Both the position numbers and the translations under genes were made by a program. This document shows positions 1-64,000 of a stretch of 64,000 nucleotides of DNA, piece by piece (within the stretch, counting starts at the first letter, position 1; every line of letters begins with the position of its first letter). The stretch is from Symbiodinium natans. Taxonomy: Eukaryota > Sar > Dinophyceae > Suessiales > Symbiodiniaceae. The notes beneath the pieces are model-generated. The model ran no database searches. It was not told the origin of the DNA and saw nothing but the letters and a program-made list of their open reading frames with translations. Location: contig CAJNDS010002489.1 in NCBI GenBank assembly GCA_905221605.1, forward strand, positions 186,001 to 250,000, read 5' to 3'.

Positions 1-57
1 CCGGAGTTCTAGGCCGTAGCGTCGGCCGAGGCCCACAAACCTCGGGTTCTTTGGGAG

Positions 58-506
58 GGCTATAAGGAGGGTTTAGGGTTTATAGGTTTAGGGTTAGGGT
101 TTAGGGTTTAGGGTTCAGGGGTTTGGGGTTTATCTAGGGCTTATGAGGGTTTAGGGTTTAGGGTTCTTTGGGAGGGTTCAGGGGTTTGGGGTTTATAGGG
201 CTTATGAGGGTTTAGGGTTTCGGGTGAGGTGTTTGAGGTTTTATAGGGCTTTGGGAGGGTTGGGGGGTTTGGGGGGTTTAAAGGTTTTTTTGCGGCTTTA
301 TTGGGTTTATGAGTGTTTAGGGGTATATGGGGGTTTAGGGGGGTTTATGAGGGTTTATGAGGGTTTAGAAGGGTTTATGAGGGTTTAGGAAGGTTTCTGA
401 CGGTTTATGAGGGTCTAGAGGGCTCATAGGGTTTATAGAGTTTACAGAGTTTATAGGGTTTAAGTTCTTAGGCTTTAGGGTTTAGTTGCTTCAGGGTTTT
501 GCAAGG
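58..506 (+). repeat. Degenerate TTTAGGG array
   Basis: G-rich strand on +, with many variants (TTTATGAGGG, TTTATAGGG, TTTGGGG). Followed by a 19-base G run at 521-539 and, after about 110 bp, a C run with CT repeats (657-685). Confidence 0.85.
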
Positions 507-689
507 TTTATAGGTCGTTTGGGGGGGGGGGGGGGGGGGAAGGAGGGAAGGAAGGATGGAGCGTGGGGAGAAGGGAGTGTGAAGGCTTGGGAGGCATAGG
601 AGGCTTGTGGGTTCGGGGGCTTCTGCGGGTTTACTGGAGGCTTTTATGTGATTCTGCCCCCCCCCCCCCCTCTCTCTCTCTCTGCCTGC

Positions 690-1042
690 ATGCCTGGCTG
701 TCTCTTGAAATGGATCTTGCTGGTCCTGCTCTTGGCACCGTGGTGTGCTGTGGCTATCTCAGGCTGCAGGCAAGGAGACCGCCTCATCCCTCGTTCCCAT
801 AAGCGCTGTTCACCTCAGTTTGCAGGGTGCAAGTAGCAGCTTGCTCAGGGTGCAAGGCTGCACTATGTCGTGCTGACTCGTGGGCCGTGCTCAATCCGAA
901 TCTCAAGCACATGCAGAGTAGGTGGAACAACCCACGGCTGAGAACAAGAAGCAACAGCGTCAGTGCCCGGCAGTTCTTCATCCTCTCAATGCGTGTTTGC
1001 AACCCCCAGCAGGCACTCTCAAGACCAAACACATGCTCCTCT
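690..1042. other. Single-copy-looking stretch, no gene supported
   Basis: Short open frames on both strands; none has a recognisable domain. Confidence 0.4.
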
Positions 1043-1178
1043 CCCCAGAGAGCCCAATACCCCTTAATTAAGAAAAATACCTTTTGTTATAAACGGATCC
1101 TGAATATGTTTTACGGTATATATATATATATCTATATCTAGAAATATTCCTTCTTTAAGGGGCATTGGGCTCTCTGGG
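1043..1178. mobile_element. MITE-like inverted repeat with an AT core
   Basis: The left arm, CCCAGAGAGCCCAATACCCC, is mirrored by GGGGCATTGGGCTCTCTGGG at the right end (1159-1178), about 37 bp per arm with a few mismatches. The core holds a (TA)n run at 1117-1131. No coding capacity. Confidence 0.7.
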
Positions 1179-1227
1179 TCATGTCCTCATACGACCCAGG
1201 TCCCAGTGGCGCTCGAAAGACGGGTGC

Positions 1228-1420
1228 CTAAACCCTAAACCCTAAACCCTAATCCCTAAAAAACCTTAATCCCTCAACTTATTAAACCCTGAGCTTACTA
1301 CACCCTGAACTTACTAAATCGAAACCCTAAACCCTAAACCCTAAACCCTAAACCCTATAAATCCTAAACCCTAAACCCTAAACCCTAAACCCTATAAATC
1401 CTAAACCCTAAACCCTAAAC
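1228..1420 (-). repeat. CCCTAAA array flanked by a 26-bp direct duplication
   Basis: About 20 heptamers, some as CCCTATAAATC. The sequence before the array (1202-1227, CCCAGTGGCGCTCGAA then GACGGGTGC) recurs after it (1425-1450) with about three differences. Confidence 0.85.
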
Positions 1421-1529
1421 CGGCCCCAGTGGCGCTCGAAGGATGGGTGCAGATCTGCGAGGCTGCCGCGGCAGCTCGGCCAGCAGCTCGGCGGGCGCCG
1501 CAGCGGCGCGGCCGCTGTCGGCACCTTGA

Positions 1530-1795
1530 CGACGACTGGCTTCTTGGCCAGAACTTGTGGTTTAGGGTTTGTTGGGTTTAGGGGGTTAATGGGGTTTGTA
1601 GAATTGGGGACGACTGGTTTCTTGGGGTCCCCAGAACTTGTGGTTTTGGGTTTGTAGGGTTGGTAGGGTTAATGGGGTTTGTAGGGTTTGTAGGGTTTGT
1701 AGGGTTTGTAGGCTTTAGAGGGTTTATAGGGTTTAGAGGGTTAATGGGGTTTGTAGGGTTTTTAGGGTTTATAGGGTTTGTAGGGTTTATAGGCG
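1530..1795 (+). repeat. TTTGTAGGG / TTTATAGGG variant array with a short upstream duplication
   Basis: Mostly 9-mers TTTGTAGGG rather than the canonical heptamer. A roughly 79-bp segment beginning GACGACTGG and including CCAGAACTTGTGGTTT is present twice (1531 and 1609). Confidence 0.75.
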
Positions 1796-1799
1796 CCAT

Positions 1800-2416
1800 G
1801 CCTCATGCCAGTGAGTCTCTGAAACCCAAAGAGATGATTTCAGCAGTATATTATGCGAGTAGCCGAGACCCACTCTCAAGGCCTTGCTGCTTGGGGGGGC
1901 GAAATGCTCATCCTAGGTTGCCATAGATCACTACCGCTCGGCTTTTGCCGAACTGTTCGTTGCAAATTTGCCACCGCTTTCCCTCGTGTGAGATGCATGA
2001 TAACCAGCATCAGATACGCCCAGACGACAAACGGCTACAGTAGGCACCAGAATCTGCATGACGTCTCACGTTGTTGATCAACATGTCCTACTTCGCACTG
2101 GAAGTCCAGGCTACAAGGCTCAGGTGTGTGGCCTGCGGGCTCCTATCTGTCCAGCTTCCTACGATGTGGGATCATGTAAGATGCTACGCCAAACAAGGGT
2201 AAAGTTTAAAGCTTACTTTCTCGACTGCAAGGTCCTTCACGTCACATTGCCAACTTCTGGGCGCCGCGCCGAACGCCATGTCTTGAAGAGTGCGCCATCG
2301 TGTCCTTGGTGTTGCTTCGTCTGTCCGTGTGTCCAGTCATGTTTCTTTCCTGTGGTCACCCAGACACTTACTCAATGCCTTGACTCAACATCACACTCTA
2401 TGCCCTAAGGCCTATA
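1800..2416. other. No gene supported
   Basis: Mixed composition with open frames of up to 116 codons on +. None has a recognisable domain. Confidence 0.4.
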
Positions 2417-2485
2417 GACCCTAAACCCTAAACCCTAAACCCTAAATCCTAAACCCTAAACCCTAAACCCCAAACCCTAAACCCA
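2417..2485 (-). repeat. CCCTAAA array
   Basis: About nine heptamers with single-base variants. Confidence 0.85.
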
Positions 2486-2670
2486 GCATGCGGCACAGCA
2501 TTCATGAACAGCGTCTGAAGTAGAGGAAGATCCGCGTGGTGGCGGCCTTGGTTTGGTTGGGCCCTCTATGGGGACTCCCCAGTGCCCAAAAGCAAGACGC
2601 CAGGATGCTGAGCCGCTAAGCAAGCGCCTGGGATCAATACCTATCATTACAACTAGCCAGGATAAAAGGC

Positions 2671-2671
2671 G

Positions 2672-2702
<31 letters not shown>

Positions 2703-2790
2703 CTATAAATATATGTATCTATATATAATGTGCATATTTGTATAATTTCATACATATAAATATATCTACAAGTATCTGTATAATATGTAA
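2671..2790. repeat. (TA)n microsatellite and AT-rich tail
   Basis: A perfect TA run at about 2671-2697, then ATATGTATCTATATATAATG-like sequence. Confidence 0.85.
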
Positions 2791-2919
2791 CCCGCACAGC
2801 CGAAGAACATCAAAGTCTTCAGCAGGCGAAGGCGACCATGCGCTGGCAGGCAGCAGGAAGAGCCAGGTGCGGCACATGAACGAAGTTGCTCTAATTATCT
2901 CTAAAAATGAGCAGCCCGT

Positions 2920-2976
2920 TAGGGTTTAGGGTTTAGGGTTTGGGGGTTTAGGGTTTAGGGTTCAAGGTTTAGGGTT
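2920..2976 (+). repeat. TTTAGGG array
   Basis: Eight heptamers, partly degenerate, adjoining a family A MITE. Confidence 0.8.
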
Positions 2977-2991
2977 TGAGGAAAGCTTTGC

Positions 2992-3095
2992 ATGGGTTTC
3001 CGAAATCAGGGGTACCTTGTTGGGCTCCTTATTCTAAGGGGATCCTTCTGTTTGGGGGTCTACTTTAGGTCCCCTATTTTCGTAAACCCCCACAT
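2992..3095 (-). mobile_element. MITE family A, copy 1
   Basis: Ends GGGTTTCCGAAATCAGGGG and CCCCTATTTTCGTAAACCCC are inverted relatives. Other copies: 10368-10478, 18919-19065, 38601-38705. Confidence 0.75.
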
Positions 3096-3099
3096 AGAA

Positions 3100-4147
3100 C
3101 TTGCTATACTAAAGGTCCCTTTTGACCCGAAACAACCCCCGCATGCTGGGCATGCGAGAATGCTGCACAATGAACGTGGGGTGTCGTCTTGTCGGGTGAA
3201 CGCGCAACGCTTTTCAAATCTGAGGCTTTTTTTACCGTGCGTGGACATAGAAGCCAGGTTTAGGGTCGAAAGCTCGTTCCTGCAACGTTACATTTCCTTG
3301 CAGATTCATGCACCATGCGGCTTCTGCTAAGCGATACTGGCATGCCTACGGGCTACGGTTGAGCAGTGGAGGGGTTCAGCGTTGAGCTGGGCCGGTGATG
3401 TCAGGTACAGATCCCTTTGGCCGATAAGCGACACCTCTCAGTCAACAGCGTGTAATTCTGAATCCCTGGAGCAACCCATCCCTGAGTTCAGGATGTATAG
3501 GGCGAGCAGGGTATGTAGAGATACCGCTTAGGTGTTGTGGTTCAGGGTGTAGAGTCCCATGTGTCACACTGAACTCCGCACCCCTTGATCCTGGGACTAG
3601 CCTCATCCGAGCTCTAAGCCTGTGGGGGTCCCTCTCACGATGGGACTCTCTACAAAAGCACCTCAAAAAGGGACCCGAACTTGCAAAAAAAACTCGTATG
3701 GTGCACGGCTTGGAATTAGAGCTATACCCTAAAACCTAAGCCCCAAAAACCCAAAAACCCAAAAACCCTTAAACCCTTAAACCCTGAGGCGCAAGCCCAA
3801 GCACCTGGAGCCCCAACATCCGACACCGCACCTCTGCAAAGTCGCGCGCGAAGGTCAGCCATCCGCGCGGATCCTCTTAAGGGGTGTGGGGGGGTTTGGG
3901 GGGGTTTGGGGGGTTCGGCAAACTAGTGGACAGCAAACCTTGCAAGCACAGACAAGCAACCAACAGACCCAAATCCCGGGTCGCAGTTGATACGCTACTT
4001 GCGGCATGTTCTTTTCAGCTTGTGAGCCATGTGTGCAACACCCTAGGGCCCTGACTTGTTGTGGGCCCTGCCTACCAGCCAGTGCCCAAACAACAAGAAG
4101 AAGTTGCCCCTTGATGAGTAGGTAGGTAGCCCGCATTTGCACAGTCA
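3100..4147. other. Repeat-poor stretch, no gene supported
   Basis: Contains degenerate CCCAAAAACC and CCCTTAAA words near 3725-3785. The longest frame (97 codons, minus) ends in Pro-rich repeat-like sequence. Nothing recognised. Confidence 0.4.
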
Positions 4148-4214
4148 CCCTAAACCCTGAACCCCCTAAACCCTAAACCCTAAACCCGAAACCCTAAACC
4201 CTAAACCCTAAACC
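4148..4214 (-). repeat. CCCTAAA array
   Basis: About nine heptamers. A further single-copy stretch (4215-5290) follows with an AT run at 4740-4765 and no gene supported. Confidence 0.8.
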
Positions 4215-4736
4215 ACCAATCCTGCGGGAACTCGTTGGGCGTGGTGGTGGGCTCCCCACACACAGCATACTTGGAGCACCAACCTGGGCGCGCCACATTA
4301 CCCTTTAATCCCTTTTGCAACGCACTTTGTAGGGTTTAGGGTTCAGGGTTGAGGCATTAAGCCTACAACCACCATGTATACCTCATTCCCTACTTGAAGA
4401 ACCAGAAGGATGAAGAGGGGCCCAGGGTGCGAAGTTTAGGGTGTGCTTGAGGTTCAATGATTCAAAACCCTTAACCCCTAAAGTCCATAATGCTCTTGTT
4501 ACTGGAGAGCTTAGGCTGGGGGGGTGATGTGCATAATGTTGAGGAGATGAGGGCTTTGTGGCTCTCATGGCCTCATGGTTGGTCTTGGTTCCAAGACCTC
4601 AAAGCCAAAGCCTGACGGAAGGGCGCTGATCCTCCTTGTGTCGGGGCCACCCTGTGACTTGAACCTTAAACCCTGGTGCAGGTCGGCACCCGAAACCTGC
4701 AGTTCCTTGAATGACGTTTTTTACAATATACTGAGT

Positions 4737-4768
<32 letters not shown>

Positions 4769-5293
4769 AATAATGTACTACACATTACACAAAAAATCAA
4801 AACCTGAATACGCTCCACACCAGCTACGCCTTTCTGCATCAAAGTCGCCGTCATTCCTGAGGGGCATGGGACGAAGGCTTTCGATTCAGTGGGCAGTGTC
4901 TTGGAAGTCTCTGTAAGGGGCTTAGGGTTAAGGCTTAAGGGTTTTTGTCCCAGTAATCAACTAACTCAAGGTTGATCATGACATTGCGTACTTTATAGGT
5001 ACAGTACCAGAGTGCACGGACACCACAAAAAAAACGAAGTGCTGACCGGCTTTGTGGGGCAAAGGGCCCTGGGGTTTAGGGTTTAGGGGCTGCCAGCTCG
5101 AAAAAAGTGTCCGGCTGCATCATGTGAGGCATCACGCAGAAGTGCATTACCACGGGGAGGGGGGGGTGGCGGGGCACACTGGCAACTGTGGCCATGCTAG
5201 AATTAGAGTCAACTCGAAATCGACATGAGCCAGCGTGTGCAAATTCAACGAGGGCGGGAAAGCTAGCCAAGAACTGCTCATGCGGACTTAAGC

Positions 5294-5406
5294 TTGGGAT
5301 GTTCCCCCTAACACGAACAGTCCTTGATAATAGGAATTAGAATGGGGGGGAGGGGGGATACTAGAATCCCTATAAGGACTGAGTAGTAGAAGGGGAACAT
5401 CCCAAA
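5294..5406. mobile_element. MITE family C, copy 1
   Basis: TTGGGATGTTCCCC at the left is mirrored by GGGGAACATCCCAA at the right; inner arms AACAGTCCTT and AAGGACTG also pair. Other copies: 53697-53774, half copies at 27119-27183 and 40755-40777. Confidence 0.8.
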
Positions 5407-5498
5407 TTTCAGCACATCCAGAAGAAACTTCTCTGTCCGGGAGCCGTCCGTCGGGTTGCTACTCAGGGCGATCGAGAACGTAGTTTGGGGTTTAGGGT

Positions 5499-5660
5499 TT
5501 AGGGGGGGGTGGGGGGGCGGGCGGTGGGGGTGGGCGGGGGGGGGGTGGGGGGGGGCGGGGGGGGGGGTATGGGGGGCGGCGGGGGGGGGTGGGTGGGGGG
5601 GGGGGGGGGGGTGGGGGGTGGGGGGGGGGGGGTATGGGGGGGGGGGGGGGGGCGGCGGGG
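5499..5660 (+). repeat. Extreme G-rich tract
   Basis: About 160 bp of almost pure G with scattered T, C and A on +, expanded from a TTTAGGG edge. It should form G-quadruplexes; the glycine/proline frames it creates are not genes. Confidence 0.9.
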
Positions 5661-5662
5661 TA

Positions 5663-5762
5663 GTATCATTCTGAAAGGGACCATAAGGATAATGGGGGTT
5701 GTTGTAATATAATTATAAAAGGGGCCGTAAGGGAACGCTAGTAGTAATTATTCCGGCCACTG
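5663..5762. mobile_element. MITE family D copy
   Basis: GGGACCATAAGG, GGGGGTTGTTGTAATATAAT and AGTAGTAATTATTCCGGCC match the family seen at 18612-18696, 19354-19450, 34866-34966 and 53872-54046. The left end lies against the G tract. Confidence 0.55.
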
Positions 5763-6027
5763 TCTTAACCTCTCCCTCGCTACACGGATCGACCGCGATG
5801 CACTTCTTTCTTCTGGTATGTAGAAGAGGAATCGGGAAAAACACAAGAAGCATCTAGACAGAATCTCTCTAAGCTATGGCTCCTTTCCAGAGCACCCCAA
5901 AATAAAACCAAAGTCTATCATAACAAGGACGCCAAACACAAAAGACAAAAAACACGGCCCACAATGTATGGACCTCACCTAGGCTGGCCCTTAGAAAGCC
6001 CAAGAAAGGAGACATAAAACGTCTCTG

Positions 6028-6122
6028 AACCCGAAACCCTAAGCCCTGAACCCTGAACCCTGAGCTCTGAACCCTGAACCCTAAACCCTAAACCCTAAAC
6101 TCTAAACCCTAAACCCTAAACC
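6028..6122 (-). repeat. CCCTAAA / CCCTGAA array
   Basis: About 13 heptamers, alternating CCCTGAA and CCCTAAA. Confidence 0.85.
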
Positions 6123-6198
6123 GCAATACATCTTCAAGCCGAAGAGCTGGTTGAAGGACAAAAAGGCACACCGCCGATCCTGGTCCGAAGACATGTGC

Positions 6199-6362
6199 AG
6201 GGTTTAGGGGTTTAGGGCTTGGGGTTTTTAGGGCTTGGGGTTTAGGGTTTTAGGGTTTAGGGCTTGGGGGTTTGGGGGTTTAGGGTTTTAAAGGGTTAAG
6301 GGTTTAGGAGGTCTAGCTTAGGGATTTAGGGTTTAGGGGTTTGGGGGGTTGGGGGGTAGGTA
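6199..6362 (+). repeat. Degenerate TTTAGGG array
   Basis: Opposite orientation to the array 80 bp upstream. Units vary in G number (TTTGGGGG, TTTTAGGG). Confidence 0.8.
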
Positions 6363-6428
6363 TTTACGCGTTTTCATGACTGGAACCTCTTGAGCACGGG
6401 CCCAGTGCAAGGCATGCTCCTCAGAAAT

Positions 6429-6549
6429 ACTTGGAGGTTCATGGGTTTAGGGTTTAGGGTGTAGGGTCATAAGTAATACTTATAACCTTGTTTTGGGTGC
6501 GTATAACCCTACTTATAACTACCCATGCAGCCCATGAACCTTCAAGTAG
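6429..6549. mobile_element. MITE family B copy
   Basis: ACTTGGAGGTTCATGGG at the left and CCCATGAACCTTCAAGT at the right. TTTAGGG words lie inside the left arm. Tail-to-tail core TAACCTT/ACCCTACTTATAACTA as in the other copies. Confidence 0.75.
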
Positions 6550-7545
6550 GGAACATGCCTCAGCTCAAAACCCAGACAATCATCTGGGGTTGCTCTAGGT
6601 TGGGTCCCCGAAGAAGTACCCTTTATCAATAGAAGCCCCTAAACCCCTAAACCCTACCCAGCCTTATCGTTTAAAGGGAATATTGCAAAAAGGTACACTG
6701 ACTTAGGAACACCTCCAAAACCGAAGCAAAACCCTAAAATCTTCAACTACAAAGCCCAAGACGCCAAATCCCTTGGTTTGTTGTGGTGACTGACGTGCTC
6801 TTGCTGCGAAAGCAGAAACAAGGACCCGCATTCCCCGAGTAATAATTGCATCTTACACCCCCAAGCCTCCATCCAAAAACTTAACGCCCCAGACCGGCCA
6901 GCATCTTCGGATGAAGGAAATTGGCTCGTGCCTTTCGGGCTTTCTGATTTTGGTCGCCATCCCACCCGTGCGAAACATGTCCAACATTGCTTTACAAGCT
7001 GGTCTCTGGCGAGTCCTTGCTGCACTGGGCCTGGCAGCCCACGAGGCCTGGCTAGCGTAGGTGCCAAAGGGCGTTCAAAGGGCGCTTGATGGGGGAAGGT
7101 GGTGCAATTCATCGGCTGCGGCGCTATATAGTTCTGGAGCCATCTTACTTGAAGACCAAGCGCAAGGACAAAGTCACTGCAAATCCTGACGTTCAAGCTT
7201 CTACTGTAGGCTTCGAGCTTACATTTCTCCACTTCGGCTTTGGGTGGAGGACCTCAAAGCTTGGAAGACAAAGGGCATGGTTAGACCCAAGGTGAGCTTT
7301 GCACATTCCTTCTCGAGGTATCAGAAACTGGGAAAAAGGTTGATGTAGGTACGACACCACGAAAGAGTATCATAGAAAAAGAGAGAGGGATGGGGAGGAA
7401 GTCCAGGGCGTGACAGCAACGCCCGCGCGTACCACATTATCATGGAGATGGCAAGCACTAATGGTGTTCATACATTGTGCACGAAAGCCGTAAACTCGCA
7501 GCATGCTCACCCAGAGGCCATACCCCTGCAGGAGGCGGAAATTCT
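6550..7545. other. No gene supported
   Basis: A 161-codon minus-strand frame (6747-7232) is the longest, with no domain and no paralogue in the window. A short CCCTAAA array follows at 7546-7593. Confidence 0.35.
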
Positions 7546-7707
7546 AAACCCTGAACCTTAAACCCTAAACCCTAAACCCTAAACCCTAAACCCAAGTGAA
7601 AACAAACTCTGGCGAGGTGCTGTAGCCATTGAAGTCGTCACCGATGCGAACAGCACCACCCAAATTGTCGCACCATCGGTCCTGGCCAACTCAACCGACT
7701 TCCATCT

Positions 7708-7850
7708 CCCTAAACCCTAAACCCTAAACCCTAAACCCTAAACCCTAAACCCTAAACCCTAAACCCTAAACCCTAAACCCTAAACCCTAAACCCTAAACC
7801 CTAAACTAAACACTAAACCCTAAGCCCTAAACCCTAAACCCTAAAACCTG
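7708..7850 (-). repeat. Long CCCTAAA array
   Basis: About 20 heptamers, most of them perfect, degenerating at the right end. Confidence 0.9.
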
Positions 7851-8011
7851 CTACACCCGAAGCCTTCAACTCTATACTCTGCTCCCCAAAGCAGCGTTGG
7901 CTTTGGGATAGATGTGGAGAAGCTTGATGGGCATGGGCTGCTTTCGAGACCATGAATGCTACTCCAACGGACTGCAAGCCCCTTTTTGACACTCACACTC
8001 GAACTAGGTAG

Positions 8012-8028
8012 GTGTAGGTGTGTATGTG

Positions 8029-8076
<48 letters not shown>

Positions 8077-8077
8077 T

Positions 8078-8134
<57 letters not shown>

Positions 8135-8147
8135 TGTGTGTGTGTGT
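8012..8147 (+). repeat. (TG)n / (TGCG)n microsatellite
   Basis: Alternating TG flanks a central TGCG block (about 8040-8080). Alternating purine-pyrimidine DNA of this kind favours Z-DNA. Confidence 0.9.
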
Positions 8148-8294
8148 TCAGGGCGAAGGGTTTAGAGTTTAGGGTTTATTTAGGGTGCAGGAGTCAGTGA
8201 AGGCGCACTGACTGCGAGTTCGCCACAGAGTTCATCTTTGAAGCCGGCCGCAAGCCTGCTACGCCAACCCTGAAGAACACGTCCATCAGTTGAC

Positions 8295-8476
8295 CCTAAA
8301 CCCTAAACCCTAAACCCTAAACCCTAAACCTTAAACCAAGCTCATCCTGCGCCAGGAGGGTGTAGGTGACCTGGGCAACCAAGCCACCAAGGAGTCAGAA
8401 CCCTAACGACCTAAAACCCTACCCTAAACCCTAAACCCTAAACCCTAAACCCTAAACCCTAAACCCTAAACCCTAA
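8295..8476 (-). repeat. Two CCCTAAA arrays
   Basis: 8295-8336 and 8414-8476, separated by about 75 bp of unique sequence. Confidence 0.85.
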
Positions 8477-8563
8477 ACTCCCAAAATCACCCTAGCACCC
8501 CAGCATCCGAAAACTGCCCCAAAACCTAAAAATGGTAAAGACGCAGAACCACCCTAAGCCGAA

Positions 8564-8682
8564 AGGTTCATGGGTAGCTTGTAGTAGAGCGACAAGTACC
8601 CTCAAGAAGGTGGCAACCAGTCATACTTATGGTCGCCGTACTTATAACCCGCACTTTAACTACCCATGAACCTTCAAGTAGC
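8564..8682. mobile_element. MITE family B copy
   Basis: GGTTCATGGGTAGCTTG at the left and AACTACCCATGAACCTTCAA at the right. Confidence 0.75.
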
Positions 8683-8844
8683 CCTAAACCCTCAACCCTA
8701 AACCCTGAACCCTTAACCGGGCTCAACCTCGCTTGCTGCCATGCTTTGCCGCGTTCCAAAGCCACGACAAGCAACAAAACCATGGCCTCACTTTAAACCA
8801 AGATGCTCTTGGACGCCGACTGCTGTCAACTAGACCCAACCACA

Positions 8845-8932
8845 ACCCTAAACCCCAAACCCTAAACCCCAAACCCTAAACCCTAAACCTCAAACCCCAA
8901 ACCCCAAACCCTGAACCCTAAGCTCCGCACTC
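8845..8932 (-). repeat. CCCTAAA / CCCCAAA array
   Basis: About 12 heptamers, half of them CCCCAAA. Confidence 0.85.
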
Positions 8933-9026
8933 CACTGCAAGAATTCTGAAACAGGCCATCGTTACGACTTTGGGACCCATGCCGCTGTCTGCATTGGCGT
9001 GAAGTCGGCCCATCAGCAATGGCCGC

Positions 9027-9473
9027 ATGGGGAAACCTAGAGTCTACACTAGCTTTTCACGGGGCATGCGCGGGATTGAAGCGGCTGCTTACTACAAGAA
9101 GGCTTGCAAAAAAGAGCTTCCGTGCTTTGTTGCAACTTTGTACCATCAGCAGTCAACATTTGCAATCTGCAGCATGTTGAGCCAAGAGCTGGGTGAGCGG
9201 CGGCATTGGCACCTTTCTTTCTTCATCCAAACAGTAGCGATGAATAGCGAATGCTACATGAAGACAAGAGCCTGCGTGGGAGAGCTCTTGTTGGATTCTG
9301 CTTCGTGCGCACTTTGCTCGGACGGGTGCTGCAACATGTGCAAGGCCTATCTTACCGGGGCTGGAGCAGCCCTGGCAACCCTGGCAACCCGTTTTGGGTC
9401 AAAAGCGACCACCCTCTGCGGACCTCTGTCTGGAGGAGATATCGGTTTCACTAAACCCTGGCACTACCACTAA
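9027..9473 (+). CDS. Unrecognised 148-codon open frame
   Basis: ATG to TAA, with a Cys-rich middle (LCSDGCCNMCKAYLTGAGAA) and a fairly even composition. It lies in otherwise array-dominated DNA with no matching neighbour. It could be a single exon or chance; its C-terminus runs into CCCTAAA-like sequence, which argues for chance at that end. Confidence 0.2.
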   Translation: MGKPRVYTSFSRGMRGIEAAAYYKKACKKELPCFVATLYHQQSTFAICSMLSQELGERRHWHLSFFIQTVAMNSECYMKTRACVGELLLDSASCALCSDGCCNMCKAYLTGAGAALATLATRFGSKATTLCGPLSGGDIGFTKPWHYH

Positions 9474-9474
9474 A

Positions 9475-10160
9475 TCCCAAACCCTGACCTCCCACACCCC
9501 GACGAACCCTAAGCGGTAAACCCGCGAAGGCCCCCAGATTTCCCTAAGCCTCAAGCCCTAACGAACCTAAAGCCTAAAATCATCTAGTATGAAAAGTAAT
9601 TATTACTAACGGCACTTGTAGAACGAATCCTACTAGTAAAACTCGTAGTAAAAGCTCATTGCCGAAGAAATTCCCCATTCCTCATCGTCCTTTGCAGAGG
9701 CTTTCCAAGCCATCATGTCGCAATCCATCTGCTAAAATCATCAACGTGCTTTTTCAGATGAGTCGGTTGATCAAGAATGTCTTGATTTTGCCGTCCTGTA
9801 GAAAGACTGAATTTTGCACCGCAGCGCCATATGCAAAGATATCTGTTTCGAGCTATATCACCATCGATAAGAAGCAATTTTGAGATACTTCGGCTTATTT
9901 ACAACGTAAGCTTGAGATATACAGGTTTACTCAGATTAACTTCTATCAGAGCACCCCCGCCCGGGACCGGTCGCAAGTTCCACAACGAGCTTCAATCAGC
10001 TGGGTTCCTACAAAGACTATATTGTCCTTCGCAAGGAGACGAGATGTCTTTCGCAACATGACCGATGTCCAGCCGCATCCCCATCACAGGCTTTAAGCGT
10101 ATCAGGGCTCAAGAACCTGGGCGGCAAGAGCAGGCCGCTGCTTTCGAAACCCTGATACAC
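9475..10160. other. No gene supported
   Basis: AT-richer than its surroundings; frames up to 76 codons, none recognised. A short CCCTAAA array ends it (10161-10206). Confidence 0.4.
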
Positions 10161-10367
10161 CAAACCCTAAACCCTAAACCCTAACCCTAAACCCTAAACC
10201 CTAAACGCTGTCTTTGTGGCTGGGTCCCTGCGGTACCTTTTCGCAGCGCAGCACTGATCTGTACGCTTCTCATGCTCTGTACAAGGCTACGAGAAATCAC
10301 GAGGGCGAACCAAGTGGTCTTGTTGCGGTATTCGCAATTTGCTGCAGGTGTTGCAAACGCTCAGCAC

Positions 10368-10478
10368 ATATGGGGGTTTACGAAAATAGGGGACCCCTAA
10401 CATAGACCCCAAATATATAGTAGGATTCCCATAGAAAAAGTGCCCCAAAAAGGTACCCCTAATTTCGGAAACCTCCGT
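10368..10478 (+). mobile_element. MITE family A, copy 2 (no internal array)
   Basis: ATATGGGGGTTTACGAAAAT at the left, ACCCCTAATTTCGGAAACCT at the right. It shows the uninterrupted form of the site that carries a CCCTAAA array in copy 3. Confidence 0.8.
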
Positions 10479-11090
10479 GTCAGTGGGCACGACCAAACTC
10501 TCAGTGCTCGGTCAGCTCAGCAGGGGAAGTGTCAGGTGGAGCGCCACCTGGCATCTGCGTCTTGACGCTATGGGGTCTCCAGAACCTGTCCTAGGTACAG
10601 ACCCCTGTTCTTGACGCTAGCGAATCTAGGGGCCTGAAACACTAGAATAGGGTATGGGGGGGGTTATCGTAGAAAAAATATAAATGGACCATAGGGGAAG
10701 ACTATTATATTACCTGCTGTGTCAACTTTGGGATAGCTTGGGCCAAGCGGCAGAATCTTGTGATTGAGCTCGATACGCTTGATCTGCTGGATCTAGCCCT
10801 GGCCGCAGAACTTAGGGTTTAGGGTTTAGGATTTCGGGTTTCGGGTTTAGGGTTTTTTTGGCTCCCGGCATAGCTGGACGAACCACTCCGCGGAGTGTAG
10901 GGTTTAGGGCTTCATCTCGTTCGGGCATGGTGTGCATCGCAGCGAAACCGCAAGAATTCCCACCGCATGCCCTGAGCCCGGGGGCCTTGTCCGTCTTGAA
11001 GACACCTGCTGCAGATCTTGCAGCTTCTTCGCGAAGGCCCCAATAACGGCCAGCGAGGGGCCTCCAAGGCTTGCAACTCCGGATCCCCAT

Positions 11091-11168
11091 ACTTGGAGGT
11101 TCAGGGGTAGTTAGAAGTAAGTAGGATAACTATAGATATAACCTTGTCTACCCATGAACCTTCAAGTA
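11091..11168. mobile_element. MITE family B copy, short
   Basis: ACTTGGAGGTTCAGGGGTAG and CTACCCATGAACCTTCAAGT, with a core reduced to about 40 bp. Confidence 0.75.
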
Positions 11169-11169
11169 T

Positions 11170-11564
11170 GGACTCCAGTGAAGCCATAAGCCCTGAGTCC
11201 TAAACCCTGAACCCTAGAAATCCCGTAGACCCGACAAAACCTGACAAGCCATTCCCGCTCGAGTGGAGCCTATGCAGTTCTTTTCTGCCGGCTCGTGGGC
11301 GAGACGACCTGAGTTGTCTGACATCATCTCGACGCATAACTTGATTTACTTGGAGGTCGTGCGAACTGCAAAAACAAAGTTCTAGCTACTTCTGCTGGGT
11401 AGCCCAGTAACCACTGTGCAATCAGGGTGCCACTGGGCTACCAAGTCTGGGAAATTTGGAATACGGCATACGGATATCCTACCAAGGCCGAGGGGCGAAG
11501 CAACTCTTCCACATTCTTGACTACGTCAACTCGCTTCGCCTGCTTGCAGATGTGATCGCACCGA
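11170..11564. other. No gene supported
   Basis: Unique-looking sequence with no frame longer than 60 codons. Confidence 0.4.
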
Positions 11565-11566
11565 TT

Positions 11567-11690
11567 TAAGGTTTAGGGGTTTAGGGGTTTAGGGGTTTAG
11601 GGGTTTAGGGGTTTAGGGGTGTAGGGGTTTAGGGGTTTAGGGGCTTAGGGGTTTAGGGGTTTAGGGGCTTAGGGGTTTAGGGGTTTAGGG
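11567..11690 (+). repeat. TTTAGGGG octamer array
   Basis: About 15 near-perfect 8-mers, not the 7-mer seen elsewhere. Similar arrays: 20534-20600 and 57487-57600. Confidence 0.9.
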
Positions 11691-11694
11691 CGTT

Positions 11695-12084
11695 GCATGA
11701 ACCATTCTTCGCTACAAACGCCAACCTTTTCTGCCTGTCAGCAGTACTTGTGAGCCTTTCTGAGGCCCAGCAGTCCTCTTACTTTTAACGCCCGCAAGAA
11801 CAGGAGCCACATTAAAACGCATGCATGTCAAGCCTCTCCTCTGTGAAGGGCTAGGGAAAGTCGAAACACCAACTCCCCATCTGCAACTAACTTCCGATGC
11901 TTGTTTGTGGCTTGAGACTCGAGGTGGTCCGTGTCTTAACTTTCCTAAAAGAGCTGCTTGCTAAACCCGAAACCCTTATCCCTGAACCCTAAACCCTAAA
12001 CCTGTGGTGCCATTTACACTGCTACCTTTGTATGTTTGCATCTGGGGCGCGCCACGGTTTCTTTCGCACCAGACTAAGCTCACA
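11695..12084. other. No gene supported
   Basis: Unique-looking sequence with stops in all frames and a few CCCTAAA words near 11975-12002. Confidence 0.4.
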
Positions 12085-12216
12085 CTACTTGAAGGCTTTC
12101 ATAGGGTTTTATAGGTCTAGGTAGGGTGTTAAGTAGGGAAACTATAGCCATAACGGGTTTTTCAACTTATGTAGGGCACTTATAACCCTACTTGAAACTA
12201 CCCATGAACCTTCAAG
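12085..12216. mobile_element. MITE family B copy
   Basis: Left arm degenerate (ACTACTTGAAGG); right arm AACTACCCATGAACCTTCAA. Confidence 0.7.
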
Positions 12217-12512
12217 AGCCATTGAACTGTGGGTTCAGAGACTTTCAAAGCTTGTGTCCACCGAGGTATGGGAATGCTTTAAACTCGTCCTAATGCAATC
12301 AATGACTTGGATTCGGGCTTTAATTCAGGGGAAGGTTGAGTGTCGTGGCACACGACTTCCTGGGTGCCCCAGATCACTTTGAACACAGTCCTCCGGGAAC
12401 TTTTTTGTTTGCCTGTGCTGTTCGAAGTTTAACTAGAACCGCCTCAATGAGTTTTCATGCTTGCGATTTCTCCGCATGAGGGCCAGCTCTTCCAGCAGAG
12501 CGACACCATCCA

Positions 12513-12593
12513 CACTAAACCCTAAACCCTGAACCCTAAACCCTAAACCCTAAACCCGAAACCCTAAACCGTAAACCCTACACCCTAAACCGC
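12513..12593 (-). repeat. CCCTAAA array
   Basis: About 11 heptamers with CCCTGAA, CCCGAAA and CCTACAC variants. The preceding 12217-12512 is unique with no gene supported. Confidence 0.85.
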
Positions 12594-12759
12594 ATGCCCG
12601 GCATCTTCCCAGTCTGCCGCGCCCCGCATGACAACCAGGCCTTCATAAATCCGAAACCCTAGCCCCGCGCTCTACAGCTGCAGGAGAGAAGGCACGATTC
12701 CATTCCCTCCCTGCTCCGCAGTACAGCTGACTTGCACTTTGCAGTGTGCTCCCCTCCCC

Positions 12760-12892
12760 CTACTACTAAGCCAACCCCTTACACCCTGATATTCAATATC
12801 CCCCATATACTGCGGTAGAACTATATCTAATGGGAGTTTGTAATATTAGTGGGTAGGGAGGATTTAGAATAAGGGGAAAGGGATTACTACCC
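12760..12892. mobile_element. MITE-like inverted repeat, family F
   Basis: CCCCTACTACTAAG and CAATATCCCCC on the left face TAATATTAGTGGGTAGG and AAGGGGAAAGGG on the right. A related structure lies at 21600-21800. Confidence 0.45.
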
Positions 12893-13061
12893 AAAACCCT
12901 AAACCCTAAGCTACCCTAAACTCTAAAGCCCTAAGCCCCAAGCCCTAAGCCCTACTGCGCCTTTTGCGCCAGTCCAAACAGATCCTGGCCTCCAAGTCGG
13001 CACACGTCGCTCGATGATGTTCTACGATGGCCTTGTACCTCGCCCAACTCGGAGCTGAATG

Positions 13062-13158
13062 GTTTAGGGTTTAGGGTTTAGTTTAGGGTTTAGGGTTTAG
13101 GGTTTAGGGTTTAGGGTTTAGGGTTTTGGGTTTGGGGTTTGGGGTTTTGGGTTTAGGG
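13062..13158 (+). repeat. TTTAGGG array
   Basis: About 13 heptamers ending in TTTGGGG variants. Confidence 0.85.
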
Positions 13159-13159
13159 A

Positions 13160-13688
13160 CAATTCAGGAAAGCAACTCCCCCTTCGAGCAAAAGACGCTT
13201 GCGTGGCGTGTTCTGCAGACATACGATATGCTCTTGTCAATATGTCCTTTGTAAAGATTCGGCTTTCGGCAGATGCGACAGGTCAGTGACAGAGCCTCCG
13301 TCGCAACCCTAAACCCTAAACCCTAAACCGGTCAGTTCCGAGGTGGGCCAGGTACAAGACCATCGTAGAACATCATCGAGCGAAGGTTGTGAGGACAAAT
13401 GCCTACTGACTCTGCTCTGCTTGTGGAGCCTGATGCCAAAAGGATGTGCTTCAAAAGCCTCGTGCGTTTAGCAGACTTAGCGGTTTAGGGTTTAGGGTTT
13501 AGGGTTTAGAGATTTGGCGCATGTGTACCCCCCTCTTCACTGGCCGTTAGCTGGTGAGCCTGACATGGTAGTCTGGTTGGAGTCGTAGAAGCAAACAGTC
13601 AGGCGCCGCCCAGCCGCTGACAAACGACCCTACCCTCAAAACACTAAAAACTTTCGAGCAACAGGGTTTGAGGCTGCCAGCACACGCC
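13160..13688. other. No gene supported
   Basis: Unique-looking sequence holding short telomeric patches of both orientations at 13308-13330 and 13482-13508. Confidence 0.4.
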
Positions 13689-13689
13689 C

Positions 13690-13767
13690 CAAACCCTAAA
13701 CCCTAAACCCTAAACCCTAAACCCTAAACCCTAAACCCTAAACCCTAAACCCTAAACCCTAAACCCT
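13690..13767 (-). repeat. CCCTAAA array
   Basis: Eleven near-perfect heptamers, 90 bp left of the repeat island. Confidence 0.9.
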
Positions 13768-13939
13768 CTCCAAACGGGGCATCCGCTGACAAGCGGACTA
13801 GAGGCACCCGAGCCAGACACCCGAGGCAAGAGCAAGAATCTCACATGTCCTACCCTGTATGTATATATATATATGTAGAGGTATATATATATATAGATAT
13901 GGTACCCCCCCCCCCCCATGGACCTACCTTTTTTTTGAA

Positions 13940-15750
13940 ACCTCGGCTTGACCGATGTTTCAAAAAAGGGTGGCTTCTCCAAAACATTGGTTTTACCAAT
14001 GTTTTTGAACCCCTACCTTCAAAAAACATTGGTTTTGCCGATGTTTTTTGAGCCCATGCTCACGAAACATCGCAAAAACCAATAAAAACCATAAAAAACC
14101 ATGATTTTCCAAACTACGGGCTTGGGTCTCCGAGTAGTTTGAAAAATCATGGTTTTTATGGTTTTTATTGGTTTTTGCGATGTTTCCTGAGCAGGGGCTC
14201 CAAAAACATTGGTTTTACCGATGTTTTTTGAAGGTGGCCTCTCCAAAACATTGGTTTTACCAATGTTTTTGAACCCCTACCTTCAAAAAACATTGGTTTT
14301 ACCGATGTTTTTTTGAGCCCATGCTCACGAAACATCGCAATTTTCCAATAAAAACCATGAAAACCATGATTTTCCAAACTATGGGCTTGGGTCTCCGAGT
14401 AGTTTGAAAAATCATGGTTTTTATGGTTTTTATTGGTTTTTGCGATGTTTCCTGAGCAGGGGCTCCATAAACATTGGTTTTACCGATGTTTTTTGAAGGT
14501 GGCCTCTCCAAAACATTGGTTTTACCAATGTTTTTGAACCCCTACCTTCAAAAAAACATTGGTTTTACCGATGTTTTTTTGAGCCCATGCTCACGAAACA
14601 TCGCAATTTTCCAATAAAAACCATAAAAACCATGATTTTCCAAACTATGGGCTTGGGTCTCCGAGTAGTTTGAAAAATCATGGTTTTTATGGTTTTTATT
14701 TGTTTTTGCGATGTTTCCTGAGCAGGGGCTCCATAAACATTGGTTTTACCGATGTTTTTTGAAGGTGGCCTCTCCAAAACATTGGTGTTACTGATGTTTT
14801 TGAACCCCTACCTTCAAAAAAACATTGGTTTTACCGATGTTTTTTTGAGCCCATGCTCACGAAACATCGCAATTTTCCAATAAAAACCATGAAAACCATG
14901 ATTTTCCAAACTATGGGCTTGGGTCTCCGAGTAGTTTGAAAAATCATGGTTTTTATGGTTTTTATTGGTTTTTGCGATGTTTCCTGAGCAGGGGCTCCAT
15001 AAACATTGGTTTTACCGATGTTTTTTGAAGGTGGCCTCTCCAAAACATTGGTGTTACCGATGTTTTTGAACCCCTACCTTCAAAAAAACATTGGTTTTAC
15101 CGATGTTTTTTTGAGCCCATGCTCACGAAACATCGCAAAAACCAATAAAAACCATAAAAACCATGATTTTCCAAACTATGGGCTTGGGTCTCCGAGTAGT
15201 TTGAAAAATCATGGTTTTTATGGTTTTTATTGGTTTTTGCGATGTTTCCTGAGCAGGGGCTCCAAAAACATTGGTTTTACCGATGGTTTTTGAAGGTGGC
15301 ATCTCCAAAACATTGGCTTTACCAATGTTTTTGAACCCCTACCTTCAAAAAACATTGGTTTTACCGATGTTTTTTGAGCCCATGCTCACGAAACATCGCA
15401 ATTTTCCAATAAAAACCATAAAAACCATGATTTTCCAAACTATGGGCTTGGGTCTCCGAGTAGTTTGAAAAATCATGGTTTTTATGGTTGTTATTGGTTT
15501 TTGCGATGTTTCCTGAGCAGGGGCTCCAAAAACATTGGTTTTACCGATGTTTTTTGAAGGTGGCCTCTCCAAAACATTGGTGTTACCGATGTTTTTGAAC
15601 CCCTACCTTTAAAAAAACATTGGTTTTACCGATGTTTTTTGAGCCCATGCTCACGAAACATCGCAAAAACCAATAAAAAACCATAAACACCATGATTTTC
15701 CAAACTATGGGCTTGGGTCTCCGAGTAGTTTGAAAAATCATGGTTTTTAT
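13940..15750. repeat. 265-bp tandem repeats, about 6.8 copies, each with a long hairpin
   Basis: The marker GAACCCCTACCTT recurs at 14007, 14271, 14536, 14802, 15068, 15333 and 15597, spacing 264-266 bp. Each unit has an inverted repeat with arms of about 55-60 nt (for example 14065-14188): GAAACATCGCAAAAACC on the left, GGTTTTTGCGATGTTTC on the right, loop near GGGCTTGGGTCTCCG. A second smaller inverted motif, ACATTGGTTTTACCGATGT, occurs up to three times per unit. Some units replace GCAAAAACC by GCAATTTTCC in the left arm, so arm pairing is imperfect there. Confidence 0.9.
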
Positions 15751-15756
15751 CCTCTA

Positions 15757-17700
15757 ACATCCTACTAAACTAGTATGAGCCTAATCCAATAGGAATCCCT
15801 TCAAATCAATGAGAATCCTACGCGAATCCCAGTAACATGCATAAGAATCCTACCTTATTAAATTGGTAGGAGCCTTAGGGCGTGATGTCTTAAGATATGT
15901 TGCTAAGGTACAGTGTTAGGATAGATGTTAGGACTTGCTTATCGGGGGATGATTGTTTGAGATATCGTAGCTAAGGTAGTGTTTTTAGGACAGATGTCAT
16001 GTCTTGGCGTATTGGGGCGTGATTGATTGTAAGGAGGTTTTGGTACTCTCCCAACATTTTCGTAGAATTAATAGGATTAGTAGGAATCCTATTAAACTGA
16101 AGAGGAACCCTACTCAAATTAATAGGAACCAATCGGACTCCTATAAGAAATAACGTGAACCTTTAGACAAACCGATTAAAATGAACATGAGCCTAAACCA
16201 ACAGGAATCCCTTGAAAGTGAATGAGATCCCTTTAATATTAACACGAACCCCATTAACATGAATAAGAGTCTGATTAAAATTGATAGGACTCTTATTACA
16301 GAAAATAGGGGCCTTATTAGTAATTAGGAACCCTATGAAACTTTATTGGGATCCTATGAAAGTAAATAGGAATCCTCTATTGAATTATCGGGACCGGACA
16401 ACAGTTAATAGGAAGCCTATTAAAATGAATAGGAACCTTAACAAGTTGGAAACAACCCGGGTTACAAGTCACAGGAATCCTATCCAAACGAGAAGGAATC
16501 TTTCTAAATCAATAGGAACCAATAGGCCTTCAAAACAATAGAATCCTTTAACAAGAACTGATAGGAATCCTACTAAACTAGTATGAGCCTAATCCAATAG
16601 GAATCCTTTAAAATTAATGCGAATCCTATGCGAATCCCAGTAACATGCATAAGAATCCTGTTGAAATTGATAGGAACCTTATTAAATTGGTAGGAGCCTT
16701 AGGGCGTGATGTCTTAAGATATGTTGCTAAGGTACAGGTTTAGTATAGATATTAGGTCTTGCTTATCGGGGGATGACTGTTTGAGATATCGTAGCTAAGG
16801 TAGTGTTTTGAGGACAGATGTCATGTCTTGCGTATTGGGGCGTGATTGATTGTAAGGAGGTTTTGGTACTCTCCCAACATTTTCGTAGAATTAATAGGAT
16901 TAGTAGGAATCCTATTAAACTGAAGAGGAACCCTACTCAAATTAATAGGAACCAATCGGACTCCTATAAGAAATAACGTGAACCTTTAGACAAACCGATT
17001 AAAATGAACATGAGCCTAAACCAACAGGAATCCCTTGAAAGTGAATGAGATCCCTTTAATATTAACACGAACCCCATTAACATGAATAAGAATCTGATTA
17101 AAATTGATAGGACTCTTATTACAGAAAATAGGGGCCTTATTAATAATTAGGAACCCTATGAAACTTTATTGGGATCCTATGAAAGTAAATAGGAATCCTC
17201 TATTGAATTATCGGGACCGGACAACAGTTAATAGGAAGCCTATTAAAATGAATAGGAACATTAACAAGTTGGAAACAACCCGGGTTACAAGTCACAGGAA
17301 TCCTATTAAAACGAGAAGGAATCTTTCTAAATCAATAGGAACCAATAGGCCTTCAAAACAATAGAATCCTTTAACAAGAACTGATAGGAATCCTACTAAA
17401 CTAGTATGAGCCTAATCCAATAGGAATCCTTTAAAATTAATGCGAATCCTATGCGAATCCCAGTAACATGCATAAGAATCCTGTTGAAATTGATAGGAAC
17501 CTTATTAAATTGGTAGGAGCCTTAGGGCGTGATGTCTTAAGATATGTTGCTAAGGTACAGGTTTAGTATAGATATTAGGTCTTGCTTATCGGGGGATGAC
17601 TGTTTGAGATATCGTACCTAAGGTAGTGTTTTTAGGACAGATGTCATGTCTTGCGTATTGGGGCGTGATTGATTATAAGGAGGTTTTGGTACTCCCTCGA
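15757..17700 (+). repeat. 823-bp tandem repeats, about 2.4 copies
   Basis: Matching points lie at 16281 and 17104 (offset 823), and TAAACTAGTATGAGCCTAAT recurs near 15762, 16573 and 17397. Copies are almost identical. Each unit is built from degenerate short words (TAGGAATCC, TATTAAA and similar every 25-30 bp) plus a distinct part with GATGTCTTAAGATATGTTGC and TTGATTGTAAGGAGGTTTTG. Confidence 0.88.
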
Positions 17701-17779
17701 GATTTTGCAGGATTCGAGTTTGTTGCTTGGTACTACCTCGAGAAATGGTGGCTGGGAGAGAGCCTCAGATCACGAAAAT

Positions 17780-18015
17780 CATGGCAAACATTGGTTTTAC
17801 CCATGTTTTTGAAGGATGGAGCCCGAAAACATCGGCAAAACCAATGTTATCCATAAAATCCATGGTTTTCAAACCATGTGGCTGGGAGCACCCAATTCAC
17901 GGATAATTGGTTTTACCAATGTTTTTGAAGGATGGAGCCCGAAAACATCGGCAAAACAAATGTTATCCATAAAACCCATGGTTTTCAAACCATGTGGCTT
18001 AGACCGCGAAATTCA
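17780..18015. repeat. Two copies of a 120-bp unit related to the 265-bp hairpin repeats
   Basis: ACATTGGTTTTACCCATGTT, then GAAGGATGGAGCCCGAAAAC recurs once more about 120 bp on. The motif is the same ACATTGGTTTTACC family as in 13.9-15.7 kb, so the 823-bp block sits between two related hairpin blocks. Confidence 0.75.
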
Positions 18016-18081
18016 TGGATAAAAACAAAGGAAATTGGTAGGTCCATGGGGGGGGGGGTAGCATATATATATATATATAGA

Positions 18082-18600
18082 CTAATATTGGAAACAAATC
18101 CTACTATGCAAGAACTGATTTGCAACATATAACTGATGCTATGAGAATCTCAGAGAGCAAATTACGCATAATGAGTACTAATCAGAACATGGAACAATTG
18201 TGTATATATATATATATGTATGCACACATACTTTCAAAAGACGAATACGACGAAGTACAACTCGTATTGTCACCTGAAACCTCAAGGTCGGAGTCGTACC
18301 TCATGAGCGTGTCCATCTCTTGCTTTATCGTCTTTTCCGCCTTGCATGAAGTGGGGTTAGGGTTTCAGGGCTTCGACTCTCGCACTTGCTCGCGGCAGGC
18401 AAGGCTTCGGAATCCTCGGAACGATCCACCACCTGACACCGAATCTGACATCTGAGCTCCTTTGACAAACCTTTAACCGGTTGCGGTTTCTGCAAGCGCT
18501 CTCTGCAACAGCAGGCTCCATGTGAGTGCGACTAGCCAGGCAACCCCCACCCCATGCGTCAAAGGGCAGCCCTACGCTTACCGTTCCAGGGTTTTACTGG
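18082..18600. other. No gene supported right of the repeat island
   Basis: A 111-codon frame (18120-18455) starts in (TA)n-containing sequence at 18198-18217. No domain recognised. Confidence 0.35.
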
Positions 18601-18611
18601 CGCCTTAACAA

Positions 18612-18696
18612 TTAGAAGAGGGTTTTGGGGCGGGTTATTATAGTGTATTTTTATAGGGACCATGGGGGGATATGACTAGTAATTATTCCGACCCCG
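18612..18696 (+). mobile_element. MITE family D copy
   Basis: GAAGAGGGTTTTGGGG, TTATTATAGTG, TAGGGACCAT and TAGTAATTATTCCGACCCC, in the same order as 34866-34966. Confidence 0.7.
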
Positions 18697-18918
18697 ACAT
18701 CATCATCTTTCTTTTTGCCACCTGCCTAGCACCCTCGCACCCCACCGCGGGACTTTTGAGTTTTGGGTAAAGGGGGCATGTCTTTCTCTTCGCGCCCTCA
18801 CATTGGTTGGCTCATTCGCTTACTATCTTGCTTCTTCGTGCATGGGCTGATTTGCTCGTTTTGCTTGCCCCTCTTCTGCCACCATTCATATCTGCTGTAC
18901 TGCTTCATTTCACATTCA

Positions 18919-19065
18919 CATATGGGAGCTTACGAAAATAGGGGACCCCCAATTTAGATCCCCAAATAGTAGGACCCCCTGTTGATAAGGACCCTAACAA
19001 GGTACCCCTAAACCCTAAACCCTAAACCCTAAACCCTAAACCCCTATGTTCGGAAAACCCCATAT
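18919..19065 (+). mobile_element. MITE family A, copy 3, split by a CCCTAAA array
   Basis: Left end CATATGGGAGCTTACGAAAA, right end TGTTCGGAAAACCCCATAT. Where copy 2 reads ACCCCTAATTTCGG, this copy reads ACCCCTAAA followed by about five heptamers and then CCCCTATGTTCGG. Confidence 0.8.
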
Positions 19066-19353
19066 ACAGGTACCCCCTGCACCTCCTCACCCTCCTGCTG
19101 GGCATCTTGGCGTCGCTTCCAGGCTTCTTTCCTGCAGCTTTTCTGAACCCTAAACCCTACGCGCCTAAACCCTAAGCCCTAAGCCCTAAACCCTAAACGC
19201 TAAACCACCAAAATCCTCATTGAAGCAAGGCAAGGAGCAGGGCTGAGAGCAATTTCGAGTACTGTCCATAGAGGTTGTCCGTATATGTCCTTGGATCGGC
19301 TTTAGGCTTTAGGGTTTAGGGTTTAGGGTTCAGGAGTTTAGGATTTAGGGTTT

Positions 19354-19450
19354 GATATCGGGGTCGAGATACTTACTAATAGTATTCCCTTATGGTCCCT
19401 TTGTAATTGTACTACAATAACCCCCCCCCCCCCAAAGTTCCTATTCGAAT
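19354..19450 (-). mobile_element. MITE family D copy, inverted
   Basis: ATATCGGGGTCGAG, TAATAGTATTCCCTTATGGT, a run of C, then TCCTATTCGAATTATT: the complement order of the family D consensus. Confidence 0.7.
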
Positions 19451-20533
19451 TATTTCGCGTTTAGGGTTTAGGGTTTAGGGTGTAGGGGTTTCGGGGTGTA
19501 GGGTTTTAGGGCTTCACAAGAAGTGCAGCGCGAGGGTCTTCAGCTCCTTCACGATGCAAGGCTCTTTAGTACCCTGAGCAGGGCAGCAGTTTAGGGTTTA
19601 GGGTTTAGGGTTTAGGGTTTAGGGAGTTTACCGAAGAAGCTGGCAACATCCGCGCAAAGTCCTAATACAGAGGCCTTCTTTTCGTAATCGGAGAGCTCTT
19701 CGGCAAGGACTTTGATCTCTTCCTTGTCACTGTCACCTCTGGCTCGTCGCAAGCAAAGCGAACCATAAGATGGGCATGTTTAGACACATTGTGCTATGCT
19801 TTGTGGATTCTTTAGCCGCCTAATCAATTGACTTTAGTTTCGAGCTCTACATCCTCTACAGGCAGTATGCGGAAGAGCGTCGTCTCACACATCGCAGGGG
19901 GTGTGAAGGGAAGGGCAAGAAATTTGCACCCTTATGTCGGCTAAGGCTTCAGTACCTGGGCCCTGTCTTAATTTGCCTCTTCCGAATGGGGAGTCCAGGG
20001 TCAACATTTTCGGAACCTCCTGCACCTTGCGAACGTGCCCTGCTACACGCAAGCTTTCTGCCAAAAGCTTTCCGTTCTGATTTTGAAGAGTGGGTGGCTG
20101 GTTCCAATCTCGGTAAGAGTGTCGTCGCTCCTCCTATGCCCTTCTTGCAATAGTCATCAAGACACCGCCCGGAAGGTGCCCCCAAAGGTGCCCAGCAGAG
20201 ACCAAAGACCCAGGGCTAATTGTGCCCATGACATCAGTGACTCATCAGTCACTAGATCACGTAAGAAAACTCCTGGAGTACTCGGCAAAAAACCCTAAAC
20301 CCTAAAACCCAAAACCCTGAACCGTAACCCTAAACAGGCCCTAAACCCTAAACCCTAAATTTTAGGGCTTCCGTGTCCCCATCTACCGAAAGTTAGCCTT
20401 GCCAGTTCCATTGCTTTGCCAGCTCGGATTCAACTCCAACTCTCAGCGGTAGCCCACACTTGCGGATCCCTAAGCCCTTTTGCAACGGGCTTTCGGTCAC
20501 CGCCCGGCTAGATCCTAGATCCCTAAACCTCAT
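19451..20533. other. No gene supported
   Basis: Short TTTAGGG arrays at 19458-19510 and 19590-19625, and a CCCTAAA patch at 20289-20360. Frames up to 87 codons on both strands near 20.0-20.3 kb, none recognised. Confidence 0.4.
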
Positions 20534-20600
20534 TAGGGTTTAGGGTTTAGGGGTTTAGGGGTTTAGGGGTTTAGGGGTTTAGGGGTTTAGGGGTTTAGAA
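20534..20600 (+). repeat. TTTAGGGG octamer array
   Basis: Seven to eight 8-mers. Confidence 0.85.
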
Positions 20601-20937
20601 ACCCTGACATATGGACTCGGACATTGGCCACACCAATTATGACCGGTTCAGACCAAGGCGCTGCAGACATGGTCGTTGAGGAACGACAGCAATGTCTTGC
20701 CGTTGGGCTTGTACGTCTCGTACAACTTCTCCTCTAGAAACCTTGGGGGCGCCACACAGCAAATGATCCGAACCCACCTGCACGACGCGGATAGCAAGTA
20801 CTCATGATGGCATCGCAACCCTCTTGCTTGGCACCTGTTACGTCGAGATATCTACAGCACTATTTGGGAACTCTGCCAATGCTCGCCAGAGAGCCTGCAT
20901 GTTCTGAGCACTACGCTGACACTCCTTCCTGCAACCT

Positions 20938-21078
20938 CTACTTGGAGGTTCATGGGCAGTTATAAGGAAAGTTAAAACTAGGAGAACTTAACTTATGACC
21001 ACACATAGGGCACTCATAACCCTCTCTCTCACAGGCACTCACAACCCTACTTCTAATTACCCATGAACCTCCAGGTAG
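20938..21078. mobile_element. MITE family B copy
   Basis: CTACTTGGAGGTTCATGGGC and CCCATGAACCTCCAGGTAG. The flanks share ACACTCCTTCCT (20920-20931 and 21078-21089), though seven bases intervene on the left. Confidence 0.8.
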
Positions 21079-21599
21079 ACACTCCTTCCTTTATCGGATG
21101 CGACATAGCGTGACCTGAGCCTCCGCAGCTTTTGCAGCCCGGGCGCTTCACCACGTCGAAGCCGATTGCATTTCCGAGTAGCTTGTGTCCGGTATTGGCC
21201 ATGTTGCCAATTCTGAGGATCCTCTTCAGCCGCCGACATGTCGTGTGCAACAAACTGCTTGTCCAACAACTGTGTTCCTCGTGCATGATAGACCTGGCAA
21301 GCGAAGCTGAGACAGGCCGTGGGGCAGCCTGCGCATGATCTTCTCGAAAGCTGTGCATGACAGTACGGCCTCAGACCGGCAACCAAATCCGCCGCGAATG
21401 AACGGAGCCGTGGCGAATGGAACTGTTGTACACGAACCTTACTTCCGGGATGTATTGCAAAAACTCTTCCAAAGAAACATGCGCTCACAGAACTAGTAAA
21501 ACGTGCTAATGTCCGTAGTATGCCATAGTGCACGGTGTTGGCGACAGCGCTGGGTCCTCTTTGAAGAACTAAGCCTCTCCCCCTGAGATTAAACCCACC

Positions 21600-21800
21600 C
21601 CTACCGCCTAACATTAAATACCCCCTCCCCCCCAGATACCCTAATACAATTTTAACTACAATATCTATAATCGGGGTATTTAATATTAGGGGGTAGTGGG
21701 GGGCCAGATACCCTAATACAATTATCTATAATATCTATAATAAGGGGTACTTAATATTAGGGGGTAGTGGGGGGGGGGTTTAACATTCAGAGGGAGGGGG
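21600..21800. mobile_element. Nested inverted-repeat element, family F
   Basis: TTAAATACCCCCTCCCCCCC faces GGGGGTAGTGGGGGG twice. The internal segment AGATACCCTAATACAATT is duplicated at about 21635 and 21704, so the element carries a duplication. Confidence 0.6.
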
Positions 21801-22087
21801 ATTATTTCAGAGAACACGCTGGCGCTTCGAGCTGCTTCCACCGGCTTCGCGACATACTCGATGTGCTGCTCGGTTTCTTTAAACCTCACGGGTTTAGGGC
21901 TTCGGGGGTTTAGGGTTTAGGGCTAGGGTTTAGGGCTTAGAGGGTTTAGGACTTAGAGGGTTTAGGGTTGAGGGCTTAAGAAACCTGATCTGTGGTGCTG
22001 CAGGAAGCGTGGACCGTTTTCGCTCCCCCCAACGACATGGCACTCTAACAACGGGCCCAATGACGGTAAGAGTTGCTCATATGTATG

Positions 22088-22250
22088 CACGCATATGTAT
22101 ATAATATATACGGCCTATGTACATATATATATATATAAACAAAAAACAAATAGGTGTGTGTATATATATATATATATACATGTATACTCATCTTTGATAT
22201 ACATGCATGTACTATGCATGTGTCTGGGCATGCGTGCGTGCACGCGTGTG
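22088..22250. repeat. AT/ATGC-rich simple sequence
   Basis: TATATA runs at about 22121-22136 and 22160-22178, then TGCATGT/GCGTGC words. The frames across it (about 80-116 codons) are repeat-driven. Confidence 0.8.
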
Positions 22251-22645
22251 TATTCGCCCTCGACTCCCCCCCCCCCATCCCATGATCTAGGTCCGAAGCC
22301 TTTTCGGCAACATGGGGAGAAGAGGAGGGGGTTAATATTTACCTCAACAGGAAGCCTAATCAAGCAAGAAGTTCCTCACCGGCTCATTATTTTGTTTAAC
22401 GAGTGTGTATTTAGTATAGTGCATTTGCTACTCAGTACTATCTAATTCATATCCGAATCATGTTTAACCATCATTTCGGTTGTCCACGCCAAGCACGTAT
22501 TACCCGAGAAACAGCTCCAAACATTTAAGTATGCTGGCTCCTGCTTGTTTACGGGCGGGGGACTGTTCAATAGAGTCCCGGCATGGTGCGTCTGCGTGGC
22601 ATGCAGGGCATGGAGGGCATATACGCACGAGATTCAACTATCACA

Positions 22646-22679
22646 CCCCCCCCCCCCCCAAAAAAAAAAAAAAAAAAAA
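22646..22679 (+). repeat. C14-A20 homopolymer junction
   Basis: Fourteen C followed directly by twenty A: the complement order of the T-run/G-run junctions at 27.4, 37.7 and 39.0 kb. Confidence 0.9.
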
Positions 22680-22849
22680 CACAACAAATAAGAAAAAAAA
22701 GAAAGAACAAACCCTAAACCCTGCAAACCCTATAAATCCCAACCCGGTCAGCTAAACCCGAAGCCCAAGACCTCAGAGCTCAAAGGGCGTGCAGCTCAGG
22801 ACCCAGCCCGGCTTCCAGGCCTGAAGTCTGGTGACGGTAGGATTTAGGT

Positions 22850-22935
22850 TTAGGGTTTAGGGTTTAGGGTTTAGGGTTTACGGTTCGGGGTTTGGAGTTT
22901 AGGGTTATAGGGTCGCAGGGTTGTAGGGTTTAGGG
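22850..22935 (+). repeat. TTTAGGG array
   Basis: About ten heptamers, degenerating to the right. 22936-23770 beyond it is mostly unique with a short array at 23298-23330 and no gene supported. Confidence 0.8.
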
Positions 22936-23772
22936 GCTTGGGCAGCGCTGAAGCATGAGTCCTGCAGCTGCTGGCAAGAGGTGGGACCCAATACTCGAGT
23001 ACAAACTCACGAGATATGCCACTCCTGCAGAATCCGCTTTCTCAAATGCGCCTACAGTATGAATCACGAGCGTTAAGGGGCAGTGCTTATTATGGCGGGC
23101 CCAAAGCCACGGTACCTAAACCCTAATTAGAAGGCAAGATCCTACGCCCTAAACTGGAAAGCCTGAACACTAAACCCTAAACCGCAAAAACAAGCAGCAC
23201 ACAGCTTTCGGCCGAGATGCACAGGTGCTCCTTCAGTGCTTGCAGCCGCTCTTTGGCAAATGGTATTTCCATCAACCTCGGCATGAGGATTCTGCCGGTT
23301 TAGGGTTTAGGGTTTAGGGTTTAGGGTTTACTTCCAAAATCAAACCAAAAGCCCTAACTCTAACCCTTCCTCTATGCACTAAACCTTAAGCCCTCCATGC
23401 TAGGAATGCACGTGGCTCAGCCTGTCCCTTGTCAGCAAATCACCTGAGCTTCCGACTTCTTGCAGAAGCCCTCGCAGTTTTCATCCCAGACAAACGTCGT
23501 CTTCCTAAGTCACACAGCTGCTGGCAAGCCCGAACCCGAAAGATTCCTTATCCAGTCATGCTGATAACTTCTGCAAAGGGCGGCAACTCTAGGCTGAACA
23601 ACCTCTATATAAACCCTAAACCCTAGGCCCACCGTGAAGGAGCCAGAGCTTTATTTGGCAAAAACAACTCCTGACACCCTATGCATCCCAAAACGCCACT
23701 TCACGGGCCCCCACCCCGGCATACAAGATTCAGGCATGAGACTTTACATGTTGGGGTCTTCTGTTTTAGGAC

Positions 23773-24245
23773 TCAAGGGTATACACACACACATACCCGT
23801 CGTTGCGTAGAGGCTTGAACAAAGTGAATTGCGAATCTACATCGTACATGGTCTCCACTCCGCTCACACATCATGATCGCAGCACGCTCTGCGGTTTCTG
23901 GGTCTGTGAAAAAAAACAGAGCCAACAATTTAGACACGGAACCAGCAACCTCTCTCAAGTGACCCTAAAGCCCCAAACTCCCCCTCGAGGACCAAAGACG
24001 TCCTTTGCAATCGTGCAGCGCGCCAGTTTGAAGGAGCTTCTCCTTGTGCTCCGTGCCGATCTTCACCACCTGCTGAGAATGAAGCTGCGATGGGGGTTTG
24101 TGTGCATGTGGGAAAGAAGTACAAAGGAGATCATCCATGTGGCAGTGAGACTTTTCCGTCACGTCCACAGTTGTCTGGTCATGCCAACTTTTTCTTACGA
24201 CTCCAGACCTCGTGTTTGGAGAAGAACTCCACGAGTTCAAACCCC
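23773..24245 (-). CDS. Possible exon pair, unknown function
   Basis: Two minus-strand frames with coding-like composition. The first, about 23965-24245, includes SHCHMDDLLCTSFPHAHKPP and KIGTEHKEKLLQTGALHDCK. The second, about 23800-23958, includes REVAGSVSKLLALFFFTDPE and TAERAAIMMCERSGDHVRC. A short intron near 23960 would join them. The plus strand also has a 180-codon open frame here, so the strand is not certain. No family recognised. Confidence 0.25.
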
Positions 24246-24548
24246 GAACACCAAGAACACCATGAGAGGCTTTATCTTAAAGTCTTACTGTATTTTAATA
24301 TTACAATATTCACGTTTCATAAAACTAAAAGATGTAATCGCTTAAAACTCCCTTATAACCAGAATAATATTCTACAGTATAACTGACAAGAATATATGAA
24401 ACAAAAGCAATTGTCTATATGATGTTTTTGAATATAGGATATGCTGCTATGTTGGCATCCGCACTGAGATCGTGATGCTCCTGGAATTCTGAGGAGCCAC
24501 CGCAAACCCAGATTTCTAATTAACTTAAATAACATGCTGATGCGATTG

Positions 24549-25388
24549 CTAATTAACGTGCTGATGCTGACATTGATGACAGCAGCAACCTTTCACGCCC
24601 AGGCGCTGGAGCGCTCCCACGGCACTTTCCCGAGCCAGAGGCGTGCCGCTGCTCACAAGCCGCACCAGCAGCGGGATGGCGCCGGCCTTTGCGATGGCAA
24701 TCTTGTTGTCGTCATTGCCCGCCATTCTATGGAGAGCTCCCGCGGCCACTTCCCGAGCCAGAGGCGTGCCGTCGCGCAGGAGCTGCACTAGCGGCGGGAT
24801 GGCACCGGCAGTTGCGATGGCAATCTTGTTGTCGTCATTGCCCGCCATTCTATGGAGAGCTCCCGCGGCCACTTCCCGAGCCAGAGGCGTGCCGTCGCGC
24901 AGGAGCTGCACCAGCAGCGGGATGGCACCGGCATTTGCGATGGCAATCTTGTTGTCGTCATCTCGGGCGAGGTCCTTAAGCTCGCTGGCGGCCTTTTCCT
25001 GGGCCTCTGTAGCTGCAAAGTTTCGAAGGTCCTTGACAAGAGAATTCAAAGAATCAGAAGAGATCCCTGAGCAGCGATCTGCTTGCACTTGCACACCACC
25101 CTGGCAGTCTTCTCCCGGCTTGGCATCATTCAAACGCTCCTCTGCTTGGATGTGGAGGCGGTGGAGCTCCCAAAGCGATTTGCTGCAGCTCCATGAGTCC
25201 GATGCCGCGATGCTGATGCCCGGGCCTGTGTCCTTGACCTCCTTGCCATTTGGGTCCAGGCAACTGAAGTCGAAGACCTTCCGCAGGCTTGCAACGACGG
25301 CCTTGCGCAGTTCCTCTAAGAAGTCCTTCACGCATGCCCCACCAACAAGACAAACTCTCGAACTCAATGCGGAGTAGTCTGCTGAGCA
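24549..25388 (-). CDS. Armadillo-repeat exon (C-terminal part of a multi-exon gene)
   Basis: Read right to left, this gives about 279 residues ending at the stop at 24549. Two nearly identical 41-residue repeats (NKIAIANAGAIPLLVQLL, then DGTPLAREVAAGALHRMAG) are followed by a third that diverges (RLVSSGTPLARESAVGALQRL). A looser one precedes them (SLVKDLRNFAATEAQEKAASELKDLA). This is the armadillo pattern with conserved G-A-I-P-x-L-V and A-A-x-A-L positions, as in plant ARM/U-box proteins, which bind partners through a helical solenoid. The N-terminal 100 residues match no domain I know. No ATG opens the frame; it probably joins the GGDEF-like exon across a 77-nt intron (25389-25465), with TGCT at both junctions. 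The tail is cysteine/histidine-rich, possibly low complexity. Confidence 0.75.
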   Translation of the reverse strand, partial: CSADYSALSSRVCLVGGACVKDFLEELRKAVVASLRKVFDFSCLDPNGKEVKDTGPGISIAASDSWSCSKSLWELHRLHIQAEERLNDAKPGEDCQGGVQVQADRCSGISSDSLNSLVKDLRNFAATEAQEKAASELKDLARDDDNKIAIANAGAIPLLVQLLRDGTPLAREVAAGALHRMAGNDDNKIAIATAGAIPPLVQLLRDGTPLAREVAAGALHRMAGNDDNKIAIAKAGAIPLLVRLVSSGTPLARESAVGALQRLGVKGCCCHQCQHQHVN

Positions 25389-25462
25389 CTGACAAAGAAA
25401 GCTGAATACTGGTTTGTTGGGCTTGATGCCGTGTGTTTTGGCTTGGAGAGCATTGAAACCTA

Positions 25463-25894
25463 GCAGAGCTGCATGGCTGCAAGTTTAGCCGAAAGGTCCT
25501 TGAGATTGTAGTCTGCGCCTTCGCGCGATTCCTCGTGCGAGATGAAGGCTATCGCGAACTCGTCGCCGTGAAAACAGAAGGGCACGCAGACAGCGGCCGA
25601 TTGTTCTTGGTTGAAGGCCCTGCAGTACTCGTCAATGCAGTCTGCCATCTGCATGATGGCAGCGTCGCCGTGGGCATGGGACTCCTGGGACCAGTGGTCG
25701 TTCACCATGAAAGTGTCCAAGTCTGCGGCGGCCATCACGAGAGCCAGCGACCTTCCTTCCAGCAACTTTAGCAGCTTGCCATAGAAGGCTTTCCCTCGCA
25801 GTAGTGTCAGTGGATCATAGTACATCGCATTGAAGTCTTTTCGCTCCATCGCCGCTTGAACAAACTCCGCGTCCAGCATTGCCAGCTGGACCTC
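25463..25894 (-). CDS. GGDEF-like domain exon
   Basis: 144 residues on the minus strand. It keeps the order of a GGDEF fold: D-P-L-T-L-L-R near the start (D-x-L-T-G-L-x-N-R in the family), AAADLDTF with VND (metal-binding D in D-h-D-x-F-K-x-h-N-D), SHAHGDAAIMQMADCI (G-H-x-x-G-D-x-x-L), and HGDEFAIAFIS in place of GGDEF. Known: GGDEF proteins make cyclic di-GMP from two GTP; such domains are rare in eukaryotes (for example Dictyostelium DgcA). The G-to-H change at the first signature position leaves activity uncertain. The acceptor is probably CTCAG at 25895-25899. The frame ends in TAG at 25460, just past the proposed donor. The downstream neighbour is the ARM exon, so the gene may be a GGDEF-ARM fusion. 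Confidence 0.65.
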
Positions 25895-25926
25895 CTGAGG
25901 ATGGGCCATTAGGCCTTCAAACCCCC

Positions 25927-26031
25927 ATAATGAACCCTAAACCCTTAACCCTAAACCCTAAACCCTAAACCCTTAACCCTAAGCCCTAAGCCCTAAACCC
26001 TTAACTAAACCCTAAACCCTAAACCCTATAA
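25927..26031 (-). repeat. CCCTAAA array inside a probable intron
   Basis: About 14 CCCTAAA-type heptamers with CCCTTAA and CCCTAAG variants, between the helical exon and the GGDEF-like exon. Confidence 0.85.
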
Positions 26032-26075
26032 ATGACCTTTTAAGGGATTAGCAGGGTGTAATCGCCCATCCTTGC

Positions 26076-26311
26076 CTGCTCCTGCCAAGCTTCTTGATGT
26101 TGGATGCTGAGCGCTTCTTCCTAAAGTCCTCTTGCAGACCATGCTCCAGCTGCAACTGTTCCAGCTCCTCCCTGAAAGTAGCGAAGGCCATGGCGGAAGG
26201 CTCCTTACCCATCTTAAGTTCAGTTGCAAGATGTTCCGATGCTGTCTCGATCTGCAGATTCTGCCGCAAGTCCAAGTTCGTAGCCGATAGGTCCTCGCCT
26301 AATAATAGACG
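26076..26311 (-). CDS. Upstream helical exon of the GGDEF-ARM gene
   Basis: Minus-strand frame of about 78 residues: GEDLSATNLDLRQNLQIETA, then a charged helical run (FATFREELEQLQLEHGLQED) and a basic end (FRKKRSASNIKKLGRSR). A possible GC-type donor, AG|GCAAGG, lies at 26070-26077; GC donors are common in dinoflagellates. The intron to the GGDEF-like exon would hold the CCCTAAA array at 25927-26031. Phases of the most obvious donor and acceptor do not join cleanly, so the boundary is unsettled. Farther upstream (about 26302-26405) another coding-like frame (AESTDRALSSVELKGPAV) ends in a stop, implying another exon or a frameshift. Confidence 0.45.
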
Positions 26312-26799
26312 CTTCCCTCTTGTTTGGATGCCAACCGAACGGTGTGCACCGCGGGGCCTTTGAGCTCAACTGAAGACAAAGCACGGTCCGTACTCTCTGC
26401 ATTCAAAAGTTCTGAAGTCTTGGGGTCTAAACACAGGGTAGAATCTCTAACGGATTTTTGACCCAACGCCAACCCTAGACGCCCTAAACCCTGAACCCTC
26501 TCCCTATCAAACCCTCAGACACTGATCGTACACGTACGCGTGCGTGCATACTTTTTCCTCACATGCTGGCCTTTACGTGTGTACGCACGCATGTGCCAGC
26601 AGGTGTATCATGCTCTGGTCAGGAAACTCAAGCATGGAACGACGTGAGGCGGAACGGCAAGGCAAAGAAGGCTTCACTCAACCGGCCCATACACGTTTAC
26701 GGACTACACACAGCCAGACTTGCCGCGCTGCTCCTCCAACATCAGCGCGACCCCCGCGAGAAATATAACACATTCCCCGGACACCCTGCCTAAACCAAG

Positions 26800-26970
26800 T
26801 CAACTCAACCTCAAAGCAGCCTCGGTCTTCTCGAACCCTGCCTCGTCCACAACCAACCCGAATATGTCTCGGTCCTCTTCGTTCTGGAATGTCTCTTTCA
26901 GGGCCTGCATCGCAAAGGCCACACAACAGCATGCAGTGATGGCGAAAAGGATCCATTCTACCACCTCCAT
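26800..26970 (-). CDS. 56-residue ORF or terminal exon with one membrane segment
   Basis: ATG at 26970 to TGA at 26800. The product starts MEVVEWILFAITACCCVAFA, a hydrophobic helix with an unusual CCC, and continues as an acidic, amphipathic tail (ETFQNEEDRDIFGLVVDEAG). The frame is open upstream of the ATG for at least 12 codons, so this may be the last exon of a longer membrane protein. Composition looks coding, unlike the opposite strand. No family recognised. Confidence 0.4.
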   Translation of the reverse strand: MEVVEWILFAITACCCVAFAMQALKETFQNEEDRDIFGLVVDEAGFEKTEAALRLS

Positions 26971-27118
26971 GAGGGACAAGTGGCCCCCCTGCCTAGGCTG
27001 GGTGACTAATTTTCACGTGTATTGTGTACATTCTCGTCTACTCTCGACCTGCTAAAAGTCACTGCAGCTTCTCGAAGCCCGGAACACCTCAAATTCTTTA
27101 GTTTTCATTCAGAGACAT

Positions 27119-27183
27119 TGGGATGTTCCCCCTTGTACTAACAGTCCTTAATAGGGATTATGTACCCCATGAAATCCCTGAGA
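27119..27183 (+). mobile_element. MITE family C, left half
   Basis: TTGGGATGTTCCCCCTTGTA, then CTAACAGTCCTTAATAGGGA. No matching right arm was found, so it is truncated. Confidence 0.6.
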
Positions 27184-27189
27184 CACGAC

Positions 27190-27410
27190 ATGTACGGATC
27201 TTTATGGTTTCGTGCCCCAGCTGCCTCAAGGTCCAGTCGACGAAGGCTGTCGCAGAAGTGATCTTGGTCGCGGGCGTCCAAGAACTTGGAGAGCTTGATT
27301 TTCAGACCTGATGCTGGTTCCCTCGTGCAGTGTGCAATGTTATCCAGAATCAAGAACCCTGAACTACTATTTGCAGAAGAACCCCCAACAAATGAAAGAC
27401 AATAAGCCTC
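27190..27410 (-). CDS. Possible exon of unknown function
   Basis: Minus-strand frame with balanced composition (SGFLILDNIAHCTREPASGL, then KIKLSKFLDARDQDHFCDSL and RRLDLEAAG). It runs out of a homopolymer G tract upstream (27453-27472) and into a MITE arm downstream, so the true limits are probably inside the open frame. It could be an upstream exon of the 26.8-kb membrane ORF on the same strand. No domain recognised. Confidence 0.3.
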
Positions 27411-27440
27411 ATTATTTCTTCCTGATAAGAAAAATAGACT

Positions 27441-27472
27441 CTTTTTTTTGTTGGGGGGGGGGGGGGGGGGGG
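27441..27472 (+). repeat. T-run / G20 junction
   Basis: TTTTTTTT, GTT, then 20 G. Confidence 0.9.
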
Positions 27473-27654
27473 CTCCTAAGCAAATAGTAGTAAACCGCGA
27501 AGATACGGCGTCATGGACGCACACAAGCCCTTGCAAAGCTTGCCTTGGCGAGCTTTTGAATCGAAGATAGCCTCTTTCTGATTCTGGTCGGCCTTACAAG
27601 GTACCGCTTTGGGGTTCGGGGTTCTGCCCTACACTCTATAAACCCTAAAACCTA

Positions 27655-27715
27655 TATATATATATACATAAATAAATCAATACATATATATATATATGTA
27701 TATATATATACGTAT
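27655..27715. repeat. (TA)n microsatellite
   Basis: Two TA runs separated by ATAAATAAATCAATACAT. 27716-27856 beyond is unique. Confidence 0.85.
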
Positions 27716-27856
27716 ATGGAATCCGACAAGTATGGCCAACGCATGCACATCTCTTTCTGCCTTAGCAGCTTTCTCACTGCCACCGGAGTTCCTGGCAATG
27801 GCTGCGACTGGTGGTGACACCCTGAAAGCGAAATCTGAGTGACCTTTTGCTTTACA

Positions 27857-27966
27857 GGGGGTTTAGGGTTTAGGGTTTAGGGTTGAGGGTTGAGGGTTTT
27901 AGGGTTTAGGGTTAGGGTTTAGGGTTCAGGGTTCAGGGTTCAGAGTTTAGGGTTTAGGGTTTAGGG
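27857..27966 (+). repeat. TTTAGGG array
   Basis: About 15 heptamers with GTTGAGGG and GTTCAGGG variants, ending against CCTAAACCCTAAA in the opposite orientation at 27969. Confidence 0.85.
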
Positions 27967-27984
27967 AACCTAAACCCTAAATAA

Positions 27985-28360
27985 GGGCTTACTCTGGGTC
28001 CTAGTGACTGATTTGGGCCTTCTCCCCTGGTCTTCCAGCACGAAGAGCTGTATGTCCTGATCGAAGGAATCCTGGCAGCATGTTCCACGCGACTCACGCT
28101 CAGCACAGCGCCCTGCGCGCGCCACAAAAATAAGGGGCTCCTGAACCTCCGCGTCCGATTCTTCGCCGAAGATCGTCTTGTCCACCAAGCAAGATGCTTT
28201 CAAGCGCTGCCACTGCAACCGCCTGGCCCAGTAGGGTTTCGGGCTTAGGGTTTAGCTGGCTCTCCGATTCGGTTGACAGCCCGGCACATGTCATGTTCGA
28301 CACCTGGACGTGCTGGGCAATCTGCTGACTAGGAGGCTTTTTGAGGGCCTTTTGGATGCA
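27985..28360. other. Possible decayed coding sequence, unresolved
   Basis: An 82-codon minus-strand frame (27970-28218) reads fairly evenly (ASCLVDKTIFGEESDAEVQE). No domain; could be an exon. Confidence 0.2.
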
Positions 28361-28361
28361 A

Positions 28362-28449
28362 AGGGTTTAGGGTTTGAGGGTTTAAGGGTTTAAGGGGTTA
28401 AGGGTTTAGGGTTTCAGGGTTGGGGTTTAGGGTTTAGGGTTTTGGGGTT
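28362..28449 (+). repeat. TTTAGGG / TTTAAGGG array
   Basis: About ten units of mixed length. Confidence 0.8.
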
Positions 28450-28565
28450 TCAAAACCCCGTAGATCTGAAAATCTTTTCTCAGGATTTTGACTGACTCGA
28501 AAGGCGAGGGGGGGCTTTTGCACCATGAAAGCCACCACAACTTTCCCGGAGGGCCCTACAACCTG

Positions 28566-28657
28566 AGACCCTAAACCCTAAACCCTAAACCCTAAACCCT
28601 AAACCCTAAACCCTAAACCCTAAACCCTAAACCCTAAACCCTAAACCCTAACCCTAA
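28566..28657 (-). repeat. CCCTAAA array
   Basis: Thirteen near-perfect heptamers. Confidence 0.9.
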
Positions 28658-28659
28658 AA

Positions 28660-29116
28660 GGGTTCCACCTTGTGTTCCTACCTTTGCGCCAGTCGTCAGC
28701 CTCTGCGCCTGACCAAGAGCCAGGTGTGAGGGGCCATTGTTTTAGGGTTTAGGGTTTCAGGGTTTTTGGATTATGATCCAGGTTGAGGGCCGGAAAAAAG
28801 AAACGATACTGCCTAGGTGAAGATTGCATGTCTGGATTTTTACCATGCTTTTCTTCCACAGGGTTGATCACGTCGTCCCTGCGCTTTTTGAAACGCAACA
28901 CGCAGAACCCTAAAACACGATGACCCTTTCTTGCAAGCAGGGGTTGACAAAAACCCCAAACCCTGAACCCCTACACCCTGAACCTTTTTCAGCACGACTC
29001 TTGTCAACCCTAAACCCTAAACCCTAAGCCCTTCTTGCGACTGGGACTTGGTGACTGCCAGAAAGGAATCCCCGCTTCACACACCTGCAAACCGCCGCAC
29101 CGGCCTGATACCCTAA
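28660..29116. other. No gene supported
   Basis: Unique sequence with telomeric patches at 28740-28770, 28950-28985 and 29007-29032. Confidence 0.4.
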
Positions 29117-29290
29117 ACCCGCTTTGCAAACCCTAAACCCTAAACCCTGAACCCTAAACCCTGAACCCTAAACCCTAAACCCTAAACCCTAAACCCTAAA
29201 CCCTAAACCCTAAACCCTAAACCCTAAACCCTAAACCCTAAACCCTAAACCCTAAACCCTAAACCCTAACCCTAAACCCTGAAACCTGAG
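29117..29290 (-). repeat. Longest CCCTAAA array of the window
   Basis: About 24 heptamers, the central part perfect, with CCCTGAA near both ends. Just beyond, at 29382-29470, the orientation flips to TTTAGGG. Confidence 0.92.
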
Positions 29291-31916
29291 CCGAGCGCCT
29301 CCGTCATTCCTCGCACCGCCCTTCGGCATCGCACCCTTCGAGGCAAGTGCGTTTGGGATGCGCAAGGCACGGAGGCCGGTTAAACAGGGTTTAGGGTTTA
29401 GGGTTTAGGGCCTTAGGGTTTAGGGGTGAGTGTCTTAGGGGTTTTGGGTTAGCACCTTAGGGTTTTGTAGGGTTCAGGGCAAGTTTCGGGTTCAGTCACG
29501 TGGGGTTTAGGGTGCAACATTTAGCAGCTTAGGGCCTCAAGTCCTCCAACGACTCAATGGACCTTGTTAGGCTTTAAGGCGCCGATGCTGTTTGCAACCC
29601 TAGAAACCCTGAAGCCTACACCGAGTGGAAATGTGCCTTTGCAGCCATAACTTTGGGCAGCGGAGCTTTGCCAGGACCTTTTCCAGGGCCTGCAAAGCCA
29701 CTGGCGGCAGATACCAGATGGCGTTGCATGGTTCCTGGTTCCTGCATGCTTTTATCTCTCCTGCTTCTATACTCAAGGATGGCAAGCGAAAATTCCTATC
29801 ATGTTTGGGGTCTACTTCGGGGGAAGGGGTTCTGCAACAGCCCAAGAGTCTAGACCCAAGAGTAAGCTAGGAATATATAAAAAGGGTGCCCGTTTTAACA
29901 ACGTTTTTGGTTTTAAAGGGGCTTCTAAGATTCTGAAGGAACCTAAACCCTGAACAAAAAAGGAACCTAGGAGCAGTACTTCCCACTTAACTGCACAACT
30001 GCTCGGAGCCAAAAGGATGGGAAAGGACTCCACTAAGCTTGACCGGGACAAATCCGAAAAGCAGCTTGAAAGGATCATTCTTCTCTATAATGTTCCCGTG
30101 TTGTTGACGTACGGTTAGGTTGGGACTCGAAAATGGCGGGCGCCTTTGGCTTTGCCTTTGGCTCCCTTTGCCGGCGCCGTAGATGCTGTAGGAGCGGCAG
30201 AGTCTGCACCTGGCAAGGCGACATCGGAAGAAATACCCGTTGTCGGGCATTCCGTGTTCAAGGCATCTCAGCATCTGTGAATGCTTTTGCCAACTTGCAA
30301 ATTCTGGGGCTTGCATGGCCACCCATTGTGTCCCAACCTGCATGTCAGATTTTAACGTAAGCTTCGGGTCTGCTGTGTTGCTACCCATGCTTCCACCGTA
30401 TCTGGCTAGCTGTTTGCGAGCCTTGATCACTGGGCGGCGCTGTCGGCGCCGCTTCTTCTGAAGGCTGCAAGGCTGTTTCGGCTGAAGCTTCTGCGTCTGT
30501 CGCCCGGGTGTCGTAGGGCCAGCTGTCAGCAAGAGAAGAAGCACGTTGACGCACCTGCTCCAGGCGTGGACTGCGGCGGCGGCGGCGGTGCCTGCCACGC
30601 TGAAAGAATATCATCACAAAATGGCCTTAGACAAGCGTGACTCAACCTCAATGAAGGCATCTGGCGCAACTCAAAATTAACAAAGACTGAGGCTCCGCCC
30701 TCTGCCCAACTGTGCTCCAGAAATGATGTTTTCTCGGAGTTATCGAAGACTTGTGTTTACAGTTATCTCGGTGAAGTGTCCGCATCTTGGGCAGGGTGTC
30801 GGATTTAGCAACTTAGGGCCTCAGTCCACCAACGACTCAATCGACCTTGTTCGGCTTTAGGGCGCCGACGCTGTTTGCAATCCTAAAAGCCTACACCCTT
30901 GGAAATGTGCCTTTGCAGTCAGCGGAGCTTTGCCAGGACCTTTTCCAGGGCCTGCAAAGCCACTGGCTGCAGATACAAGACGGCGAAGATAAGGAGGGCA
31001 AGATTTGCATGGTTCTTGTTTTTTTAAAGATTCTGTCCTACTTCTACTCAAGGATGGCAAGAGAACATTCCTATCATGTTTGGGGTCTACTTCGGGGGAA
31101 GGGGTTCTGCAACAACCCCAGAGTCCAGACCCAAGAGTAACCTAAGAATAAAAGGGTGCCCGTTCTGTTTTAAAGGGAACTTCTAAGGGAATCTAAACCC
31201 TGAAAGAAAGCAATAAGGGCCTACTCTGGGTCTTAGGAGTTGTACTTCCCACGTAACTGCACAACTGCTCGGAGCGAAAAGGATGGGAAAGGACTCCACT
31301 AAGCTTGACCGGGACAAATCCGAAAAGCAGCTTGAAAGGATCATTCTTCTCTATAATGTTCCCGTGTTGTTGACGTACGGTTAGGTTGGGACTCGAAAAT
31401 GGCGGGCGCCTTTGGCTTTGCCTTTGGCTCCCTTTGCCGGCGCCGTAGATGCTGTAGGAGCGGCAGAGTCTGCACCTGGCAAGGCGACATCGGAAGAAAT
31501 ACCCGTTGTCGGGCATTCCGTGTTCAAGGCATCTCAGCATCTGTGAATGCTTTTGCCAACTTGCAAATTCTGGGGCTTGCATGGCCACCCATTGTGTCCC
31601 AACCTGCATGTCAGATTTTAACGTAAGCTTCGGGTCTGCTGTGTTGCTACCCATGCTTCCACCGTATCTGGCTAGCTGTTTGCGAGCCTTGATCACTGGG
31701 CGGCGCTGTCGGCGCAGCTTCTTCTGAAGGCTGCAGGGCTGTTTCGGCTGAAGCTTCTGCGTCTGTCGCCCCTGGGGTGTCGTAGGGCCAGCTGTCAGCA
31801 AGAGAAGAAGCACGTTGGCGCACCTGCTCCAGGCGTGGACTGCGGCGGTGGCAGCGGTGCCTGACACGCTGAAAGAATATCATCACAAAATGGCCTTAGA
31901 CAAGCGTGACTCAACC

Positions 31917-32207
31917 TCAATGAAGGCATCTGGCGCAACTCAAAATTAACAAAGACTGAGGCTCCGCCCTCTGCTCAACTGTGCTCCAGAAATGATGTTT
32001 CTCTGAGTTATCGAAGACTTGTGATTGCATCTTGGGCCACTCAAGGCTCAACGCTTCTGTCGCAAGTGCTTCTTGCATGGGCCTGCGCTTGTGCACCCGC
32101 ACCTTTGCCAGGACCTGACAGACAGTCTGCACAACCCAGCGACACCAAGGCCCGAAAATGTCAGGCGCCTTTGGCTTTGCCTTTGGCTGCCTTTGCCGGC
32201 TCTGCAA
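31917..32207 (-). CDS. Exon-like frame in tandem unit 3, paralogous to 32647-33081
   Basis: 96 codons, nearly identical to the C-terminal two-thirds of the unit-4 frame, ending at the same relative stop. Differences include DI for DF and RW for RR near the middle. Confidence 0.3.
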   Translation of the reverse strand: MQSRQRQPKAKPKAPDIFGPWCRWVVQTVCQVLAKVRVHKRRPMQEALATEALSLEWPKMQSQVFDNSEKHHFWSTVEQRAEPQSLLILSCARCLH

Positions 32208-32646
32208 CTGCTTCAGTAGCTGCAGAGTCGTCGCCTGGCAAGGTGACAGCAGGAGAGAAATGTCCGCACAAAGTCCTCAGGACATCGTGAATGCTTTTGC
32301 CAGCTTGAAAATGCTGGGGCTTGCATGGCAACGAATGGTCCCAAGCTGCACCTCAGCCTTTGAGGTAAGCTTCGGGTCTCATGTGTTGTTACCCATGCTT
32401 CCATCTGGCCAGCTGTTTGCGAGCCTGGCGCTGTCGGCGCAGCTTCTTCTGAAGGCTGCGGGGTTGTTTCGGCTGAAGCTTCTGCGTCTGTCGCCCCTGG
32501 CACGTGGTGTCGTAGGGCCAGCTGTCAGCAAGAGAAGAAGCACGTTGGCGCACCTGCTCCAGGCGTGGACTGCGGCGGTGGCAGCGGTGCCTGCCACGCT
32601 GAAAGAATATCATCACAAAATGGCCTTAGACAAGCGTGACTCAACC

Positions 32647-33081
32647 TCAATGAAGGCATCTGGCGCAACTCAAAATTAACAAAGACTGAGGCTCCGCCCT
32701 CTGCTCAACTGTGCTCCAGAAATGATGTTTCTCTGAGTTATCGAAGACTTGTGATTGCATCTTGGGCCACTCAAGGCTCAACGCTTCTGTCGCAAGTGCT
32801 TCTTGCATGGGCCTGCGCTTGTGCACCCGCACCTTTGCCAGGACCTGACAGACAGTCTGCACAACCCGGCGACACCAAGGCCCGAAAAAGTCAGGCGCCT
32901 TTGGCTTTGCCTTTGGCTGCCTTTGCCGGCTCTGCATCTGCAATTGTTTCAGTAGCTGCAGAGTCGTCGCCTGGCAAGGTGACGTCAGGAGAGAGACGTC
33001 CAGTGTGGGTACCTCCGTGTTCAAAGGCATCTTGGGCACAAAGTCCTCAGTACATCTGTGCATGCTTTTGCCAGCTTGCAA
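32647..33081 (-). CDS. Exon-like frame in tandem unit 4
   Basis: 144-codon minus-strand frame, the longest coherent reading in the array. It includes LNTEVPTLDVSLLTSPCQAT, then RQRQPKAKPKAPDFFGPWC, QTVCQVLAKVRVHKRRPM, and ALATEALSLEWPKMQSQVFD with NSEKHHFWSTVEQRAEPQSL. The same frame is kept in the neighbouring unit (31917-32207), which supports it being coding or recently so. No domain recognised. It may be an exon of a small basic protein family or a decaying copy. Confidence 0.35.
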   Translation of the reverse strand: MQAGKSMHRCTEDFVPKMPLNTEVPTLDVSLLTSPCQATTLQLLKQLQMQSRQRQPKAKPKAPDFFGPWCRRVVQTVCQVLAKVRVHKRRPMQEALATEALSLEWPKMQSQVFDNSEKHHFWSTVEQRAEPQSLLILSCARCLH

Positions 33082-34219
33082 ATTCCCGGGCTTGCAAGGC
33101 CACGAATTGTGGGAAGTATTTAGCTACGCAACAAAACCCAGCCAAAGGGACCTCCTAGCCTGGCAGTAATGAGAACGCAAGTGCTCAAGCAGCGCGTAGA
33201 CAAACCCTGAGATGGTGGAGTCGCGAGTCTTAAGCAGTCCCAACAGCAACGAGTGAGACTCTTGACCGGCCCTTTCAAGAAGAGATCCCTCCTCAAAGCA
33301 GGCCAGGGCCGAATCGAACATCCCCACCCCCTGGGTCGTGTTGGGCGGGAAAAGCAAAATGCTCACACAGGGCTCAGCTAACACACAAGGCCAACCCTCC
33401 TGCAACTACAAGCCCTGTAGGAAGAGCCACAAGCTTGCAGCAATGCACAGCAAGCTTGACCTTTAGCCTTGCGCTCGCGCAACGCAACAACGCAAACCAG
33501 CGCAAGACAAACCTTGTTGCAACGCAAATACTTGCCACTTAGATACATGCACGCATGCACCTGGCGTCCCAAGCTGCATGTCAGCTTTTGAGGTAAGCTT
33601 CGGGTCTGATGTGTTCTGGCCCGTGCTTCCATCTGGCCAGCTGTTTGCGAGCCTTGATCACTGGGCGGCGCTGTCGGCACAGCTTCTGCAGAAGGCTGCG
33701 GGGCTGTTTCGGCTGAAGCTTCTGCGTCTGTCGCCCCTGGCACGTGGCGTCGTAGGCCCAGTTGTCAGCAAGAGAAGAAGCACGTCGGTGCGCCTGCTGC
33801 AGGCGTGGGCGGCGGCGGCGGGAGTGGTGCCTGTCACGCTGAAACAAATGGCCTTACGCAATGCTGATTCAGCTGAAGGCAAGGCATCTGACGCAACTCA
33901 TCACAAAGTCTCATGCTCCGCCCCCTGCGCAACTGCGTTCCAGACGTGTGTTGTTTGCTCTGAATTCGAAGACTGGTACTTGCAATTATCTCGGTAAAGC
34001 GCCCTTGGGCAGCTCAAGGCTCAAAGCAAGTGCTTGTCGCATGAGCCTGCGCTTGTGCACCACCTTTGCCAAAACCTGACAGATCTGCACTTTCCAGCGA
34101 CATCTCACTTTACACTTGCTGGTCCAAGCCGCCTTTGGCTTTGCCTTTGGCTGCCTTTGCCGGCTCTGCAGAGTCTTCACCTGGCATGGTGACATCCGGT
34201 GTCTGGGGTCGGTCTGCGG

Positions 34220-34555
34220 TAAGAAGAAAAACAGACGTTGCCAGCACCAACTCCAGCATGAACACTAACCTTCATGCCACTGTGCTACTGGTACTCTTGT
34301 GCTGATGCTGCTGCGTCTGCCCGCTCGCATGCTAGCTACTGCATGTACTAGTGCTAATCCGAATGCTAAGACTAGTAGACGAGTAGCAGCAATATACGTA
34401 TACCAGTACGAGCTATAATACTAAGTCACCTAAGACCAAAGCGGGAAAGAAAGAAGGCAATTAACACCAGAACAAAAAGCACGACACGTGAGAATTCCAA
34501 GCTAGCATGACGTGCCTTCAGCAGAAGTGCTGGTGCCCCCCCGGCCTCACCGGGT
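34220..34555. other. No gene supported
   Basis: Unique sequence between the tandem units and a telomeric array; rich in CTAGTA words at 34340-34380. Confidence 0.4.
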
Positions 34556-34643
34556 TTAGGGTTTAGGGTTTAGGGTTTAGGGTTTAGGGTTTAGGGTTTA
34601 GGGTTTAGGGTTTAGGGTTTAGGGTTTAGGGTTTAGGGTTTAG
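34556..34643 (+). repeat. Perfect TTTAGGG array
   Basis: Twelve to thirteen perfect heptamers. Confidence 0.92.
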
Positions 34644-34865
34644 CACTGCTAAGCCGTGAAGGGCTCCAATTTTTTCTTTGCAGGTGCTCCAACTGGTTTA
34701 GGGGTTTATGGGGTTTGATTAGGGTTTATAGGGCTTAGGGTTTAGGGAGCTGATCCAAACTCAGCCACATGTGAATCTTGGATTCGATGCCGCCATGTGT
34801 ACCGAGCACTGAGCAGGTGCTTTTTCCTCCCTGATTCGAACCACTAACCTACAAATTTTGGGGCC

Positions 34866-34966
34866 TGAAGAATTCGAAGAGGGTTTTGGGGGGTTCTTAT
34901 AGTATACAAATAAAGGGACCATAAGGGAATACTACTAGTAATTACTCCGACCCCTATATTAGTTAC
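34866..34966 (+). mobile_element. MITE family D copy
   Basis: GAATTCGAAGAGGGTTTTGG at the left; ACCATAAGGGAATACTACTA and TTACTCCGACCCC at the right. Imperfect inverted ends. Confidence 0.75.
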
Positions 34967-35077
34967 TTGCCACCATGCCTGCCTCCCTTTTACCTGCATG
35001 CTGAGGCAGCAGCTAAGACAGTTGGCCTTTTCCATCTCCTTGAGCACGTCCTGCGTCCATGTCTGCTGTGTAAGTCA

Positions 35078-35345
35078 TCAAAGGTCCGTCATGCGGACGT
35101 GTGAAGAGAGGTGAAAGGTCAACCACACCTCCAGGCTCAGGGTCTGAGAATCATCGACAACGTCCCAAGCCAGATTGCGAAATTCCTCGATGGGCATGCG
35201 CGTCTGAAAGCAACTCCGTAGTGCGCTCAGCTTGTATATCAAACCCTCGAGCACATCAACGATTCGGCCAACTGCCACGTTGGATGCTCGTGCCTTGTCG
35301 TCCTTGACGGACCATTTCTTTGCGACAAGAATCCTTCACAAGGTT
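35078..35345 (-). CDS. Terminal exon of an unrecognised gene
   Basis: Minus-strand frame ending in TGA at 35078. It reads ILVAKKWSVKDDKARASNVA, GRIVDVLEGLIYKLSALRSC, then IEEFRNLAWDVVDDSQTLSL and a short tail. Alternating hydrophobic and charged positions suggest a helical globular domain. There is no ATG at the start, so it is an internal or last exon. Confidence 0.4.
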
Positions 35346-35359
35346 GCATGACGGCCAAC

Positions 35360-35500
35360 GAAAACATGTGCACCCGCCGCCTGGCCTGCGTAGAAATTCC
35401 TCCATGCGGAAAGGATTTTGCCTGGCATCCTTGAGGGCCTCTTCAGTGAACTCGCCAACCTCGCAGCAAGTCAGAAGCTCAGTGGGCAAGCTCGTAGACC
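35360..35500 (-). CDS. Probable upstream exon of the 35.1-kb gene
   Basis: Minus-strand frame LLTCCEVGEFTEEALKDARQ, then NPFRMEEFLRR, after which composition turns Gly/Cys-rich. It is in a different frame from the downstream exon, with only about 45 nt between the good segments. Either a very short intron or a frameshift separates them. Confidence 0.3.
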
Positions 35501-35687
35501 GTGAGGCAACCCTAAACCTAAGCCCTAAACCCTAAAACCCTAAACAACTGTAAACAACCCTAGACAACCCTAAACAACCCTAAACCTGAAGGCTGGACGG
35601 CAAGTCAGGCTCCCGCAGGCCTTGCCCGAAGGGTTAGGCTCCGGCGTGGCGCCGCCGGAGTTAGAGGAAACGATGCGGCCTGACTGG

Positions 35688-35803
35688 GTTTAGGGTTTAG
35701 GGTTTAGGGGGGAGGGTTTAGGGCTTAGGGCTTAGGGCTTAGGGCTTAGGGTTTAGGGTTTAGGGTTTAGGGTTTAGGGTTCAGGGTTTAGGGTTTAGGG
35801 CAG
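35688..35803 (+). repeat. TTTAGGG / CTTAGGG array
   Basis: About 16 heptamers; four consecutive CTTAGGG units form a homogenised variant block. Confidence 0.88.
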
Positions 35804-35805
35804 CT

Positions 35806-35935
35806 TGGAGGTTCATGGGTAGTTACAAGTGGGCTTATCAAGTAACGAAAGTTACAACTGATTATAGGCTTGTCAAATAAAGGGGTACTTCTATCCCTGC
35901 CTCTAACTGCCGTAATTACTCCTGTCCCTGGGCTC
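35806..35935. mobile_element. MITE family B, left end plus diverged remainder
   Basis: GCTTGGAGGTTCATGGGTAG at the left; only weak pairing at the right (CTAACTGCCGTAATTA). Probably truncated. Confidence 0.5.
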
Positions 35936-36520
35936 CCAAGTCGGCGGCAGAAGAAAGTTCAAAGAACTGACGAACTTACTGGGCCGCAAGGATGATTGGG
36001 CCAAGAGAAGCCCGTAGACAAGTGTTGCTTTTCTCATGTGGTGTACGAGTGACGCTCCAGTGCTTCCCGCACCGGCTAGGTTTGTTGCAGATTCTCGATG
36101 GCTTTGTGTGGAGGGAGTTGGCCGCACTGCAACTTTCTCGGCTCCGGACAAAATCCACTGAGTTCCTATCATGCCAATTGAGGATTTAGGGTTAAGGGTC
36201 TACAGCAAGATGGCTGAAACAGCTGACAGGCTTTGCCATACTCATACTATCCCTTCACCCTTCAGCTGCACACCAGCCGAAATGTTTAGGACCTGAACCG
36301 CTGCCTCGTGTCAACACTACAATGACAAGAAGCTTTCACAAGGCGTGCTGGCCAATCTGTTCATGCGGATGACAGCATTCCCACATACAGCATGGCTCAG
36401 CCGAAGCGGCTATACTCGCATATTGTGCTCCGAGTATATTCTTTGGTCAGAGAAGGCATGATGATTGATCACTACCCGTATCCCCATGTTACGAGTAATA
36501 CCAAGGATACTACTGGATAC
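35936..36520. other. No gene supported
   Basis: Competing frames of 60-90 codons on both strands; nothing recognised. Confidence 0.35.
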
Positions 36521-36525
36521 TTTCA

Positions 36526-36711
36526 TTGTTTGCTGACAGCTCAGAGAGGCAAGTGGCTGCCATCTTCATCGTTCTGGATCTGCTCAAACCCATCATGGTG
36601 TGGGGTCCTGAGCGTGCGAGACCCTCCGTGGTGCTCCAAGAAGCAAGAGGACAATCTGCCAGAGCACCCCCAACTCTGCCGAACGTGGAGTCCTTAATCA
36701 AGCGGCTTTGA
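36526..36711 (+). CDS. Possible last exon, unknown function
   Basis: Plus-strand frame SSERQVAAIFIVLDLLKPIM, then PSVVLQEARGQSARAPPTLP and a stop at 36709. The hydrophobic helix and even composition look coding. A competing 101-codon frame runs in parallel. No domain recognised. Confidence 0.22.
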   Translation: MFADSSERQVAAIFIVLDLLKPIMVWGPERARPSVVLQEARGQSARAPPTLPNVESLIKRL

Positions 36712-36714
36712 GCC

Positions 36715-37180
36715 AAGGCGCCCGTCATCCCCGAGAAGAACCAGACACGGCAAGGACTCGACCTTCAACCTCAAGGCAATGGTGTTTGAAGAACCGCGAA
36801 AAGCAGTTCAACAAATCGGGTGTGCAACATCCACAAGGTCAAGCCGCTTGCTGCATGTTCTCCAGCAACCCTTGTGTGCTGCGCATAGATGCAGCCATGC
36901 TATCCGTAAACTCCCAGGCTTTCGGTGGCTTTCGCAAAGAAGCACCATCAAATGAATCAACGCCGGTCATGCAGTTCCCTTCATGCGGAAGTGGCGATGA
37001 TCTGTGACCTGTTGCGACCCATAATTAGGTTTGTTGGAATAGCCCCACCCCCAATCGTAGCAGAACGATCTTGCGTGCAAGACAACAGGCAACAATCCTC
37101 ACACTCCAAACGACCCCCAAGATCGCGCAAGATCATACTTGCACAATAACATGCGAATATCACAATGTCCATGAATATAT
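36715..37180. other. No gene supported
   Basis: Overlapping frames up to 99 codons on +; no domain. Confidence 0.35.
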
Positions 37181-37184
37181 AAAC

Positions 37185-37250
37185 CTACTTATATATATAT
37201 ATATGTGTGCATATATATATATATGTTTATACACATATTTTTATACATGC
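37185..37250. repeat. (TA)n microsatellite
   Basis: Two TA runs around TGTGTGCATA. Confidence 0.85.
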
Positions 37251-37339
37251 TGTAAACAATACAGCAATGTACTTAACCAGCAGTGCACCGCTTCCGCCTT
37301 CTCATCAGTGCTCTCCGAAGGCCCTTCTCCTGGAAAGGC

Positions 37340-37500
37340 ACAATAATAGTCATAATAGTGACAATAATAATAGCAAGAATGGTAATAATAATAGTAACAA
37401 TAATCGTAATGGTAACAATAATAGTAATAACAACAATAGTAGTAATAATAACAACAATAATAATACTAATAGCAATAAGAAGAAGAAGAATGGCAACAAT
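37340..37500 (+). repeat. AAT/AAC trinucleotide repeat
   Basis: About 50 AAT-, AGT- or AAC-type triplets ending in AAG triplets. All three frames stay open because of the repeat, so the Asn-rich and Ile-rich frames are not genes. Confidence 0.88.
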
Positions 37501-37670
37501 ACTTCTCCTCGAAAGGCACCGGCTTCAGGGAGTGGGCCATGCGCTCCACCTGGGCCTTGAAGTCCTAAGGCCGAACTCGGTTGCTTGGTGCATTGTATTT
37601 TGTTATCTCCATTGCTATGTTTGCCTTTGTTGGTTTTTCTTTTGTTCTACTTTTTGAGTTGCTTATATCT

Positions 37671-37697
37671 TTTTTTTTCGGGGGGGGGGGGGGGGGT
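37671..37697 (+). repeat. T-run / G-run junction
   Basis: Nine T, C, then about 17 G, followed by TTTAGGG words to 37746. Confidence 0.9.
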
Positions 37698-37794
37698 GGC
37701 TTAGGGTTTGGGGTTTAGGGTTTAGGGCCTGTTTAGGGTTTAGGGTGAAGAGCTTGAAAGGCAGACGATGATTGCGGAGAAAAGGCAAGACAAG

Positions 37795-37797
37795 AGA

Positions 37798-37838
<41 letters not shown>

Positions 37839-37845
37839 CGAAAGA
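37795..37845 (+). repeat. (GA)n microsatellite
   Basis: GA run of about 17 repeats with two GAGC interruptions. Confidence 0.9.
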
Positions 37846-38600
37846 CGAAGTCAGGTTGAGAGAACCAAGAGATGACTAACCAAGGACCTTCATTGGCCAT
37901 GCAGAAGGGATTGGAAGCGTTGACATGACACTGACGGGGCCTGTATGAAGATCACCCTGAACAAGGCAGGAAGTCATCTGAGATTTGATGCAGGGTCTTT
38001 CGAGTGCAGCCGATGTCCTCCTCGAAAAAGTCTGCAGAAACAGGCCTTGCAGGTTCACAACCCTTTCAAATTCGGTGAAATTCAGAGCCTGCAAAAACTT
38101 GAAGCTTAATCTCCATTGCGACTTCAGAAGGCTTTAAACTCAGTGGCTGCTCAAATCGGAACCGAGGCGCAGCACGTTGAAGTTGCGCCCCCTCTCGCGG
38201 TACGACTCGTAGCGAGACATGAGCAAGGTCGTGCGACTTGGCGACATGGGAGGTCTGTTCAAGATACTTGCGTAGGATCAGAAGGACAAGTTGCTGTGTG
38301 GCATTGAAACGCTATTGTATAGGCTAATTACGGCCAGTTACAGACAGACAGGAATGACGCATGGCTGTTCATGACGAACCACATGTTTGGACTCTAGCAC
38401 ATCCCGATGCCATGAGAATTTGTTCCAAGATGCTCATCGGGGAGAAGGCTTCCAGCAAAGAAGAATACGCCAAGCACCCCTGAAACAGCATCGTGCGCAC
38501 GCACAGGACGCCACTAAACAACCCAACCCCACTTCTAGTTGCACAATCGCAGCAACATGTACATCTAACTGTGAGACCCACTCTTGCCTGTCTACACACA
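37846..38600. other. No gene supported
   Basis: Unique-looking, frames up to 77 codons. A minus frame at 37876-38094 (TEFERVVNLQGLFLQTFSRR) is mildly coding-like. Confidence 0.3.
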
Positions 38601-38705
38601 CATGTGGGGGTTTACGATAATAGGGAACCCCTAAAATAGACCACCAAATAGTAGGATCCCCCTTATAATAGGGACGTCCAATAAGGTACGCCCAAATATC
38701 GTACT
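38601..38705 (+). mobile_element. MITE family A, copy 4
   Basis: Left end CATGTGGGGGTTTACGATAA; internal CCAAATAGTAGGATCCCCC shared with copies 2 and 3. The right end (CCCAAATATCGTAC) is damaged where family B begins. Confidence 0.75.
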
Positions 38706-38808
38706 TTGGGTAGTTAGAAGTAGGGTTATATGTAGGGCATCGAAACTTATAACCTTACCTAGGGAACTAGAAAACCCTACTTGTAAGTACCCATGAACCT
38801 CCAAGTAG
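38706..38808. mobile_element. MITE family B copy abutting family A
   Basis: TTGGGTAGTTAGAAGTAGGG at the left lacks the terminal CTACTTGGAGG; the right end GTACCCATGAACCTCCAAGT is intact. Confidence 0.75.
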
Positions 38809-38959
38809 CCCTAAACCCTAAACCCTAAACCCGCGGCCTCCTGGGGAGCCCTTAGCCTTCTCCAGGACCCGATCCACCGACGCCTCCGACAAGTCACCTT
38901 CGACAATTCAGCGCGCTGGCAACTCTCGGGACTCTCGGAGCCCACGGAGATGGATTAGG

Positions 38960-39017
38960 GTTTAGGGTTTAGGGTTTAGGCTTTAGGTTTTTTTTTTTGG
39001 GGGGGGGGGGGGGGGGG
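38960..39017 (+). repeat. TTTAGGG array running into a T-run / G19 junction
   Basis: Four heptamers, eleven T, then nineteen G. Confidence 0.9.
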
Positions 39018-39019
39018 AC

Positions 39020-39905
39020 ATTGAACCAACAAAAATCGTGAGCATAACTTGTGGAAGCTTCAAACACATAGCAACATCACAAGTTCCATAGAGGGAAAAG
39101 ATCTGCAGCCAGTAAGAGGCTAAACCAGATGTTGTCTGAAACCCCGTATGCTCACATACCCAGCCCCACATCTAAACCTGACTGCCAGCCCTTGAAAAGG
39201 GCGGCTGGTACTAGGCAGAATGAAAAAGTACACTACAAGCCCCAGCTCACCCCCCAAGGCAGAAACACACACAGCCTGTTAACGCCTGCACCATGTTTAA
39301 ACCTGCTCATGGCTCTAAAGAAAGCAAGCACTTCACCGAAGTAGTGCACACGAGCAGAACACCAGTAGGCAAAACCCGCAGCAGAGCTATGAACTATGAA
39401 CGAAATGTAGTCGAGCATTGCAGAGAAAGGCATTCCTGACGAAAAGCAGAAAGCCTGGCAAAACACAAAATACTCAAACCTTAAACCCTAAATCCTAAGC
39501 CCTATAAACTATAAACCCCGAACAAGGCTGTCCTTGGGTGGATTTAGGGCTCGGCTCCCGGCATCTTTGCAACTCAACTCCCCATCAGCCCTTTCCCCAA
39601 ACCCTAACCTTCCCTAAGCCACGAAGTGCAACGCAATTCTGAGAGGCGCGTGCCTTCTGCCACCGACTCGGTTTCAGTAAAGGAGACATCCCCTGCAGGC
39701 TCCAGCAATCGATCATCCTGATCGGGACTTTTATCACCTTAACCCGAAGCTCTGAACTATTTAGGGTTTAGGGTTTCGGGTTCAGGGTTTAGGCTTAGGA
39801 TATCGGATGCCTAGCACGGTCGAAGCAGATCTGCACGAGGCGTGTCCATTTCCTAAGAAGAACGAGGGTTCCGAACGGGTTTCCGAACTAATTGACGAGG
39901 GCCAT
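39020..39905. other. No gene supported
   Basis: Frames up to 77 codons. Short telomeric patches at 39478-39520 and 39760-39795. Confidence 0.35.
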
Positions 39906-39910
39906 GCTGA

Positions 39911-40038
39911 TACATATGAAGTAGGGCATCTATTTCATGTATCCCCAAAAGACACCCAGTAAATACACTCACCAATATGAAAAGGGAACCTGATATATAC
40001 TCACCAATAACAGTAATAAAAACCCTACTTCATATGTA
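39911..40038. mobile_element. MITE-like element with perfect 15-bp inverted ends
   Basis: ACATATGAAGTAGGG and CCCTACTTCATATGT are exact inverted repeats 128 bp apart. The core has TACTCACCAATA twice. A related word (GTATACTCACCAGGAACA) occurs near 60466. Confidence 0.75.
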
Positions 40039-40127
40039 GCTGGCACTTCAACAAAAGGAAGTCAGTGGCTCATCCTAGCATTTTGTTCGCAATCAACTTC
40101 GTTACGGACGGAAAGGCTGAACCCTGC

Positions 40128-40250
40128 CTACTTGGAGGTTCATGGGTGGTCAGAAGCAGGGTTCTAAGTAGGGCAACTACGGTTATTCCAGGTACAAATC
40201 ATTGTGTTCTTGCTATAGGGAACCTGGTGACCTACCTTCTAGGTCCTTAG
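40128..40250. mobile_element. MITE family B copy, right arm degenerate
   Basis: CTACTTGGAGGTTCATGGGT at the left; right arm only ACCTACCTTCTAGG. Confidence 0.65.
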
Positions 40251-40429
40251 AGTTCCAGGGTGCGAGCCGCGTAGGGTTTTCGGGGTTTAAGGCTTAGGGT
40301 TTGGGGTGGGCTGAGGGTTGAGGGGGTCTAAACCCCTAGACCTTCAACCCAAATCCCTAAACCCTCAACCCTCTTTTCACAAGGGACTCGACTGCTGCCC
40401 TTTCTGCCCAGCCCGTTCCCACGCCTCTA

Positions 40430-40548
40430 AACCCTCTAAACTCTCTAAACCCTCTAAACCCTAAACCCTAAACACTAAACCCTAAACCCTAAACCCTAAA
40501 CCCCTAAACCCTAAACCCTAAACCCCAAAACCCCTAAACCCCAAGCAC
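40430..40548 (-). repeat. CCCTAAA array
   Basis: About 16 heptamers, with CTCTAAA units at the left. Confidence 0.88.
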
Positions 40549-40663
40549 AAAAAAGCATCTCCGTGTGTTCTCTCCTCTGTCTCGCAGGGCGAGGCATCCT
40601 GGGGAGCACCTGCTGGGTGCCAGCGCTGTAGGATCTGATCCTTCAGTGAAGAAGCCAAGGAAT

Positions 40664-40750
40664 GGGGTTTAGGGTTTAGGGTTTAGGGTTTAGGGTTAGG
40701 GTTTAGGGTTGAGGGTTTAGGGTTTAGGCTAAGGCTCAGGGCTTAGGGTT
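40664..40750 (+). repeat. TTTAGGG array
   Basis: About ten heptamers, 35 bp upstream of the retroelement. Confidence 0.85.
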
Positions 40751-40754
40751 GTGT

Positions 40755-40777
40755 TAGTATAGGGGGGAACATCCCCA
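40755..40777 (+). mobile_element. MITE family C, right-arm remnant
   Basis: TTAGTATAGGGGGGAACATC matches the right end of the copy at 53697-53774. Four bases separate it from the TAGGG duplication of the retroelement. Confidence 0.6.
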
Positions 40778-40780
40778 GTT

Positions 40781-40785
40781 TAGGG
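40781..40785 (+). repeat. Target-site duplication, left (TAGGG)
   Basis: TAGGG immediately left of the 5' LTR, matched by TAGGG right of the 3' LTR (49393-49397). The reconstructed empty site reads as TTTAGGG followed by TTTAGG, so integration was into an interstitial telomeric repeat. Confidence 0.85.
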
Positions 40786-41072
40786 TGCGGAGCTGCAATT
40801 GGTATTGTAGAAAGGAGTTAGTGTTGGAAGTTGGAAGGGTTAATGAACCCGGTAATCGTATTTGGCTCAAGATGGGCTTGAACAGAAAGCCACAAGTTCA
40901 AAAAGTAGTGCCTGGGTTCTTAGGGTTTGGTAAGGGTGTGGATTCCTTCCCCCTTTCCTTCCCCCCTGGGTTGCTCTTATCCGTGTTCTTGGTTGTTTCT
41001 TGGTTCGATCTGGGAAATATAAGTTCAGGGCGATTAGGGGAGTTGATTTCCTTCCTTGGTTGTCCCCCCGTA
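40786..41072 (+). repeat. 5' LTR
   Basis: A 287-bp direct repeat identical to 49106-49392, starting TGCGGAGCTG and ending CCCCCCGTA. Shared sequence runs one base further left (a G that also belongs to the TAGGG duplication), so the boundary was set by the target duplication. It contains a spliced-leader-like stretch followed by ATG at 40872. The whole repeat is open in the frame of the first large ORF, which is unusual for an LTR. Confidence 0.9.
40849..40871 (+). other. Spliced-leader-like sequence inside the 5' LTR
   Basis: The segment ends in TTTGGCTCAAG, identical to the last 11 nt of the conserved dinoflagellate spliced leader (which ends CCATTTTGGCTCAAG). The bases before it, starting CCGGTA, weakly resemble the leader's 5' half with gaps. 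ATG follows directly at 40872 in the frame of the first large ORF. It is repeated at 49169-49191 in the 3' LTR. An 11-base match has roughly a few percent chance of occurring somewhere in a window this size, so the position just before an ATG in an LTR carries much of the weight. Confidence 0.5.
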
Positions 41073-41085
41073 GGTTATGAGCCCA
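41073..41085 (+). other. Primer-binding site for an initiator tRNA-Met half molecule
   Basis: GGTTATGAGCCCA directly abuts the 5' LTR. Its reverse complement, TGGGCTCATAACC, reads as the anticodon stem-loop of initiator tRNA-Met: the CAU anticodon in its loop and the GGG of the stem. Known: Drosophila copia is primed by a tRNA-Met fragment cleaved in the anticodon loop and has GGTTATGGGCCCA just inside its LTR, one difference from this site. Inferred: minus-strand synthesis starts here from a half-tRNA. Confidence 0.8.
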
Positions 41086-41138
41086 AATTAGGTTCCCTGC
41101 GGTTAAGTGTTCTTTCAAGGTTTTGGGATCAAGAAGCA

Positions 41139-44100
41139 ATGCCTTCTCCGAAGCGATGGCTCCAACTTGCCTCGGATGGTGGACAAGATGGTGGAGCTGG
41201 AAATGGTGCAGCTGAGTCTCTGGGTGAAAGATCGGTGTTGGAAGAGGTGATTCCCGACGCTGAAGTACATCTGGAAGAGGCCTTGGTTGCAGAAAGCCCC
41301 AATGCGGGTATGAATCCCAATAGGGATATGGTTAGCAATGCTGAAGCTGAAGGACGTGCTGTTTCTGTACCGCCAAAGCCTGGTGAAAAAAGGAACTGGG
41401 ATGCGACTGGTGGCATAGATCGTGAAATGGAGGTGACTGTTTTACGAGTGTTACACAAACACGGGTACCAGCCGTCGTCTTCGACTTCGGGTCGAATGGT
41501 AGACCAAGAGTCTCAGACCGATCTGATTGGAGAAGTGCTACAAGCGACCAGGAGGCCGTTGAACAAGATCAAAAAGGGTCCATCTTCGAGTTCCCAAGGT
41601 GGTGGAAGCGGTCACAAACAGAAGGGTGCGGACGGCTTTGAAGCTGCACCTGCTGCTGAATACGCCATGGGGGAGGAGGAGATCCTACAGATGGAGGCTG
41701 AACGGTTGCGACAGCTGTCAGAAGAAGAGGACGAGATGCGACAGGTTTCTGAAAGGGACGGTTTTCGGAAAGACGAGCATCTGATCCAAGCGTGTGATGG
41801 CACAATGTGGGAATTGCACCTCCATGAAGATGGGAGACAATATTATTACTGCCTGGATACGCACGAAACCAAGTGGACATTGCCGGTGGTAGGTGAAAAG
41901 GTGAAGAGTGACGAGGTGGTTGGGTCTCCTTTGGGCAATGAGCTGGAAATGGAGGCGGCACTGGATTCTTCATCCTCTACTCCGAAGACTGAGTCTACGA
42001 GGGCATTCCAGGGTAGTGTAAATAGTTTAGGTGAAAAAGATTTTTCCTCTACTATCAGGGATAGCGGTCCTAGGGCTGATGGTGACGCCCCGACCCCGGG
42101 TTCTCCTGATGAGGAAGGGATTCCTGGGAACCAAGCCAACATCGCTGGAGCTCAACACCTGGATCGGGAAGAAACAGAAGCGCTTTCTGAGGGTGGGGCA
42201 GCGATGGAATTGGTGGATCCAGAAGAGAAAATGCCCAATGAGGTGATCGGAACTGTGTCGGCTGCAGAAGAGCGAGTGGTGGATGTGGTACCTGTTGTTC
42301 AGGAAGGTGGTCCTGGAGATTCGGAGGATGGAGAGAAAAAGTTGTGTGTTACGACTGAGGAGGTCTCTTCGTTTGGTGCCAAGAATTCTGCCATTCAAGG
42401 GGAAAAAGAAGCTTCTGGAATAGCTGGAGACACGGATGATCTGAAAAATGAGGCCTGGAGCGCCAATGATGCGCGGGTTGATGCGCCAGATATTACCTGG
42501 AGTGCGAAGGAAGCACGGGTTGAGGTGCATGTGGTGGTACGTTCCACGGGCGACTGCAACAATGGGGCGCAGGTCTCCGCAGCAGCTGATGATGGAGGTT
42601 CACAGGTGGACGCACTGGTGCAACCTGAAGTTAGCAGCGAGGAACGAAATGACAAGGGCTACACCGGAGCCAATGAGGCAGCTGTGGTCAATGATGGTGG
42701 AAATTCTCCTTTGGAGGCCATGGAACCAAAGGAGCCTGCGGTGGAAGAAAGCGTGCCTGCCGTGGATGATCGACTCAATTGCCCTGCAGTGGAAGAAGAT
42801 TTGCCTGCTGCAGAAGGTGAGACAAAGGACTCCAATGATGGGTCCACTCCCATGAAGGGAGAAGCGTTGCCGTCTGGAAGTTCACCGGAAGTCGACACCG
42901 AGCGAACTACAGCAGATGAGGCAAAGCCGTTGGCGGAGAAAAAGGGAGGTCCTGAAATCCAGGAGCACAAAAAAGATGAGCTTGTGGGACTCGTGGAGCA
43001 GGACGAGCAGTGTGACCCAAAGGTGAAGACAAAGGATGCGCCAGGAGCCGATGATACAGAGATGGTTTCTGAAGAGCGTGTAAAGAAAGTGCCCCGAGCG
43101 GGAGCCTTGGAGTCACCTGGGCCACATTGCTATCAAGAGGGAGATGAGATCATGGGTCTGGTGCGCTGCATCAATGGGTATGGAGCCTTTTTGGACCATG
43201 GGGATATGAATGTATTGATTCCTGCAGAAGGGAACAATGCATATCAGTTCAAGTTTGGTGATACTGTCAATGGAACAGTGAAACGAGTGGAAGATGATGG
43301 TACCATAATCTTGGACACCTTTCTGGTTTTGGAAGAGGACGTGGAGGACTCTTCTTCGACGCTGCGGAAGTGGAAACCCAGCGGCTGGAGTACGTGGTGG
43401 ACGGATTCATGGTATGCTGGTCAATGGTACCAAGATTCCAACGGTCAATGGGACTGGAAACAGGAGGAAGAGCAATCCGATGAAGAGCTTGTGGTACAGG
43501 AGTTATCCTCTGAAGAACGAGAAGAAAGGCAACTTTATGGAGAAAAGATCTACAAAGCTCTTCTGGAGAATGGAAATGAAGAGGAAGCCTATGTTGGCAA
43601 AATTACTGGGATGCTGTTAGGTCGGCCGATGGAAGATTTACAGGAGTGTGTTGCGGATCAGGCATTCCTCAATGCGGAAGCTCGGCGCGCGTATGGCATC
43701 TTGCAAAATGATGGTTGGAAGCCTGATGGTACAGAAAGCACAGGCTTGGGGAAGTTAACCACTTTTTCCCGAAAACAGTACCACAACGCGCTTTTCGAAC
43801 TGGCATGCAGAAAAAGGAGATTTTCTCGACCAGTTGTGGGTGAAGCGGTGGCAACGGTGCTGAATCAAGGGGAAGATGAGTTTTGGAACGCGCTTTGGTT
43901 GGACACCAAGCTATTTTTGCAGGAGCTTGATGGTGCAGTGCAATCCATGAGCAAAAGGGAGAACAAGCCAATGGAAGCCTACATGGATCCTGACCAGTAC
44001 AAAAAGGCTTACATGACACCAAAGACGGTGTTGTCACCTGGTTACAGCAAGCTGTGCAGGTTCTTCAATAAGGGAAGGTGTCGCAATGGCGATGGGTGTC

Positions 44101-45278
44101 CCTATGAGCATCGTCGGTACGGTGAAGGTTGGCCAGAAGGGGGGTCAACTGATCCAAAGAATAGCCAAGAAGCTGATGATGAGGACGGGAACATCGGTGA
44201 CCCTCCCACAGAGGAAGGTACAGTGGATGAGGCACAGCAGGAGCGGGAGGATTTAGCCTTCCGGGCCAAGTACAATTTTGGCAAAGGTGCATCAAAGGGT
44301 GAGCCTACGTCAGGTGAGCCAAAAGGTCGGCTGTGTCTGTATTACAATCAAGGTGGTTGTAAATATGGGACTGCATGCAGGTACCTTCACAACGATGATG
44401 TAGCATTGGAAGGGACTTGGGAGCCCGGCAAATCTTGGGACAATGCTTCCAGGAAGTCACTAAGGGACGCAGGGTTCCACAATTGCTGTTTCGATTATTA
44501 CCTCAGAGGACGTTGCCGGAAAGGGTTAAATTTCTGCAAGTACTCCCATGACGAGATGTCAGAGGAGCGGTTGTCGCTCCTGAAACACTTGGTACAGGTG
44601 GCCAATCAGGTCCGGTTTGAAAAAGAGAGAGGATGGGAGCTTACGGATAGAAGCACTTTTCAGCCACCTGCGAGTGGGGGAGCTGAATCTTCCTCATCCT
44701 CGGCACCAAAAGCGCTGCAAATGACCAATGTGTCACAAAAAGATGGTGAAAAAGGTATTCTGGATGAAGTAGAAGCTGATGAGCAAAAGAATTCGGTGGC
44801 TGCATCCACTAGTACTCAGCTTCACAATCCGGAGGAGCCGATTGAAAATTGGATGGCTCGCAACGCACACCTGTGGGTGTATACCCCTCATGTAAGTGAG
44901 GTGATGATTACGCTTGGTGTGACCAATGTGTCGGACTTGCAAGAGTTCATCTTTGTGGAAGATTTGGTTGACAAAGGGATCAACAAAGTGACCGCATGCA
45001 AAATTCTGCAATTGGTGGGTGAGGTCCGATATCGACCGGGAGGACCGGAAAAGGCAGTTCCGTCTGATGCATCTGTACGGGTACAACAATCTTCTGGGAA
45101 CAAAGGGACTGGAAGAGCGGCGGCGCGAACCCTCACTCAGGTGCGTGAAGCTGAAGACTCCGGTGCAAAAACTATGCCGAGAGGTTCCTATCGGGAGCTT
45201 TTAGCCACTGGAGCCGGTGAAACCTCGTGGTGGTTTGTCGTATCCATTCAGCAGAGCGTGGGCAGATGTGGTGGATGA
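41139..45278 (+). CDS. Element ORF1: acidic protein with WW-like motif, S1-like domain and three CCCH zinc fingers
   Basis: 1379 aa from ATG 41139, the first methionine after the primer-binding site. The frame is open further upstream through the 5' LTR, where ATG 40872 would add 89 residues with a hydrophobic stretch. Domains seen: WW-like motif at aa 223-249 (W, YYY, W-x-L-P); long acidic, low-complexity region to about aa 650; S1-like RNA-binding fold at about aa 665-735 (GLVRCINGYGAFLDHG, then GTVKRVEDDG); three CCCH fingers at C973/C981/C987/H991, C1066/C1074/C1080/H1084 and C1117/C1126/C1133/H1137; a small helical C-terminal region at about aa 1238-1295 that might be SAM-like. Inferred role: nucleic-acid-binding Gag-like particle protein, with CCCH fingers in place of a CCHC knuckle. 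It overlaps ORF2 by about 74 nt in the +1 frame. No enzymatic motif was found. Confidence 0.85.
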   Translation: MPSPKRWLQLASDGGQDGGAGNGAAESLGERSVLEEVIPDAEVHLEEALVAESPNAGMNPNRDMVSNAEAEGRAVSVPPKPGEKRNWDATGGIDREMEVTVLRVLHKHGYQPSSSTSGRMVDQESQTDLIGEVLQATRRPLNKIKKGPSSSSQGGGSGHKQKGADGFEAAPAAEYAMGEEEILQMEAERLRQLSEEEDEMRQVSERDGFRKDEHLIQACDGTMWELHLHEDGRQYYYCLDTHETKWTLPVVGEKVKSDEVVGSPLGNELEMEAALDSSSSTPKTESTRAFQGSVNSLGEKDFSSTIRDSGPRADGDAPTPGSPDEEGIPGNQANIAGAQHLDREETEALSEGGAAMELVDPEEKMPNEVIGTVSAAEERVVDVVPVVQEGGPGDSEDGEKKLCVTTEEVSSFGAKNSAIQGEKEASGIAGDTDDLKNEAWSANDARVDAPDITWSAKEARVEVHVVVRSTGDCNNGAQVSAAADDGGSQVDALVQPEVSSEERNDKGYTGANEAAVVNDGGNSPLEAMEPKEPAVEESVPAVDDRLNCPAVEEDLPAAEGETKDSNDGSTPMKGEALPSGSSPEVDTERTTADEAKPLAEKKGGPEIQEHKKDELVGLVEQDEQCDPKVKTKDAPGADDTEMVSEERVKKVPRAGALESPGPHCYQEGDEIMGLVRCINGYGAFLDHGDMNVLIPAEGNNAYQFKFGDTVNGTVKRVEDDGTIILDTFLVLEEDVEDSSSTLRKWKPSGWSTWWTDSWYAGQWYQDSNGQWDWKQEEEQSDEELVVQELSSEEREERQLYGEKIYKALLENGNEEEAYVGKITGMLLGRPMEDLQECVADQAFLNAEARRAYGILQNDGWKPDGTESTGLGKLTTFSRKQYHNALFELACRKRRFSRPVVGEAVATVLNQGEDEFWNALWLDTKLFLQELDGAVQSMSKRENKPMEAYMDPDQYKKAYMTPKTVLSPGYSKLCRFFNKGRCRNGDGCPYEHRRYGEGWPEGGSTDPKNSQEADDEDGNIGDPPTEEGTVDEAQQEREDLAFRAKYNFGKGASKGEPTSGEPKGRLCLYYNQGGCKYGTACRYLHNDDVALEGTWEPGKSWDNASRKSLRDAGFHNCCFDYYLRGRCRKGLNFCKYSHDEMSEERLSLLKHLVQVANQVRFEKERGWELTDRSTFQPPASGGAESSSSSAPKALQMTNVSQKDGEKGILDEVEADEQKNSVAASTSTQLHNPEEPIENWMARNAHLWVYTPHVSEVMITLGVTNVSDLQEFIFVEDLVDKGINKVTACKILQLVGEVRYRPGGPEKAVPSDASVRVQQSSGNKGTGRAAARTLTQVREAEDSGAKTMPRGSYRELLATGAGETSWWFVVSIQQSVGRCGG

Positions 45279-48200
45279 TGATGACCAGGCGGAGGCTTTG
45301 GTCTCGTATGCCGCTTCCTCAAGCGATTCAAGCGAGGAGGAGACCAATGCGGTACAACGCCTGAAGGAAATCTTTTTGCAAGAAAGGGATTCGTGGAGAA
45401 CTGCGAGTCGTGGCAATGTTCCACAAAGTGGTTCTTCAGGCTCCAATGCTGGGCCGAAAAAATCGGTTCACCTTGGCGAAGGGCGCGACAAAGCGTCGCG
45501 GGGGGAGACCCGCCAAGAAGTGACTTCTCAAGTTTTTTCGCTACCACAACCTTCTCGTCGAGCTGAACGGTCTCAAAAAAGAACAAGGGATGGTTCAGTT
45601 ATGGTTGGTTCGCTGGCGGTGGGCTCCACGGATGAGGTTTTACCTGGGCAAGGTGCTGCTGGACAGGTGAATGTCTCTGAAAGCGCTCAAGTTCTTCCTG
45701 GGCATGAAGTGGCTGGACAGGAGACGGCGCCGGAAGGAGCAGTACAGATTTCTGGCGAGGAGACCGACCAAAAAGAAGGAGAAGGCGGGAGCAATGATCT
45801 CCGTGGTAATGATGCGAAGATGTTGGATGGTGGTCCGGTGAGGAGTGACCTTCAGCAATTGCTGGTGAAAGGCCTTCTGACTCGAATTTATTGGAAGGTT
45901 GCAGTTGGCAAGTTGCCAATGGGGCAAAGAGATTGCCAAAAAGGGTCCAATAAGATGGATCGAAATTTGGTTATTAGCATGTCATCCGAGGGTGCAAGCG
46001 AACAGGATGAGAACCTGGCACTGGAGGACGATGCTGATCAGTCAATGGGAGACGGTGCAATGGTTATGGTGTATGATCCAGGAACGCTGATCCAGTCGCC
46101 AACAACTGATTGGGTTATGCGTCGCGGTCTGACCGATCGTACCGTCTGGCCAGCAATGGCGCACCTGGCACAGAGGATATGTGCTGAAATGGTTCAAGTG
46201 GATGAAATGAATGCCCAGCTAGGGACTGGAACACTCCTTTTTCAAAGGAGAGATCAAGGACATTATACTGACCTGCATCATTCGTTCCATGACAACCCGT
46301 GCTTGCCGGCGGTGGGGAATTACCCTCTTTCGGTGATGGGTACCTTGTTGTCTCCTGGTCTGGAAGGGGAATTCAAGAATACGGACAAGTTTGGTACTGC
46401 TATGGAGGCAATTGCCTATGATTGGAGCCGCAGTCCAGGCATGGAAGTTCATATTGAACTTATGGCGAGGGTAGCCAAAATGGTTCACCCATTCCTGAAT
46501 CTGGGAGCACAAGGGTCGGTGATGGTTTCAGAATTTCTCTGGCAGCGCGGGAGGGCTCGGTTGATGGAGTTTCTTCAAGCGGCGACTTGTGCGGACCAAT
46601 TGGAGGCTCTCTGGAGAAGGATGGACGACGATGCGGATGAGGAGGTGGATCCTTCGACAGCGATGCTGGAAGTTCTTGGACTAGAGGATGCGGTGCTTGA
46701 TCAAGGGAACAATGAATCCCTTATTCCCGTTGAAGATGCTGGAGGTGAGACAAGCGGTGACACTGGAGGGAAGGGCAAAGCGCCAGAAGTTTCTCCGGAA
46801 GAGGAGAAATCCAGTGGGTCATCCAGACTGGCGGACACAAGGATTTTCTTGTGGTCAGTGTACTCCCGCGTGGCTTCGAATTTCTCTATGCAGGACCGCA
46901 CTACTGGTAAGATCTTTGACAGCACCAAAGGATATCCTGGTGAAGGACCAAACAATGATGACAATCCTTCCTCTAAGGGGAACTTTCCCTGGATTTCAGA
47001 AGACTACCTTGACGAAGTGGTGTCAAAAAAGATGGAAAGGTCTTCAGAGATGGATGGGTTTGTTCCGGGAAGTGAGGGATCATTGGAAAAGGTAGAGGTG
47101 GAGAATGTCACTGCCTCTAAAATTCTTATGGCTCTTTGGAAGAAGGGACATAGAGTTGGGTTTAGAAGGTTGCGTCGTTTGAATGCATCTGGATGCAAGG
47201 TTGGAGCAATGAAACGTCCAATCAAAAGGGTGCAGAAGATTGGCGCTAGGAAGGCCTTCATGAAGATGTTCAATGTTTTTGGATCGTCTCAGCATGGCTC
47301 AGGAGTTGGCGGAAAACCGATCATGAAGGTGGTAGGACCAAGGCCAGGTTTTCCAGCTGTACTCCAAGCACCAAATACTGATAGCACGTCGGGTGAAGGG
47401 AGCAGTCCCCAGGTACATGGCAATGTTCATGTAGAGCACAGTCGCCCTATGGACCGGTATGAGGCAGAGCGCTTGGAGAAGAGGAAGAAGGGTTTCTGCT
47501 ATTGGTTTGGCAAAGGGAAAGATCGCTGCAAATTTGGTGACGACTGCAAATTCATCCATTCCGAAGATGATGTGGTGCTACATTCATATTGGTGCAAATA
47601 CTATGTGGCAGGGAGAGAATGTTTCGCTGGAAAGGATTGTGGGTTCTCGCATGATGCAACTGGTGTGAGGTGCGTCCAGTTTGCTCGGTCTGGGAAGTGT
47701 CGATTTGGTGACAGGTGTGTCTTCGAGCATGGTGTTCCGTTGGAAAAACAGAGGCCAAGGTCTCCAAGGACGCCCCCAAGGGATGGTCCAAGGAGAAAGT
47801 CTGGTGCAAATGGTGGAGAAAAGGAGATCCCTCCTGAACAGTTCGATGATGATGAGGAGGATTTTATGGTTTATGACGAAGAGACCAAGATGACGGAACT
47901 GTTGATGGAGGCGATTTCATTTCTCTCCGGTGGCAAGCCAGATTTGGCTCGAGCAGAGGCGGACCCATTGTTCAAACTCCTGAAGTTCACTGGAGATGCT
48001 GACCAAATGGATCAAGTATGGGTTTCGTGGACCACTGAAATGTTGTCAGTGCTGGAACTTCTCGAAGTAGTGAAGTCGTATGATGTTTCGCTCGCGGAGG
48101 TGGAAGAATGGGTCAATGACCTGAGGATATGGTATGAGCGAGCCAATTTGGGAGAAGAAAAGGATCCCAAAAAAGGGAAAAAGAGGTCCCTAGAAGGGGA

Positions 48201-48735
48201 GTCCAGCAAAGATATTCCTGCCGAAAAAGAAGTGGTTGAGACTTCGGAGACGGAGGTTGCCGTTGAGGAGGAGAAGAAAAAGGTAAAAAAGAAGAGGAAA
48301 GCTGCAGCTATCGAAGATCCTTACACTCTCATGGTTCCAAAGCCGAAGAAGATGCCGGCGATCATTGAGAAGGGTGGATCAACATCCAATGTGGTGGCTT
48401 CTGCAGTGGAAAAATCCTCGAAGACGCGCACAAAGTCAAATGTCGGTGGAAAGACAAAGAAGAAGGAGAAAAGTCAGAGTCCCAAAAAAGAAGAGGTGGT
48501 AATGGTGCACGATCCTGAGGAAAAGGATCGTCCATCCGATGCGGAGGCACCAGGGTCTGCCAATGCGAATGAAGAGCTGGGTCAATCTTGCCAGGCGATT
48601 GAGGACGCAAAGAGAGAAGGATTGGTATCCTCAATTCAAAGGGGCATACAGGATCCTATTCTTACGATTTCGGACCTGGAGTATATTCTGCTGCAACTTC
48701 ACCTCAAGATTGCCAACAATCGGAAAAAGAAGTGA
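45205..48735 (+). CDS. Element ORF2: second CCCH zinc-finger protein, probably expressed by +1 frameshift or splicing
   Basis: Open for 1176 codons after TAG at 45202. The first ATG comes only about 125 codons in, so independent initiation at the start is unlikely; a GTG lies at 45217. The frame is +1 relative to ORF1, and the overlap is 45205-45278. Seen: acidic serine-rich N-terminus, a structured middle part (about aa 210-510, with repeated W and charged residues), then three tandem CCCH fingers at C765/C775/C781/H785, C797/C806/C812/H816 and C823/C832/C838/H842. A helical stretch follows at about aa 890-985, then a lysine-rich, NLS-like tail with KKxKKKRK-type runs. No protease, integrase or polymerase motif is visible. 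It may form one about 2550-residue polyprotein with ORF1 through frameshifting, or the break may be a single indel or an intron. Confidence 0.78.
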   Translation, partial: PLEPVKPRGGLSYPFSRAWADVVDDDDQAEALVSYAASSSDSSEEETNAVQRLKEIFLQERDSWRTASRGNVPQSGSSGSNAGPKKSVHLGEGRDKASRGETRQEVTSQVFSLPQPSRRAERSQKRTRDGSVMVGSLAVGSTDEVLPGQGAAGQVNVSESAQVLPGHEVAGQETAPEGAVQISGEETDQKEGEGGSNDLRGNDAKMLDGGPVRSDLQQLLVKGLLTRIYWKVAVGKLPMGQRDCQKGSNKMDRNLVISMSSEGASEQDENLALEDDADQSMGDGAMVMVYDPGTLIQSPTTDWVMRRGLTDRTVWPAMAHLAQRICAEMVQVDEMNAQLGTGTLLFQRRDQGHYTDLHHSFHDNPCLPAVGNYPLSVMGTLLSPGLEGEFKNTDKFGTAMEAIAYDWSRSPGMEVHIELMARVAKMVHPFLNLGAQGSVMVSEFLWQRGRARLMEFLQAATCADQLEALWRRMDDDADEEVDPSTAMLEVLGLEDAVLDQGNNESLIPVEDAGGETSGDTGGKGKAPEVSPEEEKSSGSSRLADTRIFLWSVYSRVASNFSMQDRTTGKIFDSTKGYPGEGPNNDDNPSSKGNFPWISEDYLDEVVSKKMERSSEMDGFVPGSEGSLEKVEVENVTASKILMALWKKGHRVGFRRLRRLNASGCKVGAMKRPIKRVQKIGARKAFMKMFNVFGSSQHGSGVGGKPIMKVVGPRPGFPAVLQAPNTDSTSGEGSSPQVHGNVHVEHSRPMDRYEAERLEKRKKGFCYWFGKGKDRCKFGDDCKFIHSEDDVVLHSYWCKYYVAGRECFAGKDCGFSHDATGVRCVQFARSGKCRFGDRCVFEHGVPLEKQRPRSPRTPPRDGPRRKSGANGGEKEIPPEQFDDDEEDFMVYDEETKMTELLMEAISFLSGGKPDLARAEADPLFKLLKFTGDADQMDQVWVSWTTEMLSVLELLEVVKSYDVSLAEVEEWVNDLRIWYERANLGEEKDPKKGKKRSLEGESSKDIPAEKEVVETSETEVAVEEEKKKVKKKRKAAAIEDPYTLMVPKPKKMPAIIEKGGSTSNVVASAVEKSSKTRTKSNVGGKTKKKEKSQSPKKEEVVMVHDPEEKDRPSDAEAPGSANANEELGQSCQAIEDAKREGLVSSIQRGIQDPILTISDLEYILLQLHLKIANNRKKK

Positions 48736-49092
48736 TTGGATGGTATGGATGAAGGGATGGTTTTTCTCTTTCTGGAGACCGGTGCGCTGGAACAGCCAAT
48801 GTGCTGACAATGTGGTGGTTACTATTAAGGGTATGGAAATCCCTGATAGTAGGAGTCAGTAGTTTTTCGCGTAGCGAAGACCACGGTTTGTGGTGAAGAA
48901 GGCCAAGGAGTCTTCAGTGATGAGAGGATCAAGGTGAAAAAAGATTCTCTATGGGTAGTAGGTTAGCCAATGTGCTATAATTCCGTCCTGGAAGACGTTA
49001 AACCACAATTTGCATTTCAAGCAGCTGGCTGCTGCCGTAATGGCAGTTTTTGGCCAAAAGATCTGCATCTCCAATGTGTCCTAGGAAATCCT
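48736..49092 (+). other. Untranslated 3' interior of the retroelement
   Basis: 357 bp between the ORF2 stop and the polypurine tract, with no long frame. It contains GTAGTTTTTCGCGTAGCGAA near 48860 (a short inverted repeat around TTCGCG/CGCGAA) and a second inverted motif CCTAGGAAATCCTAGG at 49080. Packaging or processing roles are possible but unsupported. Confidence 0.5.
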
Positions 49093-49105
49093 AGGACAGG
49101 GGGAG
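49093..49105 (+). other. Polypurine tract
   Basis: AGGACAGGGGGAG sits directly upstream of the 3' LTR and is purine except for one C, as expected for the plus-strand primer of an LTR element. A short perfect palindrome-like pair (CCTAGG ... CCTAGG) lies just before it at about 49080-49095. Confidence 0.65.
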
Positions 49106-49392
49106 TGCGGAGCTGCAATTGGTATTGTAGAAAGGAGTTAGTGTTGGAAGTTGGAAGGGTTAATGAACCCGGTAATCGTATTTGGCTCAAGATGGGCTTG
49201 AACAGAAAGCCACAAGTTCAAAAAGTAGTGCCTGGGTTCTTAGGGTTTGGTAAGGGTGTGGATTCCTTCCCCCTTTCCTTCCCCCCTGGGTTGCTCTTAT
49301 CCGTGTTCTTGGTTGTTTCTTGGTTCGATCTGGGAAATATAAGTTCAGGGCGATTAGGGGAGTTGATTTCCTTCCTTGGTTGTCCCCCCGTA
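49106..49392 (+). repeat. 3' LTR
   Basis: Second copy of the 287-bp repeat, base-for-base the same as the 5' copy as far as can be read by eye. It is preceded by a purine tract and followed by TAGGG, then telomere-like DNA. Confidence 0.9.
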
Positions 49393-49397
49393 TAGGG
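49393..49397 (+). repeat. Target-site duplication, right (TAGGG)
   Basis: Partner of 40781-40785. A 5-bp duplication is the size expected for copia-type integrases. Confidence 0.85.
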
Positions 49398-49498
49398 TTT
49401 AGGAGGTTAGCGCCGCAAAGAAACCCGGGAGTTCCAGGGTGGATTGGAGGTATTCTACGTTCCAATGTGCAGGGCTGGCCAGTGACCAGTCCATCGTG

Positions 49499-49768
49499 CT
49501 ACGTGACTTGCTGTGGGTTCTTCCTAATTCCTCCATGTGACTCGTTCGTAAAAGTAAGGCCCCCTTTGGAGAGCCAAGAGAGTTTGCCAGGTTCAGCCAA
49601 AGCATCTCGCAGCCCGCCCTCTGCAACGAAGCTCGGCCAGTCAACAGCTTCGGTTTCTTCATGACCCCTTGGCTGTTCTGGGAACTCTGCTTGAAAAGGG
49701 AGACGCTTGCAGTTCCTAGCCGTAGAGCAAGCGCAACAGGTCCCAAAACATGTTCCGAGCTGAGCCAA
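49499..49768 (-). CDS. Possible exon just outside the retroelement
   Basis: Minus-strand frame with a coding-like centre: PRGHEETEAVDWPSFVAEGG, then LRDALAEPGKLSWLSKGGLT. The plus strand is less protein-like. No family recognised and no splice sites fixed; a 115-codon overlapping minus frame is the alternative. Confidence 0.25.
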   Translation of the reverse strand: MAQLGTCFGTCCACSTARNCKRLPFQAEFPEQPRGHEETEAVDWPSFVAEGGLRDALAEPGKLSWLSKGGLTFTNESHGGIRKNPQQVT

Positions 49769-49987
49769 GAATCAGCGAGTAGAGGTCCTGGAGAGGGAAT
49801 GAAGGTTGCAACGAATTGGGGCTCGGACTCAGAAGTGCAGTGGTGTTATCCACAATGCAAACACACATGCAACCCCTAAACCTAAACCCTTTTTTGCAAC
49901 TGGGCTACCCGTCCGGCGTCCTGCAAGATCGCCTTTGTGTCTGTTCCATCAAAGCTGAGCTCCACCGCCTCTGCTACCTGGATCACA

Positions 49988-50062
49988 AAACCCTAAACCC
50001 TAAACCCCAAACCCTAAACCCTAAAACCCTAAACCCTAAACTTTGCCCCAAGCCCTAAACCC
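49988..50062 (-). repeat. CCCTAAA array
   Basis: About ten heptamers with CCCCAAA and CCCTAAAA variants. Confidence 0.85.
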
Positions 50063-50064
50063 AG

Positions 50065-51070
50065 TCCTCAGCTCAATATCCTAGCCTGCACGTGAGTTTT
50101 GCTTTTGATTCAGCAGCAGCTGGCTCCAAATTCTTTAACTTGTGCCGGGGCGGCCCGGAGTAGCGATCCATCTTTGTCCAGGTCGAAATGCAGGAACCTT
50201 TAGGGTTTAGGGTTTAGGGTTATCCACAGAACCCTTGGGATTGCACAGTGACCAGAACTACTTAGGGCAGCTTGGGGAGTAGGATGGTTTCGGGTATGGC
50301 TTTGAATCCAAACAGCCTATAAGACCCTAAACCCTAAACCCCAAACCCTGAACCCTAACCCTATTGCTGAAGGGGGCCCTGCTGGCTGGCCAAAATGCTC
50401 GCGGGAAACGCACAGGCTCTTGCAGCATGCCTTCTGAGGCCATCTGTCAAAGGCTGGTGCAAGCTTACTTCATTGTCAGGGGCCCTAAACCCAAACCCCA
50501 AACCCTAAACCCTAAATCCTAAGCCACGTGTCTGGGACGCTTTTTCTCGGATGGGTCTGGGCGCCGGGCCATTTCTCACTCTGATGACGCAGGTCTGGTG
50601 CCAATTCTTGGAGAAGCTGATGGCAGGCTAGTTGTGGATCGTTTGCACAAGCCTTCCGTCAAGCCGAGAGACTAGCACCTCAACTCAAACTTTCTCTTCT
50701 TTCCTTCCTTCCGCTGCACTTACTCTCTCTCTCTCTGAGACCCTAAACTCTACATGCTAAACTCATCAGTGGCACTGACGGGCACTCCCAGCCTTTAGCG
50801 CCTCTTTCACCTCAGACTCCGGGAAGCGGGAGAGTCGCTTCCGAGCCTGCTGCAGCTCCTCGCGCGAGTAGCTCTAGTAGGGCTAAAGGGCTTAGGGACC
50901 AGGTTTTACGGTCTAGGGAGTAGGGTTTAGGGTTTAGGGTTTAAGGCATGGCACAGCAACATAGCAATGGCGTCTTAGCAGCCAAGATCGTGCCAGCCCG
51001 CTGCCATGGAATGAACCCAGCAACAGAAGTCTCCTGCTCGTCCGCTGCCTGATGCCAAGATCGAAATTCT
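50065..51070. other. No gene supported
   Basis: Telomeric patches at 50200-50222, 50325-50360, 50486-50525 and 50920-50945. No frame over 60 codons. Confidence 0.45.
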
Positions 51071-51076
51071 TTTGTT

Positions 51077-51140
51077 CATGGTTGGGATAATATTAAAAAT
51101 CTAGTTTGCCATTCCTTATTGGGTTTAAGTACCCTTAAAA
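51077..51140. repeat. Dispersed repeat, family G, copy 1
   Basis: TTCATGGTTGGGATAATATT, then CCTTATTGGGTTTAAGTACC. The second copy is at 56875-56940. Confidence 0.7.
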
Positions 51141-51224
51141 ATGCAAAATGATACACAACTGGTTATGACCAAGTTCTTTGGAGTAGACTAGGAGTTGGGA
51201 TGCATGTGGGCCCAGCATCAGTAG

Positions 51225-51535
51225 CAGAGACAACAGCAGCAGCAGACCCACCATCACCACCACTACCAAGCCAACACCAACAACAAGAGAAACAATAAAA
51301 AAACATAAGAACAACAAGAAACACAAGAATGCGAAGAACAATCATATCCATAAACAAGAACAGTATCCATAAGAAGGACATAAACAATAACAATGACAAC
51401 CGCAACTAGCACAACCACCACAAACACAATCACAAGAATAACAATAATATGAAGCAGCTGCTGCAGCAGCGGCAGCGGCGGCGGCTGCCGCTGCAACAAC
51501 GACAGCAACTGCAACAGCAGCAAGCATCAATCAAC
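51225..51535 (+). repeat. CAR/AAC trinucleotide-rich low-complexity DNA
   Basis: AACAACAAG- and CAGCAGCGGC-type words over 300 bp. The long hydrophobic and poly-Ala frames on the minus strand are products of the repeat. Confidence 0.8.
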
Positions 51536-51539
51536 ACAC

Positions 51540-51900
51540 CAGCAGCAGGGAAGCCGAGTTGTAAAAGCTCTCTCAATGTCGGAACATGCCGATTTCTTGT
51601 CTTACTTCTCGCTCTGCTCTTCATGATTTCTCGCCACTTGAAGTGCACTTCCGAGCGTTTCCACCGCGAGCAGCGTCGACACCTTTTGAATCCACAAGAA
51701 CCTAAACTCTATAGAGCCCCCGGAGACAAACAAAGCACTAGGTATGCACCTGCTCCCCCAAGAAGATGATGGCGTGCGCAGGGCTGTCAAACCTGACGCT
51801 GGAGGACGCGGCACGGCAACACCGAGCAGCAGAAGAAAGCAGCTTTGCCAGCTGCGTGACCTTGTTGCGCAACTGGACTCCTTGCTAGCTGCGTATCCCT
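51540..51900. other. No gene supported
   Basis: A short + frame (SSLNVGTCRFLVLLLALLFM) follows the CAG-rich tract. It looks like a signal-anchor-type helix but has no family match. Confidence 0.25.
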
Positions 51901-52165
51901 AAACCCAAAACCCAAAACCCAAAACCCTAAACCCTGTTTTTAACACGGACCTCTGAAGCCTGTCCGGAGTCCCCTCAAACCCACCACCCTAAACCCTAAA
52001 ACCTAAACCCTAAACCCTAAACCCTAAACCCTGCCTGCAAAGAAAGAGTAGGGACGTGACATCAAGGGGCCCTATAAACCCTAAACCCATCTGCTTCCGA
52101 AGGGGTGAACCCTAAACCCTAAACCCTAAACCCTAAACCCTAAACCCTTAAACCCTAAACCCTGG
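51897..52165 (-). repeat. Three CCCTAAA patches
   Basis: 51897-51935 (mostly CCCAAAA), 51987-52034 and 52107-52165, then TTTAGGG in the other orientation at 52251-52290. Confidence 0.85.
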
Positions 52166-52493
52166 GGTGCGAAGCACCGATGTCAGCCGGGCCTTCCTTC
52201 GTTGTTCCACTTGCCACGTTTGTGCCACCCCAAGTTGACCTTTCCGTGCTTAGGGTTTAGGGTTTAGGGTTTAGGGTTTCGGGTTTAGGGTGAGGGGCAA
52301 GCCCCAAAAGAAGAGCTGATCCTTGCAATGCCCAGCTGAGCCAAGAGCAGGCTTTTTCACCCCCTTTTTCTTCTCGTTCTCCAAAGCTTGGAGAAGGGCC
52401 TGAGATGCCCATTCCAATGTGTCAGAATCCGTTCCGCAGCGTAGGGCGAATAAGTGCTGCACCTCCCTGTCCATTCTGGGACTCCACCTGCGG

Positions 52494-52607
52494 CTACTTG
52501 GAGGTTCATGGGTAGCTAGAAGTGGTTAGAAGTAGGGTAACTATACTTGAAACCTTACCTAGGGTACTTATTACCCTACTTATAACTACCCATGAACCTC
52601 CAAGTAG
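52494..52607. mobile_element. MITE family B, best-preserved copy
   Basis: 114 bp. CTACTTGGAGGTTCATGGGT is mirrored exactly by ACCCATGAACCTCCAAGTAG, and the inner arms (AGTTAGAAGTAGGGTAA, TTACCCTACTTATAACT) pair too. Confidence 0.88.
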
Positions 52608-52939
52608 AATGACTAGACTAGACAACACCGGAATGCATACGCAAAGACGTGTGTTTTGGCACGTCCCTAAACCCTAAACCCTAAACCCTGAACCCTAAAC
52701 CGTCATGGTGGGCTGTCCCTTGAATGCTTCGCTCGAACTTGCACGTCCTGCGTGCCTCAACGGGTCAATGGAGGCAAGCTTCCGGCCAATGCCCCAATAA
52801 TCGTTATAGATGCAAGCATCTGCCCACATCCACTGCCAGCCTCAAGGCAAGAGGCAACACAAAATGCAACAATCAATGGAGTTTGTGTCGGACATAGATA
52901 GATACATATCCTATGAACGAACATAGGCATAGTAGAACT

Positions 52940-53003
52940 CTTTCTATATATATATATACATATATATCCACAGAAATATGTGTATGTATATATATATACA
53001 CAT
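52940..53003. repeat. (TA)n microsatellite
   Basis: Three short TA runs interrupted by ACAT and TCCACAGAAATATG. Confidence 0.85.
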
Positions 53004-53157
53004 GACATGATATGGTTTCAAAGTACTGCTGCTTCTTGCGCAGTTGCTTGCCATCACCGGCAGGGGCTTGCGCAATCATGATACAGGGGCGAACTTAGAA
53101 GAAGCCTGCGCCGTCGCCATCCTCCTGGAGCCACACCTCCCACTTTGAACATGAGCT

Positions 53158-53295
53158 TGGGGTTTAGGGTTTAGGGTTTAGGGTTTAGGGTTTAGGGTTT
53201 AGGGTTTAGGGTTTAGGGTTTAGGGTTTAGGGTTTAGGTTTGGGGTTTAGGGTTTAGGGTTTAGGGTCTAGGGTCTAGGGTTTTAAGTTTAGGGC
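53158..53295 (+). repeat. TTTAGGG array
   Basis: About 19 heptamers, the first ten or so perfect, degrading to TCTAGGG and TTTAAG at the right. Confidence 0.92.
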
Positions 53296-53696
53296 GGGAG
53301 GTGGGGTTCATGGGTTCTAGCTTAAGCCACTAAGGTTGTACCCTGGTTTGGGACACCTTTTTTTCAGAGAGGGATGTTAAGGGCCATATAAGGTGTACAT
53401 TGAGGGAACTTTAAGGGGTACTACCTTAGGGGTACGAGTCTTGATCCCTTCGGGGGTGGGGGTTGTTGGCTGCGCTATCAACATTGGCCAAGCAACGTCG
53501 GACAAAGGGTTTAGGGTTTAGGGTTTAGGGTTGTCGAGTCCTTTGAGGTTAGCACAATGACAGGAGTGTCGAGAGAAGCTGCCATTGCCCCCAAGCTTGA
53601 CCGTGTGACAGCTGACCATGAGTAAGGAACAATGCAAATACGGCGTCTCTGGGGGCATGCCTTGAGACAAAACTCTACAATGTGCTTTGGGATGTT

Positions 53697-53774
53697 CCCC
53701 CGAATCTAACAATCCTTAATCGGGGGGTACTACAACCCCCACAAAGGACTGTTAGTACAACGGGGAACATCCCA
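53697..53774. mobile_element. MITE family C, copy 2
   Basis: 78 bp with TTGGGATGTTCCCC and GGGGAACATCCCAA at the ends and TCTAACAATCC facing GGACTGTTAG inside. Nearly a pure hairpin. Confidence 0.85.
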
Positions 53775-53871
53775 ACATATTAGCGTAGCCCGTCCTCCTC
53801 GGGCTGGCCCTGCTGCTCGCGAGCCTGGGAAGCCTGGCCGAGTGTTTATTTCTAGGGCCTTAAGAGGTAGA

Positions 53872-54046
53872 ATAGTTTTTTTCTTTTTTTGTGGGGTGGG
53901 GGGGGTATTTTTATATAATTATAAAGGGGCCATTTGTTTAATGTAGGGGCCTGTTAATAGGTTTTTGGGTGTTACTATAGTGTTTTTTATATAGGGGCCA
54001 TAAGGGAATACTACTAGAACTTATTCCGACCCCAATATTGTAGGGA
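53872..54046 (+). mobile_element. MITE family D, possibly two nested copies
   Basis: GGGGTATTTTTATATAATTA with GGGGCCAT, followed by TTTTTTATATAGGGGCCATA and AATACTACTAGAACTTATTC: the family core occurs twice. Confidence 0.6.
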
Positions 54047-54049
54047 TTA

Positions 54050-55328
54050 GGGGTTTCTAAAATTCGTGTCTCCAAGGGCAGATGTAAAATGAAGCATGAG
54101 GAATAGTCGGCACGTGATGGCAAAATCCCGTTAACTAGTCATTGGCCCAAAGCGTCCAATATCACAAAGTCCCGCACGCCCTAAACCCTGGATCCTAAAC
54201 CCTTTCGCAGTAGGACTCCACTGCCCGCCTTGCCCTTATTCCCCAGCGGCACAGGTGACGCCTAAACCCTAATCTCTAAACCCTAAACCCTAAACCCTAA
54301 ACCCTAAACCCTCCCTCAGCCGAAACTTGAAAATCTGCTTCCTCTGTGGCCGATGGCATGGCAGCATTGAGATGACATGGACGCGCAATGGGGACCTACT
54401 TTTTTGTTAGGGGGTTCTTGGGGGTTTAGGGGCAGGGTAGGTGATCTAAGAATCCTATAATGGGTTATAGAATACGAACCGATACCAAAAAAGCCGGTTT
54501 AGGGTTCTTAAGGCAAAGCTTCTGGAACACAAAACTTTCCAAACGATGGGGCATCAAGCGGCTGAAGCAGTTCTACCTGGACGGATCTCGAATGCTTCCA
54601 TGTTCGGCTGTCTTGTCACCCGTCTAACTGTTGTGTGCTGATCCAATGAAGCTACCTCCGCTACCCATGATGCACGGTTTTGAGATGTTTCGAGCCACGA
54701 TGCAGCCGCATTCATGCCGAGGCTGCAATCTCGCAAGCACGATCAATCTGACGAGTACCTCCGGCAACAGAGGTGTGTGAGTCACGGAGCACAACCCTAA
54801 ACCCTAAACCCTAAACCCTTTTTAGGGTTTAGGGTTGGCTTAGAAAGCACAATTTAGGTAACAACCTTTCCCACGCCCGGCAACTCACAGGTCGCAAAGC
54901 TGCCGTCAAGCGCGCGACTAGCATCTTTGATCCAACCCTAAACCCTAAACCCTAAACCCTAAACCCTAAACCCTAAACTGTTGCAAAGCCAAGGCATGCC
55001 ACAGGCGTGCTGAGCTTTGCCCGAAACGGCACACGAGCCTCGAACTCTACAAATGTCCCCGAATCCCCTTAAAGGTTTAGGGTTTAGGGTTTAGGGTTTA
55101 GGGCCCCTAGGGGGTAGTTTAAGTGATTTTAGGCCATGTCCACTAGGTTTAGGGTCTAGGGTTTAGGGTCTAGGGTTAGGGCTTAGAGTTCAGGGTTCAG
55201 TTAATGTTAGGCCATGGAGCGCACCGCCACCCTGAATCCTTTTTCGTTCCTGCAGCCGCCTGTGCCGCGCGGCCCCATCTTCGGGTGACTGCGGGAGCCT
55301 GGAAGTCAAAGCGCGATTCGGGCTTCTC
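54050..55328. other. No gene supported
   Basis: Telomeric patches at 54266-54312, 54795-54836 (both orientations meeting), 54935-54978 and 55075-55105. Frames up to 66 codons only. Confidence 0.45.
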
Positions 55329-55330
55329 CT

Positions 55331-55445
55331 ATACTCCCCTTAGAACCTTAATAACAACAAGATTGCTTCATCTAGGTTTTGATATCTTCCTGGGTTTTAG
55401 ATAAACAGAAATAAAAAATTATTCTCAAGGGGGATATAGTCCCGG
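55331..55445. mobile_element. Dispersed element, family E, copy 1
   Basis: TACTCCCCTTAGAACCTTAA at the left, CTCAAGGGGGATATAGTCCC at the right, weakly inverted. Confidence 0.65.
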
Positions 55446-55702
55446 GGCTTCGCAGGAGCGAGGGCTTGGAACCTTGGATTTGCCAGCATCAAGCCTTGCT
55501 GGGCGCAGCTTGAGGGTGAAAAGCACATAGCGATGATCGAATACTCACCCCTTATCACTCTTCGCGTGGGCAAGAGGCCGAACTGCAGTGTTTCCCCGCT
55601 TGGCTGAAGATTGTTTTGTGTCTGAAAGGCTTTGGGGTGGCCTCCAGCTCGAAACGGAGGCGCTTCCCGGCTCTCAGATTAATGAAGTACCACCTCTGGC
55701 TT

Positions 55703-55760
55703 CTCCCAAACCCTAAACCCTAAACCCTAAACCCTAAACCCTAAACCCTAAACCCTAAAC
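55703..55760 (-). repeat. CCCTAAA array
   Basis: Eight near-perfect heptamers. Confidence 0.9.
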
Positions 55761-55877
55761 GCTACATATGTTGCAAGAGCCAAGAAACCCGAACCGCAAG
55801 GGTGTCTGAATACATGGGCCTTGCCACCGGAAGTGGCGCTGGCTTGCGGCACCTGCGCTGCCCGATGCCCTCCCCTA

Positions 55878-55956
55878 TGCTTCCCTTAGAACCTTAATCA
55901 AAATAATATTTTGAACCTTTATAAAAAAATGATTCCCAAAGGGGATATAGTCCCCA
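55878..55956. mobile_element. Dispersed element, family E, copy 2
   Basis: TTCCCTTAGAACCTTAATCA and CCCAAAGGGGATATAGTCCC, with the middle shortened relative to copy 1. Confidence 0.7.
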
Positions 55957-55959
55957 AAA

Positions 55960-56870
55960 CGGCTTTTTGTGTTGTTTAGGGTTTAGGGCCCTTTGGTCTT
56001 GGATTTTGGGGACTGTAAGTTTGACGGGGCAGAAGGTTTAGACGGCCTAATCAGGGATGTTTCACGGAGCAACAAGCAACTTGGAAATATCCTAAACCCT
56101 AAGCCCTAAGCCCTAAGCCCTAAGCCCTAAGCCCTAAACCCTAAACCCTAAGCCATGTAAGGAACATGCCCTAACCTAAGGGGCGCCATCACCCTGCTTC
56201 GTTTGCCCTCAACTTCCGCACGACAAGGAGCCCAGGGCCCCTGATTTTCGTGTCACCCGCCTAGCTCAGCATTGCGTGGCGTATGTCAGAGGAGAAACCG
56301 TTGCATTCACAAGGATCCCAAAGTTAAGGTTCAGGGTTGGGGTTTTGGGAGGCCTGACCACGTCTTCGAGGTCTTCGCGTTGAAACGCTTCCCAAACAGA
56401 AAATCAACCGTAGAAAGCAGAATCTGCCCAGGACCTACCTAGCTTCAACCCCGGGAAGACGCGGGGAAGAGCACCAGGTCTGCCAAAGTTCGCGGCGCTT
56501 CCGGGCGGGGCGCTGCCAGCGAAACCTCTGCCTGCGCCAAAGTGTCGTAAAACACGAAGCCTTTCCCGTAAGGCTCCAAATAGCCCAAAGCGGGTACGAT
56601 TAACAGACTTTAGACCCCAACGTAGGGCATTCTTTGTATACTTGGCCCTACACTACATTTCAGGGGCCTAATAATTGAGCCCTTAAGGGGTTCCAGCAAC
56701 CTAACTACTATAGGTCCCTGGAAGTATAGGGTGGGGCTCTGGGGTTCGGTCGTGTTCGGTCTAATCCCTGAACCCTGACACGTATCTGAGAGCTGGGGGT
56801 GCACCAAGCCCTGATCCGCGCGAGCCTTAAACTTGGGATCCCAAACGCTGGATTACACCCTACGACTAAC
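55960..56870. other. No gene supported
   Basis: CCCTAAG-type array at 56090-56150. An inverted-repeat-like stretch at about 56605-56760 (GACCCCAACGTAGGGC facing TAGGGTGGGGCTCTGGGG) may be another MITE. Confidence 0.4.
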
Positions 56871-56874
56871 CTAG

Positions 56875-56942
56875 TTCATGGTTGGGATAGTATTAAAAAA
56901 ACTAAGTTTCAAGTCCTTATTGAGTTTAGGTACCCTTGAATA
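56875..56942. repeat. Dispersed repeat, family G, copy 2
   Basis: GTTCATGGTTGGGATAGTAT, then CCTTATTGAGTTTAGGTACC, parallel to 51077-51140. Confidence 0.7.
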
Positions 56943-57331
56943 AGTAACATGCTACCCCACTATGATTTCTGTCCATCACATGGCTCCTGTGCGTAAGTGA
57001 CCTCCGTTCTGCGCGATGGACAAGGAAAGTCGGAGGGATGGTAGACTGTCGGAGGCAGGGCGCACCAAACAGTAATCGCAACTTACGCCTGTATATGTAT
57101 ATACGTGTATGTAGACATGTTATACTTATAATATTGTACGCATGTAGTTCCCAAGAAGTAGAGTTCCCCTTAAATCCCCCCAACAAAACAAAGCAAAGCA
57201 AAAAGACAGAATCCTCCTGGAACAGAATAGGGGCCCTAAAGGAAACCCCTCCCCGCCGTCCCCCCCCAACCTATAAATTCTACATCAACCTCCCGATGTA
57301 AACCCCTATACCTTACCTAGACCCCTGAGAG

Positions 57332-57380
57332 CCTAAACCCTAAACCCTAAACCCTAAACCCAATAACCCTAAACCCTAAA
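57332..57380 (-). repeat. CCCTAAA array
   Basis: About six heptamers, followed 100 bp later by the opposite orientation. 56943-57330 holds no supported gene. Confidence 0.85.
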
Positions 57381-57486
57381 CGGGGGGAGGGGGGCATGTG
57401 GCCTGCGCATAGCCCACCCAGCCGCTGCCATCCCAAGCCTCCTCCACACGGCCATCCTGGGCCGGAAGCCCGCAAGTGCCTAAACC

Positions 57487-57990
57487 CGGTTTAGGGGTTT
57501 AGGGTTTAGGGTTTAGGGGTTTAGGGGTTTAGGGGTTTAGGGGTTTAGGGGTTTAGGGGTTTAGGGGTTTAGGGGTTTAGGGGTTTAGGGGTTTAGGGGT
57601 TGAGGGGTTGAGGGGTTGAGGGGTCTAGGGTTTTAGTGTTTTAAGGGTTTAGGGCTTTAAGGGTTTTAAGAGTTTTGTGATTTCCTAAGCCCTGTGTTGG
57701 GTTGTAGAGGCTTTAGGGTCTTGAGGGGTTGTTTACGGTTTGGGGTTTTAGGGGTTTAGGGGCTGTTTAGGGTTTAAGGGGTTGCTTGAGGCTTTGGGGG
57801 TTTAGGATTTAGGGGTTTTGGGGGCTTAGGTAGGGTTTTGGGGTTTAGGGCTTTAGAGGCTTGGGGTGTTAGGGTTTTTGGGATTTAGGGGTTAAGGATT
57901 TAGGGTTTTATGGGTTTAGGGTTTTGGCGATTAGGAGTAAAAGGGCTTTGGGTTTTAGGGACTCAGGGTTTCAGGGTTTATGGCTTTGGG
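57487..57990 (+). repeat. TTTAGGGG octamer array decaying into variants
   Basis: 57487-57600 is a clean 8-mer array of about 14 units, then TTGAGGGG units, then about 370 bp of increasingly scrambled TTTAGGG-like words. Confidence 0.9.
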
Positions 57991-58162
57991 TTGAAGTCTT
58001 CTCGCCCGGTTGGTACATGGCCGTGGGTTTAATTGGGGGTGTACGGGTTTAAGGGTTATTCAAACTCTCACCATCACAAACGCGATCTATAACCTAAATC
58101 CCACATACAGCCATGAAGCCCTACAAGCCGAAAGAACCCTATGAACCCTAGCACGTTGTCCC

Positions 58163-58220
58163 TAACCCTAAACCCTAAACCCTAAACCCTAACCCTAAAC
58201 CCTAAACCCTAAACCCTAAT
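58163..58220 (-). repeat. CCCTAAA array
   Basis: Eight heptamers, two of them shortened to CCCTAA. Confidence 0.88.
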
Positions 58221-58343
58221 GCCAAAACATGGCCTGGTGAGCGAAGGCCGTCTGCGCCAACTTGTTGAGCTCGGCTCCCGCCGCGCCGTGGCCAGCAAGC
58301 CGGATCGCCTCTTTTTTTTGTCGCCACCCGACAATCCAACTCT

Positions 58344-58459
58344 TAGGGTTTAGGGTTTAGGGCTTAGGGTTTAGGGCTTAGGGCTTAGGGCTTAGGGTTT
58401 AGGGTTCAGGGTTCAGGGTTCAGGGTTCAGGGCTTAGGGTTTAGGGTTTAGGGTTTAGG
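58344..58459 (+). repeat. TTTAGGG / CTTAGGG / TTCAGGG array
   Basis: Sixteen heptamers arranged in homogenised blocks of one variant each. Confidence 0.88.
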
Positions 58460-58944
58460 TGCTACTCTCATCTCTCGGAAAGAGCTCTTCTCTTGTAGTT
58501 TCGAAACTGAGCAGTGCGAACCCAGTCGTGCTCGCAGGCTTACTACGTCGTGCGCGTGCCCTCCCAAGTTCAGAGTTCGCGGAAAGTGCCAAAACTGCTA
58601 CAATCGTCGTGTTGGTGTAGCCGAAGAAGTTCAGATTAGCTGTGGCTTCAAAAACTAACATTCCGGATGCTGTTTATGCGAAGGTTTGGGGCATGCACCC
58701 TAGACTGAAAAACGCGCTGAGATGCATTGGTACTCGATCTTAAAGTTTAGTGCCTCAACTTGTGCCTGGCTTGAAATTAAGGGGTGTTAGCTTAAGCGAC
58801 GCTGTTGTCGGATCCTTAGTCGAATTCGTGTGCCAGGATAAGTGGTTGGGGCGCTAAACGGACAGCTGAACAGTGCACCTGGTTTGCTGTGATGCTTGAA
58901 TATGTATTAACGTATGCGTCCAAAGAGGCTTCTTAATCCGGTCT

Positions 58945-59211
58945 ATGTCGCTAGGCGTACTTGTTCGCCGGTTTCTGGATGCCTTTGTTCACGTATTGAA
59001 GCATCACGGCGTTGACTGTCCAACTCTTCAGGCGATACGCCATCTGAGGTCCTTCGGATTTGGTATCCAAAGTGGTGTAGCTGCTAGTAGAGAGTTTAAT
59101 CACGGTGATGAGATTCTAGCAGTGTTTGAGAATAGCGGAGCATGTTCCCCAACTCGATCTTCAAAGAAGAGGCAAACCTTTTGCCAAACTCTCTCGTTTC
59201 CTCACGGATGA
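58945..59211 (+). CDS. Possible small ORF or exon
   Basis: 88 codons from ATG: MSLGVLVRRFLDAFVHVLKH, then DCPTLQAIRHLRSFGFGIQS, then SREFNHGDEILAVFENSG. Helical and evenly composed, in a stretch (58.46-59.4 kb) with little telomeric repeat. No family recognised. Confidence 0.22.
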   Translation: MSLGVLVRRFLDAFVHVLKHHGVDCPTLQAIRHLRSFGFGIQSGVAASREFNHGDEILAVFENSGACSPTRSSKKRQTFCQTLSFPHG

Positions 59212-59334
59212 CACGGATCCCCTTGCATGACGTCGTTATGTGTTTCTTTCTCTTTCTCTCTCTCACCGAGATCATTGATATCGTTCGGAGGCTCGTTTCT
59301 AATGGTAGGGTTTTTGCTCTGTAGGGATATGGTC

Positions 59335-60117
59335 TGCAGGAGGCTTATGGTCTCTAGGCGGAAAGGGCTTATTATGCTTGTGGTGTCTTAGTGCTCATTT
59401 CGGGTTGAGGGCTTCTTGAGGTTTTAGGAATTAGTTAGAATTTAGGGCTTGGTTTGGGCATAGGGTGTCCTTTAGAGTTTAGGATTCTGCCTCCTCAGAG
59501 AGCTCTACTTATTTTCGAGCGTCAGGGATTTGGGCCTAGCTGCAAGCCACCGAACTACTTGCCATTTGCGGTTTGATACGGTTCTACGAAGAAAGAAGGC
59601 TGGAACAAACTTTGCGAAGCGCATGCAAGCTGAAATCCGATTTGCATAAGGCTCCCAAGACGGGTTTCAATAAAGGGCTTCGCTACATGCACCCCCGCGA
59701 ATTGCAACACGTAGTGGCACTTTGAAACATGGGTTCCAAAACAATATCAGTGTGGGGGCCAGATACCGGCTATCCAAGCTGCCGAGGAACCAAAGCCCGA
59801 TCCTGACTGCTGGAACTCATAATACATCACGAGTCTGATCGCCCTCATCACCATCCTCACCATACTACCACCATCAAGATGACAAGAGCAATAACAGATA
59901 ACAATAACAACAATCATGAATAAACAAATGCAATAATTACCGTCCTCACCATGGTCACTATAGCCGGCACAGTTCTGGTGCACAGCTTCATGGCTTATCA
60001 TGTTGTAGTTCATGCGCCCACCGCTACCACGCAGTACGCTCCCTGCGAATGGAGGCCTCTGCCAGGGCTGTGAAGTCCACACAGTCGCGGCCGTTGTAGG
60101 AGCCGCCTACAAAGCGG
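59335..60117. other. No gene supported
   Basis: An AAC/AAT-rich run at 59876-59935. A 111-codon minus frame (59747-60082) has no domain. Confidence 0.35.
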
Positions 60118-60152
60118 TTTAGGGTTTAGGGTTTAGGGTTTAGGGTTTAGGG
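60118..60152 (+). repeat. TTTAGGG array
   Basis: Five heptamers. Confidence 0.85.
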
Positions 60153-60359
60153 TAGTTCTTGTTCCCTTCACTCGTTAAGGCCCTTCTCATCTTCAAGGGC
60201 GCAAGAATCTCACGCACACAAAGCCCAAAACCGTCAATCCCAACTGCCCGAAAGCACATTATGGTGCCTGCTTCTATTTCTCTCCAGGGACGGAAGGAGG
60301 GACTTCGGGGAGCCGAGGGGTTCTATCATATTAAATTCTAATTTGTGATCTACAGCAGC

Positions 60360-60365
<6 letters not shown>

Positions 60366-60390
<25 letters not shown>

Positions 60391-60440
60391 CATATATACA
60401 GCAGCAAACAAAAACACACATATATATATATATATATGAT
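60366..60440. repeat. (TA)n microsatellites
   Basis: Two TA runs separated by CAGCAGCAAACAAAAACACA. Confidence 0.85.
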
Positions 60441-60645
60441 ATGCATAGATAAGGGGAACCCAACATGTATACTCACCAGGAACAATTCTGGAACCCTTAC
60501 AACCTACTTAAGCAACCCACGAACCAGCCCTCTGCGACGCACAAGTTCTATTGTCGACTTATAGGACACTTATGTTTCACTTTGCATAGCTCTTGCGTAC
60601 CTAAGTTTACCTGTTTAAGCATCCCCATCAACCTTAAACCCTCGT

Positions 60646-60749
60646 CCTTGCAGGTTCACAGGTACAAGTAATTAGTCATGAGCAAGATTATGGGTAAGAC
60701 AACTCTAGTAATAACCTGATTTACTAACCACCGAAGAACCTCCAAGTAG
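60646..60749. mobile_element. MITE family B, diverged copy
   Basis: CTTGCAGGTTCACAGGTACA at the left, CGAAGAACCTCCAAGTAG at the right. Confidence 0.6.
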
Positions 60750-61000
60750 CCCTAAACCCTTTTTTGAACCCAGGCTCTGAGCATCAGCCCTAAACCCTAA
60801 ACCCTAAACCCCTAAACCCTAAACCCTTAGCCCCAATAGGATACCCCACACTTGCGCTTGCCTCGCCGCACCGCCTCAGGGAAGGCTTCGGTGACTTCCT
60901 GCAAACCGGGCCTCGAACAGTAAGACATAAGAGGAGGAGCCCCCGAGCTGGAGGGCTTGGGGGGTAAGGTTGAGGGTTTTTTGGCCACCCGACTAGCCAG

Positions 61001-61136
61001 GGTTTAGGGTTTAGGGTTTAGGGTTTAGGGTTCAGGGTTTCGGGTTTGGGGTTTAGGTTTGGGGTTTGCGGTTGGGGGTTTGGGGTTCAGGGTTTAGGGT
61101 TGGGGTTTCGGGTTTGGGGCTTCGGGCTTAGGGGTT
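61001..61136 (+). repeat. TTTAGGG / TTTGGGG array
   Basis: Four perfect heptamers, then mixed TTTGGGG, TTCAGGG and TTTCGGG units. Confidence 0.85.
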
Positions 61137-61139
61137 AGT

Positions 61140-62055
61140 GCTTCTGGGTTTGTACGGGGCTTGTGCGTTTACCCCTTGGATGCAAGAAGGGACCCTGAGG
61201 ATACTCCTGAATTCAGCAGAATTTGGCAAGCTCCAAATCCATAAGCCGCGAAAGCGCAACAAAAAAAACGAAACCCTTGTGACCCAGACTGCTCAGGCTC
61301 CAACCATCTAAACCCTAAACCCTAAACCCTCTGTGTGCTGAGATCATCTGGGTGGTGAGCATAGTGAGCGGTGCACCTGAGGTAGCATGAGGTGAGGACG
61401 AAGGCTTCGGGTCGGGTTTGGGGTTTGGGGTTTGGGGTTTAGGGTGTGGGAGGGCGTAGGCTTTACACTTCATTCTGGGCGGGTGCGCAGAGCAAGGCTT
61501 TGCAAGATGGTACATGATCGCCGGGCCACGGGCCAGTTCCTGCACGCAGATGCTTCAGTGCACAGGTCTTAGCGGGGGTAATCAGAACACAATACACCCT
61601 GTACACCCCCAAAACCCCCTAAATGCCACAGTTTGCTGCAACTATTTGCGAATTCAGAGCTGGGGTTAAGGGGTTTTGGGGTAAGGAGTTAGGGCTTTAG
61701 GGGTTCTAGGACTCATCCCAGAAAACACAACCCAGACGGGCGCCTTCTGCGACGCCACGGGAGTCGGTACTCACGACGGGAGAGCTGGCAACCAACCTGA
61801 CCAAGGTGTTAAACCCTAAACCCTAAATCAATATTTGCTTAAGAACCCCCTGAAAAGTGGAAGGACACTATTTCGTTCAGGTTACAGTGGGAATACATGC
61901 TCGTGTTTTTTGGTGTTTCCTAAGAACACATGTTAATCTCATATTTATAAACCCGGAACTCAATTGAAAACCCCCCTCAATTAAGGAATCCCGGCCGCGG
62001 CCCGAGGACTGATTTTTCCCCAAACAGGAACCGTTTGGGGGTCCTCTCCTCAGCA
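61140..62055. other. No gene supported
   Basis: Telomeric patches at 61308-61330, 61415-61445 and 61808-61828. Nothing else recognised. Confidence 0.4.
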
Positions 62056-62062
62056 AAAAAGG

Positions 62063-62345
62063 TGTCACGCGCTTGGCCAGATGGGTGTCACGCGCTTCGG
62101 GCCCGCGGTCTCCCATGGTCGAGGGCAATTGGGGCTGGGTTCGTGTCACGCGCTTCGGGCCTGGGATCTCCCATGGTCTCCGATCATGTGCACAATTGGG
62201 GCCGGGTGGGTGTCGCGCGGTTTGGGTCCGTGTCGCGCGCTTCGGGCCTGCGGTCTCCCATCTCCGATCATGAGCACAATTCGGGCCGGGTGGGTGTCGC
62301 GCGGTTTGGGTTCTTGGTCTCCCATGGTCTCCGATCATGTTCATG
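62063..62345 (+). repeat. GC-rich minisatellite
   Basis: Four to five units of about 55-85 bp beginning GTGTCRCGCGCTTCGGGCC or GTGTCGCGCGGTTTGGGT and containing GTCTCCCATGGTCTCCGATC and ACAATTGGGGCCGGGTGG. All frames stay open through it on both strands. Confidence 0.85.
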
Positions 62346-62384
62346 CAGAGCTCGGCTCAACACTCCACGGTGTTAGACCAGCAA

Positions 62385-62512
62385 CCACCCTAAACCTTTA
62401 CCCTAAACCCTATAAACCAAACCCTATAAACCCTGTAAACCCTACAAACCCTACAAACCCTATAAACCCTATAAACCCAATGCACCCAATGAACCCTATG
62501 AACTCTCTAAAC
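62385..62512 (-). repeat. CCCTATAAA / CCCTACAAA variant array
   Basis: Mostly 9-mers, the complement class of the TTTATAGGG array at 1.7 kb. A second short one is at 62635-62678. Confidence 0.85.
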
Positions 62513-62679
62513 CCTATACTTGGCTGCACTCAGAAGGGTGGCTATAAGTTAAATTTTTAGCTGCCTTCTTAAGAAACCCAATAAACCCAAAAAGGCGAAG
62601 GATCTAAAGTTACAGCAAAGCACCACAAAGTATGAAACCCGATAAACCCTATAAACCCCATAAACCCTATAGACCCTAA

Positions 62680-63940
62680 GCACCATCTCCGAGGAGCCAC
62701 CTGCGCACCGACGTTTTTCAGCTGGGATGCGAGAGTCTTGCTTGTAGTCTCTAGCACTTTCTTCGTTCACTGAGAAGAAAAACACTGTGGTTTTTCATGC
62801 GGCCAAGGGAAGATGACAAGTTTTATCATCGTTCGGCACAAAGGTGAGTCTCGACGAGATTCGGACCACGCACATCCAATCCTACAGTACAAGGGTTTAG
62901 GGCTTAGGGCTTAGGGTTTAGGGTTTGGGGGTTACAGGCCATTCCCATCATTCCTCCGAGAACCGGTTGCGCGCTTGGAAAAATACCAAGACCTGTGGCA
63001 GGCTGCCTCTCATTGAGCGGCAGAAACGCAGAAACGCGGACGGGGATTTGGTCCCTTCATCCGCGTGCCTCTCAAGCCCAGCTCTTTGGTCGTTCAGCAG
63101 TACACAGAATTCTTACTTCTCCAATAACCCAGGGGAAAAAAGGTTTCTACTAAACAAGGAAACCCAAAAAGTTAAAAGTTCAACTAAAGGCGATGTAAGA
63201 ATTTGTGATGAACATTTCTGAACCATCTTACACTGCCACGCAGCCTACAGGCTCGGCGCAGCAGGCTGCCCGCAATGTCAATGAGCTTTACCAGATTCAG
63301 ATGTGAAACCCCAAGCGAGTGTTGTGGCTTCTTGCTTTCCAGCCTTGTCTTAGCAATCTTGTCTTGTTGTGTTAGTTAGCCGTTTTCCTTTTGATGGTTA
63401 TCCAGGCTAGTAATCAAAGACATGCGGGCCACGTACAGCGTATCTTGCAGGCCATTCCCATCATTCCTCCATTTACCAGTTGGAAATGGTACTTGCAAAT
63501 GCGCAAACCACCGATTGTGCACCAAGATTGAGGAACGTGAGAGAGACGGGCGTCAAGTATGCTCAAGCAAAACGACCCGATCTCAGAAAAAAAGTAGCGT
63601 CAGGCACCACGCACTCGGCGGGTTCTTGATGATGTGGGCCGCTTGTGCAGGTCCTAAGCTCTCCTCTTCATGGTTCTGTTGGATTTACGAGCGCAGGCTG
63701 TGGGACGCCTCTTGTCGCTCTTGCCATGGGCAGAAGACAGCGCACCACGAAGCTAAGTCTACGGCATCCTCACGAAATCAGCAAATATGTGCCTGCAGGC
63801 GCCTGCCATGGCCCTAACAGCAAAATGGGTTTAGGGTTTAGGATTTGGGGTTTAGGGTTTAGGGCTCCCTCCGACCATGTTTGATCGAGCTGCCGCCGCT
63901 TCACCGCCGCAGCATGTCGGCCATCAGGATGTCGGCCATC
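62680..63940. other. No gene supported
   Basis: Frames up to 131 codons on + (63422-63817) without a domain. GGCCATTCCCATCATTCCTCC occurs at 62937 and again at 63450, a dispersed duplication. TTTAGGG patches at 62894-62930 and 63828-63865. Confidence 0.3.
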
Positions 63941-63941
63941 C

Positions 63942-64000
63942 TTTACTCCCCTTAGAACCTGAATAAAAATAATAACTTTAATACTCTCTTGAGTTTTATA
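63942..64000. mobile_element. Dispersed element, family E, copy 3, cut by the window end
   Basis: TACTCCCCTTAGAACCTGAA followed by AT-rich core, as in 55331-55445. Confidence 0.6.

Follow-up and report, generated by a model that had tools for sequence, protein, structure and literature searches.

Structure of the element

The window analysed here is a 64,000-nucleotide stretch of the Symbiodinium natans genome (contig CAJNDS010002489.1, positions 186,001 to 250,000). A complete LTR element lies within it, with the following features (positions in the window):

40781..40785, no strand: target-site duplication, left copy, TAGGG, inside a TTTAGGG-type tract; similar sites in other copies
40786..41072, +: 5' LTR, TGCGG...CCCGTA
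40861..40871, +: TTTGGCTCAAG, identical with the 3'-terminal 11 nt of the dinoflagellate spliced leader
41073..41084, +: primer binding site (PBS) GGTTATGAGCCC, directly after the 5' LTR
41139..45278, +: N-terminal half of the family ORF ('ORF1')
41808..41890, +: WW-like domain, limits approximate; profile match to the PRPF40A WW chain, E 0.007
43134..43313, +: S1-like RNA-binding domain, Pfam E 0.2, below cut-off
43512..43700, +: MLLE domain (C-terminal type of poly(A)-binding protein), Pfam 28.7 bits against a cut-off of 27
44055..44555, +: three CCCH zinc fingers, Pfam
45199..45206, +: junction of a frame-shifting 239-bp deletion, place approximate
45205..48735, +: C-terminal half of the family ORF ('ORF2')
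47497..47730, +: three CCCH zinc fingers, Pfam
48929..49105, +: 3' UTR up to the purine tract, common to a Pol-bearing partner
49093..49105, +: polypurine tract AGGACAGGGGGAG, directly before the 3' LTR
49106..49392, +: 3' LTR
49181-49191, +: spliced-leader-like 11-mer in the 3' LTR
49393..49397, no strand: target-site duplication, right copy, TAGGG, continuing as TAGGGTTTAGG

The element has the two LTRs (287 of 287 bp identical), short target duplication, PBS and purine tract of an LTR retrotransposon, and the first-pass annotation was right to call it a real one on these grounds. The PBS is presumably complementary to the anticodon arm of the initiator-Met tRNA. The TAGGG duplication of this copy is weak evidence taken alone, because the 500 bp on its left contain TAGGG 11 times; matching 5-bp duplications were found in all eight other full copies fetched from the genome (8,842-8,849 bp long). 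An LTR search of the genome gave 40 scored matches among 1,365 candidates, and as it lists the best-scoring copies only, the identity of the LTRs in the fetched copies is partly a selection effect. No relatives were found in viral and prokaryote collections. A 17-mer of the LTR has 27 prokaryote matches, which are taken as chance because blastn of the LTR and interior against the same collection was empty at E<=1e-3. Judged by titles and the beginnings of abstracts, the papers that searches of open-access PMC listed do not describe the element.

A single reading frame under purifying selection

Two open frames fill the interior, one at 40758-45278 (1,379 codons from its first ATG, at 41139 and 66 nt behind the 5' LTR) and one at 45205-48735 (1,176 codons). 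They had been read as two giant CCCH-finger proteins, but there is actually one, the second frame being the product of the 239-bp deletion in the window copy. The spacing of the LTRs is 8,559 bp in six of the eight full genomic copies (8,555 or 8,562 bp in the others) and 8,320 bp here, i.e., 239 bp less than in those six, and a single frame of 2,611-2,612 codons is open in 6/8. Among the relatives that reach the junction, 20 of 24 continue across it and have 71 or 81 residues more. A programmed frameshift between the two frames was rejected, as relatives are in frame through the junction and full copies are longer by the missing segment. The last c. 25 codons of 'ORF1' are thus out of frame as a result of the deletion, and the window copy is a young family member with a broken ORF. 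Of nine full copies examined, three (the window copy, L059 and L060) have broken frames and identical LTRs nonetheless. The protein may therefore act in trans or be dispensable, unless the latest round of reverse transcription introduced these breaks.

That the coding region is maintained, as had been proposed, is borne out by a dN/dS-type comparison of the six open copies among the eight fetched, excluding the two with broken frames, with a mean pN/pS of 0.42. Only one of 15 copy pairs exceeded 1 (1.11, with few changes), and 54 of 92 variants are nonsynonymous where 73% is expected (p 0.0015). Frames are still open at 50-70% identity among protein-database relatives, which enter the listing because they are open, whereas simulated neutral drift of the halves yields tens of stops. 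These comparisons indicate that the ORF is under purifying selection.

Domains of the protein and absence of Pol

The family protein carries six CCCH fingers, with zinc ligands more conserved than the neighbouring residues, and an MLLE domain also recovered by profile search of solved-structure sequences (E 3e-4). The S1-like domain recurs in three relatives with E 0.05-0.19, and the WW-like domain is absent from the Pfam results of the window proteins at E<=10. Searches of both frames with Pfam (E<=10) and NCBIfam (E<=1) gave no reverse transcriptase, integrase, protease or RNase H, and profile search of solved-structure sequences (E<=1) gave no Pol domain either, so that a hidden Pol was rejected. 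Pol is also absent from three full-length relatives scanned (2,435-2,609 aa). The earlier observation of no visible Pol thus stands, neither frame containing a Pol remnant and full-length relatives being Pol-less too. The element is a non-autonomous LTR retrotransposon, Pol-less and dispersed in many copies. As it has no PR-IN-RT-RH Pol, it cannot itself be assigned to Ty1/copia.

A Pol-bearing partner in the same genome

A longer size class of 9.6-9.7 kb has the LTR start and end, PBS, leader, 3' UTR and purine tract in common with the short one, the 3' UTR and LTR start being 84% identical to those of the window element over 270 bp. One copy of this class was read (L097-L100), and it has interrupted frames. 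The copy matches RVT_2 (E 3e-5), a CCHC knuckle (E 0.001) and rve (E 6e-4), all below the Pfam cut-offs, and its integrase region also matches retroviral integrases (best E 0.006). Integrase lies upstream of reverse transcriptase (rve in L100, C8:174000-176400; RVT_2 in L097, C8:176300-178860), an order which, from sub-threshold domains in one copy, would place the partner in Ty1/copia. A Pol-bearing partner had been predicted, and one exists in the genome, agreeing with the window element in its LTR ends, PBS, leader, 3' UTR and target. On its right side, the copy read is flanked by TAGGGTTTAGGG. The label 'copia-like' derives from this copia-type partner, with which the window element has only the cis ends in common.

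The main frame of the first piece of the partner copy has no Pfam match. Protease and RNase H were seen in this copy by eye only, as was a DNMT-like motif, which has no Pfam match.

The reverse transcriptase family of the partner gave 73 scored matches among 2,437 candidates (96-100% identical), and 17 of the 73 lie in open frames of 3,082-3,109 codons. Compared by eye from printed coordinates, these matches fall inside 5/15 listed long-class and 0/27 listed short-class elements; none of the 73 best matches lies in the other 10 of the 15 long-class elements. Other candidates for the partner were rejected. The 30 best RVT_2 loci (L066-L095; 150 scored among 2,237 candidates), compared over about 1.5 kb on each side, did not match the LTR, leader or 3' UTR, and a further copia family (L096) had no such end within 2.5 kb.

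Origin of the element and of its protein

The sequence arrangement argues that this high-copy non-autonomous LTR retrotransposon is probably a protein-coding satellite, its partner being a copia element of the same genome that is specific for telomere repeats.

Alternatively, the ORF could be a captured gene of host RNA biology, a cargo selected for the host now or formerly, with the Pol-less element as its vehicle. The set of CCCH, MLLE, S1-like and WW-like domains is indeed that of host mRNA-binding proteins, and dinoflagellate retrotransposons that have captured host genes are on record (PMC5890265). On the other hand, the 51 relatives listed from three protein searches (about 8,000 candidates scored in each) look like one family with no separate host gene among them, the ORF begins close behind the LTR and occupies the gag-pol position, and selection is visible among the young copies themselves. 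Host capture is therefore rather unlikely.

It is much less likely still that a once-autonomous element was stripped of pol while a long gag remained. Its cis ends equal those of the Pol-bearing class and a CCCH motif is compatible with Gag, one being described in the Gag of Saci-2 (PMC2582038). However, over its first and last 2.5 kb the partner resembles the window element in LTR ends, leader and 3' UTR and nowhere else, tblastn of the CCCH proteins against these pieces was empty at E<=1e-3, and the knuckle of the partner is CCHC. Loss of Pol by simple deletion is thus disfavoured, and from these end pieces the interior looks replaced rather than shortened.

Insertion into one phase of telomere-type repeats

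The insertion sites of the proposed satellite and its partner share a single phase of (TTTAGGG)n, TT^TAGGG^TTTAGGG, an aspect that the first-pass annotation had not foreseen. With no mismatch allowed, 418 LTR ends adjoin the phased two-letter pattern (control, 5), and the exact phased site is found at 88 of the 100 LTR ends listed. With up to three mismatches, the genome holds 794 PBS joints (100 places listed as well), for which about four exact sites are expected by chance, as exact 12-mers of the insertion phase (4,052,265) make up 0.53% of the genome. In the two complementary phases, which comprise 14.5% of the exact telomere-type 12-mers in the window, lie 19 of 19 exact sites. Insertion is thus at a fixed repeat position above the base rate, i.e., telomere-repeat-specific. 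That the preference is passive, with other insertions lost and those in interstitial TTTAGGG surviving, is scarcely credible: such tracts are abundant genome-wide, but a survival bias is unable to pick one phase of seven, and the duplication is TAGGG or CCCTA in 7/8 full copies.

A possible two-part system

If the element is a satellite, partner particles would take up its RNA via the shared leader, the partner reverse transcriptase would begin copying it at the PBS and purine tract that the two have in common, and the partner integrase would insert it into telomere-type repeats. The satellite protein most likely binds its own RNA and the poly(A) or translation machinery, and would thereby steer the RNA into partner particles. 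Both this trans-mobilisation and the role of the protein are what we infer from sequence.

The 11-mer TTTGGCTCAAG matches the published spliced leader (PMC12014239), and relics of the leader are reported upstream of more than a fifth of dinoflagellate genes (PMC11453091). It is expected 0.08 times in the window, and 30 of 5000 LTR shuffles score equally high. The match is suggestive of a possible spliced leader relic and, if a true one, bears on reverse transcription of trans-spliced RNAs in dinoflagellates.

It is tempting to speculate, as a tentative picture, that the two size classes form a two-part system: an autonomous copia element with an integrase that recognises a single phase of (TTTAGGG)n, and an abundant satellite in which a giant PABP-like/CCCH protein replaces gag-pol for preferential packaging by the partner, with the spliced-leader-like stretch in the LTR of each class possibly giving leader-capped RNA the terminal match required for strand transfer.

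Comparison with known systems

BARE-2, LARD and TRIM elements depend on the proteins of another element through shared cis signals, their own coding capacity being defective or absent, and satellite retroelements usually manage with cis signals alone. In contrast, the satellite proposed here keeps 2.6 kilocodons under apparent selection, and the long frame open in most full copies sets it apart from LARD and TRIM, which have no interior coding. An RNA-binding protein of this size that is selected and not Gag-like makes it possible to ask in a natural setting whether satellites can code for a packaging or hijacking factor of their own. Parasitism is named for BARE1/BARE2 in an account of plant TR-GAG elements, which code for Gag (the example given has 562 aa; PMC8704663). 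Like these, the element is Pol-less, has LTRs and a single ORF, and would move alongside a related, potentially autonomous element; it differs in an ORF more than four times longer, with CCCH, MLLE and S1-like parts. TR-GAG proteins are homologous to the autonomous Gag, whereas the satellite protein had no tblastn match to L098, the first piece of the partner copy, at E<=1e-3, which argues against membership.

Among telomere-associated elements, the non-LTR elements TRAS and SART insert at a fixed position of the insect telomeric repeat unit, using an endonuclease and target-primed reverse transcription. The present one is, unlike them, an LTR element with a 5-bp duplication and a presumed partner carrying a retroviral-type integrase core. 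Ty5 favours telomeric chromatin, tethered to silent chromatin and not to a fixed repeat phase. With about four million genomic sites, an LTR element that enters telomere-type heptamers at a fixed phase lends itself to the study of how an integrase chooses its target. The PBS resembles those of Drosophila copia and yeast Ty5, in which initiator-Met tRNA primes as a half-tRNA or by its anticodon loop, respectively (PMC5371799). Finally, the DNMT-carrying LINE and DIRS elements of Symbiodinium are likewise dinoflagellate retrotransposons with captured host-type genes, but as described they have their own reverse transcriptase and are neither copia-type nor satellites (PMC5890265).

Structure of the window element

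The LTR retroelement in the window has the following features.

40786-49392: whole element, with two identical 287-bp LTRs and TAGGG target duplications on both sides
40758-45278: first long frame of the interior, with CCCH fingers and an MLLE domain by Pfam
45205-48735: second long frame of the interior, with CCCH fingers by Pfam

A purine tract is present, and the primer-binding site (PBS) is of what we take to be the initiator-Met anticodon type. S1-like and WW-like regions gave weaker matches than CCCH or MLLE. No Pol domain was found in the interior by Pfam and further profile searches, in line with the first-pass annotation, which had seen no Pol. Elsewhere in the window, direct repeats at 29968-34230 (unit spacing 0.7-1.3 kb) are perhaps a repeated gene array, and an armadillo-repeat open frame lies on the minus strand at 24552-25484 (E 2e-26).

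A single CCCH protein under selection

The interior had been read as two giant CCCH-finger proteins; it encodes instead a single family protein. Three protein searches, each scoring only about 8,000 candidates, gave 24, 36, and 31 proteins (the 31 including the query), or 51 distinct ids. Twenty-four relatives extend as far as the first frame does; in 20 of them the second frame follows after a further 71 or 81 residues, and four have no such continuation. Three long relatives have 2,606, 2,609, and 2,435 residues, the last being 99% identical to both window halves and from a cluster representing 288 sequences. LTR starts are 8,559 bp apart in six of eight full copies fetched from the genome (8,555 and 8,562 in the other two) compared to 8,320 bp in the window copy, so that a 239-bp deletion splits the window frame. 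All 11 relatives that reach the C-terminus stop within 12 residues of it, and there is therefore no Pol in frame downstream. Two subfamily types alternate in blocks along the C-terminal half of P0009, P0004, P0013, P0049, and P0050, as expected from recombination of co-packaged RNAs or gene conversion.

The assembly containing the window (759 Mb, 2,543 contigs) holds many copies of this Pol-less element, a probable satellite: the best 40 of 1,365 LTR candidates were all 100% identical over 287-288 bp, and the LTR end plus PBS occurs 794 times with at most three mismatches (control 0). The eight full copies are 8,842-8,849 bp long, all with matching 5-bp duplications (TAGGG in five, CCCTA in two, AGGGG in one). 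Six share one start ATG and stay open for 2,611-2,612 codons, whereas the frame is broken in L059 and L060.

Mean pN/pS was 0.42 for the six open copies (15 pairs, range 0.20-1.11), and of 92 variants 54 alter the protein, where 73% would be expected to do so (p 0.0015). When the 51 proteins and the two window frames were aligned, the full set of four zinc ligands was intact in 29/30, 29/30, 26/27, 16/17, 17/17, and 16/16 rows covering each finger, and in 24/27 when the third finger was read in an overlapping register; ligands were more strongly conserved than neighbouring residues. Neutral drift simulated to 70% identity introduced a mean of 22 stops into the first half and 18 into the second. 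Because open copies were chosen, these tests of selection lean somewhat towards conservation.

Insertion into phased TTTAGGG repeats

Of 30 LTR loci read, 24 were 3' LTRs of distinct elements; exact TAGGGTTTAGGG or CCCTAAACCCTA comes next in 19 of the 24 (binomial p 2e-39, taking the rate in the window), all 19 in these two complementary phases. Exceptions are off-phase insertions with flanks beginning AGGGG (L029/L030, contig C2256) or GCCCT (L054, contig C1723); these flanks are degenerate telomere-like sequence. Exact sites make up 0.53% both in the window and genome-wide (4,052,265 12-mers in 759 Mb; control 1,077). When two letters were permitted per place, the phased pattern stood behind 418 LTR ends across the genome (control 5), and the exact pattern was found in 88 of 100 among the LTR-end matches listed; chance alone would give about 4 exact joints for 794 random insertions. 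TTTAGGG-type repeats are extremely common in the window (1-64000) and throughout the genome, and PMC11453091 gives TTTAGGG as the dinoflagellate telomere type. Taken with the spliced-leader-like stretch of the LTR and the size of the genome, these repeats point to a dinoflagellate host.

A candidate Pol-bearing partner

When 5' LTR/PBS joints were paired with pattern-matching 3' ends, 44 of 100 listed joints had such an end downstream, at 8.39-8.59 kb in 27 cases (short class, the satellite), 9.57-9.70 kb in 15 (long class), and 12.8 and 15.4 kb in two. The Pol-bearing partner with the same primer site that had been predicted probably corresponds to the long class, judging from sequence: one 9.7-kb element, read as four separate pieces with interrupted frames, holds a CCHC knuckle, RVT_2, and an rve integrase core (all below Pfam cut-offs) and, by eye, also shows a DSGA motif of protease type and an RNase H. 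It has a 221-bp LTR whose first 92 bp are 89% identical to the window LTR and whose middle differs; the LTR end CCCCCCGTA, PBS, and purine tract are common to both elements. The leaders agree at 93% over 45 bp, LTR end included, and the 3' UTR plus LTR start at 84% over 270 bp. The best 73 of 2,437 candidates for partner RT had 96-100% identity, 17 of the 73 lying in open frames of 3,082-3,109 codons; by eye from printed coordinates, 5/15 long-class and 0/27 short-class elements listed contain one of the 73. CCCH proteins gave no tblastn match to the partner end pieces at E<=1e-3.

By eye, a FSG...GGPPC stretch in one partner piece (L099, 847-2499) is cytosine-C5 methyltransferase-like (Pfam, no match at E<=1), and in another (L100, frame 1-2400, residues about 480-640, between integrase and RT) an HxD...H...R pattern resembles 2-oxoglutarate/Fe(II) oxygenases, Pfam having no such match.

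Within the LTR, TTTGGCTCAAG is identical to the final 11 nt of the spliced leader of dinoflagellates as given in PMC12014239, and relic leaders are described in dinoflagellate genes (PMC3229502). Equally high scores were obtained by 30 of 5,000 LTR shuffles, and the partner LTR retains the stretch, but within a block that is conserved anyway; the likeness is suggestive only.

Proposed mobilisation of the satellite

As cis signals and target are common to satellite and partner, the simplest account is that the satellite would be mobilised in trans by the partner. Three of nine full copies combine broken frames with identical LTRs, which argues against a strict need for the CCCH protein in cis. 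We favour a role for this protein in acting for the satellite's own RNA, because the signal of selection comes from young copies and because its domains have RNA- or poly(A)-related binding in known proteins.
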